In this document: in pieces, positions 1 to 64,000 of the stretch | How positions within the stretch are numbered: the stretch's first letter is position 1 | How the letters are laid out: every line of letters begins with the position of its first letter | DNA from: Flavobacteriia bacterium | Lineage (GTDB): Bacteria > Bacteroidota > Bacteroidia > Flavobacteriales_D > Crocinitomicaceae | Length of the DNA: 64,000 nt | Direction: 5' to 3' | Assembly: GCA_947446925.1 (NCBI GenBank) | Contig: CANFHU010000008.1 | Coordinates: forward strand, 52,220-116,219 | Made by a program: the position numbers and the translations under genes | Notes under the pieces: generated by a model | Database searches by the model: none | Seen by the model: only the letters and a program-made list of their open reading frames with translations | Told to the model about the DNA's origin: nothing

Positions 1-68
1 AAAATAAATTTAATTTGTAATTATTTTTTTTAAGCTTCATTTTGCAATCATTAATTTCGCTATGAATT

Positions 69-731
69 TTAATCAAAATTATGAGCGACAAATGATTTAG
101 ACATTAAAAAGAATCTTTCACGCCAAATTTTACTTTTTGGAAATAATTTTTTAAAATCGTTATATGAAGGCAATAATATTTCATCAATGTATTGTCGAGC
201 GAATTCTTTATCCCATTTTTTACCTCTACTTAATATTGTCTTAGTAAGAATGAAAAATTGAATGTTTTTTGGTAGGAGATTTATTATAGGCAACAAATAA
301 TGAGGTTCTATAAAAAAAAATTTATTTGGTACCTGAACATAATAATTACATCCAACTCTTTGAACTTCTTTAGCCATTTTCACTTGATTTTCTCGAGTTG
401 TCAAATGTTCAATTACTGAATTCGAAAAAGTAATATCAAATTCATTATCAGAAAATTCAGAAAGGTCTACTGCATTTCCAATGATTGAAATGATATTTGT
501 GCTCGTAACATTAAATTTTTCTAAATTTAACACAGTAATTTCATAGTCTGGATTGGATGCTAATGTTGAGTTTTTCCAAAAATGTTCGTTTCCTCCTATA
601 TCTAGAATACGAATTGGTTTAGGTAAATTTTTTATTTTCTCCTTAAAAAAAATCATTCGTTTTTGCCGAAACTGATTACCTAAAGATTGATTTGATGTAG
701 AATCACCAAAAAGAAAAGATTTCAAATTCAT
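69..731 (-). CDS. class I SAM-dependent methyltransferase
   Basis: Small (220 aa) Rossmann-fold methyltransferase. The SAM-binding motif I is ILDIGGNE (about residues 42-49), and a Methyltransf_11-like acidic/aromatic stretch follows as FDITFSNSVIEHL. The ORF track starts 12 codons earlier. I prefer the ATG at 731 because a Bacteroidota -7 element (TATCTTTG, minus strand) lies at 748-755, inside the longer ORF, so the upstream codons would not be transcribed. It is the last gene of the glycan locus in this window and probably modifies a sugar or lipid intermediate, but the substrate cannot be told from sequence. Confidence 0.75.
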   Translation of the reverse strand: MNLKSFLFGDSTSNQSLGNQFRQKRMIFFKEKIKNLPKPIRILDIGGNEHFWKNSTLASNPDYEITVLNLEKFNVTSTNIISIIGNAVDLSEFSDNEFDITFSNSVIEHLTTRENQVKMAKEVQRVGCNYYVQVPNKFFFIEPHYLLPIINLLPKNIQFFILTKTILSRGKKWDKEFARQYIDEILLPSYNDFKKLFPKSKIWRERFFLMSKSFVAHNFD

Positions 732-747
732 ATCTATTATTTTAGTG

Positions 748-755
748 CAAAGATA
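748..755 (-). promoter_or_regulatory. -7 promoter element TATCTTTG for the methyltransferase
   Basis: On the minus strand this reads TATCTTTG, a full match to the Bacteroidota -7 consensus TAnnTTTG, ending 16 nt before the ATG at 731. No convincing -33 TTG is seen at the usual distance. It is used here to choose the start codon. Confidence 0.5.
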
Positions 756-950
756 TAATTTATTCAATTTTAAATATTTAATACCAAAGTTAAATTCGTT
801 TTTCTTTTATTTGAAATTATTATATACACAGGTTTTAGTATTTTGAATATTAACTTGTTAGTTTTGAATCAAAAATTTTATTATTAAAAAAAAATTAAAT
901 TTACATAACCGAGAATTTTTCTACAATTCAAGCACTATGGTTTTTTTACA

Positions 951-1202
951 ACATTACAGTTGGTGGTTTTGTATTATTAGCTGAAAGGTTTAAAAATCTT
1001 ATACCAATATTATTTACTTCTTTGGGATATTCATCTTATTCTTTATAAGTGTTTCACTCTTTTTAATTCCTTATAAAACAACTCTCTTTTTAAAGTTAGG
1101 TTTTTAAATTAAATGGTTTGTACTATTGCCTCATGTTTATTAAGTTTGATAGATAGTTATTTAATTTATAAGTATTTTGAAAAACCTATTGTTAATTTTT
1201 AA
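951..1202 (+). pseudogene. decayed acyltransferase family 3 C-terminal remnant
   Basis: The 568-base gap between two methyltransferase genes holds a broken plus-strand coding remnant spread over three frames. One frame reads FVLLAERFKNLIPILF followed by TSLGYSSYSL and a stop, which resembles the LGxiSYSLYL segment of acyltransferase family 3. The next frame gives a hydrophobic FFGIFILFFISVSLFLIPY stretch. A third ends in YLIYKYFEKPIVNF and a stop, the typical C-terminus of this family (YkyiEkPi). At least two frameshifts or stops separate them. I infer a dead O-acetyltransferase of a surface polysaccharide. The rest of the gap (780-950, 1203-1342) is AT-rich with nothing recognisable. Confidence 0.6.
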
Positions 1203-1342
1203 GAATTAAATTGATTTGGTAAACACACAACTCTTAATTATTTCATTTTTATAGTTAGAGTCACCTTGTAGTTTTCTAAAAAGATTTAAATTTTGTTTTC
1301 AGGTTCAAATTTAGAACATATAATTAGATATCATCTTTTTAG

Positions 1343-1350
1343 TATATTTG
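1343..1350 (+). promoter_or_regulatory. -7 promoter element TATATTTG
   Basis: TATATTTG matches TAnnTTTG and lies 33 nt upstream of the ATG at 1384. The TTG used as start in the ORF track (1348-1350) is the last three bases of this element, which argues against that longer start. Confidence 0.4.
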
Positions 1351-1383
1351 CTAAACATTTCAATAATATTTATTTTCATTAAA

Positions 1384-2283
1384 ATGATCAAAAAAGTAAT
1401 AAAAAAAATTGTTCCTACACGTGTAATTCTATTTTTACAAAGTTTCCAATACAAACCATTAAATATTTTTCCATCAGGTCATTTTTACTCTCCTGTAGTT
1501 TCCAAAAATGAATTTTTAGAGTTTGAACAACAAATTTCGAATGAAAAACAAAATAACAGCATATTAGGTGTTAATTTGAATTCAGATTTTCAAAAAGAAT
1601 TGTTGAAAGAATTTGATAAATTTTATAATGAATTACCTTTTGAATTTAATTCAAATAGTAAAACGAGGTATTATTTTAATAATACTTCTTATGGCTATAC
1701 AGATAGTATTATACTTTATTCATTTATCCGTTATTTTAATCCAAAAAGAATAACAGAAATTGGTTCGGGTTATACATCTGCTTTAATGTTAGATACTAAA
1801 GAAATATTCAATTTAAACACTGAATTAACTTTTATTGAGCCTTATCCAAAATTGCTATATAGCTTACTTAATGAAAATGATAAAAAGGATTGTAAAGTTA
1901 TTAATTCTAAAGTTCAGAATGTTCCGTTAGAAGAATTTAAACTTTTGGAAAAAAATGATATTCTTTTTATCGATAGTAGTCATGTTTCTAAAACTGTAAG
2001 TGATGTCAATTTTGAAATTTTTAACATTTTACCTGTATTAAAATCTGGTGTTATAATTCATATTCATGATGTATTTTACCCATTTGAGTATCCAAAAGAA
2101 TGGATATTACAGGGGCGTAATTGGAATGAAGATTATTTATTGAGAGCTTTTTTAATGTATAATAATGATTTTGAAATATTATTCTTTTCAGATTACATGA
2201 AATTACATTTTGCTTCTATCTTTGAAAATATGCCTCTTACAAAAAATGATAATGGTGCAAATTTATGGTTGAGAAAGAAATGA
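1384..2283 (+). CDS. class I SAM-dependent methyltransferase (Methyltransf_24-like)
   Basis: A 299-aa protein with the SAM-binding glycine motif ITEIGSGYTSALML near residue 125, an acidic ribose-binding strand ending in FIEPYP, and a catalytic-region strand DILFIDSSHVSKTVSDVNFE followed by GVIIHIHDVFYPFEYP. This pattern is seen in methyltransferases next to polysaccharide and cephalosporin-hydroxylase-like genes. It is the only plus-strand gene in the glycan locus and converges on the GT2 gene with a gap of 5 bases. The ORF track starts at a TTG (1348) that overlaps a promoter element; the ATG at 1384 followed by a basic MIKKVIKK is the better start. Substrate unknown. Confidence 0.75.
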   Translation: MIKKVIKKIVPTRVILFLQSFQYKPLNIFPSGHFYSPVVSKNEFLEFEQQISNEKQNNSILGVNLNSDFQKELLKEFDKFYNELPFEFNSNSKTRYYFNNTSYGYTDSIILYSFIRYFNPKRITEIGSGYTSALMLDTKEIFNLNTELTFIEPYPKLLYSLLNENDKKDCKVINSKVQNVPLEEFKLLEKNDILFIDSSHVSKTVSDVNFEIFNILPVLKSGVIIHIHDVFYPFEYPKEWILQGRNWNEDYLLRAFLMYNNDFEILFFSDYMKLHFASIFENMPLTKNDNGANLWLRKK

Positions 2284-2288
2284 TATTA

Positions 2289-3110
2289 TTAATTATATCG
2301 TCTTTTTTTTCTTATTAATATTCTATATAAGTCAATCAAATTATTTATATTCTTTGTATTAAATAATTTTAAAGATAGGTTTATTATTTTTGCTTTAAAA
2401 AATTGTTTAGCAAATTGATGTTTTAAATTGTATTTTTTCATAATAAAATGCCACTCAATTATCATTTTTTCTCTATTTGAAATAGTTGAACTAGTTCCAC
2501 CAAATTGAAATTTAGCTATTTTTGCATAGAAAAAATGTGGTTTTTGTTGCATTCCTACTCTAAGTATCATTTCAAAATCTCCAGCTATTTTATAATTTGT
2601 ATCAAATAATCCAAATTCTTCAAATGATTTTTTTCGTTGAAAAGTTGCTTGATGCGGAAACATGCACAATTTAGAGATTTTACTCATGTATTCATCCCAT
2701 GGTATACCAGCTGCTCCAATCACTTGATTATTTTCTCCAATTATATCTATTTGACCATATGCAATTTTAATTTTTTGAGATAATTGCTCTAGTTCTTTAG
2801 CTGAATTTTCAAGTACGTTATCATTGTAAAATACATCTCCAGCTCCCATGAAAATTATCCATTCACCTTGTGCAATTGGTAATACTTTGTTCCAAGCATC
2901 ATAAATTCCATTATCGTTTTGTATTATATGTTTAATTGGAAAATGGTTATTATTTATAAATTGAATAGGATTATCTTCTGAATTACAATCCGCTATTATT
3001 AATTCAAAATTTTTATATGTTTGTTTTGAATAATTTTCAATACTAGTTTTAAGATCTTCACCTACATTTCGTATCGCTAAAATAATTGTAAAAAATGTAT
3101 TATTATCCAA
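2289..3110 (-). CDS. glycosyltransferase family 2
   Basis: A 273-aa GT-A-fold glycosyltransferase. The N-terminus FFTIILAIRNVGEDLKTSIE is followed by the nucleotide-binding IIADCNSEDN and a DXD-like site in the segment WIIFMGAGDVFYN. A later GLFDTNYKIAGDFEMILRVG carries the conserved acceptor/catalytic acidic residues of WcaA-type GT2 enzymes. It probably adds one sugar to the lipid-linked repeat unit at the inner face of the cytoplasmic membrane. It follows the DUF115-like gene by 10 bases, so the two are likely co-transcribed. Donor and acceptor are unknown. Confidence 0.85.
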   Translation of the reverse strand: MDNNTFFTIILAIRNVGEDLKTSIENYSKQTYKNFELIIADCNSEDNPIQFINNNHFPIKHIIQNDNGIYDAWNKVLPIAQGEWIIFMGAGDVFYNDNVLENSAKELEQLSQKIKIAYGQIDIIGENNQVIGAAGIPWDEYMSKISKLCMFPHQATFQRKKSFEEFGLFDTNYKIAGDFEMILRVGMQQKPHFFYAKIAKFQFGGTSSTISNREKMIIEWHFIMKKYNLKHQFAKQFFKAKIINLSLKLFNTKNINNLIDLYRILIRKKRRYN

Positions 3111-3120
3111 AATATAAGAA

Positions 3121-3894
3121 TTAGTTATTTTTATGTAGAAAATCGTTTATTGACATTCTTTCAAATATTTCGAGTTTACCACCTTCGGTACAATTATAAA
3201 TTTTTTTACCTTTCAATTCAAACATTTTTTTTGCAAGTGAGTATGCTTGTTCACTACCTTCCAAATCTGCAAGTTGCCATTGTATCCCATTACTAAAATA
3301 TCGAGGGTCAAAATGATTACTATCTGGACCTTTTGAAATTTGAAGTTCATTAGGGGTACCAGTTTGGTTAAAATTATGATCTGCACCTACAATTGCTATT
3401 CGATTGAATCCCATATGATATGCAATTTGTAAAGCTGTGTATGTAACTGTCCATCCTTCATAAATAATTAATCCTGGATTTAACGAAAAATCTAAATTAT
3501 AACCTGAGAAACTATTTAAAAGTGAAATGTTTATTTTATTATTTAATTCTTTTGAATTTATATCTGCAATATATAATGGGATTTCTGTATTGTTATAAAA
3601 ATCTACATTTTGTTCAATAACATATTTGTTTATTGCAACAATCATATTTGGTCGAAAGTCAGTTCTTTCAAATAAAAGATTTATTTTGTTTAATCCAATT
3701 ACAAAAGTATTTTCTAATTGATCAAAATTAACTTTATTAAGACTTGGTCCATTGCATAAAATTATTGCATCTTTTCCTTTATAACTATCTTTAAGGCTGT
3801 TAAAATTTGAAATTGTTTTTTGTCCATTTTCTGAATTTTTCCATTTAAATTTTGATAAATTTCGTCTAATATTTTTCTTTAATGTTGTTAACAT
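3121..3894 (-). CDS. DUF115-like putative glycan-modifying transferase
   Basis: A 257-aa protein. After a basic N-terminus, a Rossmann-like motif KDAIILCNGPSLNKVNFDQL is followed by FVIGLNKINLLF and later FNRIAIVGADHNFNQ. The (C/G)NGPSL motif is shared by DUF115/MptE-like proteins and by GT42 sialyltransferase-like enzymes, where it binds a nucleotide. A role in transferring an acidic sugar or a phosphate-linked group is possible and would fit the cytidylyltransferase encoded in the same locus, but this is inference. It sits between GT4 and GT2 genes with short gaps. Confidence 0.6.
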   Translation of the reverse strand: MLTTLKKNIRRNLSKFKWKNSENGQKTISNFNSLKDSYKGKDAIILCNGPSLNKVNFDQLENTFVIGLNKINLLFERTDFRPNMIVAINKYVIEQNVDFYNNTEIPLYIADINSKELNNKINISLLNSFSGYNLDFSLNPGLIIYEGWTVTYTALQIAYHMGFNRIAIVGADHNFNQTGTPNELQISKGPDSNHFDPRYFSNGIQWQLADLEGSEQAYSLAKKMFELKGKKIYNCTEGGKLEIFERMSINDFLHKNN

Positions 3895-3914
3895 ATTTTT
3901 ATAATTTGTTAAAA

Positions 3915-5039
3915 TTAATTGTTGTTAAGAAGATTCGTATAAAATTCTTTTGTGGTTTTACCAATATTTATCCAATCAAATTTAGAGCTAATAAGAGCAT
4001 TTGCATTTTCTGTTACGCTTGATAATTTATTTTTTTCTATAATGTCTATAATTTTTTTTGCTAAATCAATTTCGTTTTCCGACTGAAATAAAAATCCATT
4101 TTCATTATCAATTATTATTTCTTTAAAAGGATCTAAATCTGAACAAATTACTGGTTTCCCATAACTCATAGATAATAATAATACACCACTTTGATATATC
4201 TTAGTATAAGGTAATACAATTAAATCAGCTGAATTAAAATAATTTGAAACTTCTGAATCAGGTATATAACTAAAATTAGTTTTAACTATTTCACTAATAT
4301 TTAATTTTGAAATCAATTCAGTATATACATTTAAATCACTTTTCCAGGCCTTTCCTGCAATAACAAGTTCAATTTTTTGGTCTGCATCTTTTAAAATTTT
4401 CATTGCTTCTAATAACGTTTTAAGACCTTTTACTTTTTTTATCTGACCAAAAAATAAAAGTTTCAATTTATCGTCGTTTTTTAGTGATTTAAATTTTGTT
4501 TTATCTAAGAATGGTAAATAATTACCATGTGGAATAATTTTAATTGATGATTTTAATTTTTGTTTTTTGTTAAGAGAATTTAAAGAACTTTGATTATGTA
4601 CTATTATACCATCCAAAAAATTGATACATTTTTTTTCGACCAGTTTATTAGCTTTTTTATCAAATGCATTTATATCATGTAGAGTACCTATCACGATTAA
4701 TCCATGAAATTTGGCTAGTTTGATAATAAATAAATCAATTAATCTAAGTTTAAAAAAATGTAAATGTAAAATTTTTATATCTCTTTTTTTTAGGTCTTTT
4801 ATAGCAAAATAATGTCCAAATAAATATTTTAAAACTTTAATTATAAAGTTACTTTTCCACATATTATTGAAGAAAAGTTTAGTTGTAACATTTTGGTAAT
4901 TTCGAATTTTAGTCTCGTTCGATGTATATAAAACTACATTAACGTTGTTTTCACTAAGACCTAAAGCTAATCCATAGTCATAATAATCCATTCCTCCGTG
5001 ACCTCCAACTGGTTCGATTATACCTACTGAAAATTTCAT
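3915..5039 (-). CDS. glycosyltransferase family 4 (GT-B fold)
   Basis: A 374-aa protein with the GT-B architecture. The N-terminal acceptor domain begins VGIIEPVGGHGGMDYYDYGL. The C-terminal donor domain has LKLLFFGQIKKVKGLKTLLEA (loop and lysine after FGxIxxxKG), IVIAGKA-like ELVIAGKAWKSD, and the E(x7)E-like region LPYTKIYQSGVLLLSMSYGKPV. It is expected to act on a lipid-linked oligosaccharide at the cytoplasmic face. Its start is 9 bases past the end of the polymerase gene (5048), consistent with an operon. Confidence 0.85.
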   Translation of the reverse strand: MKFSVGIIEPVGGHGGMDYYDYGLALGLSENNVNVVLYTSNETKIRNYQNVTTKLFFNNMWKSNFIIKVLKYLFGHYFAIKDLKKRDIKILHLHFFKLRLIDLFIIKLAKFHGLIVIGTLHDINAFDKKANKLVEKKCINFLDGIIVHNQSSLNSLNKKQKLKSSIKIIPHGNYLPFLDKTKFKSLKNDDKLKLLFFGQIKKVKGLKTLLEAMKILKDADQKIELVIAGKAWKSDLNVYTELISKLNISEIVKTNFSYIPDSEVSNYFNSADLIVLPYTKIYQSGVLLLSMSYGKPVICSDLDPFKEIIIDNENGFLFQSENEIDLAKKIIDIIEKNKLSSVTENANALISSKFDWINIGKTTKEFYTNLLNNN

Positions 5040-5047
5040 ATAATAAA

Positions 5048-6379
5048 TTAGGATTTAATTCCTTCGGTTTGGAATAATTGATGATTTGTACTCATTTTTT
5101 TATTCAAATAAATTATTATTACAAAAGTAAATATAAACATCCAAAATGTTGCATTATGATAGTTTAATGACTCTGTCCCACCAACGAAAGCAAAATAAAA
5201 AATAAAATTTTGAAGAACAAGAAGATTTCTATTTTTAGTTGTAATATACATTTTTCTTATTGTTCTTGAAGCTACTATAATTAAAGTATAATAAACAAAT
5301 AAACCAATATAACCTATATCTAGAATTAATTGAAGTAATATATTGTGAGTACTCACATATTCAGAATTTGAAAAAATTGAAAAGTCTTTTGCCCATAGAC
5401 TTGATACTTTGGAGCCTACCTGTCCAAATTCTCCAAAACCTATAAGATGATTCATTTTAAATGATATCAATTCATTCAAACTCAAAGCCCATAATATATT
5501 TCTGTTATTTCCGGTTGCTAAATCTTCACTATTTCGAGACAAAAAATCAAGGTATTGACTGTTAGTGACTAAAAAACTGGTCAAGACAAGTAGTATTGGT
5601 AAAAAACTAATAAATGATATAAATAAACCAGTTATTTTTAAATGATTAAGGTCTTTAAGAAATCGATTACATATTACAATAAATATTATTGCAAGTAATG
5701 ATGATCTCATATCTAAGATCAATAGACCAAAAATTGATAATATAAAGAAAATTAAAGAATATTTTTTAAATTTTTTAATTTTAGTTGTAGAATAAAATGT
5801 AACGCTAATAATCGCTGATGCGCCCAAAAATGAACCATAATTATTTACACCAGAGGTTAACGGTAGTGGTAATCTTTGTATTTCTAATCCAAATAAAGAA
5901 CGTAACATTTCTGAAAAACCAATTTGCGGATAATTTTTTTTATAGTCAAATATATCAATAGAAAGAAGTTCAAAAATATAATTCGATACTATAAAAGTTA
6001 TTGGAATAGTTATAAAAAAAAAAAATAATTTTTCATCATCAACATTCTTTTTATCATCTTGCTTAACTAATTCAAAAATAACAGATAGAGTTGCAAAAAT
6101 CATGATAATTATAATTATTATTTTGTAATAAGAATAAGTTACACTCGATGAATCTATATTTGATCTTAAATAAGAAATAAATAATAATATCAAAAATATA
6201 ATAAATAATTTGGATAGAATTGTCTGTTTTTGAAATGAGTATAATTCAATTTTTTTCCAGTTTGTAAACGATATTAAAATTAACCCAAATAAGACAGTTA
6301 TATTAATTATATTGGTATATTCTGATACTTTGTAATCTGAGAATAATATCGTAATTAGTAATATATATAAATATTTCAA
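5048..6379 (-). CDS. wzy: O-antigen polymerase/ligase-like membrane protein (Wzy type)
   Basis: A 443-aa polytopic membrane protein with about ten to twelve hydrophobic segments from residue 2 onward. A large loop in the second half contains ATGNNRNILWALSLNELISFKMNHLIGFGEFG, the pattern (N-R-x2-W, then GxGxGxxG) typical of the Wzy_C/O-antigen ligase superfamily, with a conserved histidine downstream (STHNILLQLILDIGYIGL). In the Wzy-dependent pathway it would polymerise repeat units at the periplasmic face. Adjacent to a flippase gene, as expected. A ligase (WaaL) role cannot be excluded by eye. Confidence 0.75.
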   Translation of the reverse strand: MKYLYILLITILFSDYKVSEYTNIINITVLFGLILISFTNWKKIELYSFQKQTILSKLFIIFLILLFISYLRSNIDSSSVTYSYYKIIIIIIMIFATLSVIFELVKQDDKKNVDDEKLFFFFITIPITFIVSNYIFELLSIDIFDYKKNYPQIGFSEMLRSLFGLEIQRLPLPLTSGVNNYGSFLGASAIISVTFYSTTKIKKFKKYSLIFFILSIFGLLILDMRSSLLAIIFIVICNRFLKDLNHLKITGLFISFISFLPILLVLTSFLVTNSQYLDFLSRNSEDLATGNNRNILWALSLNELISFKMNHLIGFGEFGQVGSKVSSLWAKDFSIFSNSEYVSTHNILLQLILDIGYIGLFVYYTLIIVASRTIRKMYITTKNRNLLVLQNFIFYFAFVGGTESLNYHNATFWMFIFTFVIIIYLNKKMSTNHQLFQTEGIKS

Positions 6380-6406
6380 ATTCTGTAATTTTTTGGTTGA
6401 TTTATT

Positions 6407-7834
6407 TTATAAATTAAATATTAATAAAATGTATAATAATAAAACTAATAGGGGTACAAAGGTAATTTTCTTTTCAAATTTCATAAATTTTAAATTGAGT
6501 AATTTATAAGATTTTTTTGCTGCATACCAAGAGTAAAAACTTAAATATGCAACAATCATTGAAATAGGAAATGCATAGAAATTAAATGAAGGTATTGTAA
6601 AAATCAATAGAATTAATAATATTATTCCAGTGATAGAATTTGTAATGTGCCAAATTATATTATTTGAAATTGAGTATAATTGCATGTGCATTGCACCGAA
6701 ACGTTCGATAAAAAATGCAAAGATTAGTAATGCCCATAATTTTGCTTCGATAAATTGAATAGAAGATCCAATTACTTCAAGAGCATAAGGTGCTGTAATA
6801 CCTACTAATATTGTTGATATTACAAACGTGAAATGAGATACAATCATACCTTTTTTTGCAGATTTCAAAAGTTTTTCTCGATCATTAGTTATATAAAGTC
6901 TTGACAATTCAGGAACCTTTGTGTAGAATGGTGCCATTGAAAAATTAATTATGATTTGTAAAATTCTATAACAAAATAGGTAGGAAGATACTTGTTTAGC
7001 GTCATCAGATTGTGCAAAATATAAAGCACTGCTATTAATTATTCCATAGGACATTATTATACCAATTGCACTTCTCCATGAGGTTGACCATAAATCTGTA
7101 ATCAAACTTTTATCTACGTAAATTGTAAATTTTGATTTAATTTTATTATATAAATCATCCTTTTTACAGATTAAATAATTTCGTATGACACTTATAACAT
7201 TCCAAGATTGACTTAATAAAATTAAACCAACAAAATTAATTCCAAGTTGAATTCCAATAGCACAAGAAATAATTGAGCATAAAGAAAATATGGTTTCATA
7301 TCTTCTAAATAAGGTTATTTTATTACTTCCTTGAAGAAATATAGCGAAAATATTACCCCAAAATGAGAATGAAATACCAACTATCATGATAATCCAAGAT
7401 GTCCAACCATCCTTTGGATATGTCATTAACGAGATCGGTTTAGCTATAATATATTGACCGAAAATTACTAGGATTAAAAGAATTAAAATAGTTAATATTG
7501 CATAGACTAATTTTATATTTTGCCATATATTGCCTATAAATAATAAATTTGGTTTTCCATTTCCTTTATTATTATTCATGGATGATGCACCACCTAAACC
7601 ATAAGAAATTGCTCTTATGAAAGATGGACCAAAACCCAATTCAAATATGAAATTAAATCCAGCAATTGTTGCAAATAAATACCATAAACTTATTTCGGCA
7701 GGATTAAATTCTTTTAGAATAAATGGAATTAAGACAATTATATTTAAAGATCTAGATGCAATACTAGCCCAAGTATTAAAAGTTGGTGAATGATAAATTT
7801 TTTTAATTAAAGAGATAATACTGGTTGATGTCAT
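6407..7834 (-). CDS. wzx: polysaccharide flippase (Wzx-like, MOP superfamily)
   Basis: A 475-aa protein with about 12 predicted membrane helices. It starts with a short cytoplasmic tail then TWASIASRSLNIIVLIPFIL, followed by EISLWYLFATIAGFNFIFELGFGPSFIRAISYG, which closely fits the conserved N-terminal motifs of Wzx-type flippases (xxxWxxxxxxxxxxxxxGFxxxxxR). It would flip undecaprenyl-linked repeat units to the periplasm. The gene lies 27 bases upstream of the wzy-like gene, the usual pairing. Confidence 0.8.
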   Translation of the reverse strand: MTSTSIISLIKKIYHSPTFNTWASIASRSLNIIVLIPFILKEFNPAEISLWYLFATIAGFNFIFELGFGPSFIRAISYGLGGASSMNNNKGNGKPNLLFIGNIWQNIKLVYAILTILILLILVIFGQYIIAKPISLMTYPKDGWTSWIIMIVGISFSFWGNIFAIFLQGSNKITLFRRYETIFSLCSIISCAIGIQLGINFVGLILLSQSWNVISVIRNYLICKKDDLYNKIKSKFTIYVDKSLITDLWSTSWRSAIGIIMSYGIINSSALYFAQSDDAKQVSSYLFCYRILQIIINFSMAPFYTKVPELSRLYITNDREKLLKSAKKGMIVSHFTFVISTILVGITAPYALEVIGSSIQFIEAKLWALLIFAFFIERFGAMHMQLYSISNNIIWHITNSITGIILLILLIFTIPSFNFYAFPISMIVAYLSFYSWYAAKKSYKLLNLKFMKFEKKITFVPLLVLLLYILLIFNL

Positions 7835-7899
7835 TTACTTTAACTCGTATTTTAATTTTTTTAAAAATATGTATAAATACTATATTTAATACTTTAGAA

Positions 7900-8721
7900 T
7901 CAGTTATGAATTTTTCTTTTATTTATTTCATTTAAAAAATATTTTTCAAAGTTATCATCTTTATAAGCAACTAAATTACCCCAACCATTCTGTGCTATTT
8001 CACAAGGATATTTTTCAGCTTTATTAAAGTTATGTTCTATTCCATATTTTATTATTGGATGCCATTCACTTACAATAACTTTGTAGTTTTTAGTTTGAAG
8101 ATATTCAATCATATCTTGAACTACATAATTTAATTTTTTTGTTTTATTATCTTCAAATTCACAAAAAATTATTTCCAAGTTTTTTTGATTTAATATGTCT
8201 AACCCTTTTAATACAAACAAATCATATCCTTCTGTATCTATTTTAAGCATTTTGATATTCTTGATTTTATGTTTAAATATCATGTTATCAAGAGTTTCTA
8301 CTTTTACAACTTTAGCAATTTTATGCGTTTCATGAAAATTTAATAAACTTGAAATTCCAGTTGATTCCTGAGATGTATAGAAATTCATTTCACCCACATT
8401 GTCTGAAATTGCACAATCAATTAACGTGTAATTTTTGTTGGTTAAAATTTCAGTAGGTATTATTTTTTTATTGTTGTCATCTGGTTCAAAACCAACTACT
8501 TTCCAATTATTGTTTAAAAATAGTTCACTTGATTCACCATAATGAACTCCTACGTCTAACATCGTACCAACAATTCTTTTTTGTCTGAAATAGTTTGCTA
8601 TTAAGTATAATTCGTCAATTTTGTTTGGAAATTTCACATTGTAGTAGTAATTAATCACAATTCTATCAATAAATTGTTTACCAAAAATCCTAATTAGAAT
8701 TTTTTTGATGTATTTTTTCAT
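7900..8721 (-). CDS. FkbM family methyltransferase
   Basis: A 273-aa protein. The core has the SAM-binding motif GTMLDVGVHYGESSELFL, the acidic strand VVGFEPDDNN, the catalytic-loop text NVGEMNFYTSQESTGISSLL and the KIDTEGYDLFVLKGLDIL motif that defines FkbM-type O-methyltransferases. These enzymes methylate sugar hydroxyls in capsules and glycolipids. It sits between the SDR and the flippase genes in the same orientation. Confidence 0.85.
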   Translation of the reverse strand: MKKYIKKILIRIFGKQFIDRIVINYYYNVKFPNKIDELYLIANYFRQKRIVGTMLDVGVHYGESSELFLNNNWKVVGFEPDDNNKKIIPTEILTNKNYTLIDCAISDNVGEMNFYTSQESTGISSLLNFHETHKIAKVVKVETLDNMIFKHKIKNIKMLKIDTEGYDLFVLKGLDILNQKNLEIIFCEFEDNKTKKLNYVVQDMIEYLQTKNYKVIVSEWHPIIKYGIEHNFNKAEKYPCEIAQNGWGNLVAYKDDNFEKYFLNEINKRKIHN

Positions 8722-8741
8722 TTTAAGTTTATTAATTATTT

Positions 8742-9482
8742 TTATAGGTCATGCAAAACGGAACTTATACCACCATCCATTTGAATATTGGCACCATGTA
8801 GAAATGATTTATTTTGTGAAGCTAAGAAAAATACAAGACATGCTATTTCTTCTGGATCACCAATTTTTTTAACCGGGTGTATTTCTCTTAATTTATCGAT
8901 AGCATTTTCCTCATAATTGAATCCTGCTCTAAGCATATCCGTTTCAATTGCCGCAGGACTAATTGCATTTACTCTTACTTTATTTTGTAAATCGACAGCC
9001 ATAGCTTTCGTCATACCAATTAATGCACTTTTAGAAGTTGCATAACTGAGAAAGCGAGGTTTTGTTAATTGTTGATGAATACTTCCAATATTTACTATAC
9101 TTCCATTAACTTGTATGAGTTTATTTAAGAATAGTTGACTTAATAATAATGGCGCTGTTAGATTGACGTTTAAACTCTTTTGCCAATCCGATAGTTTGAG
9201 TTCTTCCAAATGATCTAAAATTTGAACAGCTGCGTTATTAACTAATATATCTAGTGAATTGATAGAGTTTGATAAAACATCTTTCTTTTCTTTTCGATAA
9301 GTTTCATCCGTGCAGAATAAATCTAGGTCAAGTTGAATAAAAGTATCAACTAAATCAGGCTCTTTTGGTTTTTCTATATCTGTACCGATTATATAGAAAT
9401 TATTTTTCTTGAAATAGGAAGCAATACTTTTTCCAATTCCTCCAGATACACCAGTAATTAAAATTGTTTTTTTTAGCTCCAT
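8742..9482 (-). CDS. short-chain dehydrogenase/reductase
   Basis: A 246-aa classical SDR: cofactor motif ITGVSGGIGKSIA (TGxxxGxG), NNAA at DILVNNAAVQ, catalytic serine in SIVNIGSIHQ, catalytic YxxxK in LSYATSKSALIG, and a C-terminal HGANIQMDGG. It is an NAD(P)-dependent oxidoreductase, probably acting on a sugar or sugar-acid precursor. It overlaps the last base of the nominal ORF of the next upstream gene (stop to start junction at 9482), so it is translationally coupled to the hydroxyacid dehydrogenase in the four-gene group. Confidence 0.85.
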   Translation of the reverse strand: MELKKTILITGVSGGIGKSIASYFKKNNFYIIGTDIEKPKEPDLVDTFIQLDLDLFCTDETYRKEKKDVLSNSINSLDILVNNAAVQILDHLEELKLSDWQKSLNVNLTAPLLLSQLFLNKLIQVNGSIVNIGSIHQQLTKPRFLSYATSKSALIGMTKAMAVDLQNKVRVNAISPAAIETDMLRAGFNYEENAIDKLREIHPVKKIGDPEEIACLVFFLASQNKSFLHGANIQMDGGISSVLHDL

Positions 9483-10414
9483 TAGATACTTAAAAAGTTG
9501 AATAAATAATCGATAGCTTGATTACTTGCGCGTTGTACGGCTTCAATGGTGTTTGAGCCATTGTGGGAACCAAGAATACAATTATCCATATGTACAAAAG
9601 GTGATTCTGTATTTAAAGGTTCATTTTCAAATACATCCAAAGCGACAGAATCAATATGTCCTGATTTTAAACCTGCTAAAAGTGATTTTTCATCAATTAT
9701 TCCGCCTCGAGAAACATTGATAATACAAACACCTTTTTTCATTTTTTGGATAGAATCTTGATTAATAATTTGATAAGTAGATGAATTCAATGCACATGTA
9801 GTAATTACATAATCTGCTTTCTCTATATTGTTTGGAAATGTATCAAATGTGAATTTATTTATTTCAGATTCATCCGCTTTTGCAAATGGATCATAAACCG
9901 TTATATGCATGTCAAATGCATGTAGAAATTTTGCTGTAGATTTACCAATATCACCAAACCCAATTAAAGCAACATTTTTATCTTTTAACGATCTGCCCGC
10001 TGGTTTTATCCAATTACCTTTTCTTACTTCTCGATCAATATAAAATGATTGTCTTGCTAGTCCTAACACATAATTTACAGCTAATGTTGCAACTTCCGCT
10101 CCAAACATATTAGGTGTATTAGTTATTGGAATACCTAATTTTTCACATGCCTTAAAATCTACATTATCCACTCCAACACCCCATTTGACAGCGGCTTTTA
10201 AATTACCATTTTTACCAGCGGTGAAAACTTTTTCGGTAGCAGGGTCATCCCCAATTATCCAACCATCTACATCAGGAATAATTTGTAATAATTCATCCTC
10301 TGTTAATGTTTGAACCACATTTGGTAAGATTAGTTCGATTCCTTTTGCTTCAAAAACCGCGGTAAATTCCGAAATTCTTTTTAGCATTGGTGGGCATGTT
10401 ACAAGTATTTTCAT
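9482..10414 (-). CDS. D-2-hydroxyacid dehydrogenase (phosphoglycerate dehydrogenase-like)
   Basis: A 310-aa NAD-dependent dehydrogenase. The split catalytic domain begins MKILVTCPPML and contains KAAVKWGVGVDNVDFKACEK. The NAD domain has VALIGFGDIGKSTA (GxGxxG), VCIINVSRGGIIDE (catalytic Arg region) and the terminal catalytic His in ILGSHNGSNT. The ORF track starts 39 codons earlier at 10531, but that extension lies inside the cytidylyltransferase gene in another frame. The ATG at 10414, one base after that gene's stop, is the natural start. Together with the flanking SDR and cytidylyltransferase it probably makes or oxidises a 2-keto or 2-hydroxy sugar acid. Confidence 0.85.
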   Translation of the reverse strand: MKILVTCPPMLKRISEFTAVFEAKGIELILPNVVQTLTEDELLQIIPDVDGWIIGDDPATEKVFTAGKNGNLKAAVKWGVGVDNVDFKACEKLGIPITNTPNMFGAEVATLAVNYVLGLARQSFYIDREVRKGNWIKPAGRSLKDKNVALIGFGDIGKSTAKFLHAFDMHITVYDPFAKADESEINKFTFDTFPNNIEKADYVITTCALNSSTYQIINQDSIQKMKKGVCIINVSRGGIIDEKSLLAGLKSGHIDSVALDVFENEPLNTESPFVHMDNCILGSHNGSNTIEAVQRASNQAIDYLFNFLSI

Positions 10415-10415
10415 C

Positions 10416-11093
10416 TTATTTTCCAGGATATAATTCTTTAAATAAAAATTCTGCGACTTTAAAATTAAGTTCGACATCAATGTCTTGCGCTTCAATTTCT
10501 TCCATTTCGAATAGAAGTGGTCTATCTCCAATTCTATTCCATTTCTTTTCTAGAGTTTCTTTTGTAAATAAATACATACATGAATTTTCGATATATGTAG
10601 CAGGTAAATCTTGAGTTCTCAATAGAATGGATGGATTGTGGTTTATTGCTCTAGCTAATGGATCCCATAGTCTTTGTTGTAAACGCGTTACAGTAAATAA
10701 ACTATCATGAACAGGATAATTTGCTAAAAATTTATCTAAAGCATCTGAAATAGTTTTAGATGATAATAAGGGATTTGTACTGTGTGTTTGAAGGTAGAAA
10801 TTTGATTCCACCGTATTACAAGTATTAAGAAGTACATTATTCATTGGTATACTACCATCAGTTAAATGTGCTGGTCTTTCTAAAATTAACACTTGTGGGT
10901 AAATTTTTTCACATTGTTCCTTTATAGTAGGACTATCTGTATCTATTATTACTTTGTCTATTTTTGGACAATCAAGTAGAGTGTCGATAACTCTATGAAA
11001 AAGTGGTTTCCCAGCAAAATCTCGGTAGTTTTTACCTTTAACACGTTCGCTTGAATGACGCATTGGAACAATTGAAACTACGTTATATTTCAT
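10416..11093 (-). CDS. acylneuraminate-type cytidylyltransferase
   Basis: A 225-aa protein of the CMP-NeuNAc/CMP-Kdo synthetase family. The N-terminal signature VVSIVPMRHSSERVKGKNYRDFAGKPL has the conserved CTP-binding Arg and Lys; later FYLQTHSTNPLL corresponds to the LQPTSPLL motif. It would transfer CMP to an acidic sugar (sialic, legionaminic or 3-deoxy-ulosonic type). No NeuB-type condensing enzyme and no KdsA are present in the window, so the activated acid is unknown. It lies between the cyclase and hydroxyacid dehydrogenase genes with gaps of 11 and 1 bases. Confidence 0.85.
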   Translation of the reverse strand: MKYNVVSIVPMRHSSERVKGKNYRDFAGKPLFHRVIDTLLDCPKIDKVIIDTDSPTIKEQCEKIYPQVLILERPAHLTDGSIPMNNVLLNTCNTVESNFYLQTHSTNPLLSSKTISDALDKFLANYPVHDSLFTVTRLQQRLWDPLARAINHNPSILLRTQDLPATYIENSCMYLFTKETLEKKWNRIGDRPLLFEMEEIEAQDIDVELNFKVAEFLFKELYPGK

Positions 11094-11104
11094 AATTTAT
11101 TTTT

Positions 11105-11749
11105 TTATATTTTTTGTAAAATTGCTCTTACAGGAACACCTTCAATTCCAAGTATACTTATTGGAAGACATGTTAGTTTATACATTCCTCCACCTACATT
11201 TCTAAGGTCTAAACCTTCTAAAATAATTATATTGTTATTTAATATAATCTGGTGTGTAACAGGAGGATCATAGAATTTTTGAATAGAACAATAGTCAATT
11301 CCAATTAAATCTATTTTTTGTTCCACTAACCATTCAGCAGCATCTGCGGAGATTGCACAGAATTCTACATCGAAGGTTTCATTATCCCATAAATTATTAT
11401 AAGAGTTATAAGTTTTTAATAATAATCTTGTAGTGTTGTTTGGTATGATTAGATTTTCTAAATCAGATCGTTGAACTGTTAATAGGTTTTTAGGTAATTC
11501 TACTATAAAACAATCTCCAATTAATCTATCTAAATTAATTTCATTAGTTGTTTTTCCGTTTTCTATAAAATGTAAAGGTGCATCTATATGGGTTCCGCTA
11601 TGCACATCAATATCGAGTCTTGAAACATTTGCATCACTGTTATTGCCAATAGTAGCGAGAAAAGAAATATTTATACCATAACCATTTGGCCAAACAGGTA
11701 ATTTTTTTGAAAGCGGTATGCTGATATCAATTATTTCGTAATTATTCAT
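11105..11749 (-). CDS. cyclase family metal-dependent hydrolase (kynurenine formamidase-like fold)
   Basis: A 214-aa protein with the family's metal-binding signature DVHSGTHIDAPLHFIENG (HxGTHxDxPxHF), preceded by an N-terminal ISIPLSKKLPVWP. The C-terminal half has DLIGIDYCSIQ and a final VPVRAIL typical of the Cyclase family (PF04199). Family members hydrolyse amides, lactones or esters, including arylformamides. In a nucleotide-sugar context it may open a lactone or remove an N-formyl group. It overlaps the upstream GT2 gene by 8 bases, so the two are co-translated. Confidence 0.8.
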   Translation of the reverse strand: MNNYEIIDISIPLSKKLPVWPNGYGINISFLATIGNNSDANVSRLDIDVHSGTHIDAPLHFIENGKTTNEINLDRLIGDCFIVELPKNLLTVQRSDLENLIIPNNTTRLLLKTYNSYNNLWDNETFDVEFCAISADAAEWLVEQKIDLIGIDYCSIQKFYDPPVTHQIILNNNIIILEGLDLRNVGGGMYKLTCLPISILGIEGVPVRAILQKI

Positions 11750-12677
11750 AATTAATTTTATTAGCTTCTATTTTCAAAGATTTTTGTTTTCGTAGAAAAT
11801 TGTTAGGATAATAAAATCTTGTTCGAATTGTATTATCCATGTTTCCAGAATGGTGATAGCCTTTCCAAGTTCCAAAAAATTGTAATACTCTAAAAACAGG
11901 TATGTCAATAATATTTTTGAAAATAGTAAATTCTTTAATCGCGTAATAATAATCACTTAGAATATTCGTGAAACTTAAGTATACAAAATCAATTAAAGAA
12001 AATTTAGCATATGGACTAATTCGTTTAAATGCAATTGCTTCTCTATAATAACGGTTATATACTTTTTTGGGAGTTTCTTCATGCACATGCACGATTATTG
12101 CTTCTGCTTCATAGATTAAGTGGAAACCTTTTTGTAGAATTTTCTCTGCCCAAGCTAAGTCTTCAAGACCAGTTAATGTTTCGTCATAATGTTGTTCCAA
12201 CCAAAGCGATTTTCTAATTGCTGCATTTGCGTTATTGCAAAATGGGTGTAATTGGTTATAGTTTGAAGTAGGAGGGAACCATTTAATCAATAATCTTTTT
12301 TCTGAGTATTTACTTGCATCGTCTCCAATTTGTCTACCATAAACTAATGCTACATTATCTTTTTTAAAAGGTTCTAGCATTTTTTCTATCCAGTTATTAT
12401 ATACAGGGTAAACATGTGCACTTGCAAACAATAAAATATCTCCACTAGCTTTTTTACAACCAATATTTAAGGCATAACCAAAGGAAAATTCTTCCGGTTT
12501 TATATTTACAACTATAGCGCCTTCATTTTTTGCAATTTCTGCTGTATTATCAGTAGAACCAGAATTAACAAGAATAATTTCAATTTCAGCACTACATATT
12601 TGATTTTTAATACCTTTTATTAGTTTACCGATATGTTTTTCTTCGTTAAAAGCTCTAATGATTATACTACATTTCAT
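11742..12677 (-). CDS. glycosyltransferase family 2
   Basis: A 311-aa GT-A enzyme. It begins MKCSIIIRAFNEEKHIGKLI, followed by IILVNSGSTDNTAEIA (nucleotide binding), SFGYALNIGCKKASGDILLF and a metal-site equivalent SAHVYP, then LTGLEDLAWAEKILQKGF (ED acceptor motif). The layout resembles rhamnosyltransferase-like GT2 enzymes. It probably adds a sugar to the lipid-linked repeat unit. It follows the epimerase gene by about 70 bases. Confidence 0.85.
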   Translation of the reverse strand: MKCSIIIRAFNEEKHIGKLIKGIKNQICSAEIEIILVNSGSTDNTAEIAKNEGAIVVNIKPEEFSFGYALNIGCKKASGDILLFASAHVYPVYNNWIEKMLEPFKKDNVALVYGRQIGDDASKYSEKRLLIKWFPPTSNYNQLHPFCNNANAAIRKSLWLEQHYDETLTGLEDLAWAEKILQKGFHLIYEAEAIIVHVHEETPKKVYNRYYREAIAFKRISPYAKFSLIDFVYLSFTNILSDYYYAIKEFTIFKNIIDIPVFRVLQFFGTWKGYHHSGNMDNTIRTRFYYPNNFLRKQKSLKIEANKINYE

Positions 12678-12748
12678 CTTCTACATATTAATATTTACTT
12701 TTATGGTATTGATAGTCAAATTGATAAAAGTATATAATAGTTTTGTTT

Positions 12749-13735
12749 CTAGTTGGAGGAATTAAAATACCCCCAATACCAATCTACAGCCTCTTTTAAA
12801 CCTTCTTGTAAATTGTGTGTTGGTTTATAACCAAGTATTTTTTTTGCCTTTTCGATAGATGCATGGGAGTGGGGGATATCCCCTAAACGTTCAGGTCCAT
12901 GAATAATTTCTACTTGACTAATTTCTTGTTTATATTCGGTTAAATATTTTTTAAGCAAGGATGTCATTTCAAGCAAATTTGCTCTTTCACCTACAGCGGT
13001 ATTGAATACCTCACCGATTGCATCTTTATTTTCAGTTGATGCAGCTAAATGGTTCATTTGGATTACATTATCAATGTAGGTGAAATCCCTGGAGTTTGTA
13101 CCATCTCCGTTGATAGTAGGTGATTCCAATTCCATAAATAATTGTGTGAATTTTGGAATTACTGCAGCGTATGCTCCATTGGGATCTTGTCTTCTTCCGT
13201 ATACATTGAAATAGCGCAAACCTATGGTTTCTAATCCGTATGTTTTATAAAAAACATCCGCATATAATTCATTTACATATTTTGTAATTGCATAAGGCGA
13301 TAGTGGTTTACCAATTACATCTTCCACTTTCGGTAATGCTTTAGAATCCCCATAAGTAGAAGAACTTGCAGCATAAACAAAACGCTTTACTTTCGCATCT
13401 CTTGCAGCTACAAGCATATTTAAAAATCCATTGATATTTACATCATTTGTTGTAATTGGATCATTAATTGATCTAGGTACAGATCCTAAAGCAGCTTGGT
13501 GTAAAATAATATCTACTCCTGATACAGCATCATTACACGTTTCTAAATTTCTTATATCCCCTTCTAAAAAAGTAAAATTTTTATTTGCTAAAAAAGGAAC
13601 AATATTTTCTTTTTTTCCTGTGGATAGATTATCTAAACAACGTACTATGTTATTATTATTTAATAACGATTCACAAAGATTAGATCCTATAAATCCTGCG
13701 CCACCTGTGACTAATACTGTTTTATTAGTAATCAT
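12749..13735 (-). CDS. NAD-dependent UDP-sugar 4-epimerase (extended SDR, WbpP/VipB-like)
   Basis: A 328-aa extended SDR. It has VLVTGGAGFIGSNLCESL (GxxGxxG), DNLSTGKKENI, GSVPRSINDP, catalytic serine in YAASSSTYG, the active-site Tyr/Lys in SPYAITKYVNELYADVF, and NVYGRRQDPNGAYAAVIP. The last block and the NLSTGK motif resemble UDP-GlcNAc/GlcNAcA 4-epimerases (WbpP, TviC) more than plain GalE. It would supply UDP-GalNAc or a related sugar. It lies 10 bases downstream of fcl. Confidence 0.8.
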   Translation of the reverse strand: MITNKTVLVTGGAGFIGSNLCESLLNNNNIVRCLDNLSTGKKENIVPFLANKNFTFLEGDIRNLETCNDAVSGVDIILHQAALGSVPRSINDPITTNDVNINGFLNMLVAARDAKVKRFVYAASSSTYGDSKALPKVEDVIGKPLSPYAITKYVNELYADVFYKTYGLETIGLRYFNVYGRRQDPNGAYAAVIPKFTQLFMELESPTINGDGTNSRDFTYIDNVIQMNHLAASTENKDAIGEVFNTAVGERANLLEMTSLLKKYLTEYKQEISQVEIIHGPERLGDIPHSHASIEKAKKILGYKPTHNLQEGLKEAVDWYWGYFNSSN

Positions 13736-13745
13736 GTTGTACTAT

Positions 13746-14696
13746 TTATATTTTGACTTCTTTGAATGAATTTACATTTTCAAGAAACCATGTATATGTT
13801 CGACGAATTCCGTCTTCTAGTTTAATTTTAGCGATCCATCCAGCATTTGACATTTTGGAAACATCCATTAATTTTCTAGGTGTTCCATCTGGTTTTGATG
13901 CATCCCAAATGATTTCTCCTGTGTGTCCAACGGTTTCTTGGATAATTTCTGCTAACTCTTTAATAGACAAATCTACGCCAGTGCCAACATTAAATAAATT
14001 TTCCTCTAATTTGTTTTCAATGGAATATACAACAGCGTCCGCTAAGTCTTCTACATGTAAAAATTCTCTTTTTGGAGTCCCTGATCCCCATAAAGTTACA
14101 GGAGTATGACCATTCAATTTAGCTTCGTGAAATTTACGAATCATGGCGGGCAGAACATGCGAAGTATGCAGATCAAAATTATCGTTACTGCCATATAAAT
14201 TGGTTGGCATTAAACTAAAATAATCTTTATTGAATTGTTTACGTATTGCTTCACATGCTTTTACACCTGTGATTTTGGCAATAGCATACCACTCATTTGT
14301 AGGTTCTAAAGCGTCTGTTAGTAAATATTCTTCCTTTAATGGTTGTGGTGCTAATTTCGGGTAAATACATGAACTACCTAAAAAGATAAATTTTTCTACA
14401 TTTACCTGCAATGAAGCATCCAATAAATTATTTTGGATTTGCATGTTTTCCATCAAAAACTGGTACGGAAAATCATTATTTGCTAAGATACCACCAACAC
14501 GAGCTGCAGCATCTATTACAACATACGGTTTTTCATTTTGAAAGAAATCCCCAACTGCCTGTTGGTTACGTAAATCTAACTCTTTTGATGATTTACCAAT
14601 TAAATTGGTATATCCTTTTGCGGTTAAATTTCTCCAAATCGCGGATCCAACCATTCCGTTATGACCTGCAATGTATATTTTACTACTTTTTTGCAT
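13746..14696 (-). CDS. fcl: GDP-L-fucose synthase
   Basis: A 316-aa extended SDR converting GDP-4-keto-6-deoxymannose to GDP-L-fucose with NADPH. Motifs: IYIAGHNGMVGSAIWRNL (cofactor), FIFLGSSCIYPKLAPQPLKE with the catalytic Ser and Cys, ALEPTNEWYAIAKITG with the catalytic Tyr/Lys, and NLYGSNDNFDL. It directly follows gmd, the preceding enzyme of the pathway, with 5 bases between them. Confidence 0.93.
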   Translation of the reverse strand: MQKSSKIYIAGHNGMVGSAIWRNLTAKGYTNLIGKSSKELDLRNQQAVGDFFQNEKPYVVIDAAARVGGILANNDFPYQFLMENMQIQNNLLDASLQVNVEKFIFLGSSCIYPKLAPQPLKEEYLLTDALEPTNEWYAIAKITGVKACEAIRKQFNKDYFSLMPTNLYGSNDNFDLHTSHVLPAMIRKFHEAKLNGHTPVTLWGSGTPKREFLHVEDLADAVVYSIENKLEENLFNVGTGVDLSIKELAEIIQETVGHTGEIIWDASKPDGTPRKLMDVSKMSNAGWIAKIKLEDGIRRTYTWFLENVNSFKEVKI

Positions 14697-14701
14697 AATT
14701 G

Positions 14702-15814
14702 CTATTCAAAATAGTTAAAAGTATTAAAATTACCCTCTTTAAGGTATTGGTCTTTTTGCATTAGTTTGACATCGCTTTGCATCATGTCTTTTACTAGATC
14801 TTTTAAATCGTATTCTGGAACCCACCCTAATTTTTCTCTCGCTTTTGTAGCATCTCCAATTAGTAAGTCTACTTCTGTAGGTCTAAAATATTTTGGATCT
14901 ACCGCTAAAACTTCTTTTCCAATTTCAACTTGGAATTCAGGGTTTGAGCAAGATGCAACATAGGCTTTTTCATCTACTCCGGTACCTTTAAATTCTAATT
15001 CGATACCAACTTCGTTAAAAGACATCCGAACGAATTCACGAACAGGGGTAGTTTTATTGGTTGCAATTACCCAATCTTCCGCTTGATCTGCTTGCAAAAT
15101 CATCCACATCATGCGCACATAATCTTTTGCATGTCCCCAATCACGTTGTGCATCTAGGTTTCCTAAGTAGAATTTATCTTGTAGTCCTAAAGCAATACGC
15201 GATGCAGCACGTGTAATCTTACGTGTCACAAAAGTTTCCCCTCTGATTGGAGATTCGTGGTTAAATAAAATTCCATTACAAGCATACATACCATACGCTT
15301 CACGGTAGTTAACTGTAATCCAGAAAGCATACATTTTTGCTACAGCATATGGGCTTCTTGGGTAGAAAGGTGTTTTTTCAGTTTGTGGAACTTCTTGCAC
15401 TTTTCCATATAATTCGGAAGTAGACGCTTGATAAATTCTAGTCTTTTTTTCCAATCCTAATAATCGAACAGCATCTAAAATTCTTAACGTACCTAGACCA
15501 TCAGCGTTACCAGTATATTCAGGAGTTTCGAAAGAAACAGCTACGTGACTCATTGCTGCTAGATTGTAAATTTCATCGGGTTGAATTTCTTGAATTAAAC
15601 GGATTAGATTGGTACTATCCGTCATATCCCCATAATGTAAAATGAAATTTTTATTTTCTGTATGCGGATCTTGGTATAAATGATCAATTCTATCTGTATT
15701 GAATAATGAAGATCTTCTTTTTAACCCATGTACAATGTATCCTTTTTTTAACAAGAACTCACTTAAATAGGCACCATCTTGTCCAGTAACACCAGTAATA
15801 AAGGCTGTTTTCAT
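14702..15814 (-). CDS. gmd: GDP-mannose 4,6-dehydratase
   Basis: A 370-aa dehydratase, normal family length, for the first committed step of GDP-L-fucose synthesis. Motifs: [38 protein letters not shown], the catalytic triad region in [10 protein letters not shown] and [19 protein letters not shown], and [20 protein letters not shown]. It is the first gene of the long minus-strand glycan operon and may give the whole cluster its promoter. Codon use is less AT-extreme than in the distal glycosyltransferase genes. Confidence 0.95.
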
Positions 15815-15873
15815 TTAATATGTTTTAATGTTTGATTATTAGTTTGTTATGTTTAAATTTTGTAGTTTAAATT

Positions 15874-15881
15874 CAAAATTA
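15874..15881 (-). promoter_or_regulatory. candidate -7 element TAATTTTG upstream of gmd
   Basis: The minus strand reads TAATTTTG, matching TAnnTTTG, about 60 nt before the gmd ATG. No clear -33 TTG is seen, so this is tentative. Confidence 0.35.
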
Positions 15882-15901
15882 ACAATTTGCTAAATTAATA
15901 A

Positions 15902-15917
15902 AAAATCTTCAGATTTT
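15902..15917 (-). terminator. weak hairpin after the DnaJ-domain gene
   Basis: AAAATC-TTCA-GATTTT forms a 6-bp stem with a 4-base loop, followed on the minus strand by TTATTAA. It lies between the end of the DnaJ-domain gene and gmd. It is short and AT-rich, so the call is weak. Confidence 0.3.
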
Positions 15918-15950
15918 AGAAGGTTTATCTTTAAACTCCTAGATTTTACT

Positions 15951-16793
15951 TTATAGAAATCCTAATACGATTAAATGGAACCAGCGATCTTGCGTCAAAA
16001 GAAAGAGGAAGAATAGTCCTTCAATCACAAAAAATGAAAATTTAAACAGGAATATATATGCCGCAGTTAATTCTTTTTTTCTTCGAACAAAGTAAGGGAT
16101 TGCAAAGAAAAGTGCCGTAAATGGATAGGTATTTACTGATGAAAAATCAATGTTATATGTACTTACTTCTAATTTACTCTTATGAAATATTTTTGTCGGA
16201 TTATGAAATATAAAAGAGCTAGAAATATAAATAGTGTCTGAGTATTGTAATTTATTTTCCAAATTTCTTTCCGTGAATATTTTTAAATTTTGATTGGTTT
16301 GAATTAGGAAAACTTCCTCTTGAAATAAACCATTGTATGGGGTTGAAAAATGCGTAACTAATTGTTTTTCAATATGATTTGGAAGCAATGGTTCCACTAT
16401 TAATAAAATACTTACAAATAGTGAAACATAGCTAATTGTACTAAATAGTTTCCATTGAATTCCGGACGTAATTTTTTGATAGGATTCTTTTAGTTTTTTT
16501 TCTTCTAGTATACGTTTTTCGCGCAATCGCTCTTTGGCTTTGCGTATTCTTTCCATCCGTTTTAATTCTTCCGATGGATTTGCTTCTGTTGGTATAAATT
16601 TGGGAGTTGGTTTATCCTCCATTAAGAAATCATATGCTTCTTTGATTAATTGAAAAATTTCTGTCGCATTTTCTGATTTATTTTTATCCGGATGAAACTC
16701 TTTTGCTAATTTTCTAAATTGTTTTCGAATTTCATCTTTGCTAGCATTCAAAGGAAGATTGAGCAATTCTAAATATTTTCTTCTAGTGCTCAT
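15951..16793 (-). CDS. J-domain (DnaJ-like) membrane protein
   Basis: A 280-aa protein with an N-terminal J domain (about residues 5-60) including the HPDK motif at 34-37 (LAKEFHPDKNKS). A basic, coiled-coil-like linker (RKAKERLREKRILEEKK) follows, then hydrophobic segments near residues 125-145 and in the C-terminal 60 residues. It lacks the Gly/Phe and zinc domains of true DnaJ, so it is a J-protein that probably recruits DnaK to the membrane. Its start overlaps the menE end by 11 bases. Confidence 0.75.
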   Translation of the reverse strand: MSTRRKYLELLNLPLNASKDEIRKQFRKLAKEFHPDKNKSENATEIFQLIKEAYDFLMEDKPTPKFIPTEANPSEELKRMERIRKAKERLREKRILEEKKLKESYQKITSGIQWKLFSTISYVSLFVSILLIVEPLLPNHIEKQLVTHFSTPYNGLFQEEVFLIQTNQNLKIFTERNLENKLQYSDTIYISSSFIFHNPTKIFHKSKLEVSTYNIDFSSVNTYPFTALFFAIPYFVRRKKELTAAYIFLFKFSFFVIEGLFFLFLLTQDRWFHLIVLGFL

Positions 16794-17802
16794 TTTTCCA
16801 TTTTTGGTACGTTGAAATACGATTTATTTTTCCTGAGTTGGTTTCTTCAAACGGAAAATAAAAATATATATTTTTTGGAATCTCATGTTTTTCCAAATTG
16901 TTATTTAGCAACTCAAAAATTTCATTGTTTCGTTCAAATGAATATATATTTTCAATGAAAAGAACTATTCTTTCTCCTAGTTTTTCATCGTATGCTTTTG
17001 AAATAAAAAATCGATCCTTCAATTGATTTTCTATTTTCTTTTCTAGTATTTCAGGATGGAATTTTTTTCCGCCTGAAATGATGACAAAATCTTTTCTACC
17101 TAACCATTTAAATTCAATGGAGCTTATTAATTCAACTTGATCGTTTGTCTCCATAGCTTCAATCCCGAGAAGTGGTGCATGAATAATGAGTGAGTCGTTA
17201 GAAGTGGTAAACGAGATATTTTTTAATGCTCTAAAATTAGGAATGGAATCTTTTAAATTTTTTATTGCTACATGTGACATCGTTTCGGTCATACCATAAC
17301 TTTCATAAAAATTCATCGGATAGTTTTGAATTTTATCCGTGAGCGATTTAGAGACGGGCGCACCACCAAGTAAGATGTTATCAATTAAATATAATTTTTC
17401 CGGAGATTCTATTAGGATGGAAATTAACTGATAGGGAACTAAAGAAACAAACGCGACATGTTCTTGTAAATTAAGTAATGGATTTTTAACTACATCACTA
17501 ACAATTAATTGCATCTTAAATTCTAAAGCACGAATAATAAGCATTTTACCTCCAATCGTATCTGCTGAAAGCGATAATAAAATGTTTTGTCCTTCTTTAA
17601 ACTTAAAATATTCACCTGTCATTTGAGCAGACGCTTTTAGGTGTTTCTTAAGTAGTTTAATGGTTTTAGGTTTACCTGTAGAACCAGAAGTTTGAGATGT
17701 AATATAGTTTTTGTTAGAATTCCATTCATCGATAAACCCAAGAACTTTTGTTTTAAGTTCTTGGTTATCTGTTATAAATTTTATATTGATTTCAGGTTGC
17801 AT
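16783..17802 (-). CDS. menE: AMP-binding enzyme, likely o-succinylbenzoate-CoA ligase
   Basis: A 339-aa member of the ANL superfamily, short as is usual for Bacteroidota MenE. Motifs: ITSQTSGSTGKPKTIKLLKK (phosphate-binding loop), NFYESYGMTETMSHVA (adenine/Thr motif) and WLGRKDFVIISGGKKFHPEI (hinge Asp and C-terminal domain). In menaquinone synthesis it activates o-succinylbenzoate with ATP and CoA. The other men genes are not in the window, so the substrate is inferred from size and motif pattern. It is coupled to the tsaC-like gene by a 1-base overlap. Confidence 0.75.
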   Translation of the reverse strand: MQPEINIKFITDNQELKTKVLGFIDEWNSNKNYITSQTSGSTGKPKTIKLLKKHLKASAQMTGEYFKFKEGQNILLSLSADTIGGKMLIIRALEFKMQLIVSDVVKNPLLNLQEHVAFVSLVPYQLISILIESPEKLYLIDNILLGGAPVSKSLTDKIQNYPMNFYESYGMTETMSHVAIKNLKDSIPNFRALKNISFTTSNDSLIIHAPLLGIEAMETNDQVELISSIEFKWLGRKDFVIISGGKKFHPEILEKKIENQLKDRFFISKAYDEKLGERIVLFIENIYSFERNNEIFELLNNNLEKHEIPKNIYFYFPFEETNSGKINRISTYQKWKNEH

Positions 17803-18413
17803 TAATCTAGTATACCTAAACCCTGTCTAATAATTTCTGGTGCTCCTGATGTACAATCTACTACCGTTGTCCCATCTAATTTTCCAAAACCACCATCGAT
17901 AATTAAATCCACTTTGTCGTTATAATGTTCTACGATTTCAGCAGGATCATTGTGGTATTCGAAAATCGAAGAATCGTCTTTCAAAGAAGTAGTTGCAATA
18001 GGATTTCCTAATTTTTCGGCAATTGCAATAATAATCGGGTTGTTTGGAATTCGAATTCCGATATCTTTTCGATTAGAATCAAATAACTTAGGAATTTCAC
18101 TTGTTGCAGGTAATATGTAGGTAAAAGGACCTGGAAGTGTTGTGTTTAATAATTTGAAAATTGGTCGATCAATTTGTTTGACGTATTTGGATAAGTCGCT
18201 CATTCCCGTACATATAATTGAAAAATTTGCTTTGTTCAATTTAATATCTTTCAGTTTTGCTAATTTTTCAAGCGCTTTTTTATGGTATAAATCGCAGCCG
18301 ATTGCGTATACACTATCCGTAGGAAAAATTACTAATCCGCCTTTTTTCAATACATCCACTACTTGATTTATTGCTCTGATATCTATGTTGTCTGGGTTAA
18401 TCTCTACTATCAT
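17802..18413 (-). CDS. L-threonylcarbamoyladenylate synthase (TsaC/YrdC/Sua5 family)
   Basis: A 203-aa single-domain YrdC-fold protein. It shows the family's dsRNA/ATP-binding pattern: KKGGLVIFPTDSVYAIGCDL, RPIFKLLNTTLPGPFTYILPA, KDIGIRIPNNPIIIAIAEKL, GNPIATTSLK and the end segment GTTVVDCTSGAPEIIRQG. It makes threonylcarbamoyl-AMP from Thr, bicarbonate and ATP for the tRNA t6A37 modification. It has no Sua5 C-terminal domain. YciO-type paralogues look similar, so the exact subgroup is uncertain. Confidence 0.85.
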   Translation of the reverse strand: MIVEINPDNIDIRAINQVVDVLKKGGLVIFPTDSVYAIGCDLYHKKALEKLAKLKDIKLNKANFSIICTGMSDLSKYVKQIDRPIFKLLNTTLPGPFTYILPATSEIPKLFDSNRKDIGIRIPNNPIIIAIAEKLGNPIATTSLKDDSSIFEYHNDPAEIVEHYNDKVDLIIDGGFGKLDGTTVVDCTSGAPEIIRQGLGILD

Positions 18414-18422
18414 ATTCTTTTT

Positions 18423-19553
18423 TTATTTCCAAATTTTACAAGTGATTGCTCTATGGTCTGAATAGACTTCTTGCTGAATTTCAAAATTACCAGAGTGCAG
18501 ATTTTTTGTGTGAAAAATGTAATCAATTCTACCTGCTGGAACTTTTCCAGCGTATGTAACACCTAAACCACTCGAAGCGTTACGAAAAGCATCTGTATAC
18601 AAACCATTAAAAATATTGTAGGTATAGGACATTGGTGTATCATTAAAGTCTCCACAAATAATAATTGGAAATGGTGATTGTTGCATGTGTTCTACTACCA
18701 AACGCGCTTGTTCTGCTCGTTTTGGATATGCAATCCGTAATTTCTCCAATAATAATTGAGCAGTTGATTTTTTTTCTTTGATTTTATGTACTGAATCGCT
18801 AAATACTTGGTATTCATCTTTCTTGAATTTAATCGATTGTAGATGAACGTTATAAATTCTAAAAGTGTCTTTTCCTTTCACAATATCTGCAAAGATACAA
18901 TAGTTATTATCTATGTTTAATGGATCTTCAAAAACAATATCTCCACGAGAAATCATCGGGTATTTAGAAAGCATTGCGATTCCAAAATTTTGCCGTCCTT
19001 CTAATTTGTGGCTATATTTTTCATGGCAGTATGGTGTCTGCAGTAATCCTTTAAGGGTATCTCTTGTGGGAAATTTGGTTGGTCTATCTTGATGGTAAAA
19101 TTCTTGAAAACAGATAATATCCGAATTTTGTTCTTGTAAATATTTAAAAATCAAATTACGGTTAACATATTTTCCTGCATCGCTCCATTCGTATAAATCA
19201 AATAACCGAACGTTATAACTGGTTATTTGTATTGCTGGAATTGTGTCATTTTGTACATATTCCTCAGTACCGAACGGCATGGATACAGTTCTAAAATGCA
19301 GTTTACCTCCAAAAAAAAGTACGAGTGCAATGAGGATTGCCATTCTAGATTTCATGAAAATCCAGTAAACAAGAAATAATAAGGTAAATAATAGTATAAC
19401 TGGATATGCTAAACCAAAAAAAGGAATGATCCATAAATCGGATGGGTGAACAAAAGGGCAGAGGTAGGCTAGTAACATACATCCTAAACAGATGAATGTT
19501 AGAACCTTCATGAATGAAGATAAGCGAATTATATAGGAAATTAGTTTACCCAT
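18423..19553 (-). CDS. membrane-anchored endonuclease/exonuclease/phosphatase family protein
   Basis: A 376-aa protein. Three hydrophobic segments fill residues 10-85, then an EEP domain faces the periplasm or outside. Catalytic motifs are visible in order: ITSYNVRLFDL, DIICFQEFYHQD (metal-binding Glu), YNVHLQSIKF, PIIICGDFNDTP (GDFN), GRIDYIFHT and the C-terminal YSDHRAITCKIW (SDH). Substrate may be a nucleic acid or a phospholipid. It overlaps the rhomboid gene by 8 bases. Confidence 0.85.
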   Translation of the reverse strand: MGKLISYIIRLSSFMKVLTFICLGCMLLAYLCPFVHPSDLWIIPFFGLAYPVILLFTLLFLVYWIFMKSRMAILIALVLFFGGKLHFRTVSMPFGTEEYVQNDTIPAIQITSYNVRLFDLYEWSDAGKYVNRNLIFKYLQEQNSDIICFQEFYHQDRPTKFPTRDTLKGLLQTPYCHEKYSHKLEGRQNFGIAMLSKYPMISRGDIVFEDPLNIDNNYCIFADIVKGKDTFRIYNVHLQSIKFKKDEYQVFSDSVHKIKEKKSTAQLLLEKLRIAYPKRAEQARLVVEHMQQSPFPIIICGDFNDTPMSYTYNIFNGLYTDAFRNASSGLGVTYAGKVPAGRIDYIFHTKNLHSGNFEIQQEVYSDHRAITCKIWK

Positions 19554-20466
19554 TTTTATTACTTTGTTTGAATAAAAATTCTTTTTCTTTGGAAGATAAA
19601 GATTCGTATCCAGACTTTGAAATTTTATCTAAAATTGCATCAATTTTTGCTTGGTTTTCTTTTTTACGTGCTATAAATTCTTCATCCGTTAATGGTCTAC
19701 CACCACGTTCTACTTTAAAATTGTTTTTCTTTCTGAAAAAATCGCGTGAAAAAAGCATAAAAACTTTGTCTGTAAATCTGGTAAATCGCGTAAGTATGTT
19801 GTTGGGTTTATCCATCGTTCTTACGGATATAATTCCAATGATTCCACCTCCAATATGTGCAAAATGTGCTGTTCCATCTGGCATTCCAAGGCTCAATAAG
19901 TCATAGATAAAGTAAATACCTGCTAAAACAATTATTCGTATTGGTAAAATACCAAAAAGCATGATTTTTGTATTTGGTCGATACATTGCTGCTGCAATAA
20001 ATATCGCCATAATGGAACCCGAAGCACCAACTACAATCGATTGAGCATTAGATAAAGCAGGGAATAATTCATGCGCAACAATTTCTAAAATTCCTCCAGC
20101 GATTCCACCAAGTATATAGATGTTTAACAGTTTCTTTCCGCCAAATAATTGTTCATAGAGTTGTCCAGCAAAAAACAAGAAAAGCATGTTGAATAAAAAA
20201 TGCATAAACTCAAAATGCGAGAATATACTCGTTATTAACCCCCAAGGCTTTGTAATTAATCCTAGAAAGTCAGCCTGTAAAGCAAATATATCGTGTAAAA
20301 ATATAGCAGTACTTTGTTGAAATTCTACATTTCCAAGGAGGCGAGTGAAAACATGTAAAAAACCGATTAATATAAATACGATTGCATTTACAAAAAGAAG
20401 TTTGACATGCATTCCACCGAATTGGAATCGGTATTTTAGGTCTTGAAAAATATTTTTATCTTCCAT
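19546..20466 (-). CDS. rhomboid family intramembrane serine protease
   Basis: A 306-aa polytopic protein. The catalytic serine is in IVVGASGSIMAIFIA (GxSG) and the catalytic histidine is in GTAHFAHIGGGIIGI. The HFEFMHFLFNMLFLFFAG segment carries the conserved HxxxN of rhomboids. A cytoplasmic, basic tail of about 75 residues follows the last helix and ends SSKEKEFLFKQSN. It is paired head-to-tail with a second rhomboid gene at zero gap. Confidence 0.9.
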   Translation of the reverse strand: MEDKNIFQDLKYRFQFGGMHVKLLFVNAIVFILIGFLHVFTRLLGNVEFQQSTAIFLHDIFALQADFLGLITKPWGLITSIFSHFEFMHFLFNMLFLFFAGQLYEQLFGGKKLLNIYILGGIAGGILEIVAHELFPALSNAQSIVVGASGSIMAIFIAAAMYRPNTKIMLFGILPIRIIVLAGIYFIYDLLSLGMPDGTAHFAHIGGGIIGIISVRTMDKPNNILTRFTRFTDKVFMLFSRDFFRKKNNFKVERGGRPLTDEEFIARKKENQAKIDAILDKISKSGYESLSSKEKEFLFKQSNKNG

Positions 20467-21246
20467 TTAATAGAAATTTTTTCTGTTTTTATTCCAAACA
20501 AAAACGAGTATAAATCCAGTAATTGCACCACCAACATGTGCAAGATGTGCTACATTGTCACCTGGTGCATGGTAACTACTATATACTTCATACAAGAAAT
20601 AAACAGAGATTAAATATTTTGCTTTGACCGGAATTGGAGGAAATAAAAGCATTAATTCTGTATTTGGGAATAAAAATGCATAAGCAGCCATAATTCCAAA
20701 AATTGCACCTGATGCACCTACCATTGGAGTATAAGAGTTCATAATATAATCCCCTAATTGCTCAACATTTAAAGCTGTATCGTTCGGTAGTTGACTCAAA
20801 TAATTTGTCAATCGTAGATGTAAGTCTGCACTTGAATTACTATCTTTTAAAATGTTATTAATTGTTTCGATATCAATAGAACTTGCTAGGGCATTTTTCA
20901 GTTGATTTATTTCGTAGACACCAATAATATTGTACAATGCAAAAGCGCCTATTGCTGAAGCGATGTAAAAGATAAAAAAACGTTTTGGTCCCCAAATTCG
21001 TTCTAAATGTGATCCGAACATGACTAAGAGTAACATGTTAAATACGATATGCAAAAAATCCGTATTGGAATGCATAAAAAAGTAGGTGATAATTTGGTAT
21101 GGTTTGAAAAGTGGAGAATTAACATAGTGTGCACCTAATAGTGAAATAAGATCAATCCCTTGATTATGAAGTACAAAAGTTGCTAGAAAGAAAAGTCCAT
21201 TCAGGATTAGGATATTTTTGGTTACGGGTGGGATATTTGAAAACAT
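20467..21246 (-). CDS. rhomboid family intramembrane serine protease
   Basis: A 259-aa rhomboid with six predicted helices. It has HIVFNMLLLVMFGSHLER (HxxxN and GxxxE), the catalytic serine in MVGASGAIFGIMAAYAFL, and the catalytic histidine in NVAHLAHVGGAITGFILVF. A loop of about 60 residues between helices 3 and 4 (residues 115-175, rich in Ser/Asn/Leu) is larger than in E. coli GlpG. It lies 1 base from mutL and 0 bases from the next rhomboid, so three to four genes form one operon. Confidence 0.9.
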   Translation of the reverse strand: MFSNIPPVTKNILILNGLFFLATFVLHNQGIDLISLLGAHYVNSPLFKPYQIITYFFMHSNTDFLHIVFNMLLLVMFGSHLERIWGPKRFFIFYIASAIGAFALYNIIGVYEINQLKNALASSIDIETINNILKDSNSSADLHLRLTNYLSQLPNDTALNVEQLGDYIMNSYTPMVGASGAIFGIMAAYAFLFPNTELMLLFPPIPVKAKYLISVYFLYEVYSSYHAPGDNVAHLAHVGGAITGFILVFVWNKNRKNFY

Positions 21247-21247
21247 A

Positions 21248-23080
21248 TTAAAAGTTTTTTAAAATTTCTTCAGTTGTTAGGGTATATAAAATTCGTTTTC
21301 CTTGTGGTGTAAATTGATGTTCGGTACATTGGAAAAGTGTATCAAAAAGATTGTTTGCTGTTTCTTTGTTCCAAGTTACTTTTTTGGTTGCATTTGCAAC
21401 TGCTATTCCTACAGCGATTTCGTGTGCAATTTCAGATTTATCGATTGTTTCCATCGCTAATTTTTCGGAAATTACTTGAACTGTGTAAAGGATGGAGTCA
21501 TCGTTTAATTCGGCAGGTGCCCCCGTTATTTCTAAACCATCTTCATTCAATGTCCAATTATACCCCATTCGTTCAAGGGTAGTTTTATTTTCTTCCCAAA
21601 GTAGTTTAGCGGAAGCATTGCAATCCACTTGCATAGGAAATAATAATTGTTGTGAATTTAATGCTTTAATGACAAAAGTTTGCATTATTTCATCGTAAAG
21701 GATACGTTCTTGTGCTCGGTTCGTATGTACTACTAAAAATCCACTTTTTGTAGGGAAAAGCATTAGATTACCTTTGACGATAAAGTCTTTTTTAACTTCT
21801 TCGACTTCAATGTCAAGTGTAGGAAATTCTTCTTTGTTTTCCTTAATTTCTTCGATGTTGTAAAAGTTATCCCAGTCTTCTGTTTTGTAATTTGAGGCAC
21901 CAAATCCATTGTTTTTAATCGCATTACTCATTCCTGATGAAACCGATTTTGTACTTGGAGCACTGGAAGTCGTGTTGAATGGATTATAATTTGGATTAAT
22001 AGTGATTTTAGGTTCAATAACAGGTCTGTCGATCATGTCGTAAGGGATATCAAATCCCATTTCTTGTTCAAAATCTAAACTTGGTGCGATATTATATTTT
22101 CCAAGTGCTTGTTTGACAGAACTTTTAAGAATGGCATAAATTTCTTTGTCTTCTTCAAACTTAATTTCTGTTTTTGTTGGGTGCACATTGACATCTATGG
22201 AAGATGGATCCACATCAAAAAATAAAAAATAGGAAGCGAAAGTTTTAGGAGCTAACAAATTTTCAAATGCTTGTGTAATCGCATGATTAAAGTAAAAGTC
22301 TTTGAAAAATCGGTTGTTCACAAAGAAATATTGTTCCCCTCGTGTTTTTTTTGCAGCCTCAGGTTTTCCTATAAATCCAGAAATTTTTACAATTCCTGTT
22401 GTTTCATCTACAGGTACTAATTTATCATTAAACGATTTTCCAAAAATATCCACGATTCGTTTGCGTAGATTTCCTTCTGGTAAAATATAGCAAATTGCAT
22501 CGTTATGGTGTAATGTAAAACGTATTTCAGGATGCGCCATAGCAACTCGAATAAATTCCTCCTCAATGTGTTTGAATTCGATTGCATCCGACTTTAGAAA
22601 ATTTCTTCGTGCAGGTACGTTAAAGAATAAGTTTTTAATCGCGAAGGATGATCCTGTTTTACAGGTAGTTTGTGTATGATTAACTAATTTACTTCCTTCT
22701 ATCTCAAGCGCAATTCCAATTTCGTTTTCTGTTTTTCTGGTTTTTAATTCCACATGAGCAATTGCAGCAATGGAGGCAAGTGCTTCGCCACGAAATCCTT
22801 TTGTTTTAAGTGCAAATAAATCATCAATAACGCTTACTTTACTCGTTGCATGACGTTCAAAAGCCATTCGTGCATCTTGTTCTGACATTCCAGAACCGTT
22901 ATCAATTACTTGAATTAAGGTTCTACCAGCATGTTTAATATATACTTCAATCGAAGTTGCTTTCGCGTCTATTGCATTTTCTACCAATTCCTTGATAACA
23001 GAAGCAGGACGTTGAATTACTTCACCTGCAGCAATCTGATTTGCAATGTGATCAGGTAATAATCGAATTATATCACTCAT
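21248..23080 (-). CDS. mutL: DNA mismatch repair protein MutL
   Basis: A 610-aa MutL. The N-terminal GHKL ATPase has IAAGEVIQRPASVIKELVEN, IDNGSGMSEQDARMAFERH, KGFRGEALASIAAI and the GTxVxVxxLFxNxPARRKF equivalent GSSFAIKNLFFNVPARRNFL. A variable linker (about 340-425) precedes a C-terminal dimerisation domain. The usual DQHA(x)2E(x)4E metal site reads VVHTNRAQERILYDE here, so the Asp and His are missing and endonuclease activity is doubtful. It coordinates MutS and downstream nicking and excision. Confidence 0.93.
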   Translation of the reverse strand: MSDIIRLLPDHIANQIAAGEVIQRPASVIKELVENAIDAKATSIEVYIKHAGRTLIQVIDNGSGMSEQDARMAFERHATSKVSVIDDLFALKTKGFRGEALASIAAIAHVELKTRKTENEIGIALEIEGSKLVNHTQTTCKTGSSFAIKNLFFNVPARRNFLKSDAIEFKHIEEEFIRVAMAHPEIRFTLHHNDAICYILPEGNLRKRIVDIFGKSFNDKLVPVDETTGIVKISGFIGKPEAAKKTRGEQYFFVNNRFFKDFYFNHAITQAFENLLAPKTFASYFLFFDVDPSSIDVNVHPTKTEIKFEEDKEIYAILKSSVKQALGKYNIAPSLDFEQEMGFDIPYDMIDRPVIEPKITINPNYNPFNTTSSAPSTKSVSSGMSNAIKNNGFGASNYKTEDWDNFYNIEEIKENKEEFPTLDIEVEEVKKDFIVKGNLMLFPTKSGFLVVHTNRAQERILYDEIMQTFVIKALNSQQLLFPMQVDCNASAKLLWEENKTTLERMGYNWTLNEDGLEITGAPAELNDDSILYTVQVISEKLAMETIDKSEIAHEIAVGIAVANATKKVTWNKETANNLFDTLFQCTEHQFTPQGKRILYTLTTEEILKNF

Positions 23081-23086
23081 TGGATT

Positions 23087-24430
23087 TTAATAACCTTTTA
23101 ATGCAAGCATAAATCGTAAACATTCCGTGTAAGAATATTTATTCTTTTTGAATTTTAATTTACCCTTGATTTTAATTTTAGTTCCTTTTTGTTCTATTTG
23201 AATCGACGTATTTTCGATGGATTTAAAAAAATCTTGACTAGAAGTGAATGCAGGGAATATCATTTCCACAAAAGTAGATATACTTTCGGAGCCACTAATT
23301 TTTAACAAGTCTTCCATATCTCCTTCGATATTCAATAAGTATGGATTTTTTCGTTTTATCAGATTAGAAGCATTTACACCAATGAAATAGGAGGTAGGGG
23401 ATAGTGAGTCTATTGTGTAAGATTGATTACCAATTACTAAGCCTTTTTTATTTGTTTTAATTCCCCATTTATCAAAGTTTTCTGTGTATTGGATGTGTTT
23501 ATTCAAATGAAAAGGTTTTTCGAATTCGATTAACATATCTGTCATTGGCTGTACATAGAATCCAAGGTTGTGTGTTCCGCCTTCTTGAATGTTTAATCCT
23601 TGGTAATTCCAAGAAATTGCTTTGATTTTTGGAAATTGTTCTTTATTTAAAATTGGAAAAACTTGTTCAAAAGCAGCAAGATAATTATCCGGAATCATCG
23701 CACATGAAACATGTAATCCGCTTGGTTTTAAACAGTAGGTAGTATTGTTAGGGATGCCTTTTTTTGCTTGTAGTGTAGATTCAAAAGTAAATGCATTGTT
23801 CTCTTCTGAGATGATTATTGATCCTTTGCCGAATGTGGTATTATTTGCTTTAATTTCTACTAAAGCATTTTCAGAAGTAGCATTCAAGAATGGATTTGTT
23901 GTTTTTTTATGGAGGATAGCATTTGCAATTTTTTGTAAATCAGTATCAGTAAGTATTTCATTTGGGGATAAATACGAAATTAATACTCCTACGTTATCAT
24001 TTTCAGAGATTGCAACAACTGTATTCGTGATTTTTGGTGCGTTTTCTTTAAAATCTTTTGGTGATTTTAGATTCACTAATACCCCAATTATTTTTCCATT
24101 TTTAATTGGTTTTACAAATACCCCAATTTCAGAAAGGAAATCAATTCCAATTTTTTTCACACTTCCATCTTTCGATTCTTGTGTGATGTAATTTATTAAT
24201 TTATCTAAAACTACTTGGTCTTTGGAAGTAAACAGTACATCGTTCGCTACATTTTTTACCAGTTTTTTACCGTCGATGCGCATCGTGATTTCAGCATCGC
24301 TTGGAAAATAGGCTAAATTTGTGTTTATAGAACTTTTTAGAAATAAAGAAGATACATAAAATAACCCCCAAATAAAAAGGAGAGAAATAAGAATCGCTAA
24401 AAGTCCTTTAAAGCGTGATTGTGTTTGCAT
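23087..24430 (-). CDS. hypothetical membrane-anchored protein
   Basis: A 447-aa protein that I do not recognise. One hydrophobic segment (residues 10-31, LLAILISLLFIWGLFYVSSLFL) anchors it with most of the chain outside the cytoplasm. The ectodomain starts YFPSDAEITMRIDGKKLVKNV and has alternating beta-like segments without cysteine pairs apart from a few single cysteines. It starts divergently from the acyltransferase gene and ends 6 bases before mutL, so it may be the first gene of the mutL-rhomboid operon. Confidence 0.55.
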   Translation of the reverse strand: MQTQSRFKGLLAILISLLFIWGLFYVSSLFLKSSINTNLAYFPSDAEITMRIDGKKLVKNVANDVLFTSKDQVVLDKLINYITQESKDGSVKKIGIDFLSEIGVFVKPIKNGKIIGVLVNLKSPKDFKENAPKITNTVVAISENDNVGVLISYLSPNEILTDTDLQKIANAILHKKTTNPFLNATSENALVEIKANNTTFGKGSIIISEENNAFTFESTLQAKKGIPNNTTYCLKPSGLHVSCAMIPDNYLAAFEQVFPILNKEQFPKIKAISWNYQGLNIQEGGTHNLGFYVQPMTDMLIEFEKPFHLNKHIQYTENFDKWGIKTNKKGLVIGNQSYTIDSLSPTSYFIGVNASNLIKRKNPYLLNIEGDMEDLLKISGSESISTFVEMIFPAFTSSQDFFKSIENTSIQIEQKGTKIKIKGKLKFKKNKYSYTECLRFMLALKGY

Positions 24431-24433
24431 ACG

Positions 24434-24441
24434 TAAAGATA
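24434..24441 (-). promoter_or_regulatory. back-to-back -7-like element (TATCTTTA) on the minus strand
   Basis: Minus strand TATCTTTA is one base off TAnnTTTG and forms a perfect palindrome with the plus-strand TATCTTT (AAAGATA-G-TATCTTT). If it is used, transcription of the 447-aa gene would begin almost at its ATG, giving a leaderless message. Confidence 0.3.
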
Positions 24442-24442
24442 G

Positions 24443-24450
24443 TATCTTTG
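24443..24450 (+). promoter_or_regulatory. -7 promoter element TATCTTTG
   Basis: Full match to TAnnTTTG, 19 nt upstream of the acyltransferase ATG. A TTG at 24419-24421 lies 21 nt upstream and may serve as -33 element. Confidence 0.5.
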
Positions 24451-24469
24451 CAAATAATTATAGAGAAAT

Positions 24470-25012
24470 ATGGGAAAATTTTTGTTTTTTATCGCACGTT
24501 TACTTGGCTGGAAAATTGATGCGAATGCACCAGATGGAATTAAAAAAGCAGTAATTGTGGTTGGACCTCACACTTCCAATTGGGATTTTATCATAGGTAA
24601 AATTGCGTTTATGCAATATGGTATACAAGGACGATTTTTAATCAAAAAAGAATTGTTTTTCTTTCCCTTTGGTTATTTTTTAAAGAAATTAGGTGGTATA
24701 CCTGTGGATCGCAAGAAAAACAATCGTTTTACGGAGCAGGCAGTGGAATTTTTTGATGCAAACGATACGATGTTTATGGTTTTTACACCAGAAGGTACAC
24801 GTAAATACAACCCAAATTGGAAAAAAGGATTTTATTATATTGCACAAAAAGCGAATGTACCGATATACATAGCTTACATAGATTTCGCTACTAAAACTGG
24901 TGGATTTCATTCTCTTTTTCAACCTACCGGGGATGTGGATGCAGATATCAAAGAAATTAAATCGATTTTAGGTCAATACAAAGGTAAATTTCCAGAAAAC
25001 GGAATTTATTAA
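24470..25012 (+). CDS. 1-acyl-glycerol-3-phosphate acyltransferase (PlsC-like)
   Basis: A 180-aa PlsC-family protein, short for the family. It has KAVIVVGPHTSNWDFIIGK, in which HTSNWD is the catalytic H(x4)D motif, then GRFLIKKELFFFPFGYFLKKLGGIPVDR (substrate-binding block) and FTPEGTRKYNPNWKKGFYYIA (EGTR motif). No membrane helix besides the N-terminal hydrophobic stretch. It converges on the vWA gene with a 4-base overlap. Confidence 0.85.
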   Translation: MGKFLFFIARLLGWKIDANAPDGIKKAVIVVGPHTSNWDFIIGKIAFMQYGIQGRFLIKKELFFFPFGYFLKKLGGIPVDRKKNNRFTEQAVEFFDANDTMFMVFTPEGTRKYNPNWKKGFYYIAQKANVPIYIAYIDFATKTGGFHSLFQPTGDVDADIKEIKSILGQYKGKFPENGIY

Positions 25013-27090
25013 TATCCGCCAAACCATTTTTTAAGAAACCATTCCGTTCCGAGTAATCCTAAAATTACACACAGAATCCAAACATAATCCAATAAATTAT
25101 GCGTGGTTTTTTGTTCATAAGAAACGGATGCTATATCCTCGCGTGCTTCAATCGTTGGAATTAATGCTTCAGCATTTTTTAAACGGAAAAATTTCCCATT
25201 TGAATTAGCGGCAATTTGACGTAGTAATAAGTGATTTGCTTTGGTGTCTAATTGTTCTATTAATTGATTTTCAACAATAAAAGTCCCTTGCTTTTGGTGT
25301 TTTTTACCATTAAATACTGTAGAAGCCTTCCATGGATAAGAACCTGCTTTAAGCATTCCTAATGGTAATGTGTAGAAATTCGAGGTCACTCCAAATTGGT
25401 AATTCGATTTCTTTTTATTTTCATTGGTTAGCTCTAATTGAATACTTGGCGAGGTTATTAATTCCATGGATGGATTATAGAATTCGGCTTTAATACGAAC
25501 TTCTTCTTTCGTAGAAAACTTTTTTGGTAACGTAATGTGAAGTGCAGATTTATTTTGTTTCACCAATAAGTAGGCAAATGCTTTTTGAAATAATTGATCG
25601 ACTACTTTCGTGTCTTTGCTTTTTGAATATTCGTAAAATTTCCATTTCCAGATACCTTCACCATAGAATACACCAAAATTTCCTTCTGTTCTTTTTCCGA
25701 AAAATAAAAGGGGTTCCTTTTTTACAATAGTCCCAAGTTTTTGGTAAAGAAGTACATCTATATCTTTGGTGAAATTCAAATCGCCATATTTAACATACAC
25801 TGGAGGAAAGAAACCAATTTCACGTGTTATATCCGTAGGCATTTCAAAAACATGTACATTTTGTGCAACGGATGCTTGCACTTCTTCTGTTTGTTTGTTG
25901 GAGTTAGAATTGAAACCTAAATTTAATTGATTCAATATATTAGTAGGCGTATTGGGACCTATAAAAAAGAAAATAGGTTTTTTTAATGATTTTAATTTTT
26001 CGAAGGTGTTCAACGAAAAGTCTACGCCAGGTTCATGCCAAATGATTAAGTCCGCACTTGCATATTCGTCTTTCCATTGCGTAGAATTTGCAATTTGAAC
26101 TTGTATATTTTCATCTTTTTCAAGTGTAGTTTTGAGTGCTGTAACATCGGGATGTGGAGCGCCAGCTATAAAAAGTACTTTGTTTCGATTATCGATGATT
26201 TCGATATAAAAGGACGATACATTGTTTTTGTAGGTATATTCTTTATCTAGTGCCGATACCTGAATCGTATACTGTTGAAATCCAATTTTGTTTGCATCCA
26301 CCTCAAAAGTTAGGTGTTTATGATCTATTGCTTTTCCACTATAAGTAACTTTTTTGGATGCGATTACTTTTCCTTTGTGTAACAAACTTACAGTGCTCGA
26401 TTGATTTTGTAATTTAACTGCTTCTACGTCTATTTCTACAGGAAATTTCGCATGAAGAAAAGCGAAATCATTACTAGATACATTTTGAATCGCTTGGTCT
26501 TTTTTGGGTAGTGTATCACCAACGCCAATGGTAAAAATTGGTGCTAAAGGGATGTTTTTTGCAGCGTAGATTGGATTTACCCCTTGGTTATAATTTCCAT
26601 CTGAAATAAATACTACAGCACCTATATTTCTGTTGTAGTATTGATTTGCAATTGCTTCAAAACCAAGTTGTAAATTGCTTTGATTTTCCGTAAATAATTC
26701 ACTGTTTTGTTTTCCGAATTTCTCACCTACCGTTAAGGTGTTTATTGCATATTTATCTGAAAATTTAGTGTTGATTTTTTCTGTTAAATTTTCTATATCC
26801 TTCTTAATTGTTGCGCTATCCTTGTAATTTTTCATCGACGAACTTGTGTCGATTAAGGTTAATAAAATTGGTTTTTCTTCTTGGTAGGAAATTGTTTCTA
26901 ATAGTATTTCTAAAAGAAGTAATAAAATCAAAAGTAAGGAGGTAAATCGCAAACTAATGAGTGCATTTTTAACCCATTTTGGTGTAGCTGTTAACCATTC
27001 AACTTTACGATAGAAGAAAATAGTTATCAAGAAACTGATTAACACGAAAGGGATGAGCCACCAAAAACTATATTCTGAAAAAAGATGCAT
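25009..27090 (-). CDS. membrane protein with von Willebrand A-like domain
   Basis: A 693-aa protein. Two N-terminal helices (residues 8-27 and 43-68) precede a vWA-like region with a MIDAS motif, LTLIDTSSSMKNYKDS, and AVVFISDGNYNQGVNP. The middle has beta-rich segments and a glutamine-amidotransferase-like stretch, ADLIIWHEPG. A last helix lies at about 670-688 (LLDYVWILCVILGLLGTEWFL). The layout (TM-TM-vWA-ectodomain-TM) is typical of large Bacteroidota proteins related to BatA/DUF4159-type families. Function unknown; metal-dependent protein binding is likely. Confidence 0.65.
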   Translation of the reverse strand: MHLFSEYSFWWLIPFVLISFLITIFFYRKVEWLTATPKWVKNALISLRFTSLLLILLLLLEILLETISYQEEKPILLTLIDTSSSMKNYKDSATIKKDIENLTEKINTKFSDKYAINTLTVGEKFGKQNSELFTENQSNLQLGFEAIANQYYNRNIGAVVFISDGNYNQGVNPIYAAKNIPLAPIFTIGVGDTLPKKDQAIQNVSSNDFAFLHAKFPVEIDVEAVKLQNQSSTVSLLHKGKVIASKKVTYSGKAIDHKHLTFEVDANKIGFQQYTIQVSALDKEYTYKNNVSSFYIEIIDNRNKVLFIAGAPHPDVTALKTTLEKDENIQVQIANSTQWKDEYASADLIIWHEPGVDFSLNTFEKLKSLKKPIFFFIGPNTPTNILNQLNLGFNSNSNKQTEEVQASVAQNVHVFEMPTDITREIGFFPPVYVKYGDLNFTKDIDVLLYQKLGTIVKKEPLLFFGKRTEGNFGVFYGEGIWKWKFYEYSKSKDTKVVDQLFQKAFAYLLVKQNKSALHITLPKKFSTKEEVRIKAEFYNPSMELITSPSIQLELTNENKKKSNYQFGVTSNFYTLPLGMLKAGSYPWKASTVFNGKKHQKQGTFIVENQLIEQLDTKANHLLLRQIAANSNGKFFRLKNAEALIPTIEAREDIASVSYEQKTTHNLLDYVWILCVILGLLGTEWFLKKWFGGY

Positions 27091-27228
27091 GAATACGAAT
27101 TTATGAAAAAATATGAGTTTATGTTGGAAAATAGTTGTTAAACGTCCTTTTTGTCCGATGGTTGCCTACAACTCTATACTTTTTTTGAAATTGTTGCGTT
27201 ATTTCCTAATAACCTTAAATTCTTCGCT

Positions 27229-27789
27229 ATGCATACTTTGATTTTATCACCTGCAAACTTACATGTGGAATACCAATGGGTTTTAGAGGCTCAATCAAAT
27301 CCGAAAAAATTTGAACCGATTTATCGAAAATATTACACGAAAATTTTCACCTATATTGATCGTAGAATTCAGAATAAAGATTTAGCTTCAGATATTACAT
27401 CACAAGTTTTTATCCAAGCGATTCAACGCATTCACAGTTATGAAGATAAAGGATATTCTTTTGGTTCTTGGTTATTTAGAATTGCACATAATGCTTTGTG
27501 TCAAGAATTTAGGGATTTAAAAAGAAGTAAGGTTGTTGATTTGGAAATCAATCAATTGCTTATGGTAGATGGTTTGGATGAAAGTGCTGATAAAGAAGAA
27601 CGTCTACAAACATTAGCATTGGCTTTAAAGAAAATGAAAAGGAAACACTTGGAAATAATCGAATTACGTTATTTTGAGAATCTCACATTTAGAGAAATCG
27701 GATTACAATTAGGTATTTCTGAGAATACAGCAAAAGTTCGCTGTTTTAGAGCATTGGATAAATTAAAAGAAGTTTATAAAATGATGTGA
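27229..27789 (+). CDS. ECF-type RNA polymerase sigma factor
   Basis: A 186-aa sigma70-family protein. Region 2: IYRKYYTKIFTYIDRRIQNKDLASDITSQVFIQAIQRI. Region 4: LEIIELRYFENLTFREIGLQLGISENTAKVRCFRALDKL, a helix-turn-helix binding the -33/-35 element. The ORF track begins at a TTG (27151). I chose the ATG at 27229 because the family domain starts soon after it and the extra 26 residues look random. No anti-sigma factor is adjacent. The next gene starts inside its stop codon, so the two are coupled. Confidence 0.85.
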   Translation: MHTLILSPANLHVEYQWVLEAQSNPKKFEPIYRKYYTKIFTYIDRRIQNKDLASDITSQVFIQAIQRIHSYEDKGYSFGSWLFRIAHNALCQEFRDLKRSKVVDLEINQLLMVDGLDESADKEERLQTLALALKKMKRKHLEIIELRYFENLTFREIGLQLGISENTAKVRCFRALDKLKEVYKMM

Positions 27790-28445
27790 TTCGGGAGGTA
27801 ACTTATATATTTACAAAAAAAACAGTGGAAGAACATTCATTTTCAATTCAAAAAACCACAAGATATTATACTAGTGGTGATTTATCGAAAGCATCTAAAC
27901 TCTTGGTTGTACTGCATGGATACGGACAATCTGCATCTTTTTTCTTGAAGAAATTTGAATTTTTAGTAGCAAAAGGATATTTTATCGTAGCGCCGGAAGG
28001 AATGCATCGTTTTTATTTAGAAGGAACAAGCGGTAGAGTTGGAGCATCCTGGATGACGCGAGAAGCACGATTGGATGATATTCAGGATAATTTAAACTAT
28101 TTGGAAGGGCTGGTAGGTAAGTTCACCGAACAAAATTCTTTTTTAAGTGTCGATGTATTAGGCTTTTCACAAGGTGCTGCCACCACGACGCGCTGGTTTG
28201 AACATAGTAAATTTTCTTTTCGTTCGTTGGTACTTTGGGCTTCTGTTTTTCCGGAGGATGTTCACTCAGATTTTTCTAGGAATCATGCATCAAAATGCTT
28301 TTTTGTCCTAGGTACAAATGATCCTTATTTTGATATTGAAACCGAAAAAGAAACTTTAAATACGTATGAGAAATTAAAATTTGAGATCATTCGATTTGAA
28401 GGAAAACATGAAATGAATCAAGAAATTTTAGATTCTCTTTTTTAA
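27786..28445 (+). CDS. alpha/beta hydrolase (phospholipase/carboxylesterase type)
   Basis: A 219-aa serine hydrolase. Oxyanion region LLVVLHGYGQSASFFLKKF, nucleophile elbow VDVLGFSQGAATTTRW (GFSQG), catalytic Asp in FVLGTNDPYFD and His in FEGKHEMNQ. The start is a GTG at 27786 that overlaps the sigma-factor stop (GTGA), and no ATG exists in the N-terminal part, so translational coupling is likely. It is of the YpfH/carboxylesterase family acting on short acyl esters. It ends exactly where the convergent DUF4249 gene ends. Confidence 0.8.
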   Translation: MIREVTYIFTKKTVEEHSFSIQKTTRYYTSGDLSKASKLLVVLHGYGQSASFFLKKFEFLVAKGYFIVAPEGMHRFYLEGTSGRVGASWMTREARLDDIQDNLNYLEGLVGKFTEQNSFLSVDVLGFSQGAATTTRWFEHSKFSFRSLVLWASVFPEDVHSDFSRNHASKCFFVLGTNDPYFDIETEKETLNTYEKLKFEIIRFEGKHEMNQEILDSLF

Positions 28446-29405
28446 TTATTTACAAATTAGGGTATAATAGGTGGTAGAAAATCCACCAAAATATCCAAGT
28501 GCACCACCAGTAATATTTGTTGGTATGTTGATTGGAATAGAGAATGGGTTGGTTCCATTATTCACCTGCACATATTTTTTTTCAAGAAAATTAAAAGTAG
28601 ACTTATCCAAGCTAGAAAATTTGATAAGAACTGTATCATTCTTCTTGTACAAACCGCGGAATTGTTCTGGTATCGAGGTATCTCGCCAAGTTCTCGGATT
28701 TTCATAAAAGAACTCAAAACTTACGCCATTGATAAATTGATCGTCGAAAACAGGATTTCCAGTTTTATGGAATTTTAAATCCTCCGATTTACCGTCTTTT
28801 CCGATATTAGTTCGTAAAACTTCCCAAAAATAAGCGTTATACTTTTCGATTGGGTCTGTTAAATGCGCATATGCATACCCATACATTTCTGTATTTTTTT
28901 CTGGTTTCCAATATACAGAATCCAAAAAAGTTGGTTCTACAATAGAAGTAGAGGCCGAATATTTTTTACCTTTATATTGAATTTCAATAGAATAGGTTTT
29001 GCCTGTTTGTCCGAAAAATGCAGGATTCGTGGTAGAGTATGCACAAATGTGGTATTTAGACATTAAACTTGGCGGTATTCCAAACAATGCATATCCGATA
29101 TCTTGGAATTCTTTGGGAATTTCATCGGAACAAATAGTTTGTAAAGTATCTGAAATGGTACCATCCGAAATGATAATTAATGCATCTGAAATATAATCTC
29201 CAAATAATGCATCTTGACTATTATTTGAAAAAATATTTTTGGTGGTACTCAAAATAATCAAGGGAGGTAAGCCAGTTTCAATTTTACCATCTACCACTAT
29301 TTTTTCATCATAATTAGGTAATTTGACCGAAACATCTTTTTGACAAGCACTGACCAAACCAATGCTAATTACTAGGATACAATATATAAAGTGGCAGTAT
29401 TTCAT
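28446..29405 (-). CDS. DUF4249 lipoprotein, partner of the TonB-dependent receptor
   Basis: A 319-aa secreted lipoprotein: MKYCHFIYCILVISIGLVSACQ with the lipobox VSAC. DUF4249 features follow: LPNYDEKIVVDGKIETGLPP, a Greek-key-like beta region (KTYSIEIQYKGKKYSASTSI), and a C-terminal Gly/aromatic region GGALGYFGGFSTTYYTLIC. The ORF track starts 9 codons upstream; the ATG at 29405, 2 bases after the receptor stop, gives a clean signal peptide. In Bacteroidota, DUF4249 genes follow TonB receptors and probably form a surface lid or docking protein. Confidence 0.85.
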   Translation of the reverse strand: MKYCHFIYCILVISIGLVSACQKDVSVKLPNYDEKIVVDGKIETGLPPLIILSTTKNIFSNNSQDALFGDYISDALIIISDGTISDTLQTICSDEIPKEFQDIGYALFGIPPSLMSKYHICAYSTTNPAFFGQTGKTYSIEIQYKGKKYSASTSIVEPTFLDSVYWKPEKNTEMYGYAYAHLTDPIEKYNAYFWEVLRTNIGKDGKSEDLKFHKTGNPVFDDQFINGVSFEFFYENPRTWRDTSIPEQFRGLYKKNDTVLIKFSSLDKSTFNFLEKKYVQVNNGTNPFSIPINIPTNITGGALGYFGGFSTTYYTLICK

Positions 29406-29406
29406 A

Positions 29407-31818
29407 TTAAAAAGAAAAATTCCAGGTGACACTTGGGATAATTGGGAAAAGAGAAACTTGTTTTACTTTTAGATTAAAATTGCCTTGAACAATTCTCCCT
29501 AAACCTTGCAGGTACAAAAAGAAAGGGTTGGCATGGTTATACACGTTGTAAATGGAAAAACTCCAATTGCTTCTAAATTGTTTTTTTATTTCTATGAATT
29601 CATCCTTTTCTGAATTATACACTTTTTTTGTTGGCGCATCGAATCGAGTGGCACTAAGATCTAAACGATGGTAAGATGGCATGCGTGTAGAATTTCTTGA
29701 ATTATAATCAAATAATAAGTTTTGATCATGGATATACCAGGAAGAAGGTAGGGTTAAGGTATTTCCTGTCGCAAATACGAATACCGCTCCAAAAGTCCAT
29801 CGATCATTCAATTCGTAGGAACTCACTAGCGATAAATCGTGTCTTCGGTCATATTTTGCTGGGAAGGCAGTTTTTTGAATCTCTGGAAAATAACGTTCCG
29901 TTTTCGCTAAGGTATATCCAATCCAACCGGAGAATTTGCCTACGTTTTTACGAATAAAAAATTCGACACCATAGCTTTTTCCAGTTCCAAAAAGTAATAA
30001 ATTATCAATATTGTCCGTGAGATTATCTTGTGGAAGCGCCCCAGGCTTATATTCAATTAAATTTTTCATTCCTTTATAATAAGCTTCTACAGAAATTTCT
30101 ACTTTATCCTTCCATATATTTTTATAATATCCTAAGGAGACTTGGTAGCCTCTTTGTGGCCTAGCAACTTCGGTACTTGGTAGCCAAATATCCGTTGGTA
30201 AGGATAAGGTACTCAAAGAAGTCAAATGAATATATTGGTAATTGAAGGCATATCCGATTTTGATTGCGCTTTTATCTTTGAATAAAAAACGACTCGAAAT
30301 TCTTGGTTCAAAACCACTATAGGTTTTTATATTTTTCCCATTTTCATATTCTAAACTTGTTGCTTGACCGGGCAATGTATTTTGTAGGTGACGCGTAAAT
30401 GGACCAACAAATTGATACAAAGAGTAGCGTAAGCCAAGATTAACTTTCCATTTATCAGTAATTTCCAATTCATCTTGGAGGAAAAAAGCACTTTCATGGC
30501 TTCGTAGTTTTTGTGCAGAAGGAACATTAAATTGCGTGGTATCTTGTTCTACCGATAAGCTAGATGGCAAAAATGTATGAAAAATGTAATCTAGTCCGTA
30601 TTTGATTTTGTGTTTCGTGAATTTAGTCGAAGTAAATTCAATTTTTTCTCCTAAATCATGTATTTCGGAGTTTAAAACAATTGAAAAAACATCTTGTTTG
30701 GAACCAAATCCAAAGGTGTAATTTGTGGTGTAACTAGTCGCATTTAATGTTAAATTATCGGAAAACGTATGATTCCATCGTATAGCTGCGAGTTTATTTC
30801 CCCAAGGAATTTCCACATTAAAACCTTCTGTTTTATTACTAAAAGTAAATTTATCGATCCCAACATAGGAACTAAAAAATAATTTATCCTTGGAACTTAA
30901 AGTGTAATTTGCTTTAAAATTTAAATCATAAAAAAAATAGGCAGAACCATTGAATGGTGAGGTGGGAGAAATAAAAGGTTTTAGTAAAACATCGATATAG
31001 GTTCTTCGTCCAGCGAGCATAAAAGCCCCCTTTCCTTTATTTATTGGACCATCGATCGTCAAGCGGGAAGAAATTAAACCAATTCCACCTTTTACATTAA
31101 ATTTTTGTTGATCTCCATCGTTGGTTTTAATTTCTAATACAGAGGACATTCTACCGCCATAATTAGCGGGCATTCCTCCTTTGATTAAATTACCACTTTT
31201 AACTGCGTCTGAATTAAATACAGAGAAAAATCCAAATAGGTGAGAGGCGTTATATACAGGGACTTCGTCAACTAACACTAAATTTTGGTCGGGACCACCA
31301 CCACGTACATAAAATCCTTGACCTCCTTCGCTTACAGAGGATACACCTGGTAATAATTGAATAGTTTTTAAAATGTCCACTTCTCCCATAAAAGCAGGTA
31401 AAGTCTTGATTTTTTTCATTTCCAACTCAATTTGTCCCATCGATGGATCATTGAGCTGGTTTTTCTTTTTAGTGTGAACCTCTGCTGCTTTTAATTGTTT
31501 CGTGTTTTCGATTAATTCAATTTCAAGATTACTATTTTGTTGTAAGGAAACAGTTTTACTGATTGATTTGTACCCTTCCGCCTGAATTTCGAGTATATAA
31601 TCACCAGGAGGGAGTGAAAAGAAAAAGTAACCACTTGAATCGGTCAATTCTACATTTTTAGTAGGTTTTGCTAAAATTTTGACTTTTGATAAAGTAGCGT
31701 TTGATTCTTTATCCTGTACGGTTCCTGTAAGCGTGTATGTTAGTTGCGCAATTGAAAAAAGAGGTGTAATAAAGCTAAATAGCAGTGCTAGAAAAGGTAA
31801 AAATATTTTTTTTTGCAT
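29407..31818 (-). CDS. TonB-dependent outer membrane receptor with carboxypeptidase-like regulatory domain
   Basis: An 803-aa protein. Signal peptide (residues 1-25, ending SIAQ), then an N-terminal CarboxypepD_reg-like domain (YTLTGTVQDKESNATLSKVKI to about residue 105), a plug domain (MKKIKTLPAFMGEVDILKTIQLLPGV, GFYVRGGGPDQNLVLVDEVPVYNASHLFGFFS) and a 22-strand beta-barrel ending in VSLFPIIPSVTWNFSF with terminal Phe. Paired with a DUF4249 lipoprotein. The ligand is unknown; iron complexes, peptides or glycans are possible. Zero-base gap to yggS suggests read-through from it. Confidence 0.9.
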   Translation of the reverse strand: MQKKIFLPFLALLFSFITPLFSIAQLTYTLTGTVQDKESNATLSKVKILAKPTKNVELTDSSGYFFFSLPPGDYILEIQAEGYKSISKTVSLQQNSNLEIELIENTKQLKAAEVHTKKKNQLNDPSMGQIELEMKKIKTLPAFMGEVDILKTIQLLPGVSSVSEGGQGFYVRGGGPDQNLVLVDEVPVYNASHLFGFFSVFNSDAVKSGNLIKGGMPANYGGRMSSVLEIKTNDGDQQKFNVKGGIGLISSRLTIDGPINKGKGAFMLAGRRTYIDVLLKPFISPTSPFNGSAYFFYDLNFKANYTLSSKDKLFFSSYVGIDKFTFSNKTEGFNVEIPWGNKLAAIRWNHTFSDNLTLNATSYTTNYTFGFGSKQDVFSIVLNSEIHDLGEKIEFTSTKFTKHKIKYGLDYIFHTFLPSSLSVEQDTTQFNVPSAQKLRSHESAFFLQDELEITDKWKVNLGLRYSLYQFVGPFTRHLQNTLPGQATSLEYENGKNIKTYSGFEPRISSRFLFKDKSAIKIGYAFNYQYIHLTSLSTLSLPTDIWLPSTEVARPQRGYQVSLGYYKNIWKDKVEISVEAYYKGMKNLIEYKPGALPQDNLTDNIDNLLLFGTGKSYGVEFFIRKNVGKFSGWIGYTLAKTERYFPEIQKTAFPAKYDRRHDLSLVSSYELNDRWTFGAVFVFATGNTLTLPSSWYIHDQNLLFDYNSRNSTRMPSYHRLDLSATRFDAPTKKVYNSEKDEFIEIKKQFRSNWSFSIYNVYNHANPFFLYLQGLGRIVQGNFNLKVKQVSLFPIIPSVTWNFSF

Positions 31819-32478
31819 TTATCGCGAACCGAAAATGGTACTACCCACACGAACCATGGTACTTCCTTCTTCCATGGCTATTTTATAATCACCGCTCATA
31901 CCCATGGATAATTCTTTGAATTCAGGATAGAATTTAAAATAATGACTTTTAATTAGTTGGAAGTAATTGTGTAGCGTTTGAAATTCTTCATGAATTTGAT
32001 TTTCATCTTCTGTGAAAGATGCCATTCCCATAACACCATGTATGGCAACATGTTGTAATTCTACAAATTCGTTGGATTCTAGCATTTCTTGTGCTTCTTC
32101 GAAAGAAAAGCCAAATTTAGTTTCCTCTTGTGCAATATGAAATTGAAGTAGGCAAGGAATAATTCGATTACATTTTACTCCTTCTTTATTGATTTCTTTC
32201 AAAAGTTTGAAACTATCCACCCCATGAATCAAATGAACAAACGGAGCAATATATTTTACTTTGTTGGATTGCAAATGACCGATTAAATGCCATTCTATAT
32301 CTTTTGGTAAAACTTCATATTTCTCTACGAGTTCTTGCACTTTATTTTCTCCAAAAGCACGCTGACCAGCATCGTATAAGGTTTGTATATCACTCGCAGG
32401 TTTAGTTTTGGAAACTGCAATGAGTGAAACATGCTCTATTAAAGAATCTTGGACGTTTAGTAAGTTTTTAACAATCAT
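31819..32478 (-). CDS. yggS: YggS-family pyridoxal phosphate homeostasis protein
   Basis: A 219-aa PLP-binding TIM-barrel protein. PLP lysine in LIAVSKTKPASDIQ, RAFGENKVQELVEK, EWHLIGHLQSNKVKYI, LQFHIAQEETKFGFS, and the phosphate-binding SMGMSGDYKIAMEEGSTMVRVGSTIFG. It maintains PLP balance and has no known catalytic activity. It overlaps the DUF1015 gene by 4 bases. Confidence 0.92.
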   Translation of the reverse strand: MIVKNLLNVQDSLIEHVSLIAVSKTKPASDIQTLYDAGQRAFGENKVQELVEKYEVLPKDIEWHLIGHLQSNKVKYIAPFVHLIHGVDSFKLLKEINKEGVKCNRIIPCLLQFHIAQEETKFGFSFEEAQEMLESNEFVELQHVAIHGVMGMASFTEDENQIHEEFQTLHNYFQLIKSHYFKFYPEFKELSMGMSGDYKIAMEEGSTMVRVGSTIFGSR

Positions 32479-33710
32479 TTTTCAATTTCATAAATGGTTA
32501 AACCACTGCGTAATTTCGGTTCTACCCAAGTGGATTTTGGAGGCATAATTAATTGGTGGTCAGCAACTTTTTTAACTTGGTCTATCGTAACTGGAAATAG
32601 TATAAAACCAACTTTTGCTTTTCCTTGTTCAATCGGTGTGGAGATTGCTTCTAAACCAATATTTCCAGGAATAAATTGAATTGCAGAACTAGTTTTTAAG
32701 TCTTCAATCCCTAAAATAGGTGTCAAAATGGTTTGGGTTAAAATCTCCGGATCTAAACATGCAACTGGGTCATTGGTGTTGTATAATTCTGGTTTACAGA
32801 TTAATAAATACCAAGTACCACTTAAATTCATGGTGATATGGTGTTCTTGTTCTGGTTTAGAACCTTTTTCTAAATGCGTTACACTAAAATTTTCTTTTAA
32901 TTTTTCGATAAATGCATGTTCGCTTAAACCATTTAAATTGTCCACCAAACGGTTGAATTCTCGAATATTGAGACGTTTTTCATCCATGAAAAAGGCAAGG
33001 AAATAGTCGCCTGATATATTGTTGAATCCTAGTTGTTTACGACGTTCAGATAAACCTGCACTCGAAGCACTACGATGATGACCATCGGCGATATAAGTCG
33101 CGTCAATTTTTGCAAATTCCGCTTTGACAAATGCTTCTTCTTCAGGTGTTAATACCCAAAGTTCGTGCTTCGTTCTATCGGTGGTTGAAAATTCATATTC
33201 AGGTCGCTCTGCTGCAATTTTTGCGTATTCTTCTTCCAAATTAGTATTACTTGGATAGGAGAGAAGTACAGGTTCTGCATTATAACCTACAATATCTAGA
33301 TAGTCCACAAACATTGCTTCTCTGGAAGTTAATGTTGCTTCGTGTTTTTTGATTTTATCTTGTTGGTATTCTTCCACACTTGCACCACCAATGATCCCTA
33401 AAAATTCATGGGTAGGTGTAGATTGTTTATATAGATATAAATGTGCCTGTGCATCTTGAAAAACGATTCCTTCCGCAATAAATTCCAAGTATTTACTACG
33501 AACTAAATCAAAACGCTCTTTGGAATTTGGATTTGTTTGTGGTACTTGTTTATCAAATTCGGGATGGATGATGCGTATGAAAGAATAGGGATTTGATTCC
33601 AATTTTGCTTTTAAAACAGATTTAGAATACGTAGATACTGGTCGCGTTACAACTAGATGCGCTTTGTCTCTGCTCGGTCTAATTGCACGAAAGGAATGAA
33701 GTGTTGCCAT
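32475..33710 (-). CDS. DUF1015 family protein
   Basis: A 411-aa member of PF06245. It starts with the usual fall of basic FRAIRPSRDKAHLVVTRPVSTYS and has the family hallmark ATYIADGHHRSASSAGLSE, with a C-terminal LMPPKSTWVEPKLRSGLTIYE. A reaction has not been assigned as far as I know. In many Bacteroidota it lies near serC/serA; here it precedes yggS and the TonB receptor in one minus-strand run. Confidence 0.85.
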   Translation of the reverse strand: MATLHSFRAIRPSRDKAHLVVTRPVSTYSKSVLKAKLESNPYSFIRIIHPEFDKQVPQTNPNSKERFDLVRSKYLEFIAEGIVFQDAQAHLYLYKQSTPTHEFLGIIGGASVEEYQQDKIKKHEATLTSREAMFVDYLDIVGYNAEPVLLSYPSNTNLEEEYAKIAAERPEYEFSTTDRTKHELWVLTPEEEAFVKAEFAKIDATYIADGHHRSASSAGLSERRKQLGFNNISGDYFLAFFMDEKRLNIREFNRLVDNLNGLSEHAFIEKLKENFSVTHLEKGSKPEQEHHITMNLSGTWYLLICKPELYNTNDPVACLDPEILTQTILTPILGIEDLKTSSAIQFIPGNIGLEAISTPIEQGKAKVGFILFPVTIDQVKKVADHQLIMPPKSTWVEPKLRSGLTIYEIEK

Positions 33711-33888
33711 ATATTAATCTTGTGTTACGAATGTAAGAAAAAAGATTGGAAAATGGTTGTATGAAAATGTTACTATACAATGAAAGCAATTCGAATAAAG
33801 GTGTGTATATTTAAACTTGTTTTTTTTTAAAAATATTCTTAATAATACATTTTTGTAAAAATAAGATGATTTTTTTATGCTTATTTTG

Positions 33889-33896
33889 TAAATTTG
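33889..33896 (+). promoter_or_regulatory. -7 promoter element TAAATTTG
   Basis: Full match to TAnnTTTG, 19 nt before the ATG of the AAA/DUF4143 gene. No clear -33 TTG at the proper distance. Confidence 0.4.
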
Positions 33897-33915
33897 GTTG
33901 AAATAAGATTTTATT

Positions 33916-35373
33916 ATGAAATACAACTATACTATTCCTACAGAAAAACGCATCGAACGATTGCATTATGAAAATCCTTGGTGGAATACTGGAGAAATAC
34001 AATCTACTTATAAAAGTATGAATAAACGTTTGTATTTTGATGTGTTTTATCCTTACGTGAAAGAAACGGAAATAAAAAGAGCATTGGTATTAATGGGGCC
34101 AAGACGTGTAGGGAAAACTGTGATGATGTTTCATGCGATTGAGCAATTGTTAGTTGAAAAGGTATCTAAAAAGCAAATTTTTTTTGTTGGAATTGATAAT
34201 CCAATCTATATGCACTTAAGTTTGGAAGATATTATACTTCTAGCAAAACAAGCAGTTGGTATTTCAAGTTTAGAAGGATGTTTTATTTTTTTAGATGAAA
34301 TTCAATATTTAAAAGATTGGGAGCGACATTTAAAAGTCTTGGTGGACTTATATCCTAGTACTAAGTTTATTGTTTCAGGTTCTGCTGCAGCAGCGTTGAA
34401 ATTACAAAGTTCGGAGAGTGGTGCAGGTAGATTTACAGATTTTATGTTACCTCCGTTGACTTTTCAAGAATATATACACCTTAAAGGATTGAATCATTTA
34501 ATTGATAATCAGACGATAATATACAATGAAAAAGATATTGAGATTAAAGGTACCCACGATATCAAAACCTTAAACAAAGAATTTTTTACATATTTAAATT
34601 TTGGTGGGTATCCCGAAGTTGTTTTTTCGGAAAAAATACAGAGTGATATGGGTCGGTATGTGAAAAGCGATATTGTAGATAAAGTATTATTAAGGGACTT
34701 GCCAAGTTTGTATGGGATAAAAGATGTACAAGAATTAAATAGTTTTTTTAGTTATTTAGCCTATAATTCGGGGAATGAATTTTCGTTTGATAAACTTTCA
34801 AAAGACAGTGGAATTATCAAAGAAATATTGAAAAAATACCTAACCTATTTAGAGGCTGCCTTTTTAATAAAAGTGATTAATAAAGTGGATGATAATGCTA
34901 AGAAATTCAAACGTGTAACAACTTTTAAAGTGTATTTAACCAATCCATCACTTCGTACAGCACTTTTTTCACCTATCCAAGAAATTGATCAAGAGACGGG
35001 TAATTTGGTCGAAACAGCTATTTTTTCGCAGTGGATGCATCGCGAAAAATTGGATTTAAAATATGCGAGTTGGAAAATGGGACGATCGGAAGGTGAAGTT
35101 GATATCGTGTTGATTGATAAAAAGTTATTTAAGCCAAGTTGGTGTGTAGAAGTTAAATGGAGTAATCGTTATTTTGATAAACCTAAAGAGTTGACAAGTC
35201 TTACACATTTTTGCACGCAAAATAAATTGTCTGCTTCTTTAGTTACGACCATAGATAAGCAAGGAAATGCTAGTGTAGGGGATATACATTTAACGTTTCT
35301 ACCAGCTTCCGTTTATGCATATAATATTGGAGTTATCACCTTGATGAAAAAATCTAATTGGATGCAGGATTAG
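33916..35373 (+). CDS. AAA ATPase with DUF4143 C-terminal domain
   Basis: A 485-aa intact protein. Walker A ALVLMGPRRVGKTVMMF (about residue 60), Walker B GCFIFLDEIQYLKDW, sensor STKFIVSGSAAAALK, then the DUF4143 half with IIKEILKKYLTYLEAAFLI and a PD-(D/E)xK-like motif EGEVDIVLIDKK followed by WCVEVKWSN (D...ExK). The family is widespread and mobile; roles in DNA handling or as a selfish or addiction-like element have been suggested but not proven. It stands alone with its own promoter, unlike the frameshifted relative at 59974. Confidence 0.85.
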   Translation: MKYNYTIPTEKRIERLHYENPWWNTGEIQSTYKSMNKRLYFDVFYPYVKETEIKRALVLMGPRRVGKTVMMFHAIEQLLVEKVSKKQIFFVGIDNPIYMHLSLEDIILLAKQAVGISSLEGCFIFLDEIQYLKDWERHLKVLVDLYPSTKFIVSGSAAAALKLQSSESGAGRFTDFMLPPLTFQEYIHLKGLNHLIDNQTIIYNEKDIEIKGTHDIKTLNKEFFTYLNFGGYPEVVFSEKIQSDMGRYVKSDIVDKVLLRDLPSLYGIKDVQELNSFFSYLAYNSGNEFSFDKLSKDSGIIKEILKKYLTYLEAAFLIKVINKVDDNAKKFKRVTTFKVYLTNPSLRTALFSPIQEIDQETGNLVETAIFSQWMHREKLDLKYASWKMGRSEGEVDIVLIDKKLFKPSWCVEVKWSNRYFDKPKELTSLTHFCTQNKLSASLVTTIDKQGNASVGDIHLTFLPASVYAYNIGVITLMKKSNWMQD

Positions 35374-35383
35374 TTTAATATGC

Positions 35384-35391
35384 TAAATTTG
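35384..35391 (+). promoter_or_regulatory. -7 promoter element TAAATTTG upstream of the Crp/Fnr gene
   Basis: Full match to TAnnTTTG, 47 nt before the ATG at 35439. A TTG at 35358-35360 lies 23 nt upstream, longer than the usual spacing. Confidence 0.4.
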
Positions 35392-35438
35392 GGTTTGAGA
35401 ATTAAACGGATGAAAAATTAAATCTCATTTATAATAAA

Positions 35439-36056
35439 ATGAACTCAAATAACGCCTTACAAATCTCCCCAGAACTCAAAGCCAAACTTTCTGAATTAGG
35501 TTTTCAAAAAACGTTTGAAGAAAACGAAGTAATTTTACGTGAAAGTTCCTATATCAAAGCGATTCCAATTGTTTTACAAGGTAGTTTACGTGTCATGCGC
35601 ACAGAAGAAGACGGTCGCGAGATTTTACTTTATTACATCAAAGCAGGTGAAAGTTGTATCATGTCTTTTCTGGGTGGAATTCACGATGATACAAGTAAAA
35701 TCAATGCTGTTGCTGAAGAAAAAACGGAATTATTATTGATTCCGATGGATAAAATTTCCTTGTTAGTCAAAGATTTCCCGGAATGGTTAGACTATATTTT
35801 TAAATTGTACCACAAACGTTTTGAAGAATTGCTAGAGGTTGTCGATGCAATTGCGTTTAAAAAATTAGATGAACGAATCTTAGATTTTGTTAAAAATAAA
35901 GCGAAACTTACTAATTCAAAGGTGATTAATCTTACCCATGAACAGATTGCGAATGAGTTAGGTTCTGCGCGTGTTGTAGTTTCCCGTTTATTAAAACAAC
36001 TTGAATCAGAAGGTGTTGTTGAATTAGGTAGAAATAAAATTACCTTGTGTAACTAA
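35439..36056 (+). CDS. Crp/Fnr family transcriptional regulator
   Basis: A 205-aa regulator: cNMP-binding-like beta-roll (residues 15-125, with IVLQGSLRVMRTEEDGREILLYYIKAGESCIMSF) and a winged helix (VINLTHEQIANELGSARVVVSRLLKQLESEGVVEL). There is no N-terminal Cys cluster, so it is not an Fe-S Fnr. It lies directly upstream of the DUF2892-rhodanese genes, which it probably controls; this arrangement recurs with sulfide or thiol-stress genes. Confidence 0.88.
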   Translation: MNSNNALQISPELKAKLSELGFQKTFEENEVILRESSYIKAIPIVLQGSLRVMRTEEDGREILLYYIKAGESCIMSFLGGIHDDTSKINAVAEEKTELLLIPMDKISLLVKDFPEWLDYIFKLYHKRFEELLEVVDAIAFKKLDERILDFVKNKAKLTNSKVINLTHEQIANELGSARVVVSRLLKQLESEGVVELGRNKITLCN

Positions 36057-36115
36057 CGTTGCTTAACTTCTAGATTTATTACCTCAACTTTGTCCTATAA
36101 TTAAAGCATAGGTTT

Positions 36116-36316
36116 ATGAAAAATATGGGAAAAGCAGACAAAATCGTTCGTGTACTAATTGCAGTACTCTTTACTGTTTTGTTTTTAAATCATGTGGTTA
36201 CAGGAGTAATGGGAGTTATTCTAGTAATATTAGCAGGTGTGTTTTTACTAACGAGCGTTGTTGGAACATGTCCGCTTTATCTACCTTTCAAAATCAATAC
36301 AAATCATAAAAAGTAA
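36116..36316 (+). CDS. DUF2892 (YgaP-type) membrane protein
   Basis: A 66-aa protein with two helices (residues 8-25 and 30-50). MKNMGKADKIVRVLIAVLF plus LTSVVGTCPLYLPFKINT match DUF2892, including the conserved GxCPLY. In E. coli YgaP the same domain is fused to a rhodanese, consistent with the two rhodanese genes that follow directly. Likely role in membrane sulfur or thiocyanate handling. Confidence 0.85.
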   Translation: MKNMGKADKIVRVLIAVLFTVLFLNHVVTGVMGVILVILAGVFLLTSVVGTCPLYLPFKINTNHKK

Positions 36317-36320
36317 AATC

Positions 36321-36599
36321 ATGGAAATTAAAAATTTGCTAAAAGAAAACAAAGGAACTATCGTAGATGTACGTTCGATAGAAGAGTATCGTGGTGGTCA
36401 TGTAGTAGGATCATTAAATATTCCATTACAAGAAATTCCGGAACGCTTAGAGGAATTAATAGCTTTGGAACAACCATTAATTTTATGCTGTGCTTCAGGA
36501 AATAGAAGTGGTCAAGCAGAACGTTATTTATCTCAATTGGGCATGACTTGCTACAATGGAGGGAGTTGGTTGGATGTTAATTTTCATAAATCAAATTAA
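36321..36599 (+). CDS. single-domain rhodanese
   Basis: A 92-aa rhodanese. TIVDVRSIEEYRGGHVVGSLNIPL is the CH2A-like block, and the active loop is LILCCASGNRSGQAERYL with the persulfide Cys followed by ASGNRS. The ORF track begins at 36258 within the preceding gene; the ATG at 36321, four bases past that gene's stop, gives the normal length. It transfers sulfane sulfur in the cytoplasm. Confidence 0.9.
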   Translation: MEIKNLLKENKGTIVDVRSIEEYRGGHVVGSLNIPLQEIPERLEELIALEQPLILCCASGNRSGQAERYLSQLGMTCYNGGSWLDVNFHKSN

Positions 36600-36604
36600 T
36601 CAGC

Positions 36605-36922
36605 ATGTTGAAAGCAATTAAAAATGCACTTGGTTTAGGACCAAAGTTAGACTATAAACAAGCCTTGAAGAATGGAGCAATCATCGTGGATGTTCGCTCA
36701 AAAGGCGAATATGCTGGAGGTCATATTCCAGGTTCTATAAATATTCCAGTTGAAAGTTTAATTGGGAATTTAAACAAGTTGAAAAATAAAAATCAAACCA
36801 TTATTACGTGTTGTGCTTCCGGAATGCGCAGTGGTTCAGCAAAAATGATGTTGAAAGGGAAAGGGTATACCGATGTTCACAACGGAGGTTCTTGGTTTTC
36901 ATTAGGCAAAAAAATCATGTAA
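36605..36922 (+). CDS. single-domain rhodanese
   Basis: A 105-aa rhodanese starting MLKAIKNALGLGPKLDYKQA. It has GAIIVDVRSKGEYAGGHIPGSINIP and the active loop TIITCCASGMRSGSAKMML. The CCASGxRS loop matches the previous gene, so the two look like a tandem duplication with divergence. Gaps of 5 and 2 bases place it in the same operon. Confidence 0.9.
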   Translation: MLKAIKNALGLGPKLDYKQALKNGAIIVDVRSKGEYAGGHIPGSINIPVESLIGNLNKLKNKNQTIITCCASGMRSGSAKMMLKGKGYTDVHNGGSWFSLGKKIM

Positions 36923-36924
36923 TT

Positions 36925-37632
36925 ATGTTAAAAGTAATTAGTACATTTTTTTTAGCGGGATTCCTGTTAGTGAGTTGTTCGATTGGACAAGGTTCAACAA
37001 AAACCGATTTGAGTCCATCTGAATTTTCAAAACAATTAACAGAAACAGAAAATCCAACGATTTTGGATGTGCGAACGCCTGGTGAATTTGGGGAAGGACA
37101 CATTCAAAACGCTTTGAATTTTGATTGGAATGGTGCAAGTTTCGATGCACAAGTTTCAAAATTAGATAAAAACAAAACTGTTTTTGTGTATTGTTTAAGT
37201 GGAGGAAGAAGTGGTTCAGCAGCAAGTCAATTACGTTCTAATGGATTTAAAAATGTGTTAGAATTAGATGGAGGTATGATGGCTTGGAGAAGTGCTGGTT
37301 TACCTGAAACAACAGATTCGAAAGTAATTAAACGTACAGGGATGACAACTTCGGAATTCGAGAAACTACTTCAAACAGAAAAGGTTGTATTAGTCGATTT
37401 TTATGCTGAGTGGTGTGGACCATGTAAAAAAATGAAACCATCTATTTTGGCTATTGAAAATGAAATGGCTTCCAACGTAAAGGTTATTCGTATTGATGTA
37501 GATAAAAATACGGAACTCGTAAAATCTTTTGGGATTTTGGAGATACCAATACTACGTGTTTACAAACAAGGGAAAATAACCTGGGAACAAAAGGGTTTCG
37601 TGGATAAAGAGGAGATAAAAAAGAATTTATAA
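36925..37632 (+). CDS. lipoprotein with fused rhodanese and thioredoxin domains
   Basis: A 235-aa protein. Lipoprotein signal MLKVISTFFLAGFLLVSCSIG (lipobox LVSC), then a rhodanese domain (NPTILDVRTPGEFGEGHIQNA, active loop TVFVYCLSGGRSGSAA) and a thioredoxin domain with the redox motif VDFYAEWCGPCKKMKP. The thioredoxin part could reduce the persulfide formed on the rhodanese. The ORF track starts 39 codons upstream, inside the previous gene in another frame; the ATG at 36925 gives the signal peptide. It is the last gene of the set, before a strong hairpin. Confidence 0.9.
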   Translation: MLKVISTFFLAGFLLVSCSIGQGSTKTDLSPSEFSKQLTETENPTILDVRTPGEFGEGHIQNALNFDWNGASFDAQVSKLDKNKTVFVYCLSGGRSGSAASQLRSNGFKNVLELDGGMMAWRSAGLPETTDSKVIKRTGMTTSEFEKLLQTEKVVLVDFYAEWCGPCKKMKPSILAIENEMASNVKVIRIDVDKNTELVKSFGILEIPILRVYKQGKITWEQKGFVDKEEIKKNL

Positions 37633-37684
37633 TTTATAAATTGCTCCTAATCCAATAAACAATATTCATTTCAATTTTTAGCGA

Positions 37685-37720
37685 ATCATTAAGCCAAGTT
37701 TTTTGACTTGGCTTAATGAT
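37685..37720. terminator. bidirectional hairpin between convergent genes
   Basis: A perfect 15-bp inverted repeat, ATCATTAAGCCAAGT / ACTTGGCTTAATGAT, with a 6-base loop (TTTTTG). It lies between the rhodanese-thioredoxin gene and the convergent acyltransferase gene, so it can end both transcripts. The T-tract is weak (TTTAAAA on the plus side). Confidence 0.65.
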
Positions 37721-37754
37721 TTAAAATCAATTGCGAAACAATGTAATTAATGCG

Positions 37755-38900
37755 TTATTTGGGTTTATATTTTAAGAAAAGGTTCTCGAAAAAATGTTTT
37801 GAGATTGCAGCCAATAGTATTGTAAAAACAAGAACAACAGTATAATATAAAACTTGGTCCCAAGGTGAGTTCATGTGTATAAGATATTTTTTTAGAAAAT
37901 GAATTGTACCAAAAACTACAAGCATGTGGTACATATAAATACCATATGAAATTTCACCAAGATATCCTAAATACTTATTTTTCAATTTAATAATACTGCT
38001 TTCTACGGAGGATATACAAATAATAACATAAAGAAATAGAAAGTCTACTAATAGTGGAGAAAGTATGGGTGATTTGAAAATAGTATTCCAAACAAGGTTA
38101 TCTATATTAGAATGAAAAATTAAATACACAATAAGTGATACAAAAAGAATTATTTGAATTGGTATTTTAAAAAGAAAGTTTCTATTTAACAAATTTCCTT
38201 TTGTGTATAAAAAATATGCTCCAAGACCTCCAATAGCCATTGCTTCAAATTTGAAGATATTAACAATATAATTAAACAATTCATTTTGAATAACTAGAAG
38301 TCCCAAAAGATTTAAAATTATTTTTATGAAAATAATAGATATAAGCAAGTTTAAGATTTTGTTTTTATTCAATTTAAAAAGGGGAGCCCAAATCAAATAA
38401 AACACTTCTTCTACACCTATCGACCAAAGCGGTTCTAAAAAATGGTGACCAAAATAGAATGTTACTAAACATGGTAAAAAAAACACGAAATAATACCATG
38501 TATCTGTAAGATTATAAGGCATTTCGTAGTTTATATGTAAAAGTGAGAAAGCAAACGGCAATCCAATTGTACCGATAATTACCAATAAAAAGTACAAAGG
38601 CCAAATTCTTAGTATTCGTTTGAAATAAAATGTCTTAATATTTATTTTTCCAGTATTATTTTTTTCTTTTAATAGTAAATAAGTAATTAGAAATCCGCTA
38701 AGTACAAAGAAAAAAGTAACTGCATTACCTCCATTTCTAAATAAACTAAGCCATTCTAAATTATTTAGTTCATTTTTACTTTTAATGGTTTCGCTATGGT
38801 GCATGACAACAAATAACGCTGCAATAAATCGGAGTGAATTTAATCCATTAAAAATTGAAATATTTTTAAAGTCTACTATTTTACTTTTTTCAGTCTGCAT
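37755..38900 (-). CDS. acyltransferase family 3 membrane protein
   Basis: A 381-aa integral membrane O-acyltransferase. It has FNGLNSLRFIAALFVVMHHS (catalytic His region, R-x10-H), FFVLSGFLITYLLLKEKN, the ILRIWPLYFLLV block and GEISYGIYMYHMLVVF, ending NLFLKYKPK. About ten helices. Such enzymes O-acetylate or succinylate surface glycans or lipids. It is not in the glycan locus and stands alone between terminator and TIGR02757 gene; the remnant at 951-1202 belongs to the same family. Confidence 0.88.
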   Translation of the reverse strand: MQTEKSKIVDFKNISIFNGLNSLRFIAALFVVMHHSETIKSKNELNNLEWLSLFRNGGNAVTFFFVLSGFLITYLLLKEKNNTGKINIKTFYFKRILRIWPLYFLLVIIGTIGLPFAFSLLHINYEMPYNLTDTWYYFVFFLPCLVTFYFGHHFLEPLWSIGVEEVFYLIWAPLFKLNKNKILNLLISIIFIKIILNLLGLLVIQNELFNYIVNIFKFEAMAIGGLGAYFLYTKGNLLNRNFLFKIPIQIILFVSLIVYLIFHSNIDNLVWNTIFKSPILSPLLVDFLFLYVIICISSVESSIIKLKNKYLGYLGEISYGIYMYHMLVVFGTIHFLKKYLIHMNSPWDQVLYYTVVLVFTILLAAISKHFFENLFLKYKPK

Positions 38901-39079
38901 TTGCTGGAAGATAATGTTCTATGCAATGATAATGGGCGTCAATGAAAAGTTTTCCCAATTATCTCATGCAAGATTAATTTTCAAATGTAGTAAATATTTG
39001 TTTCCATTACCTTTAATTAGATATACACAGTATTTTCAAATCAAAATGAAACAAAAGAAGTAAATCGAGTTTACATGTT

Positions 39080-39847
39080 TCAAAACTTCTCAATCGCACC
39101 TAAACCAAAAAGTGCATAGTCGTATTTTGCGGGATCTTTTGGGTCAAAACTACGCAAATGACCCATTAATTCTTCTAACGCCTTGCCGTCTGTTTGGGTT
39201 CTGGTAATTAAACCTAACTTTCTGGAAATGTTTGCTGTATGTACGTCTAGTGGTATCGATAATTCACTTGCTGATATTCTATTCCAGATTCCAAAATCTA
39301 CTTTGTTTGCATCTTCTCGGATCATCCAACGTAGATACATTTGAATTCTTTTCGCTGCGGAACCTTTTTCTGGATTCGAAAGGTGTTTTTCCGAACGAGA
39401 TTCGTGTGGTGTTTCTAAAAATCGTTTTCTAAACTGTATAATTCTCCCTGCCGTTCCAAATACGGTGGGATGTTGGGAGAATGCTTTTTCCATCCCTTCG
39501 TTTTGGTAAATGTTTTGAAGTGCGCGAAAGAAAAAATCTAAGTCAATGGTGTTAAATGTTCTGTGCACAAAGCTTATAGTCTCTAATTTATCCGAATTAT
39601 AATTCATTACGAACTCATACGGATCATTTCCCATGATTTGAACGAGTTTTTTTGCGCTGGTGATAATGGATCTCCGATTTCCCCATGCAATGGTAGCTAC
39701 TAAAAAACCAACGATTTCGATATCCTCCTTATTGGTAAATTGATGTACAATTGAAATGGGGTCGTCTGCAATAAAATTAGAAGTGTTGAATTCTTCGACT
39801 TTACGGTCTAAAAATTCTTTTAATTCTTTTGAGTCTAACATCTTCAA
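39080..39847 (-). CDS. TIGR02757 family conserved protein
   Basis: A 255-aa soluble protein with the family features: FIADDPISIVHQFTNKEDIEIVGFLVATIAWGNRRSIITSA near the N-terminus, KRIQMYLRWMIREDANKVDFGIWNRI and ELSIPLDVHTANISRKLGLITR. The last part resembles the HhH-GPD superfamily (GVDVHV.R.a.RLG), which suggests DNA base binding. The function is unknown. ATGs at 39847 and 39841 are both possible starts. Confidence 0.8.
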   Translation of the reverse strand: MKMLDSKELKEFLDRKVEEFNTSNFIADDPISIVHQFTNKEDIEIVGFLVATIAWGNRRSIITSAKKLVQIMGNDPYEFVMNYNSDKLETISFVHRTFNTIDLDFFFRALQNIYQNEGMEKAFSQHPTVFGTAGRIIQFRKRFLETPHESRSEKHLSNPEKGSAAKRIQMYLRWMIREDANKVDFGIWNRISASELSIPLDVHTANISRKLGLITRTQTDGKALEELMGHLRSFDPKDPAKYDYALFGLGAIEKF

Positions 39848-39867
39848 ATCAACTAATTTTCAAATTT

Positions 39868-40521
39868 TCAAATTGAAAATTGTCCGTCTTTCATTACTAA
39901 CTTTCGATCCGTCATATTCGCTAACAGTTCGTTATGCGTAACAATGACAAACGTTTGATTAAAACGATCACGTAGATCAAAAAATAATCGGTGTAATTCT
40001 TCGGAATTTTTAGAATCTAAATTACCAGATGGTTCATCTGCAAAAATTACTTTCGGTCGGTTTATTAAGGAACGAGCAACAGCAATACGTTGTTGTTCAC
40101 CACCTGAGAGCTCCGAAGGTTTATGTTCTGCTCGGTGTTGAACTCCCAGTAATTCAAAAATTTCTAGTGCGTTTTTTTTTGCTTCAGCAACAGATGTACC
40201 TTTTATAAGGGCAGGTAATATTGTATTTTCTATAGCTGTAAATTCCGGTAATAACTGATGAAACTGAAATATAAATCCAATATGTTGGTTACGAAAAGCG
40301 GCTAACTTCTTTTGTGAAAGTTGAAAAGGATTTATACCGTCAATGGTTAATATTCCATTTTGTGGCGTTTCTAAAGTTCCTAATATCTGTAAAAGCGTGG
40401 TTTTTCCAGCACCAGAGGAACCAACAATCGAAACTATTTCACCTTGTTGTACAGTTAAGTCTACGCCATTTAAAACACGTAAATCACCATAGTGGTGTGA
40501 AATTCCTCGAGCAACTAACAT
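39868..40521 (-). CDS. lolD: ABC transporter ATP-binding protein (LolD-like)
   Basis: A 217-aa ATPase with Walker [16 protein letters not shown]-loop [16 protein letters not shown], signature [14 protein letters not shown], Walker [16 protein letters not shown] and the H-loop VTHN. The [15 protein letters not shown] text is typical of the LolD/MacB-like family that powers lipoprotein release from the inner membrane. The permease gene (LolC/E) is not adjacent. It overlaps the end of ribBA by 1 base. Confidence 0.8.
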
Positions 40522-41738
40522 TATTTACCACGCATTATTAAGGAATGTCCCATTTTATCGCGTTTTGTACGTAAATAGGATTCGTTATGAATGTTACTTT
40601 CAATTTCAATAGCAACATTTTCAACGATTTCTAAACCATATCCAACTAAGCCAGTTCTTTTTGTTGGGTTATTGGATAGCAAACGCATTTTATTTACCCC
40701 TAATTGACGTAGTATTTGTGCACCGATTCCATAATCACGTTCATCTCCTTTGAAGCCTAATTGTAAATTAGCTTCCACAGTATCTAAACCTTCTTCTTGC
40801 AATTTGTATGCTTTCAATTTATTAATCAAACCGATGCCACGACCTTCTTGATTCATATACACAATGACACCTTTTCCTTCTTTTTCAATTAGTTCCATTG
40901 CTTTTTCTAATTGTGGTCCACAATCACATCGGCAAGAACCGAAAACGTCTCCAGTAATACAGGAAGAGTGAACACGTACAAGAATTGCTTCATCTTCTTT
41001 CCAAGTTCCTTTCACCAAAGCCAAATGTTCTTGTTTGGAGTTTTTTACTTGAAAAGCATGTAGTCTAAAGTCACCAGCTTCGGTAGGCATTTCTACCGAA
41101 ACAACTTCATCGATTAGCGTATCATGTTTTAAACGATACTCGATCAAATCAGCAATAGAAATTATTTTAAGATCAAATTTTTCGGCAATTACAAGTAATT
41201 CAGGCAAACGTGCCATCGTACCATCCTCATTTAAGATTTCGACGATAATTCCAGCAGGTTCAAATCCAGCTAATTTAGCCAGGTCAATCGCTGCTTCGGT
41301 GTGTCCAGCACGACGTAAAACACCTTCTTTTTTAGCACGTAAGGGGAAAATATGTCCAGGTTTACCTAAGTCGTTTGGGTCCAGTTTTGGATCGATTAAA
41401 GCAAGGATTGTTTTTGCTCTATCTTGTGCGGAAATTCCTGTTGTACATCCATGTCCATTTAAATCTACGGATACGGTAAAAGGAGTTTCGTAAGCAGCTG
41501 AATTTGTTTGAACCATTAAGTTTAGACCAATTTCATCACATCGATCTTCTACCAAAGGAGCACAAATTAAACCACGACCATGCGTTGCCATAAAATTTAT
41601 TAACTCCGGAGTGGCGTTACGAGCTGCAGTTAAAAAGTCACCTTCGTTCTCTCTATCTTCATCATCGACAACAATGATTACTTTACCCGCTTTGATATCT
41701 TCAATTGCTTCTTCTATGGTATTCAGTGCTTTAGCCAT
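40521..41738 (-). CDS. ribBA: bifunctional DHBP synthase / GTP cyclohydrolase II
   Basis: A 405-aa fusion. N-terminal RibB (1-200): [18 protein letters not shown] with the catalytic acidic loop, [11 protein letters not shown], and [18 protein letters not shown]-terminal RibA (about 205-400): the zinc site [32 protein letters not shown] and [19 protein letters not shown]. It produces two riboflavin precursors. The divergent intergenic region shared with the S24 regulator has matching half-sites (see 41752). No FMN riboswitch is visible. Confidence 0.95.
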
Positions 41739-41751
41739 CTTGTATAATTTG

Positions 41752-41768
41752 TGACGTAAATTTACGCA
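41752..41768. promoter_or_regulatory. operator-like palindrome between ribBA and the S24 regulator
   Basis: TGACGTAAATTTACGCA contains the perfect 12-bp palindrome CGTAAATTTACG. Its half AAATTTACGTCA recurs at 41820-41831 in front of the regulator gene. Placement 15-30 bases from ribBA and in the same gap as a DNA-binding regulator suggests an autoregulated operator. Confidence 0.4.
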
Positions 41769-41853
41769 ATTTTTTTCTGATTTTTTTTTGTTTTTTTTTG
41801 TGAAATGAAATATTTGATTAAATTTACGTCAATAACGTTTAAATAATAATCAA

Positions 41854-42654
41854 ATGATCGGTCATAATATCAAAATGCTTCGTAAAAGAAAAGGGAAATC
41901 ACAAGAAGAAGTATCGGGAGAACTTGGTTTAACTCGTTCAAGTTATAGTGGTTATGAAAATGGAGTGGCTGAACCAAGTGTGGAAACATTGATTTTGGTT
42001 TGTGACTATTTTATGATAAGTCTGGATGTTTTATTACGAAAAGATTTCAGTAAATTGACGGAACGTGAATGGGAGGAAATTGACAAAGGAATTACAAAAG
42101 ATATAAAAGGTACTAATTTACGTGTATTAACCACAGTGGTAGATTCGGAAGATAACGAATTGATTGAAATGATTCCGATTAAAGCAAGTGCTGGATATAC
42201 CTCTGGTTATGCAGATGCAGATTACCTAAAAGCCTTACCTACATTTAATTTACCGTTTCTATCTAAAGAAAAAAAGTACCGTTCTTTTCCAATCCAAGGG
42301 GATAGTATGCCTCCTGTAAGTGAAGGTTCACATGTGGTCGCTGAGTTTATCCAAAATTGGACTTCCATCAAAAATGGTACTCCTTGTATTATCGTGACAA
42401 AAGATGATGGAATTGTGTTCAAAATCGTTTATAACCATATTAACGACAATCAATCGCTACAATTGTGTTCTACGAATCCATTTTACAAACCGTATTTTAT
42501 TCACGTAAATAAAGTGATTGAAGTATGGAAATTTGTGAATTACATTGCTTCCGATTTGCCAGATTTACGTTTTGATGACAATCAATTACGCAAATCTTTG
42601 GTAGATTTGCAAAAAGAAGTTTCAGAAATCAAAAATGTATTGATGCGAAACTAA
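41854..42654 (+). CDS. XRE helix-turn-helix regulator with LexA/S24 peptidase domain
   Basis: A 266-aa regulator. The HTH covers residues 5-60 (IKMLRKRKGKSQEEVSGELGLTRSSYSGYENG). The C-terminal S24 domain (from about 110) has AGYTSGYADADYLKALPTFNLPFL and the catalytic serine in FPIQGDSMPPVSEGSHVVAE, with a possible partner Lys in DGIVFKIVYN. It may be a CI/LexA-like repressor controlled by self-cleavage or a non-cleaving sensor. It is divergent from ribBA. Confidence 0.88.
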   Translation: MIGHNIKMLRKRKGKSQEEVSGELGLTRSSYSGYENGVAEPSVETLILVCDYFMISLDVLLRKDFSKLTEREWEEIDKGITKDIKGTNLRVLTTVVDSEDNELIEMIPIKASAGYTSGYADADYLKALPTFNLPFLSKEKKYRSFPIQGDSMPPVSEGSHVVAEFIQNWTSIKNGTPCIIVTKDDGIVFKIVYNHINDNQSLQLCSTNPFYKPYFIHVNKVIEVWKFVNYIASDLPDLRFDDNQLRKSLVDLQKEVSEIKNVLMRN

Positions 42655-42667
42655 TAAACCCTATTCT

Positions 42668-43111
42668 ATGGAAATTGGTAAAGAAATCAATACGACATTT
42701 GCCTCTTCAAACATTAAAGCGCTTGTAAATATTCGGTATACGAACAATTGGATGGCGAGTTTACAAAATAAATACATGGCGCGGCATGATTTAAGTATGC
42801 CACAATTTAATATACTGCGAATTTTACGAGGGGCTAAGAAAAAACTAAACGTAAATACCGTTAAAGATCGTATGATTGAAAAGTCACCCAATACCACGCG
42901 ACTTATGGATAAATTGTGTGATAAAAAATTAATCGAACGTATACGCAACGAAAAAGATAAACGAATTATTGAGGTTGTAATTACCAAGAAAGGACTCGAT
43001 TTATTAGATACCATCGATGTTGATTTCGAAAAAGAATTAATGTTTGTCAATAACCTAACAGAGGAAGAATCGGAATTACTTAGTAATTTATTGGATAAAA
43101 TTAGAAGTTAA
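42668..43111 (+). CDS. MarR family transcriptional regulator
   Basis: A 147-aa winged-helix regulator. It has RHDLSMPQFNILRILRGAKKKLNVNTVKDRMIEKSPNTTRLMDKL (recognition helix) and the wing KKLIERIRNEKDKRIIEVVITKKG with the conserved D-K/R-R. It follows the S24 regulator by 13 bases and precedes glnN by 160 bases. A direct role at the glnN palindrome is possible but unproven. Confidence 0.88.
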   Translation: MEIGKEINTTFASSNIKALVNIRYTNNWMASLQNKYMARHDLSMPQFNILRILRGAKKKLNVNTVKDRMIEKSPNTTRLMDKLCDKKLIERIRNEKDKRIIEVVITKKGLDLLDTIDVDFEKELMFVNNLTEEESELLSNLLDKIRS

Positions 43112-43190
43112 TGCAAATTTCATGAAAAATTGAAATTAAGTTTATATTCATTTAAAAAATCAAATTTAATTCAACTTGCATTAAATTAAC

Positions 43191-43236
43191 AGGGGGTGTT
43201 TGAAAAATAAATATTGTTTTTTTTGAAATACCCCCT
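43191..43236. promoter_or_regulatory. inverted repeat upstream of glnN promoter
   Basis: AGGGGGTGTTT at 43191-43201 and AAATACCCCCT at 43226-43236 form an 11-bp inverted repeat with one G:T mismatch, separated by 24 bases. The right arm lies between the -33 region and the -7 element, so binding there could block or help polymerase. The GC-rich arms stand out in an AT-rich gap. Confidence 0.5.
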
Positions 43237-43244
43237 AAAAAAAA

Positions 43245-43252
43245 TACCTTTG
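43245..43252 (+). promoter_or_regulatory. glnN: -7 promoter element TACCTTTG of glnN
   Basis: TACCTTTG is a full match to TAnnTTTG, 19 nt upstream of the ATG. A TTG at 43223-43225 is 19 nt upstream, an acceptable -33 element. Confidence 0.6.
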
Positions 43253-43271
43253 TAGCGAAAAATTTAATTTT

Positions 43272-45461
43272 ATGGCTACAATTAGACAACAGGCGTATCA
43301 AGATGTATTAAACCGTAAGGCGAATCATTCGGATTACAATGGTAAAATCTCTTCTTTATTTGGTGAAAATGTATTTCATTTAGATGTAATGCGTGAATTT
43401 TTACCTGGAGATGCATACAAAAGCATGGTAGATGCAATCAACAGTGGTAATGGGGTACGTTTAGATCGTAAAATGGCGGATCAAGTTGCTTCAGCAATGA
43501 AAGATTGGGCTTTAACGAAAGGTGCTACACATTATACGCACTGGTTTCAACCATTAACTGGTTCTACAGCTGAAAAACATGATGCATTCTTTAAACCTGT
43601 TGGACCTGGAAGAGCGATAGAAAAATTTGATGGTGATTTATTGGTGCAACAAGAGCCAGATGCTTCTTCGTTCCCAAATGGTGGTATTCGTAACACCTTT
43701 GAAGCAAGAGGGTATACTGCTTGGGATCCATCTTCTCCAGCCTTTGTAATCGGTAAAACATTGTGTGTTCCTACGATTTTTATTTCCTACACAGGAGAAT
43801 CCTTAGATTTTAAAATGCCATTAATTAAGGCACTTCATGCTGTAGATGAAGCAGCGGTAGAAGTTTGCCAATATTTTGATAAAAACGTTGTAAAAGTAAA
43901 TGCAACTTTAGGTTGGGAGCAAGAATATTTCCTAATTGACAAAGCGTTCTACAATGCACGTCCAGATATCATGATGACTGGTAGAGCATTGTTCGGGCAT
44001 GCATCTGCGAAAGGTCAACAATTAGAAGACCATTATTTTGGTTCAATTCCAGAAAGAGTAGAGGCATTTATGCGTGACTTCGAACAAGAAGCGGTACGTC
44101 TAGGTATTCCTGTTACTACTCGTCACAATGAGGTAGCACCAAACCAATACGAATGTGCTCCAATTTTTGAAGAATGTAATTTAGCGAATGACCACAACTT
44201 ATTGTTGATGGATTTATTGGAGAAAATTGCAATCAACCACAATTTCCATATTTTATTACATGAAAAACCATTTTCAGGTGTAAACGGTTCTGGTAAACAC
44301 AACAACTGGTCTTTATCTACAAATACAGGGGTTAATTTGTTAGCACCTGGAAAAAATCCAAAATCTAACTTACAATTCTTAACGTTCTTTGTTAATACAA
44401 TTGCAGCAATCCATAATAACGCGGATTTATTGAGAGCATGTATCGTTTCAGCAAGTAATGACCACCGTTTAGGTGCAAACGAAGCGCCACCTGCAATAAT
44501 CTCTACGTTTATTGGTTCGCATTTATCTTCCATGTTAGATGAATTGGAGAAAAATGTGAAGTCTGGGAAAATGACACCGCAAGACAAAACAGAGTTGAAA
44601 CTAAATATTGGTAAAATTCCACAAATCATGTTGGATAATACCGATAGAAATAGAACTTCTCCTTTTGCTTTTACAGGAAATAAATTTGAGTTCAGAGCAG
44701 TAGGTTCATCTGCAAACTGTGCATCTGCAATGATTGTATTAAATACAATTATGGCTGACCAATTGATTCAATTCAAAAAAGATGTGGATGCTAGAATCAA
44801 TGCAGGTGATGCGAAAGATGAAGCAATTTTGAAAGAGTTACAAAAGTTAATTACACACTCTAAGAAAATTCGTTTTGAAGGAAATGGATATGGCGATGAG
44901 TGGGTGAAAGAAGCAGAAAAAAGAGGTTTAAATAACTTTAAAGATACACCACGTGCATTAGGTGTTTGGACAGAAAAGAAAACGATTGAAATGTTTGAGA
45001 AATTAAATGTTTTAACGGAAAGAGAGATTGAAGCGCGTAAAGACATCGATTTTGAAAATTATATACATAAAATTCAAATTGAGGCACGTTTAATAGGGGA
45101 GTTATCGCAAAACCAAATTATTCCAGCGGTAATTGAATACCAAAACAGATTAATTCAAAATGTACAAGGTTTGAATGCAATCCTTGGTTCGGATGCTAAA
45201 GCAGCTACGAAATCGCAAGTAGAATTGATTACAAAAATTTCAACACACTTGAATGCTTTAAAATCCTTGTGTGATACCATGCTGGAAGAAAGAAAGAAAG
45301 TAAACAAAATCGAGAATATCGAAGAAAAAGCAGTTGCTTATTGTGATAAAGTAAAAGTTTATTTTGACGAAATTCGTTACCATGCGGATAAATTAGAATT
45401 ATTAGTAGATGATGAATTATGGCCTTTGGCTAAGTTTAGAGAAATGCTTTTCACGAAGTAA
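43272..45461 (+). CDS. glnN: type III glutamine synthetase
   Basis: A 729-aa GSIII, much longer than GSI (about 470 aa) and the usual form in Bacteroidota. Motifs: LGWEQEYFLIDKAFYNARPD (metal/glutamate), QLEDHYFGSIPERVEAFM, RHNEVAPNQYECAPIFEECN, NGSGKHNNWSLSTNTGVNL and DRNRTSPFAFTGNKFEFRAVGSSAN. A long helical C-terminal region (about 600-725) is typical of GSIII. It condenses ammonia and glutamate with ATP in the cytoplasm. It has its own promoter and a clear terminator. Confidence 0.95.
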   Translation: MATIRQQAYQDVLNRKANHSDYNGKISSLFGENVFHLDVMREFLPGDAYKSMVDAINSGNGVRLDRKMADQVASAMKDWALTKGATHYTHWFQPLTGSTAEKHDAFFKPVGPGRAIEKFDGDLLVQQEPDASSFPNGGIRNTFEARGYTAWDPSSPAFVIGKTLCVPTIFISYTGESLDFKMPLIKALHAVDEAAVEVCQYFDKNVVKVNATLGWEQEYFLIDKAFYNARPDIMMTGRALFGHASAKGQQLEDHYFGSIPERVEAFMRDFEQEAVRLGIPVTTRHNEVAPNQYECAPIFEECNLANDHNLLLMDLLEKIAINHNFHILLHEKPFSGVNGSGKHNNWSLSTNTGVNLLAPGKNPKSNLQFLTFFVNTIAAIHNNADLLRACIVSASNDHRLGANEAPPAIISTFIGSHLSSMLDELEKNVKSGKMTPQDKTELKLNIGKIPQIMLDNTDRNRTSPFAFTGNKFEFRAVGSSANCASAMIVLNTIMADQLIQFKKDVDARINAGDAKDEAILKELQKLITHSKKIRFEGNGYGDEWVKEAEKRGLNNFKDTPRALGVWTEKKTIEMFEKLNVLTEREIEARKDIDFENYIHKIQIEARLIGELSQNQIIPAVIEYQNRLIQNVQGLNAILGSDAKAATKSQVELITKISTHLNALKSLCDTMLEERKKVNKIENIEEKAVAYCDKVKVYFDEIRYHADKLELLVDDELWPLAKFREMLFTK

Positions 45462-45480
45462 TTAATTAATTGCACGAATC

Positions 45481-45513
45481 AAAAACGCGGTAGTATATCT
45501 ATCGCGTTTTTTT
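45481..45513 (+). terminator. rho-independent terminator after glnN
   Basis: AAAAACGCGGTAG / CTATCGCGTTTTT stem (one G:T pair) with a 5-base TATAT loop, and the run ends in seven Ts. It lies 20 bases after the glnN stop. Confidence 0.8.
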
Positions 45514-45576
45514 GTTAAATTCGATCCTAAATTTTGTGATTTCTAATCACGATGAAGCCATACAAGGCACTATATT

Positions 45577-47142
45577 ATGAGCCAAAAAATACAAATACAA
45601 TTAAAACCTGAAGAAGTTAATTCGGAAGAAATTATTCGTGCTTTAATCTGTAATCATACTGGTTTAGCAGAAGATGCATTTACCTTTTTCTGGAGAAAAC
45701 GTTCGATTGACGCACGTAAGCGTGATATAAAAATTAACGGAACATTTGAGATTTTTGAAAATGGAGAAGAAATCCCAGATCAAGAAATCCATTTTCCGAA
45801 GAACGATGTGTCTAAGGGACAAATTGTTCATATTATTGGTGCTGGTCCAGCTGGATTGTATGCTGCTTTAAAAGCAATTGAATTAGGATTTAAGCCTGTT
45901 ATTTTTGAACGTGGTAAAGATGTAAAATCGCGCAGACGTGATTTAGCCAAATTAAATAAAGAACAAATTGTGAATCCGGAATCGAATTATTGTTTCGGTG
46001 AAGGAGGTGCTGGGACATACTCGGATGGGAAATTATATACGCGTTCCAAAAAACGTGGTGATGTTCAACAAGCGATGGAATGGTTAGTTTTTTTTGGTGC
46101 AGATAAAGATATATTAGTAGATGCACATCCGCATATCGGTACAAACAAATTGCCAAAGTTGATCGAAAATATACGTGAATGTATTAAGTCATGTGGTGGT
46201 GAAGTACATTTTGAATCTAAATTGACCGATATTCAGATTGAAAACAAAAAAATTGTTGGTTTAACAATCAATGAAACGCAACAAGTTGCAGCGGATTATG
46301 TTGTTTTAGCAACTGGTCACTCAGCGCGCGATATTTTTTATTTATTAGATAAGCGTGGTGTGAAAGTGCAAGCGAAACCATTTGCATTAGGTGTTCGTAT
46401 TGAACATACACAAGATTTAATCGATTCTATTCAGTATCATGGAAGATTAAATGATGACTTTGTGCCACCAGCTTCCTATTCTCTAGTGACACAAGTGGAT
46501 GGAAGGGGGGTATACTCATTCTGTATGTGTCCTGGTGGGATTGTAGCTCCATGTGCAACGGAACAAGAAGAGGTAGTTACGAATGGTTGGTCTCCGTCCA
46601 AACGCAATAATCCTTATTCAAATTCTGGTATCGTCGTAAGTATTTCACCAGATGATTTTCCAGGGAAAGAAAACGATCCTTTTGTTTGTTTGGATTTTCA
46701 GAAGTCGGTTGAAAAGGCTTGTTGGGAAGCTGCTGGAAAAACACAACGTGTTCCGGCACAATGTATGAAAGATTTTGTGGAAAATAAATTAACAAAAGAT
46801 TTTCCTAGATCTTCTTATCAGCCCGGTATTGTTTCTGTGAATTTGCATGAAGTATTACCAAAATTTGTAGCCAAACGTTTACAGCAAGCGTTTAAAGATT
46901 TTGGACGTAAAATGCCTGGATATTTGACGAATGATGCAGTTCTTCATGCTCCAGAATCACGCACGAGTTCACCAGTTCAAATTCCACGTGATAAAGAATC
47001 TATGATGCATCCAGATGTTTTTGGTTTGTTTCCTTGTGCTGAAGGTGCTGGTTATGCTGGAGGTATTATCTCAGCTGCCATTGATGGAATGCAGTGTGTT
47101 AGTGCTATTCAAAAACAGCGTATTTCTACGCAATCTTCTTAG
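45577..47142 (+). CDS. COG2509-type FAD-dependent oxidoreductase
   Basis: A 521-aa flavoprotein. An N-terminal domain of about 80 residues (with FFWRKRSIDARKRDIKINGTF) precedes the dinucleotide fold VHIIGAGPAGLYAALKAIELG, then NYCFGEGGAGTYSDGKLYTRSKKRG, ADYVVLATGHSARDIFYLL, and a C-terminal ESRTSSPVQIPRDKESMMHP followed by LFPCAEGAGYAGGIISAA. The family is common and uncharacterised; the reaction is not known. Cytoplasmic. Confidence 0.88.
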   Translation: MSQKIQIQLKPEEVNSEEIIRALICNHTGLAEDAFTFFWRKRSIDARKRDIKINGTFEIFENGEEIPDQEIHFPKNDVSKGQIVHIIGAGPAGLYAALKAIELGFKPVIFERGKDVKSRRRDLAKLNKEQIVNPESNYCFGEGGAGTYSDGKLYTRSKKRGDVQQAMEWLVFFGADKDILVDAHPHIGTNKLPKLIENIRECIKSCGGEVHFESKLTDIQIENKKIVGLTINETQQVAADYVVLATGHSARDIFYLLDKRGVKVQAKPFALGVRIEHTQDLIDSIQYHGRLNDDFVPPASYSLVTQVDGRGVYSFCMCPGGIVAPCATEQEEVVTNGWSPSKRNNPYSNSGIVVSISPDDFPGKENDPFVCLDFQKSVEKACWEAAGKTQRVPAQCMKDFVENKLTKDFPRSSYQPGIVSVNLHEVLPKFVAKRLQQAFKDFGRKMPGYLTNDAVLHAPESRTSSPVQIPRDKESMMHPDVFGLFPCAEGAGYAGGIISAAIDGMQCVSAIQKQRISTQSS

Positions 47143-47203
47143 AGACTGATTATTATCATTAAAAATGCACTAATTTTATTTTCCATAAAGGATTAATAAA
47201 ATA

Positions 47204-47659
47204 ATGCATTTACCCTATTACAAATTAACAACAGGAATCTCATCTTCCATTTTTGAATTTACAAGTCAAGGTCCAAAAGGAGAAATACCAAAAATTATCA
47301 TTTTCTCTAAAATGTCAAGGAATGATATGTATAATCTAGCTTTTGGAGACATTGATTTAAAAACAGGTGCATTTAATGATAGAACAGTATCTGGAAATTT
47401 AGATAGTGATAAAGTGTTAGCGACAGTAGTAAATGCACTTTTTTTGTTTTGTGATGAAAATCCAAAAGCACTTATATATGCGAAAGGAAGTACAAAATCT
47501 AGAACTAGACTTTATCGAATGGGTATTTCGAAATACATTAAAGAAATTGCAGATGATTTTCAAGTTTATGGGGAAAGATATGATTTCTGGGAAGAATTTC
47601 AATTAAATATAGATTATGATTCTTTTGTGATTAAAAGAAAATCACTTAAATTTGATTAA
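47204..47659 (+). CDS. DUF6934-like protein
   Basis: A 151-aa soluble protein that I match by memory to the DUF6934 family of Bacteroidota. Text: YYKLTTGISSSIFEFTSQGPKGEIPKIIIFSKM, MYNLAFGDIDLKTGAFNDRTVSGN, ALIYAKGSTKSRTRLYRMGISKYI. The last segment is the most conserved part of such genes. There is no signal peptide. It is followed 16 bases later by a 55-aa gene, a pair also seen elsewhere in the phylum. Function unknown; a toxin-antitoxin-like role is an open guess. Confidence 0.65.
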   Translation: MHLPYYKLTTGISSSIFEFTSQGPKGEIPKIIIFSKMSRNDMYNLAFGDIDLKTGAFNDRTVSGNLDSDKVLATVVNALFLFCDENPKALIYAKGSTKSRTRLYRMGISKYIKEIADDFQVYGERYDFWEEFQLNIDYDSFVIKRKSLKFD

Positions 47660-47675
47660 ATAAAGACATTGCACT

Positions 47676-47843
47676 ATGGAACCACAAAAAAAACGTACGC
47701 TTGATGCTTGGAAAGATGTAGTTATAGATCCTACATTAGATCGTTTTCAGACGTTGGATAGTCCAATTATCCAAGAGAAAATGAATAGTTTTGAGAATAC
47801 AATTAAAAATTCAAACTTTTTAGAAGTAGTTGGTAAAAACTAA
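47676..47843 (+). CDS. small conserved partner protein of DUF6934
   Basis: A 55-aa ORF below the length limit of the ORF track. It reads MEPQKKRTLDAWKDVVIDPT then LDRFQTLDSPIIQEKMNSFE and ends LEVVGKN. Acidic-basic mix, likely helical in the C-terminal half. The ATG is 16 bases after the DUF6934 stop and the gene ends 4 bases before the convergent rRNA methyltransferase gene, so it fills the gap fully, which supports it being real. Confidence 0.65.
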   Translation: MEPQKKRTLDAWKDVVIDPTLDRFQTLDSPIIQEKMNSFENTIKNSNFLEVVGKN

Positions 47844-47847
47844 TTTA

Positions 47848-48567
47848 CTACCTGTAAAAAGCACCTAAAATTATTGCTCCAGCGGTTGCAACATTTAAGG
47901 ATTCTGCTTCTCCAAAACGGGGAATAGTAATAGCGTTCTGAATATGTTTTTTAATATCTTCTGAGATACCATTTCCTTCATTACCTAATACGATGATTCC
48001 TTTACGTTCGTAATGCTTCGTGAAAAGATTCTCACCTTCCAATAAAGCGCCATAAATTGGTAATTCTGTATTAGATAGAAAGTCATTTAAATCTACGTAA
48101 TGTACATGAACCCGGAATATTGCACCCATAGTTGCTTGGAGTACTTTTGGATTGTAACAATCCACCGTGTTTTTTGAACAGACAACGTCTTTTATTCCAA
48201 ACCAATCCGCAAGACGTAAAATTGTCCCCATATTTCCAGGGTCTTGAATTCCATCTAAACAGATAATGAGAGAAGAGTCAACACTTTTATTTTCTGGGAT
48301 TTTACAAATTGCTAAGGCTTTATTTGGTGTGGTAAGTGTGGAGATCTCTTTTAATTCTTTCACCGTTATTTCTTCCGGTAGGATCATAGAATGTTGTGAA
48401 CTAATTACAAAATCGGAAGTTGCATAGATGTTTTCAATTAAATCTGGAATCCATTGAACTGCTTCTTGAACCATTTTTTCACCTTCAATGATAAAACGAT
48501 TAGTTTCAATGCGTTGCTTTTTTTGTGAAAGTGCGTTAATAAAACGAATTCTGTTCTTTGAAATCAT
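47848..48567 (-). CDS. TrmH/SpoU-family RNA 2'-O-methyltransferase
   Basis: A 239-aa SPOUT methyltransferase. N-terminal substrate-binding part (KKQRIETNRFIIEGEKMVQEAV), then the SpoU core: LIICLDGIQDPGNMGTILRLADWFGIKDVVCS, IIVLGNEGNGISEDIKKH and IPRFGEAESLNVATAGAIIL, forming the trefoil knot. It probably methylates a ribose in rRNA (RlmB-like). It is divergent from the BamA-like gene. Confidence 0.9.
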   Translation of the reverse strand: MISKNRIRFINALSQKKQRIETNRFIIEGEKMVQEAVQWIPDLIENIYATSDFVISSQHSMILPEEITVKELKEISTLTTPNKALAICKIPENKSVDSSLIICLDGIQDPGNMGTILRLADWFGIKDVVCSKNTVDCYNPKVLQATMGAIFRVHVHYVDLNDFLSNTELPIYGALLEGENLFTKHYERKGIIVLGNEGNGISEDIKKHIQNAITIPRFGEAESLNVATAGAIILGAFYR

Positions 48568-48577
48568 CTGTTTTTGT

Positions 48578-48585
48578 TATTTTTG
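48578..48585 (+). promoter_or_regulatory. promoter of the BamA-like gene (TTG-N17-TATTTTTG)
   Basis: TATTTTTG fits TAnnTTTG and a TTG at 48558-48560 lies exactly 17 nt upstream, the preferred spacing in Bacteroidota. The predicted transcription start is near 48592, downstream of the ORF-track start (48574). Confidence 0.6.
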
Positions 48586-48603
48586 TTATTCAATTTTCTC
48601 TAC

Positions 48604-51291
48604 TTGAACAAAGCCAAACTTACATATTATCTTCCTTTTTACCTACTTTTTCTATTGGCTTCGTGTAGTCAAACGAGATATTTATCCAAAAATGAATATT
48701 TATTGACTAAAAATGAAATTAAAATTATTGGAGATCCATCTAATCGATCTGAAATTGAACGAATAATTAAACAAAAACCAAACAATAAGATTTTGGGTAT
48801 ACCTTTTTCACTTATTGTTTATAATCAAATAGATTCTTCTAAAATTCTATGTGAAGCGCAAGATCATTTAAATAAATTACATCGTATTAATCATCAAAAA
48901 CGCGTAAAACAACAAAGAATTAACCAAAAACGTATCCAGAAAGCAATTCGTAAAGGTAAAAGTGATTATAAAGAAAGAATAGTAGATCTAAGAGATACTG
49001 TAAATCCAAGAAAAACACTAAAAGAGTGGTTGAAATTTAAAATTGGTGCACCACCAAGTATTCTTGATTCATTATATTTCAATAAATCGATGGAACAAAC
49101 TACATTGTTTCTTCGGAAAAAAGGATATTATAATGCTAAAGTAAGAGGAGAACTTGTTTATATTCAGAAGACTAAAAAAGTAAAAGCAATTTACACAATT
49201 GAAACTGGTCCAGTTTTTATGATTGATACCTTCGATATAGATTGTGATAATAAGGAAATTCTTTCTCTGATTCATAAATTTCCAGAAAAACAAGAATTTT
49301 CAAATCAAATTTTTGATACAGATAAATTAGAAGCATACAGAGAATCCTTAAGTCAATATATCAAAAATGAAGGAATGTATGGATTTGGCGTGAGTAACAT
49401 CACCTACATAGCAGATACCTTACAACTTAAAAACAACGTAAATGTTACACTACAAATAGCCGATCGTGTTATAAAAAATATTGGAAATGACTCTTTAGTA
49501 ACTGAACCACATCGCTATACTTATATTTCAAAAGTGTTTTTTCATATTGTAGATACCGTATTTGTTTCTTATCGTTTTGCGAATTCTTTGAGAGATAAGG
49601 GTTTATCCCTAGAGTATAACGGTTTTTTACGTACCATGGATACACTGTATTTTACCAATGATGCACTGATTCAAGGGATTAAATCCACAAATTTGGATTC
49701 GATAAAACGCAAGCACTCTATCATTTTGACCTATAATGGCGGTTTCTCCATTTATCCAGATTTATTAGAACTCAAAAATGTTACAGAAAACACCCGTTTG
49801 TTTAATGAGAATTTAGTAGTTAAAACCCAAAGAAATTTAATTGAATTAGGCCTGTTTAATCTAGTTAAACCTGAAATTGTAGAGATTGAAGATACTAATA
49901 ATGTCGAAATTCATTATTATCTAATATTAAAAAAGAAAAATCAATTCGCTGCGCCGATAAAATTAACTACCTCAGGAACTTTTTTTGGCGCTAGTTTTGC
50001 TCCATCTTTTACAAATGTAAATTTGTTTAAACGTGCCGAAAAATTCACGTTTAATATATCTGGTGGTTTACAAGCAATGCCTAACTTAAAATATCAAACA
50101 ATTAGCGCAAACACGAATACCAATGCTATTGGAAACTTGAAGGAATCTTCTCGTTTTTGGACGTTTCAAATTATTCCATCGTTAAAAATGGAAATTCCAT
50201 ACTTTTTAGGTTTACGTAATGCTGTTTCAAAGCAAAATAGACCTAAAACAACTATTTCTAGTTCATATATGTACCAAATTCGGGATGTATTCACCAAACA
50301 ATCTTTCAATGCAAATGTATTATTCTCTGTTTCTACGGGAGATAATTCGGATTTTTCTTTTGGTTTTCCAGGATTTTCAGCAATCAACCTAGTTAATTTC
50401 ACCCAGATTTCTTCCAGTTTTGTTGATAGTATTCGTAAACGTAATGACTTATATACGCTTAATCAATATACCAGTCAAATCAATTGGTCAGATTTTAAAT
50501 TCGCTTTTCAAGTGTATAATAAGTCTTTCTTAAATGGAATTTATTCCTTTAAATCTTCGTTTGATCTAGCTGGAAATTTATTGTCCATTTTCGGAAGGTT
50601 CGAAAAAGCGAACTTATTGAATCAACGTACAATTTTAGGTATTCCATATTCTCAATTTGCACGAATTGATAATGAATTTATTTATGCACATAATTTTAAT
50701 AAATACACTTCTTTTAATTTTCGTGCATTAGCGGGGGGAGGTCTTCCGTACGGGAATTCCAATTATGCGATGCCATTCGATTACAGTTTTATAGGAGGTG
50801 GTGCGAATGATATTCGTGGTTGGAGGTATGGTTCATTGACACCAGGTACATTTAATTCGTATCTCGTAACTAAAATAAATAAACCTCAAATCGGAGATGT
50901 GCGTATGAATGTTTCTGGAGAATTACGTTTTAAAATGACCACCAAACTAAGAGGAGCTTTATTTGTAGACGCAGGAAATATCTGGACTGTTAAATATGAT
51001 TCTTTACGTCCGGGGAGCCAATTTACCAAAGATTGGTATAAAGAATTAGCGGTTGCTTCTGGATTTGGTGTGCGCTATGACTTAGATTTTGTGGTAATAC
51101 GTTTAGATGTTGGTTTAAAACTTCGTAATCCAGCGCTTCAAGAAGGACATCGTTGGTTTTTTCAGCCTAAAGATGAAGAGGTGTACAAAATTATTTCCGA
51201 ACATCCGGATAATTATTCTAGTCCTTTTTTACCAAGATCTTTTGCAGAGTTTATTAATACCGTTCGACTAGGTATTGGATATCCATTCTAG
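48604..51291 (+). CDS. BamA/TamA-like outer membrane protein with lipoprotein signal
   Basis: About 895 aa. Signal MNKAKLTYYLPFYLLFLLASCSQ has a lipobox LASC. POTRA-like regions follow (KKGYYNAKVRGELVYIQKTKKVKAIYTIETGPVFMIDTFD), then a 16-strand barrel with FIGGGANDIRGWRYGSLTPG (the VRGF-like lid-lock motif appears as IRGW) and a terminal GIGYPF. It inserts or exports proteins at the outer membrane. No ATG precedes the signal peptide; the TTG at 48604 is the best start, since the TTG at 48574 lies upstream of the predicted transcript start. Confidence 0.85.
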   Translation: MNKAKLTYYLPFYLLFLLASCSQTRYLSKNEYLLTKNEIKIIGDPSNRSEIERIIKQKPNNKILGIPFSLIVYNQIDSSKILCEAQDHLNKLHRINHQKRVKQQRINQKRIQKAIRKGKSDYKERIVDLRDTVNPRKTLKEWLKFKIGAPPSILDSLYFNKSMEQTTLFLRKKGYYNAKVRGELVYIQKTKKVKAIYTIETGPVFMIDTFDIDCDNKEILSLIHKFPEKQEFSNQIFDTDKLEAYRESLSQYIKNEGMYGFGVSNITYIADTLQLKNNVNVTLQIADRVIKNIGNDSLVTEPHRYTYISKVFFHIVDTVFVSYRFANSLRDKGLSLEYNGFLRTMDTLYFTNDALIQGIKSTNLDSIKRKHSIILTYNGGFSIYPDLLELKNVTENTRLFNENLVVKTQRNLIELGLFNLVKPEIVEIEDTNNVEIHYYLILKKKNQFAAPIKLTTSGTFFGASFAPSFTNVNLFKRAEKFTFNISGGLQAMPNLKYQTISANTNTNAIGNLKESSRFWTFQIIPSLKMEIPYFLGLRNAVSKQNRPKTTISSSYMYQIRDVFTKQSFNANVLFSVSTGDNSDFSFGFPGFSAINLVNFTQISSSFVDSIRKRNDLYTLNQYTSQINWSDFKFAFQVYNKSFLNGIYSFKSSFDLAGNLLSIFGRFEKANLLNQRTILGIPYSQFARIDNEFIYAHNFNKYTSFNFRALAGGGLPYGNSNYAMPFDYSFIGGGANDIRGWRYGSLTPGTFNSYLVTKINKPQIGDVRMNVSGELRFKMTTKLRGALFVDAGNIWTVKYDSLRPGSQFTKDWYKELAVASGFGVRYDLDFVVIRLDVGLKLRNPALQEGHRWFFQPKDEEVYKIISEHPDNYSSPFLPRSFAEFINTVRLGIGYPF

Positions 51292-51292
51292 C

Positions 51293-52108
51293 TTAAAATC
51301 TACGTTTAGAAACGTTAAAATCTACTTTCTCTGATATACCTGGTAATTCAATATTATCCGTAAACTGCCAATGTACAATCCGTTTATCGGTTAATGCACG
51401 TGGATCTTTATCATAGGATGCTATCCAAAATTGATAGTCTTTAAATTCATTTTTAAATTTAGTCATATAAAAAGAATAGGAGGTATAGATGATAGGTCTG
51501 AAACCAGATTTCTTTTCTACAAATTCCAACCAATCATACATATTATTTATTAATATTTTATCGGATGTAGCCTCTTTTTCGACATCTAAGACAGGAGGTA
51601 AATCTATTTCTCGGTGCTTCCAAATTGCTAAAAAATGTTTTGCTTGAGGTAAAGCAGCAGCAGTTGGATTTAGAAAATGATAGGCTCCATTACGAATTCC
51701 CAATTGATTTAATTGTGTTCGGTTGGTTTCCCATTGCCTATCAATATGTGTACTTCCTTCTGTTGCCTTACAATACACAAAGTCGATAAGTGTGTCAAAT
51801 GGCGCTTTGTTCACCAATTTGTCCCACTGTATCTCTCCTTGGTGATGGGAGACATCTAAACCAGAACTTTTATATCCTTTGGGTAATTGAATTAGTATTT
51901 CTTCTACAGAGGCTTCTACTTCTTTTTCTTCCTCTTGCGTGTACACAACAATTCCTATTCCAATCAAAAGTAGCGCACCAAGTACAATGAATAGTGCTTT
52001 ATTCGATTTCTTTTTCTTTTTGGATGTCGAACGTTTTGCTGGAGTACGTCTGACAGTCGCAGGTTTACGCTTTACTGCATGCATAGGATTGGATCTGGAT
52101 GTTGCCAC
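51293..52108 (-). CDS. glycoside hydrolase family 25 lysozyme-like protein
   Basis: A 271-aa protein. A very basic N-terminus (KRKPATVRRTPAKRSTSKKKKK) and one helix (about 38-60) anchor it in the inner membrane. The GH25 domain has SSGLDVSHHQGEIQWDKLV (catalytic Asp), CKATEGSTHIDRQW, LPPVLDVEKEA (catalytic DxE) and HWQFTDNIELPGI. It would cleave the peptidoglycan glycan chain in the periplasm. It ends 1 base from the convergent BamA-like gene. Confidence 0.88.
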   Translation of the reverse strand: MATSRSNPMHAVKRKPATVRRTPAKRSTSKKKKKSNKALFIVLGALLLIGIGIVVYTQEEEKEVEASVEEILIQLPKGYKSSGLDVSHHQGEIQWDKLVNKAPFDTLIDFVYCKATEGSTHIDRQWETNRTQLNQLGIRNGAYHFLNPTAAALPQAKHFLAIWKHREIDLPPVLDVEKEATSDKILINNMYDWLEFVEKKSGFRPIIYTSYSFYMTKFKNEFKDYQFWIASYDKDPRALTDKRIVHWQFTDNIELPGISEKVDFNVSKRRF

Positions 52109-52125
52109 AAGAAAGAAATAAGATT

Positions 52126-53016
52126 TTATTTATTAAAACGCTCAGAAACCACTAATTCTTTTGTTCCATGCGACCAAGCATAAAAACCTTCACCAGATTT
52201 CACGCCTAATTTCCCAGCTGTAACCATGTTTACTAATAACGGACATGGAGCGTATTTTGGATTACCAAAACCATCTTGCAATACACGTAATATGGACAAA
52301 CAAACATCTAAACCAATAAAATCTGCTAATTGTAATGGTCCCATTGGATGCGCCATCCCTAATTTCATCACCGTGTCGATTTCGGATACGCCTGCGACAT
52401 CTTCATATAAGGAATAGATTGCTTCATTTATCATTGGCATTAAAATGCGATTCGCAATAAAACCAGGGTAATCATTTACTTCTACAGGAACTTTCTCAAG
52501 TTGTTTCGAAAGGTCTACAATTGTTTTGGTTACCGCATCGGAAGTGGAATACCCACGAATAATTTCCACTAATTTCATTAACGGAACAGGATTCATAAAG
52601 TGCATTCCAATTACTTTATCCGGTTTGGAAGTTACCGAAGCAATTTTGGTAATGGAAATGGAAGAAGTATTACTCGCTAATACAGTTTCAGTCTCGGTAT
52701 ATTTATCTAAATCTCGGAAAATAGCTAATTTTAATTCTAAGTTTTCGGTAGCAGCTTCCACCACTAATGCTACGTTTTTAACCCCTTCTTCAAGCGAAGT
52801 AAAGGTTTTAATATTTGCTAACGTATCTTCTTTTTGTTGTTCCGAAATGGTTTCTTTGGCAACTTGACGATCTAAATTTTTCGTAATTGTACTAATTCCT
52901 TTTTGTAAAGAAGTTTCTGAAATGTCAATTAAATGCACCGAAAACCCATGTAAAGCGAACGTATGAGCAATTCCATTACCCATAGTACCAGAACCAATTA
53001 CAGCAATATTTTTCAT
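52126..53016 (-). CDS. 3-hydroxybutyryl-CoA dehydrogenase
   Basis: A 296-aa enzyme. NAD-binding IAVIGSGTMGNGIAHTFALHG, catalytic His region VIGMHFMNPVPLMKLVEII, PGFIANRILMPMINEAIYSLYE, and the C-terminal domain GMAHPMGPLQLADFIGLDVCL. It interconverts acetoacetyl-CoA and 3-hydroxybutyryl-CoA. It lies 17 bases upstream of the GH25 gene and behind a hairpin after yidC. Confidence 0.92.
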   Translation of the reverse strand: MKNIAVIGSGTMGNGIAHTFALHGFSVHLIDISETSLQKGISTITKNLDRQVAKETISEQQKEDTLANIKTFTSLEEGVKNVALVVEAATENLELKLAIFRDLDKYTETETVLASNTSSISITKIASVTSKPDKVIGMHFMNPVPLMKLVEIIRGYSTSDAVTKTIVDLSKQLEKVPVEVNDYPGFIANRILMPMINEAIYSLYEDVAGVSEIDTVMKLGMAHPMGPLQLADFIGLDVCLSILRVLQDGFGNPKYAPCPLLVNMVTAGKLGVKSGEGFYAWSHGTKELVVSERFNK

Positions 53017-53032
53017 GATTTGTATAAATGCG

Positions 53033-53058
53033 AAAAGGAATTATCACTAATTCCTTTT
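53033..53058 (-). terminator. terminator hairpin after yidC
   Basis: AAAAGGAATTA-TCAC-TAATTCCTTTT is a perfect 11-bp stem with a 4-base loop, 20 bases after the yidC stop on the minus strand, ending in TTTT. It separates the pyrG-yidC unit from hbd. Confidence 0.7.
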
Positions 53059-53077
53059 CAATGTAAATATTAAGTTT

Positions 53078-54937
53078 TTATTTTTTCTTCAATCTTTCTT
53101 GTTGCGATTTTTGCATCTGCTCTAAACGCTCTTGAAAACTTGATTTTTTCTTTGGATTCGTAGATGCCGCCATTTTTTTAGCATTCATTTTTTGTTTCAA
53201 TTTATCTTCATCCACAAAGAATTGTTTGATTGCTAACATGATAATAATCGAAATCAAGGTAGAAATGAAGTAGTAATAACTTAAACCAGAGGAGTAGTTA
53301 TTAAAGAAGAAGATCATCATGAAAGGGAAGATGTACATAATCACTTTCATGTTTGGCATACCTGGTTGTTGCGGCTGCGTAACATTCGAACTATTGATGT
53401 ATGTGTACACCAAGGTAGTTACCGACATTAATAATGTAAACAAAGAAACGTGGTTACCATATAATGGTAGGTAAGTACCAAAATCGTAGATGGAGTCATA
53501 GGAAGATAAATCTTCTGCCCATAAAAATGGTTTTTGACGTAATTCAAATGCTGCAGGGAAGAAACGGAAAATCGCTAATAAAATTGGCATTTGGATTAAC
53601 ATCGGAATACAACCTGCAAGGGGAGAGGCACCGCTTTCTCTGTAAAGCGCCATCATATCCATTTGCTTTTTCATTGCATCTTCTTTGTTTGGATATTTTG
53701 CATTTAATGCATCAATCTCTGGTTTTAGAATCTTCATTTTAGCGGAAGAAACGTACATTTTCCATTGAATTGGCGTTAAGAATAGTTTTAAGATGATCGT
53801 TATTAATAATATAACAATTCCTAAACCAATTCCCCAACCTGCAAACGTATTAAACATCGGTTGAATCGCATAGATGTTTATCCAACGGAATAATCCCCAA
53901 CCATAGTTGATAATGTCTTCATAATTGGAGTCATAGGATTTTAATACTTCGTAATCATTCGGACCAAAATACCAGTTCATACGTGCGCTACCATTACTCG
54001 TATTTGTTAATGCAAGATTTAATGCTGCAGTGTATTTTTTGATGTTTGTATGGTAATTTGGATGACCTTCCTTAAAGTTTGTAATTTTAACTTCCGAATT
54101 TTCTTTACTGAAACCAGTGATTGGTTTTAAAATAGAAGAGAAATAACTTTGTTTGAAAGCAACCCATTCAATGTCTTGTTCCATTTTTTCTTCATCGTCG
54201 GAAACTTCGGAAAGGTAATCGTATTCTTTCCCTTTGTATTTGAAACAAACGGTAGAAACACGACGTTGTTCACTCAATAAACGTTCTGTTTTAGCCAAAG
54301 AAGATGTCCAATCTAACATCACAGAGTTCGCTTGAATTTCATTTCCTTTAAATCCAGAAAAACGAACTTCGAAATCTAAATCAAAATGGTTTGGTAGTAG
54401 GGTATAGATAAATTGAATTGTTTTACCTTCTTCAGGGGAAGTTTCTAATACGATACTTTTCTTTGTTTTAGAAACTACTTCAAAATGTTCGTTTTCGGTA
54501 GCGTATTCTTTTCCGTTTAACTTAAAGTGAAGATTGTTTTTGGAATCATTTTCTTTGAAAAGTGCTAAAGAATTCTTTTTATCCTTCGAAACATATTTTT
54601 GAAAATACGTTTTGAATTCTTTTAAATTCACTTGTGAAACATTCGCACCTTTGGTGTTAATTTCCACTTTTAATTTATCACTCTCTAACGCAATAATTTC
54701 GTCTTTGATGACAGGTGCAGCAACTTTTTTACCAGATTTTTGCGCGATAAGCGTTTTTTGCTTTTCTACTTTCTTTTGGTCAGCTTGTTTTTCTGCTGCT
54801 TTTTGTTCGCGTGCTAACTCTTTTTTATGTTTTGCTTCTTTGGCTTTTAATTCCGCTTCCGAAGGTTTGTTTAAATACATAAACGCAACCAACAATACGC
54901 CTAATAAACTAAATCCAATGACTTGATTTTTATCCAT
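53078..54937 (-). CDS. yidC: membrane protein insertase YidC
   Basis: A 619-aa YidC of the long Gram-negative type. First helix at 5-23 (VIGFSLLGVLLVAFMYLN), a charged linker, a large periplasmic domain (about 75-345) and the five-helix insertase core: WGIGLGIVILLITIILKLFLTPIQWKMYVSS, ASPLAGCIPMLIQMPILLAIF, and MKVIMYIFPFMMIFFFNNYSSGLSYYYFIS. A basic C-tail (KKKSSFQERLEQMQKSQQER) can bind the ribosome. It is 4 bases downstream of pyrG. Confidence 0.95.
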   Translation of the reverse strand: MDKNQVIGFSLLGVLLVAFMYLNKPSEAELKAKEAKHKKELAREQKAAEKQADQKKVEKQKTLIAQKSGKKVAAPVIKDEIIALESDKLKVEINTKGANVSQVNLKEFKTYFQKYVSKDKKNSLALFKENDSKNNLHFKLNGKEYATENEHFEVVSKTKKSIVLETSPEEGKTIQFIYTLLPNHFDLDFEVRFSGFKGNEIQANSVMLDWTSSLAKTERLLSEQRRVSTVCFKYKGKEYDYLSEVSDDEEKMEQDIEWVAFKQSYFSSILKPITGFSKENSEVKITNFKEGHPNYHTNIKKYTAALNLALTNTSNGSARMNWYFGPNDYEVLKSYDSNYEDIINYGWGLFRWINIYAIQPMFNTFAGWGIGLGIVILLITIILKLFLTPIQWKMYVSSAKMKILKPEIDALNAKYPNKEDAMKKQMDMMALYRESGASPLAGCIPMLIQMPILLAIFRFFPAAFELRQKPFLWAEDLSSYDSIYDFGTYLPLYGNHVSLFTLLMSVTTLVYTYINSSNVTQPQQPGMPNMKVIMYIFPFMMIFFFNNYSSGLSYYYFISTLISIIIMLAIKQFFVDEDKLKQKMNAKKMAASTNPKKKSSFQERLEQMQKSQQERLKKK

Positions 54938-54941
54938 GTTC

Positions 54942-56555
<1,614 letters not shown>

Positions 56556-56578
56556 TTAAATTTTGTAACTACGGGGGA

Positions 56579-56586
56579 CAAAGTTA
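56579..56586 (-). promoter_or_regulatory. -7 promoter element TAACTTTG of pyrG
   Basis: Minus strand TAACTTTG, full match to TAnnTTTG, 26 nt before the pyrG ATG. Confidence 0.5.
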
Positions 56587-56712
56587 ATAGATTCGAAGGA
56601 AGGAACGAGTGAATGTTGGAATATTTTTGAACAAGTTGTTAAAAGAGGGGAAAAGTTCGGAGAAGGAGTTATAAATTATAAATTATGCTTTATGAATTAT
56701 TCTAAGTTCCAT

Positions 56713-56994
56713 CTATTTATTACCATAATGCCCCCAAAAAGAAAGAACCAGTACAATAACTTTATTGTCTTCAATTCTGTATACCAACCTATGTTTGTCA
56801 TTTATTCTTCTTGACCATGTTGGTGTCTCATAATATTTTAATTGCTCTGGTTTTCCTGTACCAGAAGTAGGGTGCTCACGAAGTTCATTCAATAATTTAT
56901 TGATTTTATGAAGTGCTTTTTTATCTCCGGATTTTTTAAAATTTTCTATGTCATTTTCAGCATCAAGTGTTAATTCAATAGCATATTTATAATC
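56713..56994 (-). CDS. Txe/YoeB-type toxin reading frame without a normal start codon
   Basis: A 93-codon open frame missed by the ORF track. It reads DYKYAIELTLDAENDIENFK, then KSGDKKALHKINKLLNELRE, a GTGKPEQLKYYE segment, TWSRRINDKHRLVYRIED and VLSFWGHYGNK. The YoeB catalytic set is present (Glu in KPEQL, Arg in DKHRLVY, terminal His-Tyr in GHY). It would cleave mRNA at the ribosome. No ATG, GTG or TTG precedes the domain: a TAG lies right before GAT TAT AAA, and only an ATT is available. The frame is +1 relative to the antitoxin and overlaps its end by 8 bases. Confidence 0.7.
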   Translation of the reverse strand, partial: DYKYAIELTLDAENDIENFKKSGDKKALHKINKLLNELREHPTSGTGKPEQLKYYETPTWSRRINDKHRLVYRIEDNKVIVLVLSFWGHYGNK

Positions 56995-57211
56995 CTAAAA
57001 ACTCTTTTTGATTTTCTTTTGATAATCTTTTTGTTTTACCAGATTCAATTTGTGCTACTGATCTATCAATTTTAGCAAAATACGCTTCTTCATTGAGTAA
57101 AGTTTCTTCATTTGAAGGTGCTATGTCAAATTGTATTTTCATTTCCTCCAATAAAGATTTAAGCAAAGATTTTTGCTTCGCGTTTTTCGGATATACTGTA
57201 ATACTTTCCAT
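56987..57211 (-). CDS. antitoxin-like protein (DUF2683 type)
   Basis: A 74-aa acidic protein, MESITVYPKNAKQKSLLKSL then LEEMKIQFDIAPSNEE and a C-terminal RSVAQIESGKTKRLSKENQK. This matches the small Bacteroidota proteins that pair with RelE/YoeB toxins: an N-terminal beta strand and helix for DNA binding or dimerisation and a C-terminal tail to wrap the toxin. Its stop overlaps the beginning of the YoeB-type frame, the usual gene order. Confidence 0.7.
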   Translation of the reverse strand: MESITVYPKNAKQKSLLKSLLEEMKIQFDIAPSNEETLLNEEAYFAKIDRSVAQIESGKTKRLSKENQKEFLGL

Positions 57212-57291
57212 AACTTTGATTTTATATTTAAAACTAAACTAATTTACAAAATTTTCTTTTATAAATTATATTCAGAATGATATTTAGAGAG

Positions 57292-57638
57292 ATTTAAAAT
57301 CATTATTGTCCGATTAATTTTTATGTTCTTTTGGCTTGACCCAAAAGAACCAAAAAGTCAAGCCTGTAAAAACAATTTTCTAAAACTATGGAACATTCTA
57401 GTCATTTACCCAAACTCGCAAACGCAGTTTACTTGCCCCTTTCAGGATGCAAGACTGCTGAGCTCAGACATGGGTACATTTCCTTTCATTTATCCTTGTT
57501 TTAGTAAAATCCTTTTAAGGGCGATTAAAGTTTGTTACAAAAATCAAGTCTATCTTCTTTCTAAAACGCTAAACAACTTATAATCTAAAAGGTTTCATCG
57601 CTGATTTTTAACTTTTATCGGACAGTAGTGATTTAAAA
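57292..57638. mobile_element. MITE-like element with terminal inverted repeats
   Basis: The left end TTTAAAATCATTATTGTCCGAT and the right end ATCGGACAGTAGTGATTTAAA are inverted copies (AAATCAyTAyTGTCCGAT, two mismatches and a one-base indel at the outer end). They bound about 345 bases that hold no convincing gene. A short hairpin near the left end has GGCTTGACcc and GTCAAGCC arms. The 86-aa ORF at 57323 within it starts MFFWLDPKEPKSQ and looks like translated repeat. I recall similar sequences as dispersed repeats in Flavobacteriia, but that was not checked. No clear target-site duplication was seen. Confidence 0.55.
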
Positions 57639-57669
57639 TACAAAATATAAAAGTTGTTTCTTTGTTAAA

Positions 57670-58383
57670 TTACTTTTTAGATTTCCCTTTAACAGCCACA
57701 TCGGATCCTTCTGCAAGAAATGTGGATCTTGGGGATGTATCATTTAAACATGCGAAATCGGGACCATATACTTTTTGAAAATCAACATGACAGGTGAAGT
57801 CAATGGTAGGATAGACATTCCAAGTAGGGTGGGAGACTTCGTATTCGGAGGTTTTTGTATCTGAAATACGGGTGTAGCCCCAATAATGTTCTGTAATAAA
57901 TTCTTCTTCACTTCCGGTTGAAAAGGCATAGGGTTTTGCATCAGTAGTAATGCTAAAGGAATGCCATTGTTTTTTATAGAAGAATGCGTATTCGATTTGG
58001 AGTGTGGTAACTGTAATTTCCCAATGGTGGTTCATGCGCATGGTATGGTAATGCTCTTGGTATAATGTATTTGCGATGAGAGTAATAGCAGGTTTTGGGA
58101 CAATTTCTTTGATAAATACAACGCCACGTTTCCATTCGCCATTCTCTAATTTTTTCACATAAAATCGTAAGTTGACTTCTTCGAAATTAGCATGGAATGG
58201 GACTTTTATACCTTTTAATTTCGTATGTAAAAACATAAACCCAATTAAGGAAACAATACATTTACCTTCCCAAAGGTCTAGTTCTGTTCCGTATGGGAGG
58301 TATTTTTGGAGAAGATTTGGGTCAATTTCATAATTGGCCATTACTAATTTTTCCCAGCGTGCAGTTAAAAAATTCGTAGCCAT
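57670..58383 (-). CDS. DUF2071 (YqjF-like) family protein
   Basis: A 237-aa protein of the acetoacetate-decarboxylase-like fold family. Its N-terminus FLTARWEKLVMANYEIDPNLLQKYLPYGTELDLWEGKCIVSLIGF is the YqjF hallmark, followed by VNLRFYVKKLENGEWKRGVVFIKEIVPKPAI. The chemistry is unknown. It is probably complete. It lies between the MITE-like element and the first composite repeat, at the border of the accessory island. Confidence 0.85.
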   Translation of the reverse strand: MATNFLTARWEKLVMANYEIDPNLLQKYLPYGTELDLWEGKCIVSLIGFMFLHTKLKGIKVPFHANFEEVNLRFYVKKLENGEWKRGVVFIKEIVPKPAITLIANTLYQEHYHTMRMNHHWEITVTTLQIEYAFFYKKQWHSFSITTDAKPYAFSTGSEEEFITEHYWGYTRISDTKTSEYEVSHPTWNVYPTIDFTCHVDFQKVYGPDFACLNDTSPRSTFLAEGSDVAVKGKSKK

Positions 58384-58510
58384 GATTCCAAAAAGATTAG
58401 TGAGGTGAATTGAACTAAATATACGTTATATTTTCAATTAATGGAAGTTAATTTCCAGAATATTTGTGGATTAAACGAAATGGAATTTTGTGTGTTTATT
58501 TCTTTGGTTA

Positions 58511-58595
58511 AAACTGCTAGAAACGTAAAAAAATTAGGCAAGGTATTTCAAGTAGAAATAAGGTTGTAAAAGGAAGTGTATAGGTTAAAAATCCC
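58511..58595 (+). repeat. composite intergenic repeat, copy A
   Basis: AAACTGCTAGAAACGTAAAA begins a divergent copy of module 1: CTAGAAACGTAAAA..AAGGtATTTCaaGTAGAAATA. It continues into a TAGGTTaAAAATCC segment shared with copy D. The ATTTC/GAAAT arms form a hairpin. This is the least conserved copy. A 42-codon ORF (58441-58569) runs through it but is not credible as a gene. Confidence 0.55.
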
Positions 58596-58751
58596 AAATA
58601 ACTTGGGGATAAACCTGCATAAATTTCGGGTAGAGTTTTGAAATAAATTTTCTTAAAAGTTACTTAGATAAATTAAGTGTGATAAATAGAAAAATAAAAA
58701 AATAAGTATTTAATTATCAATAATTTAATTTAAAAATGTGCTTTTATTATG

Positions 58752-58785
58752 GTTCCAAAAAATCTAATATTAAAAATTTTGGAAC
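58752..58785. repeat. inverted repeat GTTCCAAAA/TTTTGGAAC
   Basis: A perfect 9-bp inverted repeat with a 16-base AT loop in the gene-free stretch 58384-59250. It could be a terminator-like hairpin or part of a structured RNA. Apart from it, the composite-repeat copies and the 41-bp repeat, this 867-base stretch shows nothing recognisable. Confidence 0.45.
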
Positions 58786-58844
58786 GATAATAGACAAATA
58801 AAAGTGCTGGATTAACTTAGTTGCTGCGATAAGGTAAAATCCTG

Positions 58845-58900
58845 TACGGAGCGAAAAAAAGCTCCGGATTACAAATCCAGATGAGCGAGGGCTGGAAACT
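58845..58900 (+). repeat. composite intergenic repeat, copy B1 (module 2 only)
   Basis: ACGGAGCGAAAAAAAGCTCC then GGATTACAAATCCAGATGAG and CGAGGG. Module 2 has nested arms GCTC..GGATT-ACA-AATCC..GAGC and recurs at 59780 and 61380 almost unchanged, in the same orientation. Module 1 is missing in this copy. Confidence 0.6.
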
Positions 58901-58977
58901 TTTGTTATATCCTTGATTTTGATAAATACCAGATTTATAATTCTCCATTTTTATTAAAATTTAAATTAAAGATACTT

Positions 58978-59059
58978 CTTATTTTGAAAATAGACCAAAA
59001 ACTATAATAAGAGAGAATCTTATTTTAAAAATAGATTAAAAAATATAATAAGAGTTATT
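58978..59059. repeat. two 41-bp tandem direct repeats
   Basis: Unit 1 begins CTTATTTTGAAAATAGACC and unit 2 CTTATTTTAAAAATAGATT; each is 41 bases and they differ at about seven positions. Each unit ends ATAATAAGA and the next begins TCTTATT, making inverted half-sites across every junction. A hairpin GCTTCGG..CCGAAGT follows at 59071-59091. This could be an operator array on the downstream side of the XRE gene. Confidence 0.55.
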
Positions 59060-59250
59060 CTTATAAAAATGCTTCGGTAGATTTCCGAAGTATGTTACAG
59101 ATTTTACGAATAATTTGCATTTTTAATTGAAAAATCAATAGTATTTGAAATCAAATTTTTCTTTTGTCTTGATATTTCCAAAGTTCAATAAGAACAAAGT
59201 AAACATCCACAGTGGCGGATAAAAACCCTAAATAACTGGATTCTCTTCTC

Positions 59251-59559
59251 CTAAAACTCAATAGAAAGTTTTAGATGACCTCCCAAGCCTTTTTCAATAA
59301 TACGTAATAAGGTCGATAAACGAATATCACTCGCATCATTTTCAATACGCGAAATGTATGCCTTGTTGGTACCACAACGCAATGCTAATTCCTCTTGGGT
59401 GATTTGTTTCTTTTTTCGTTCTTCTTGAATAAGAACACCAAGTTTAAATGTTTCATACTCGGTAGTGAATACATCTCTTGAAGAAGTGCCTTTTTTGCCA
59501 TATCGTTTGTCTAAATGATCATCAAACGTTGTGATGGCTGTTGAATTTGTTGTTTTCAT
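59251..59559 (-). CDS. XRE-family antitoxin-like regulator (HigA type)
   Basis: A 102-aa protein. The HTH lies at about 47-100: FKLGVLIQEERKKKQITQEELALRCGTNKAYISRIENDASDIRLSTLLRIIEKGLGG. The N-terminal 40 residues (TAITTFDDHLDKRYGKKGTSSRDVF) match HigA-type antitoxins that follow a Gp49-like HigB toxin. Here the expected toxin gene upstream (59560-59640) is reduced to a short remnant, so the antitoxin is orphaned. Confidence 0.8.
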   Translation of the reverse strand: MKTTNSTAITTFDDHLDKRYGKKGTSSRDVFTTEYETFKLGVLIQEERKKKQITQEELALRCGTNKAYISRIENDASDIRLSTLLRIIEKGLGGHLKLSIEF

Positions 59560-59615
59560 CTTCGTATTCTTTTTTAATTCTTAACGCTCTTTCGATGACT
59601 AATACTCGTTCCATT
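59523..59615 (-). pseudogene. possible 3' remnant of a HigB toxin gene
   Basis: A 30-codon frame MERVLVIERALRIKKEYEDENNKF... just upstream of and overlapping the XRE gene. The text IERALRIKKEYEDE resembles the C-terminus of Gp49-like HigB toxins (..EIxxAxxxKKEYExE), and a small overlap with the antitoxin start is usual in such operons. A stop codon (TAA) lies right before the ATG and no further toxin sequence is visible. End coordinates are approximate. Confidence 0.35.
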
Positions 59616-59720
59616 TAATTTATACAAAGTTACCTAATTAGACTACAAAATCCTACAGATTTTTCAGAATTTACATACCCATCGAGAAATAAATTTAGTT
59701 CAATTTTAGTAGTAAAATTA

Positions 59721-59817
59721 AAACTGCTAGAAACGTAAAACAAGGAAGAAAGGCATTTCGCGTAGAAATACGATGGGGAAAAAAGCTCCGGATTATAAAT
59801 CCAGAGGAGTGAGGGGG
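59721..59817 (+). repeat. composite intergenic repeat, copy B2 (modules 1 and 2)
   Basis: The most complete copy: AAACTGCTAGAAACGTAAAA, then AGGCATTTCGCGTAGAAATA, CGATGGGGAAAAAAGCTCCG and GATTATAAATCCAGAGGAG. Hairpin 1 is ATTTC-GCGTA-GAAAT; hairpin 2 is CTCCGGATT-ATA-AATCC..GGAG. It sits between the orphan antitoxin and the ATPase gene. Confidence 0.7.
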
Positions 59818-59876
59818 AACTCATTGATGTGTTGCGCTTATAAAAGTAAGGGAATAAAAAAAGGAAATAAGTATCA

Positions 59877-59980
59877 AATCACCAAATAACACACATATTC
59901 GGTAATTTAAATCACTAAAATATATATATAATTGGTGATTATAATCACTAAAAATATAGTATATTTGGTGATTATGATTA
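59877..59980. promoter_or_regulatory. 33-bp-period operator array before the DUF4143 ATPase
   Basis: Half-sites AATCACC/T start at 59877, 59910 and 59943, exactly 33 bases apart, and GGTAATT, GGTGATT and GGTGATT start at 59901, 59934 and 59967, also 33 apart. Each pair forms a palindrome (best: GGTGATTATAATCACT at 59934-59949). The last site covers the ATG at 59974. Even spacing of about three helical turns suggests cooperative protein binding. Confidence 0.6.
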
Positions 59981-61100
59981 ATAGAGCGTTATTTCAAAAA
60001 CTAATCGAAAAGTTTAATAAAGGCAAAGCGATTGTATTATTAGGTCCGAGACAAGTAGGAAAAACTACGTTAATAAACACATGTTTAGAAGGACAAGATT
60101 TTTTATTTCTAAATGGAGATGATCCAGAAATACGAAATTTATTAGAAAATGCTGGGGTTTCTAAATTACGTTTAATTATCGGGAAAAACACACTCATTTT
60201 CATCGATGAAGCTCAAAGAATAAAAGACATTGGACTTATTGCTAAAATGATTATTGATCAATTTAAAGAAGTACAATTAATAGTAAGTGGCTCTTCTGCA
60301 TTAGAAATCAATCAATCCACCCAAGAACCTTTAACAGGAAGAAAGTTTGAATACCAGTTATTTCCGATCAGTTGGGAAGAATTTGAAAATCATGTAGGAT
60401 ATGTAGAAGCAAACACGCAACTGGAAGAACGCCTCATATACGGAATGTATCCGGATGTGCTAAATAACAGATCGGAGGCAGGTGAAATTTTAAAGCAACT
60501 TACTACAAGTTATTTATATAAAGATGTACTATCCATTACAGGTATCAAAAAACCGGAATTATTGGATAAACTTTTAAAAGCTTTAGCCTTACAAATCGGA
60601 AGTGAAGTATCCTACAATGAATTAGCTAATCTCTTACAGATAGACAAAACGACTGTTTCTAAATACATCGATTTATTGGAGAAAGCTTACATTGTGTTCC
60701 GACTAAACAGTTATAGCAGAAATCAACGCAATGAAATCAAAAACAATCGTAAAATCTATTTTTATGATAACGGGATACGAAATATGATAATCAACAACCT
60801 TAACCCTTTAGAATTGAGAACAGACAAAGGAGCACTCTGGGAAAACTTTTTAATCTCTGAACGGTTAAAACTACAACAATACAATCAACTGTATACTAAC
60901 AATTATTTCTGGCGAACAGTTGAAAACAAGAAGTTGATTTTGTAGAGGAAACAAACGGACAAGTTACTGCTTACGAATTTAAATGGAATAGCAAAGGAAA
61001 AGCTAAAATTCCAGCAGTATTTTTAAATCAGTACAGTGCAAATGGTAAAATTATTGACAAAGAAAATTTTAGAGAGTTTGTAAGAAATGACACCATGTAA
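59974..61100 (+). pseudogene. frameshifted AAA ATPase with DUF4143 domain
   Basis: Walker A IVLLGPRQVGKTTLINT, Walker B NTLIFIDEAQRIKDI, sensor LIVSGSSALEIN, winged-helix-like VSYNELANLLQIDKTTVSKYIDLLEKAYIVF. The ORF-track product stops at 60945 after WRTVENKKLIL. In the next frame the missing end follows directly: VDFVEETNGQVTAYEFKWNS to REFVRNDTM and TAA at 61098-61100, completing the D..ExK motif. One lost base near 60935 explains it (AACAAGAAGTTGAT where AACAAGGAAGTTGAT is expected). The track's start at 59932 lies in the operator array; the ATG at 59974 is preferred. Confidence 0.8.
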
Positions 61101-61145
61101 GTCCGCTCTCTATTTTCATTTTCAACTGTTAAAATTTAAATGTAA

Positions 61146-61238
61146 TCAGCAGTCCAGCAATTCTGGAGGTGTAGGTTCTACTTTATCTCTTTGTGGAGGT
61201 AATTTATCCAACGATAAATAAGGTGCAATTTGTCCCAT
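61146..61238 (-). pseudogene. 30-codon coding-like fragment
   Basis: MGQIAPYLSLDKLPPQRDKV followed by EPTPPELLDC and a stop. The low-complexity Pro/Glu ending is more protein-like than chance, and it could be the end of a lost gene. It is not recognised. The rest of 61101-61350 shows nothing. Confidence 0.25.
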
Positions 61239-61350
61239 ATATCTAATATAAGTACCAAAAATACAAATAACGGTACGTTTAATAGGTTTTAACTAATTTT
61301 TAGTTTCACAAAATTAAGGTAAAGCTTGAAAAATAAAAAGCGTACAATTA

Positions 61351-61411
61351 ATTTCACGTAGAAATACGATGGGGAAAAAGAAGCTCCGGATTACAAATCC
61401 AGAGGAGCGAG
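61351..61411 (+). repeat. composite intergenic repeat, copy C
   Basis: ATTTCACGTAGAAATACGAT then GGGGAAAAAGAAGCTCCGGA and TTACAAATCCAGAGGAGCGA. It keeps hairpin 1 and hairpin 2, but the left CTAGAAACGTAAAAC part is missing. It stops at the end of the antitoxin gene (stop codon at 61412). Confidence 0.7.
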
Positions 61412-61987
61412 TTATAGAAACAAAAATGCTACCCCTTGATTCTTTGTTTTTAATTTTGAATAAAAATTTGGCTTATTAATTTTAGCCAATGAATCTTTAA
61501 GTCTGCTTTGTTCCATTGGAGGAATCATTGTAGGTATTAATGCTTCTAATTTAATCCCGAAGATTCGATGAATAATAATCAAATCTTTATTGCTAAATGG
61601 ATGAATACCATTCATTAACTCGGAGATATAGGATTTTGTATGTCCTAACAATACTCCTAAATCTTGTTGGTTTAAATCAAAGTCTTTTAATTTCGTTTTA
61701 ATTAGTTCCTTTCTTTGCTGTAAAAATAAACGTTCTTGTTCCGCTAAAAATTCGGCTGTATCACTTTCGTTAATACGATCTTCCGTGATTTCTGTTTCGT
61801 TGTTCCAATGTTCCTCTTCGTAATTTTGGATTAGTACGCGTAATTGGTTGTAACTTTCCGCTAATTCTGGTCGATTTTCTTTTACTAAACGAAGTTTACG
61901 GTAAAGAATTAACACACGTTCAAATTCTATTTCATCTGAAATAAAGCCTCTACGTAATACATTTTTTATATCCAATTGCGTTTTCAT
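61412..61987 (-). CDS. antitoxin-like HTH protein, partner of the HigB-like gene
   Basis: A 191-aa protein. An N-terminal helical region (residues 1-105, rich in Glu/Arg, for example EERVLILYRKLRLVKENRPE) is followed by an XRE-type HTH (about 108-160): FDLNQQDLGVLLGHTKSYISELMNGIHPFSNKDLIIIHRIFGI. This resembles the COG5499 HigA-type antitoxins, here with a helical extension. It is 10 bases downstream of the toxin-like gene, the order typical of higBA. Its end abuts composite repeat copy C. Confidence 0.75.
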   Translation of the reverse strand: MKTQLDIKNVLRRGFISDEIEFERVLILYRKLRLVKENRPELAESYNQLRVLIQNYEEEHWNNETEITEDRINESDTAEFLAEQERLFLQQRKELIKTKLKDFDLNQQDLGVLLGHTKSYISELMNGIHPFSNKDLIIIHRIFGIKLEALIPTMIPPMEQSRLKDSLAKINKPNFYSKLKTKNQGVAFLFL

Positions 61988-61997
61988 CTTTTCTTGA

Positions 61998-62402
61998 TTA
62001 GTTTATCCAACTGTTACTTTTTAACCATTTACGGATAGTATCTCTATTGTTTTTAAATGTAGATGCATAATCAGCATGCGAACCACACCAAGCAATACTC
62101 GCTTCATCCTCCCTAAAATAAACACCTAATAAAATTCTATGTATATGTATATCAAAAAAGTAAAAAATTTCAACCACACAATCGGCATCTGGACGTACTT
62201 GTAGAAGTTCAAAATGATTTTTCCACGTGGCTTGTTCGATACAGACAATCAAATCATCTATCGCTACTACTAATTTTACATTTCCGATATTTTTCTTTTT
62301 TAACTTTAGTAATTTATGTTTGTGCCTAATCTCCAACTCTTTTACAAATATAAGAATTAAAGTTCTGTTTAATTTAGAACTTTTAAAATAATTATTTCCC
62401 AT
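61998..62402 (-). CDS. HigB-like toxin
   Basis: A 134-aa protein. The RelE/HigB-like core is visible as ATWKNHFELLQVRPDADCVV, FYFFDIHIHRILLGVYFRED and WCGSHADYASTFKNNRDTIRKWL. The GTHxxY-like motif (CGSHADY) is typical of HigB-family mRNA interferases. An extra N-terminal segment of about 40 residues (LNRTLILIFVKELEIRHKHKLLKLKKK) precedes the core and may be part of the fold or come from a start chosen too early. It would be neutralised by the following HTH protein. Confidence 0.75.
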   Translation of the reverse strand: MGNNYFKSSKLNRTLILIFVKELEIRHKHKLLKLKKKNIGNVKLVVAIDDLIVCIEQATWKNHFELLQVRPDADCVVEIFYFFDIHIHRILLGVYFREDEASIAWCGSHADYASTFKNNRDTIRKWLKSNSWIN

Positions 62403-62503
62403 TCATATATCCATTTCTTAAAGCGCAGAAATTATTCTCCAGTAGGAAATAATTAGTTCTTTTACCAAAAGATTGCATATACTTTCATTAGTTAAAATTA
62501 TAA

Positions 62504-62598
62504 CCACTAGAAACGTAAAACAAGTAGCAAAGGCATTTCGCGTAGAAATACGGTGGGGGAAAGACAGTTTACAGGTTGAAAATCCTGCACAGCGGGGA
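62504..62598 (+). repeat. composite intergenic repeat, copy D (module 1 plus a different 3' module)
   Basis: CACTAGAAACGTAAAACAAG, AAAGGCATTTCGCGTAGAAA, TACGGTGGGGGAAAGACAGT then TTACAGGTTGAAAATCCTGC. Module 1 matches copy B2 closely, but module 2 is replaced by an ACAGGTTGAAAATCCTG segment that resembles the 3' part of copy A. So two classes of 3' module exist. Confidence 0.65.
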
Positions 62599-62690
62599 AT
62601 TCTGTAACAGGTATCTTAAAGTGCAGTTTTATATGAGTATAATAGATGCAATGAATGACAGATTAATAAGAATAGTATTACCTAAAAATC

Positions 62691-62921
62691 CTAATACGTA
62701 GGCCTGCCATCAGGAATAAGATTTTTTACATCCTCTTCTAATGCAGTTGCAATTTTACAAAGAGTTCTAAAAGTTGGAATTGATTTGGCTGACTCAATTC
62801 TCCTTAGATTGGTAGGTTCAATTCCAATTTTAAAAGCAAGTTCATTTTGTTTAATACCCTTATCCTTTCTTATTTTCTTTATATTACTGCAAAGAAGTTC
62901 AAGGTATTCTAGCTCTGTCAT
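62691..62921 (-). CDS. small XRE-family regulator
   Basis: A 76-aa HTH_3 protein, essentially a lone DNA-binding domain: LCSNIKKIRKDKGIKQNELAFKIGIEPTNLRRIESAKSIPTFRTLCKIATALEEDV, ending IPDGRPTY. It is divergent from the outer-membrane barrel gene; the 100-base gap contains a candidate operator (62960-62971). Confidence 0.85.
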   Translation of the reverse strand: MTELEYLELLCSNIKKIRKDKGIKQNELAFKIGIEPTNLRRIESAKSIPTFRTLCKIATALEEDVKNLIPDGRPTY

Positions 62922-62959
62922 AGATTGCTAAAATATCTCTAAGCAACCTCTTATAAATA

Positions 62960-62971
62960 ATCAATTTTGAT
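62960..62971. promoter_or_regulatory. candidate operator ATCAA-TT-TTGAT
   Basis: Inverted arms ATCAA and TTGAT two bases apart, in the divergent gap between the XRE gene and the barrel gene. It covers the TTG (62967-62969) that could be the -33 element of the barrel promoter, so binding would repress it. Confidence 0.35.
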
Positions 62972-62991
62972 CATTTATTAAAAATAAATAA

Positions 62992-62999
62992 TATATTTG
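62992..62999 (+). promoter_or_regulatory. -7 promoter element TATATTTG
   Basis: Full match to TAnnTTTG, 22 nt before the ATG at 63022; a TTG at 62967-62969 lies 22 nt upstream. Confidence 0.5.
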
Positions 63000-63021
63000 A
63001 AGAAACTTTAAATAATTAGAA

Positions 63022-63594
63022 ATGAAAAAAATTATGATTTTAGCTTGTTTGTTGGTTAGTCAACTAACTTTCTCACAAACAAAATTCTCAAAAGGAGACC
63101 AATTTGTATCAGTAAGTTATGGTCTTGGTGCTATTGGTGTAAACTGGACTGATTTGTATTCAAGTTACTCTAATTATTCTTCATTTACATTTGGACCTGT
63201 TGGAGTTTATTATGAAAAGGCAATAACTGATAAAATTGGAATTGGAAAAATAGGTATTGGTGGAAGTATTAACTATTTAAGAAACTCAACAAGTTATGAT
63301 ATTTTGTCATCCAATAACTCTGTAAGTATATCACAACTTGCTGTAGCTTTAAGAGGTGCTTATCACTTTGAGTTAGAAAATAAAAAAATTGACCCATATG
63401 CTGGTGTTGGTTTAGTTTTTAGCCATTTTTCTTACAAAAGTTCTTACTCAAATGATAAGTTTTCTTTTGGTAGTCCACTAGGCACTCAAGCGTTTGTTGG
63501 TAGTAGATATTTTTTTACTGATAATATTGCTGCTTTTGCTGAGCTTGGCTATGGTCTTGCTTATTTAAACATTGGAGGAACTTATAAATTCTAA
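63022..63594 (+). CDS. outer membrane beta-barrel protein
   Basis: A 190-aa protein with signal peptide MKKIMILACLLVSQLTFSQT (cleavage after FSQ). The rest is a string of amphipathic strands rich in Gly, Ser and Tyr (GDQFVSVSYGLGAIGVNW, AYHFELENKKIDPYAGVGLVF, NIAAFAELGYGLAYLNIGGTYKF) ending in a terminal Phe, typical of OmpW/OmpA-like eight-strand barrels. Function unknown. Confidence 0.85.
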   Translation: MKKIMILACLLVSQLTFSQTKFSKGDQFVSVSYGLGAIGVNWTDLYSSYSNYSSFTFGPVGVYYEKAITDKIGIGKIGIGGSINYLRNSTSYDILSSNNSVSISQLAVALRGAYHFELENKKIDPYAGVGLVFSHFSYKSSYSNDKFSFGSPLGTQAFVGSRYFFTDNIAAFAELGYGLAYLNIGGTYKF

Positions 63595-63616
63595 ATTAAG
63601 AACTCAATATTAAAAT

Positions 63617-63652
63617 AACCCCTTTGCAACAGTTGTAGAGGGGTTTTGTTTT
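63617..63652 (+). terminator. rho-independent terminator after the barrel gene
   Basis: AACCCCTTTGCAA / TTGTAGAGGGGTT stem with wobble pairs and a short loop, followed by TTGTTTTG. It lies 22 bases after the stop. Confidence 0.75.
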
Positions 63653-63671
63653 GAAAAATACTTAAACCCTT

Positions 63672-64000
63672 ATGAAAAAACTACTTCTTACCTCAATAAC
63701 TTTTATTGTTGGAACAATAGCTTTAGGACAAAATTCAGTAAATGCAGTAGGAGGAGATATTTATAATAACACTGGTTCAGTTAGTTTTTCTATTGGGCAA
63801 GTGGCAATTGAAAATACATTAAACACAATTGGTTCCATTAGTCAAGGTGTGCAACAAGCTTTTGAAATAACAACACTTAATTTGAAAGAAAACAAACTAA
63901 ATCTTTCATTATCTGCATATCCTAACCCTGCACAAACTCAACTTATTTTACATATTGGGAACTACAACCAAGAAAAATTACAATACAACATAGTTAGTTC
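63672..64000 (+). CDS. T9SS-sorted secreted protein, 3' end cut by the window
   Basis: Partial gene, at least 109 codons and open at the window end. Signal peptide MKKLLLTSITFIVGTIALGQ, then a short region with GDIYNNTGSVSFSIGQVAIE and the start of a Por-secretion type A sorting domain, LSLSAYPNPAQTQLILHI (YPNP motif). This shows the organism uses the type IX secretion system. The protein is small: little lies between the signal and the sorting domain, so it may be an adhesin-like or remnant cargo. Confidence 0.8.
   Translation, partial: MKKLLLTSITFIVGTIALGQNSVNAVGGDIYNNTGSVSFSIGQVAIENTLNTIGSISQGVQQAFEITTLNLKENKLNLSLSAYPNPAQTQLILHIGNYNQEKLQYNIVS

Follow-up and report, generated by a model that had tools for sequence, protein, structure and literature searches.

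Integrons are the textbook means by which bacteria keep and reshuffle cassettes of small genes, and the purpose of RAYT/REP elements is debated. The features of pdif modules that enter the comparison below are partly general knowledge. Among the RAYTs, TnpA_REP subclass 2.6 corresponds to RAYT group 5, a Bacteroidetes class with atypical secondary structures (PMC6006769). Here we describe a chromosomal locus of a Flavobacteriia bacterium (genome G000), seen in a 64-kb window (the whole stretch of DNA analysed), at which exchangeable cassettes, mostly of toxin-antitoxin type, are bounded by direct repeats that contain a REP hairpin. A search of the open-access literature brought up neither an array like this one nor exchangeable gene cassettes with REPs at their borders, which leaves their absence there unproven.

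A Composite Site Repeated in One Direction

Repeat searches of the window recovered a 70-nt family (at 58503, 59713, 61309 and 62493) and a 47-nt family (at 58845, 59769 and 61367), and pattern searches of all 64 kb placed exact or near-exact copies of module 2 and of the module-1 hairpin motif, the two parts into which the initial annotation had divided the repeat, in the array region only. By chance, 0.2 copies of module 2 and 0.29 of the module-1 hairpin motif are expected in the window; seven matches were observed, against never more than one in a rough shuffle of the region. These searches bear out the five annotated repeats (58511, 58845, 59721, 61351 and 62504), in a single orientation and with no others in the window.

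The site has a core of 60 nt, extended in some copies to about 100 nt, and is composite: an 18-nt motif, ATTTCRCGTAGAAATACG, closes the left cassette and is followed by a REP hairpin, and the motif is often preceded by a 45-nt left extension. The extension (CTGCTAGAAACGTAAAACAAGTAGNAAAGGC) is present in sites A, C and E and the motif in sites A, C, D and E, and a REP-type hairpin comes after the motif, or after the element that precedes it in site B, in every site. All five sites lie on the + strand. Site C (59713-59815) is full, with the left extension, the core motif at 59755-59772 and the REP hairpin at 59785-59813. In site A (58513-58600), the left extension (CTGCTAGAAACGTAAAA) is followed by a core motif with two mismatches (58545-58562) and a decayed module 2. 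Site D (61351-61411) consists of the core motif (61351-61368) and the REP hairpin (61383-61411); the copy annotated at 61351 is therefore present but without the left extension CTAGAAACGTAAAAC. Site E (62493-62597) has the left extension, the core motif at 62535-62552 and a variant REP (ACAGGTTGAAAATCCTGCACAGCGGGG). A copy that swaps module 2 for another segment does exist, as had been proposed, but it is this last one (62504), in which a further REP variant (AGGTTGAAAATCCTGCACAGCGGGG) takes the place of module 2. The copy at 58845 did not prove to be composite: site B (58804-58888) lacks module 1, and its REP hairpin (58861-58888) is preceded by a different, long-loop REP-like element (GTGCTGGATTAACTTAGTTGCTGCGATAAGGTAAAATCCTGTACGGAGCG; 58804-58853), a pairing also found elsewhere in the genus. 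Finally, a degenerate half site (AATTCTGGAGGTGTAGG; 61149-61176, + strand) marks the end of the DUF4143 cassette. All core sites point the same way; a loose scan allowing four mismatches gave two reverse-strand matches, which were discarded because the palindromic motif overlaps itself at site A. The contig, and with it the window, ends about 1.4 kb beyond site E, and the right edge of the array lies outside view.

Cassettes between the Sites

The order in the window is anchor, A, DUF234 remnant, B, TA1 (toxin lost), C, DUF4143 (frameshifted), Fic remnant, D, TA2 (HigBA-like), E, HTH gene, where the names DUF2071, DUF234, FISUMP and LpoB-like, here and below, were given by sequence inspection and the other names via Pfam. 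The left anchor, outside the array, is a DUF2071-like gene (57670-58383, − strand). The DUF234-type ATPase cassette is reduced to a remnant, its promoter region (58692-58792, no strand assigned), with an 83% match to the G011 array (970-1072), in which the gene is intact. The TA1 cassette retains its HTH_3 antitoxin (59251-59559, −). This gene had been annotated as an orphan, and no toxin lies beside it; its partner, a Gp49/HigB-like toxin present in G001, G003 and G011, was lost through a deletion of about 0.27 kb that was not found in relatives. Downstream of the antitoxin, the same cassette contains two tandem 41-nt units (58977-59058, 83% identical), also seen in G003.

The DUF4143/AAA_14 ATPase (59974-60945, +) lies between two copies as annotated but is truncated by a frameshift near 60930, ending early relative to intact 375-aa relatives; an intact homologue matches Pfam PF13635/PF13173. 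In two other genera (G141:C11, G047:C10, G216:C5), the DUF4143 homologue occurs as a single gene flanked by a different repeat (TGYCCCACCTCGAACC...), with one copy on each side and both on the same strand. This repeat extends up to 31 nt at 97%, and its motif occurs three times in 1 Mb of other loci. Of the Fic cassette, only the start-codon side and promoter remain (61176-61350, −; 98.7% match to the end of the intact G011 cassette). The TA2 antitoxin (HTH_3; 61412-61987, −) and toxin (HigB_toxin, PF09907; 61998-62402, −) make up the pair that the annotation had correctly called higBA-like. The small HTH_3 gene that follows site E on the right (62691-62921, −) is possibly a further cassette or the array edge. 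With a toxin deleted, DUF4143 frameshifted and Fic reduced to a remnant, the window array is decaying.

One Locus with Different Cassette Orders in Relatives

The array is flanked by the DUF2071 gene on one side and an aminotransferase/transketolase block on the other, and an exact scan of GTDB genomes located the core site in two other genomes, both at this same locus. A homologue of the anchor gene occurs in 8 of 13 congeners, the window genome included; its orthologues mark the same locus in seven of these (G000 among them), G005 having a 41% homologue only. Arrays are present in four congeners, G000, G001, G003 and G011, the last split over two contigs and ending before the same aminotransferase. 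In G006, G008 and G009, the locus leads from the anchor into the aminotransferase and transketolase genes, and no array intervenes. Strong matches to a covariance model of the core (46-89 bits) are confined to the arrays, where window site B and one G001 site score lower; the weaker matches found elsewhere (27-40 bits) are for the most part either plain REPs or a long-loop element paired with a REP. When 200 genomes of the family were scanned, five exceeded the threshold, the fifth (G005) with weak REP-type matches. Thus, among the 200 family genomes, the composite core site is convincingly detected at this locus alone, and not spread uniformly through the genome. The genomes are drafts, many of them metagenome-assembled, and the arrays compared number four; given such assemblies local misassembly is possible, though four separate assemblies agree.

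The cassettes follow one another differently in each array. G003 has anchor, DUF4143, TA1, Fic remnant and FISUMP gene; G011 has anchor, DUF234, DUF4143, TA1, GNAT cassette, Fic, nucleotidyltransferase-like (DUF6932), Fic remnant and a further gene; and G001 has DUF4143, LpoB-like gene, TA1, nucleotidyltransferase-like, TA2 and a hypothetical gene. The comparison of occupied and empty sites hence favours the annotated idea of cassettes, with the same flanks enclosing different content and order and with some congeners having the anchors without an array. At the 17 sites of the four genomes for which junctions were tabulated, TA1 has four right-hand neighbours (DUF4143, Fic remnant, GNAT and nucleotidyltransferase), all joined at one base, and Fic has four (TA2, FISUMP, nucleotidyltransferase and another gene); TA2 and the nucleotidyltransferase have two each, and at least two left neighbours were found for each of TA2, DUF4143, Fic remnant and nucleotidyltransferase. 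The core starts at the identical base behind every left cassette, including Fic, nucleotidyltransferase and GNAT, which have no left extension. The site is not complete at every junction, with only a half site at DUF4143-TA1 (G011) and at DUF4143-Fic remnant (window). Near-identical cassettes are therefore joined to different neighbours at the same base, as expected of the cassette array first proposed. In the G001 array, a cassette gene (5108-6115) is 84% identical to a gene about 11 kb along the chromosome (16362-17374), possibly a chromosomal gene captured as a cassette.

Exchange between Species

The anchor genes of the window and G001 share 76% DNA identity (0.55 at four-fold sites), against 95-97% for the TA1 and TA2 antitoxin genes (0.84 at four-fold sites), and over 29 four-fold sites the TA1 toxins of G003 and G001 score 1.00, where their anchor genes reach 0.49. 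Overall, cassettes are 93-97% identical between species, including about 95% in their non-coding parts, with the anchor at about 76%; four-fold-site identity with G001 ranges from 0.84 to 1.00 in cassettes and from 0.49 to 0.55 in the anchor gene. Cassettes so much more alike than the anchor have therefore been exchanged horizontally. The site was unmatched in viral contigs and phage and plasmid records held no relevant match to the region, and carriage of the array by phage or plasmid was rejected after these searches.

The Fic unit also occurs outside arrays, in G009 and G003, beside an orthologous neighbour gene that is 68% identical. These stand-alone units are 94.7% identical to each other and 96-97% identical to the G011 array copy, and the similarity to the array copy stops directly after TAGAAATACG, with module 1 present and the REP absent. 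In G003 (C3; L219 1952-2469, 3832-4052), the unit has the neighbour gene on one side and, on the other, a related duplicate of the end of that gene, an arrangement that suggests segmental duplication at insertion.

Identity of the Two Modules

Module 2 is a hairpin, CCGC[A]GGATTANAAATCC[A]GCGG, followed by AGCGGG. Like a REP, it is an imperfect palindrome with a conserved foot, NNNN[A]GGATTANAAATCC[A]NNNN-AGCG, in copies scattered through the genus. Its outer stem, which alone is informative because the search pattern itself prescribed the inner stem, covaries (21 double-change cells against 7.2 in shuffles, with 0 of 500 shuffles reaching it). In sister species, the hairpin lies on both sides of RAYT genes (G006:C2, G009:C53) that share the motifs NHIH, WQ and YIHNNP with TnpA_REP subclass 2.6. 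Module 2 thus belongs to a RAYT-tied REP family. No cognate RAYT was found in G000 or G011 at E <= 1e-5, and G001 and G003 have fragments only; intact copies are in the array-less G006 and G009, so the array carriers are not the RAYT carriers. The REP/RAYT link in the initial annotation accordingly stands for module 2, but no RAYT is tied to module 1 and the cognate enzyme is absent from G000. Two Y1 transposases of G000 (C1:43274 and C22:16423) were rejected as cognate RAYTs, being of other subclasses with other flanking repeats. The transposase at C1:43274 is subclass 1.2-like and flanked by palindromes (CAGCCCTGAAAGGGCG); subclass 1.2 is described as generally without terminal structures (PMC6006769). 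Half-REP duplications are found in G000 and G001; in G000 they (AAATCCAGCACAGCGGAAATCCAGCATAGCGG) lie beside intact REPs at C1:199460 and ~201232 (L058 7461, 9233), and look as if units had been added directly behind AGCGG. Close to the RAYT locus of G009:C53 (L174 position 2604), ATTTGTATAATTTAAATTATGTAAATA resembles a chromosomal dif site.

Module 1 is nearly invariant, with TAGAAATA in 15 of 15 aligned copies. It can be folded in two mutually exclusive ways and shows no compensatory changes; to judge from the aligned copies, it behaves as a conserved cassette end more than as a hairpin. The structured RNA that had been offered as a further reading falls away, with no Rfam matches beyond chance and no covariation in module 1. 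Pairing of the 5′ and 3′ ends of the core (TTTCGC with GCGAGG), for which a single compensatory change was noted by eye, was dropped. A pdif or dif site comprises an 11-bp XerC arm, a 6-bp spacer and a XerD arm (TTATGTTAAAT-like). The array site was rejected as such, having a XerC-arm-like left part only and no TTATG arm at the expected distance, and a search of the retrieved loci gave no dif-like match at array sites. The occurrence of ATATTGCGTAGAAATACG close to XerC-type genes of G003 and G011, with two mismatches and in orthologous sequence, was put down to chance.

Mechanism of Exchange

For this chromosomal array of mostly toxin-antitoxin-type cassettes with their own promoters, we put first, at an even chance, exchange at REP-derived direct repeats mainly by homologous recombination. 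The site would have arisen from the REP element of a subclass 2.6 RAYT, and homologous recombination between direct repeats would excise, lose, reorder and import cassettes, import taking place where incoming DNA from related species recombines at the repeats. Toxin-antitoxin cassettes would persist since they resist loss. What the sequences show directly is the site structure, the restriction to one locus, the uniform orientation, the combinatorial joining, the exchange between species and the place of module 2 in a RAYT-tied REP family. Direct repeats of 60-100 nt suffice for homologous recombination with no dedicated enzyme, which fits carriers without a RAYT or a recognised integron integrase. 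Against plain homologous recombination stand the identical core start base behind Fic, nucleotidyltransferase and GNAT and the Fic singletons that end exactly after the 18-nt motif; both point to a defined end, for which plain homologous recombination would have no use. A mismatched 60-nt repeat is, moreover, near the lower limit for efficient RecA recombination. As far as the sequences go, the sharp cassette ends argue for a past or present site-specific step.

Such a step could be taken by a tyrosine-type site-specific recombinase that cuts the boundary of modules 1 and 2 and moves cassettes as circles. The sharp ends at |ATTTC and after ATACG are what it would leave, and about one site per cassette in one orientation, on a single chromosomal platform with toxin-antitoxin-rich cargo in combinatorial order, would also agree with it. 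We nevertheless consider it unlikely: attC boxes (RYYYAAC ... GTTRRRY) are absent on either strand from 17 of 17 sites, and the four tyrosine recombinases checked, two of them from G000, include no integron integrase, all scoring 107-184 bits against the TIGR02249 cut-off of 265. None lies in the array flanks seen, and the array-bearing genomes have no consistent excess of tyrosine recombinase genes. Improbable, too, is an HUH enzyme acting in trans, a subclass 2.6 TnpA_REP that would use module 2 as left hairpin and module 1 as right hairpin and mobilise the intervening gene in single-stranded form, in the IS200/IS605 manner. Such a RAYT does have module 2 as its REP, single-stranded DNA of both modules can fold into hairpins, the unit can be read as left hairpin, gene, right hairpin, and the half-REP duplications of G000 and G001 are in line with such activity; however, the carriers have the cognate RAYT as fragments or not at all, the array-less G006 and G009 have it intact, the Fic singletons have module 1 without a REP, and module 1 does not covary. 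Least probable is an ordinary hypervariable island, where toxin-antitoxin genes land repeatedly at a tolerant locus and REP insertions are passive, the array look being incidental, for although REPs are scattered elsewhere in these genomes and REP pieces lie at the empty G006 locus, the composite site is unscattered, in one direction and at cassette borders, and the same cassettes are joined in different orders at the same base.

Comparison with Known Systems

A bolder and rather doubtful claim than our preferred reading, exchange by homologous recombination, would be that the locus represents a second natural cassette platform in Bacteroidota. In such a platform, HUH (RAYT) REP hairpins joined to an 18-nt end motif would be sites dedicated to exchange, and toxin-antitoxin cassettes would be collected and reordered there, in a single chromosomal place, with no integron integrase involved. 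An array with integron-like behaviour but a REP-derived site and no known integrase would show that cassette platforms can arise from repeats other than integron sites; toxin-antitoxin and defence-like genes would then have their exchange points in RAYT/REP elements, which would thereby gain a concrete role. This is testable at the locus, with a few related genomes sharing cassettes in different orders.

Miniature elements derived from IS200/IS605 likewise have two dissimilar subterminal hairpins, but the array has no TnpA in cis and no demonstrated target tetranucleotide, and its cargo lies between copies and not inside one element. The pdif/dif modules of Acinetobacter plasmids (XerC/XerD; PMC6449649) are also shuffling toxin-antitoxin and small-gene modules bounded by short sites; in contrast, the array has no XerD arm, its sites all point in one direction, and it is chromosomal. 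With REPs and the RAYTs of subclass 2.6/group 5 (PMC6006769), the array shares module 2, the same hairpin family that flanks the RAYTs of sister species; unlike in that system, the REP is fused to module 1 and in one array only, and the cognate RAYT is missing. From sedentary chromosomal integrons and CALINs, the array differs in its two-part site (motif plus REP hairpin) without RYYYAAC/GTTRRRY boxes and in that no integrase was found, although an integron integrase is not required for a CALIN. In other respects it resembles them: exchangeable cassettes are bounded by same-direction sites, about one per cassette, on one chromosomal platform, with reordering, horizontal exchange and many toxin-antitoxin cassettes whose genes face either way with their own promoters.
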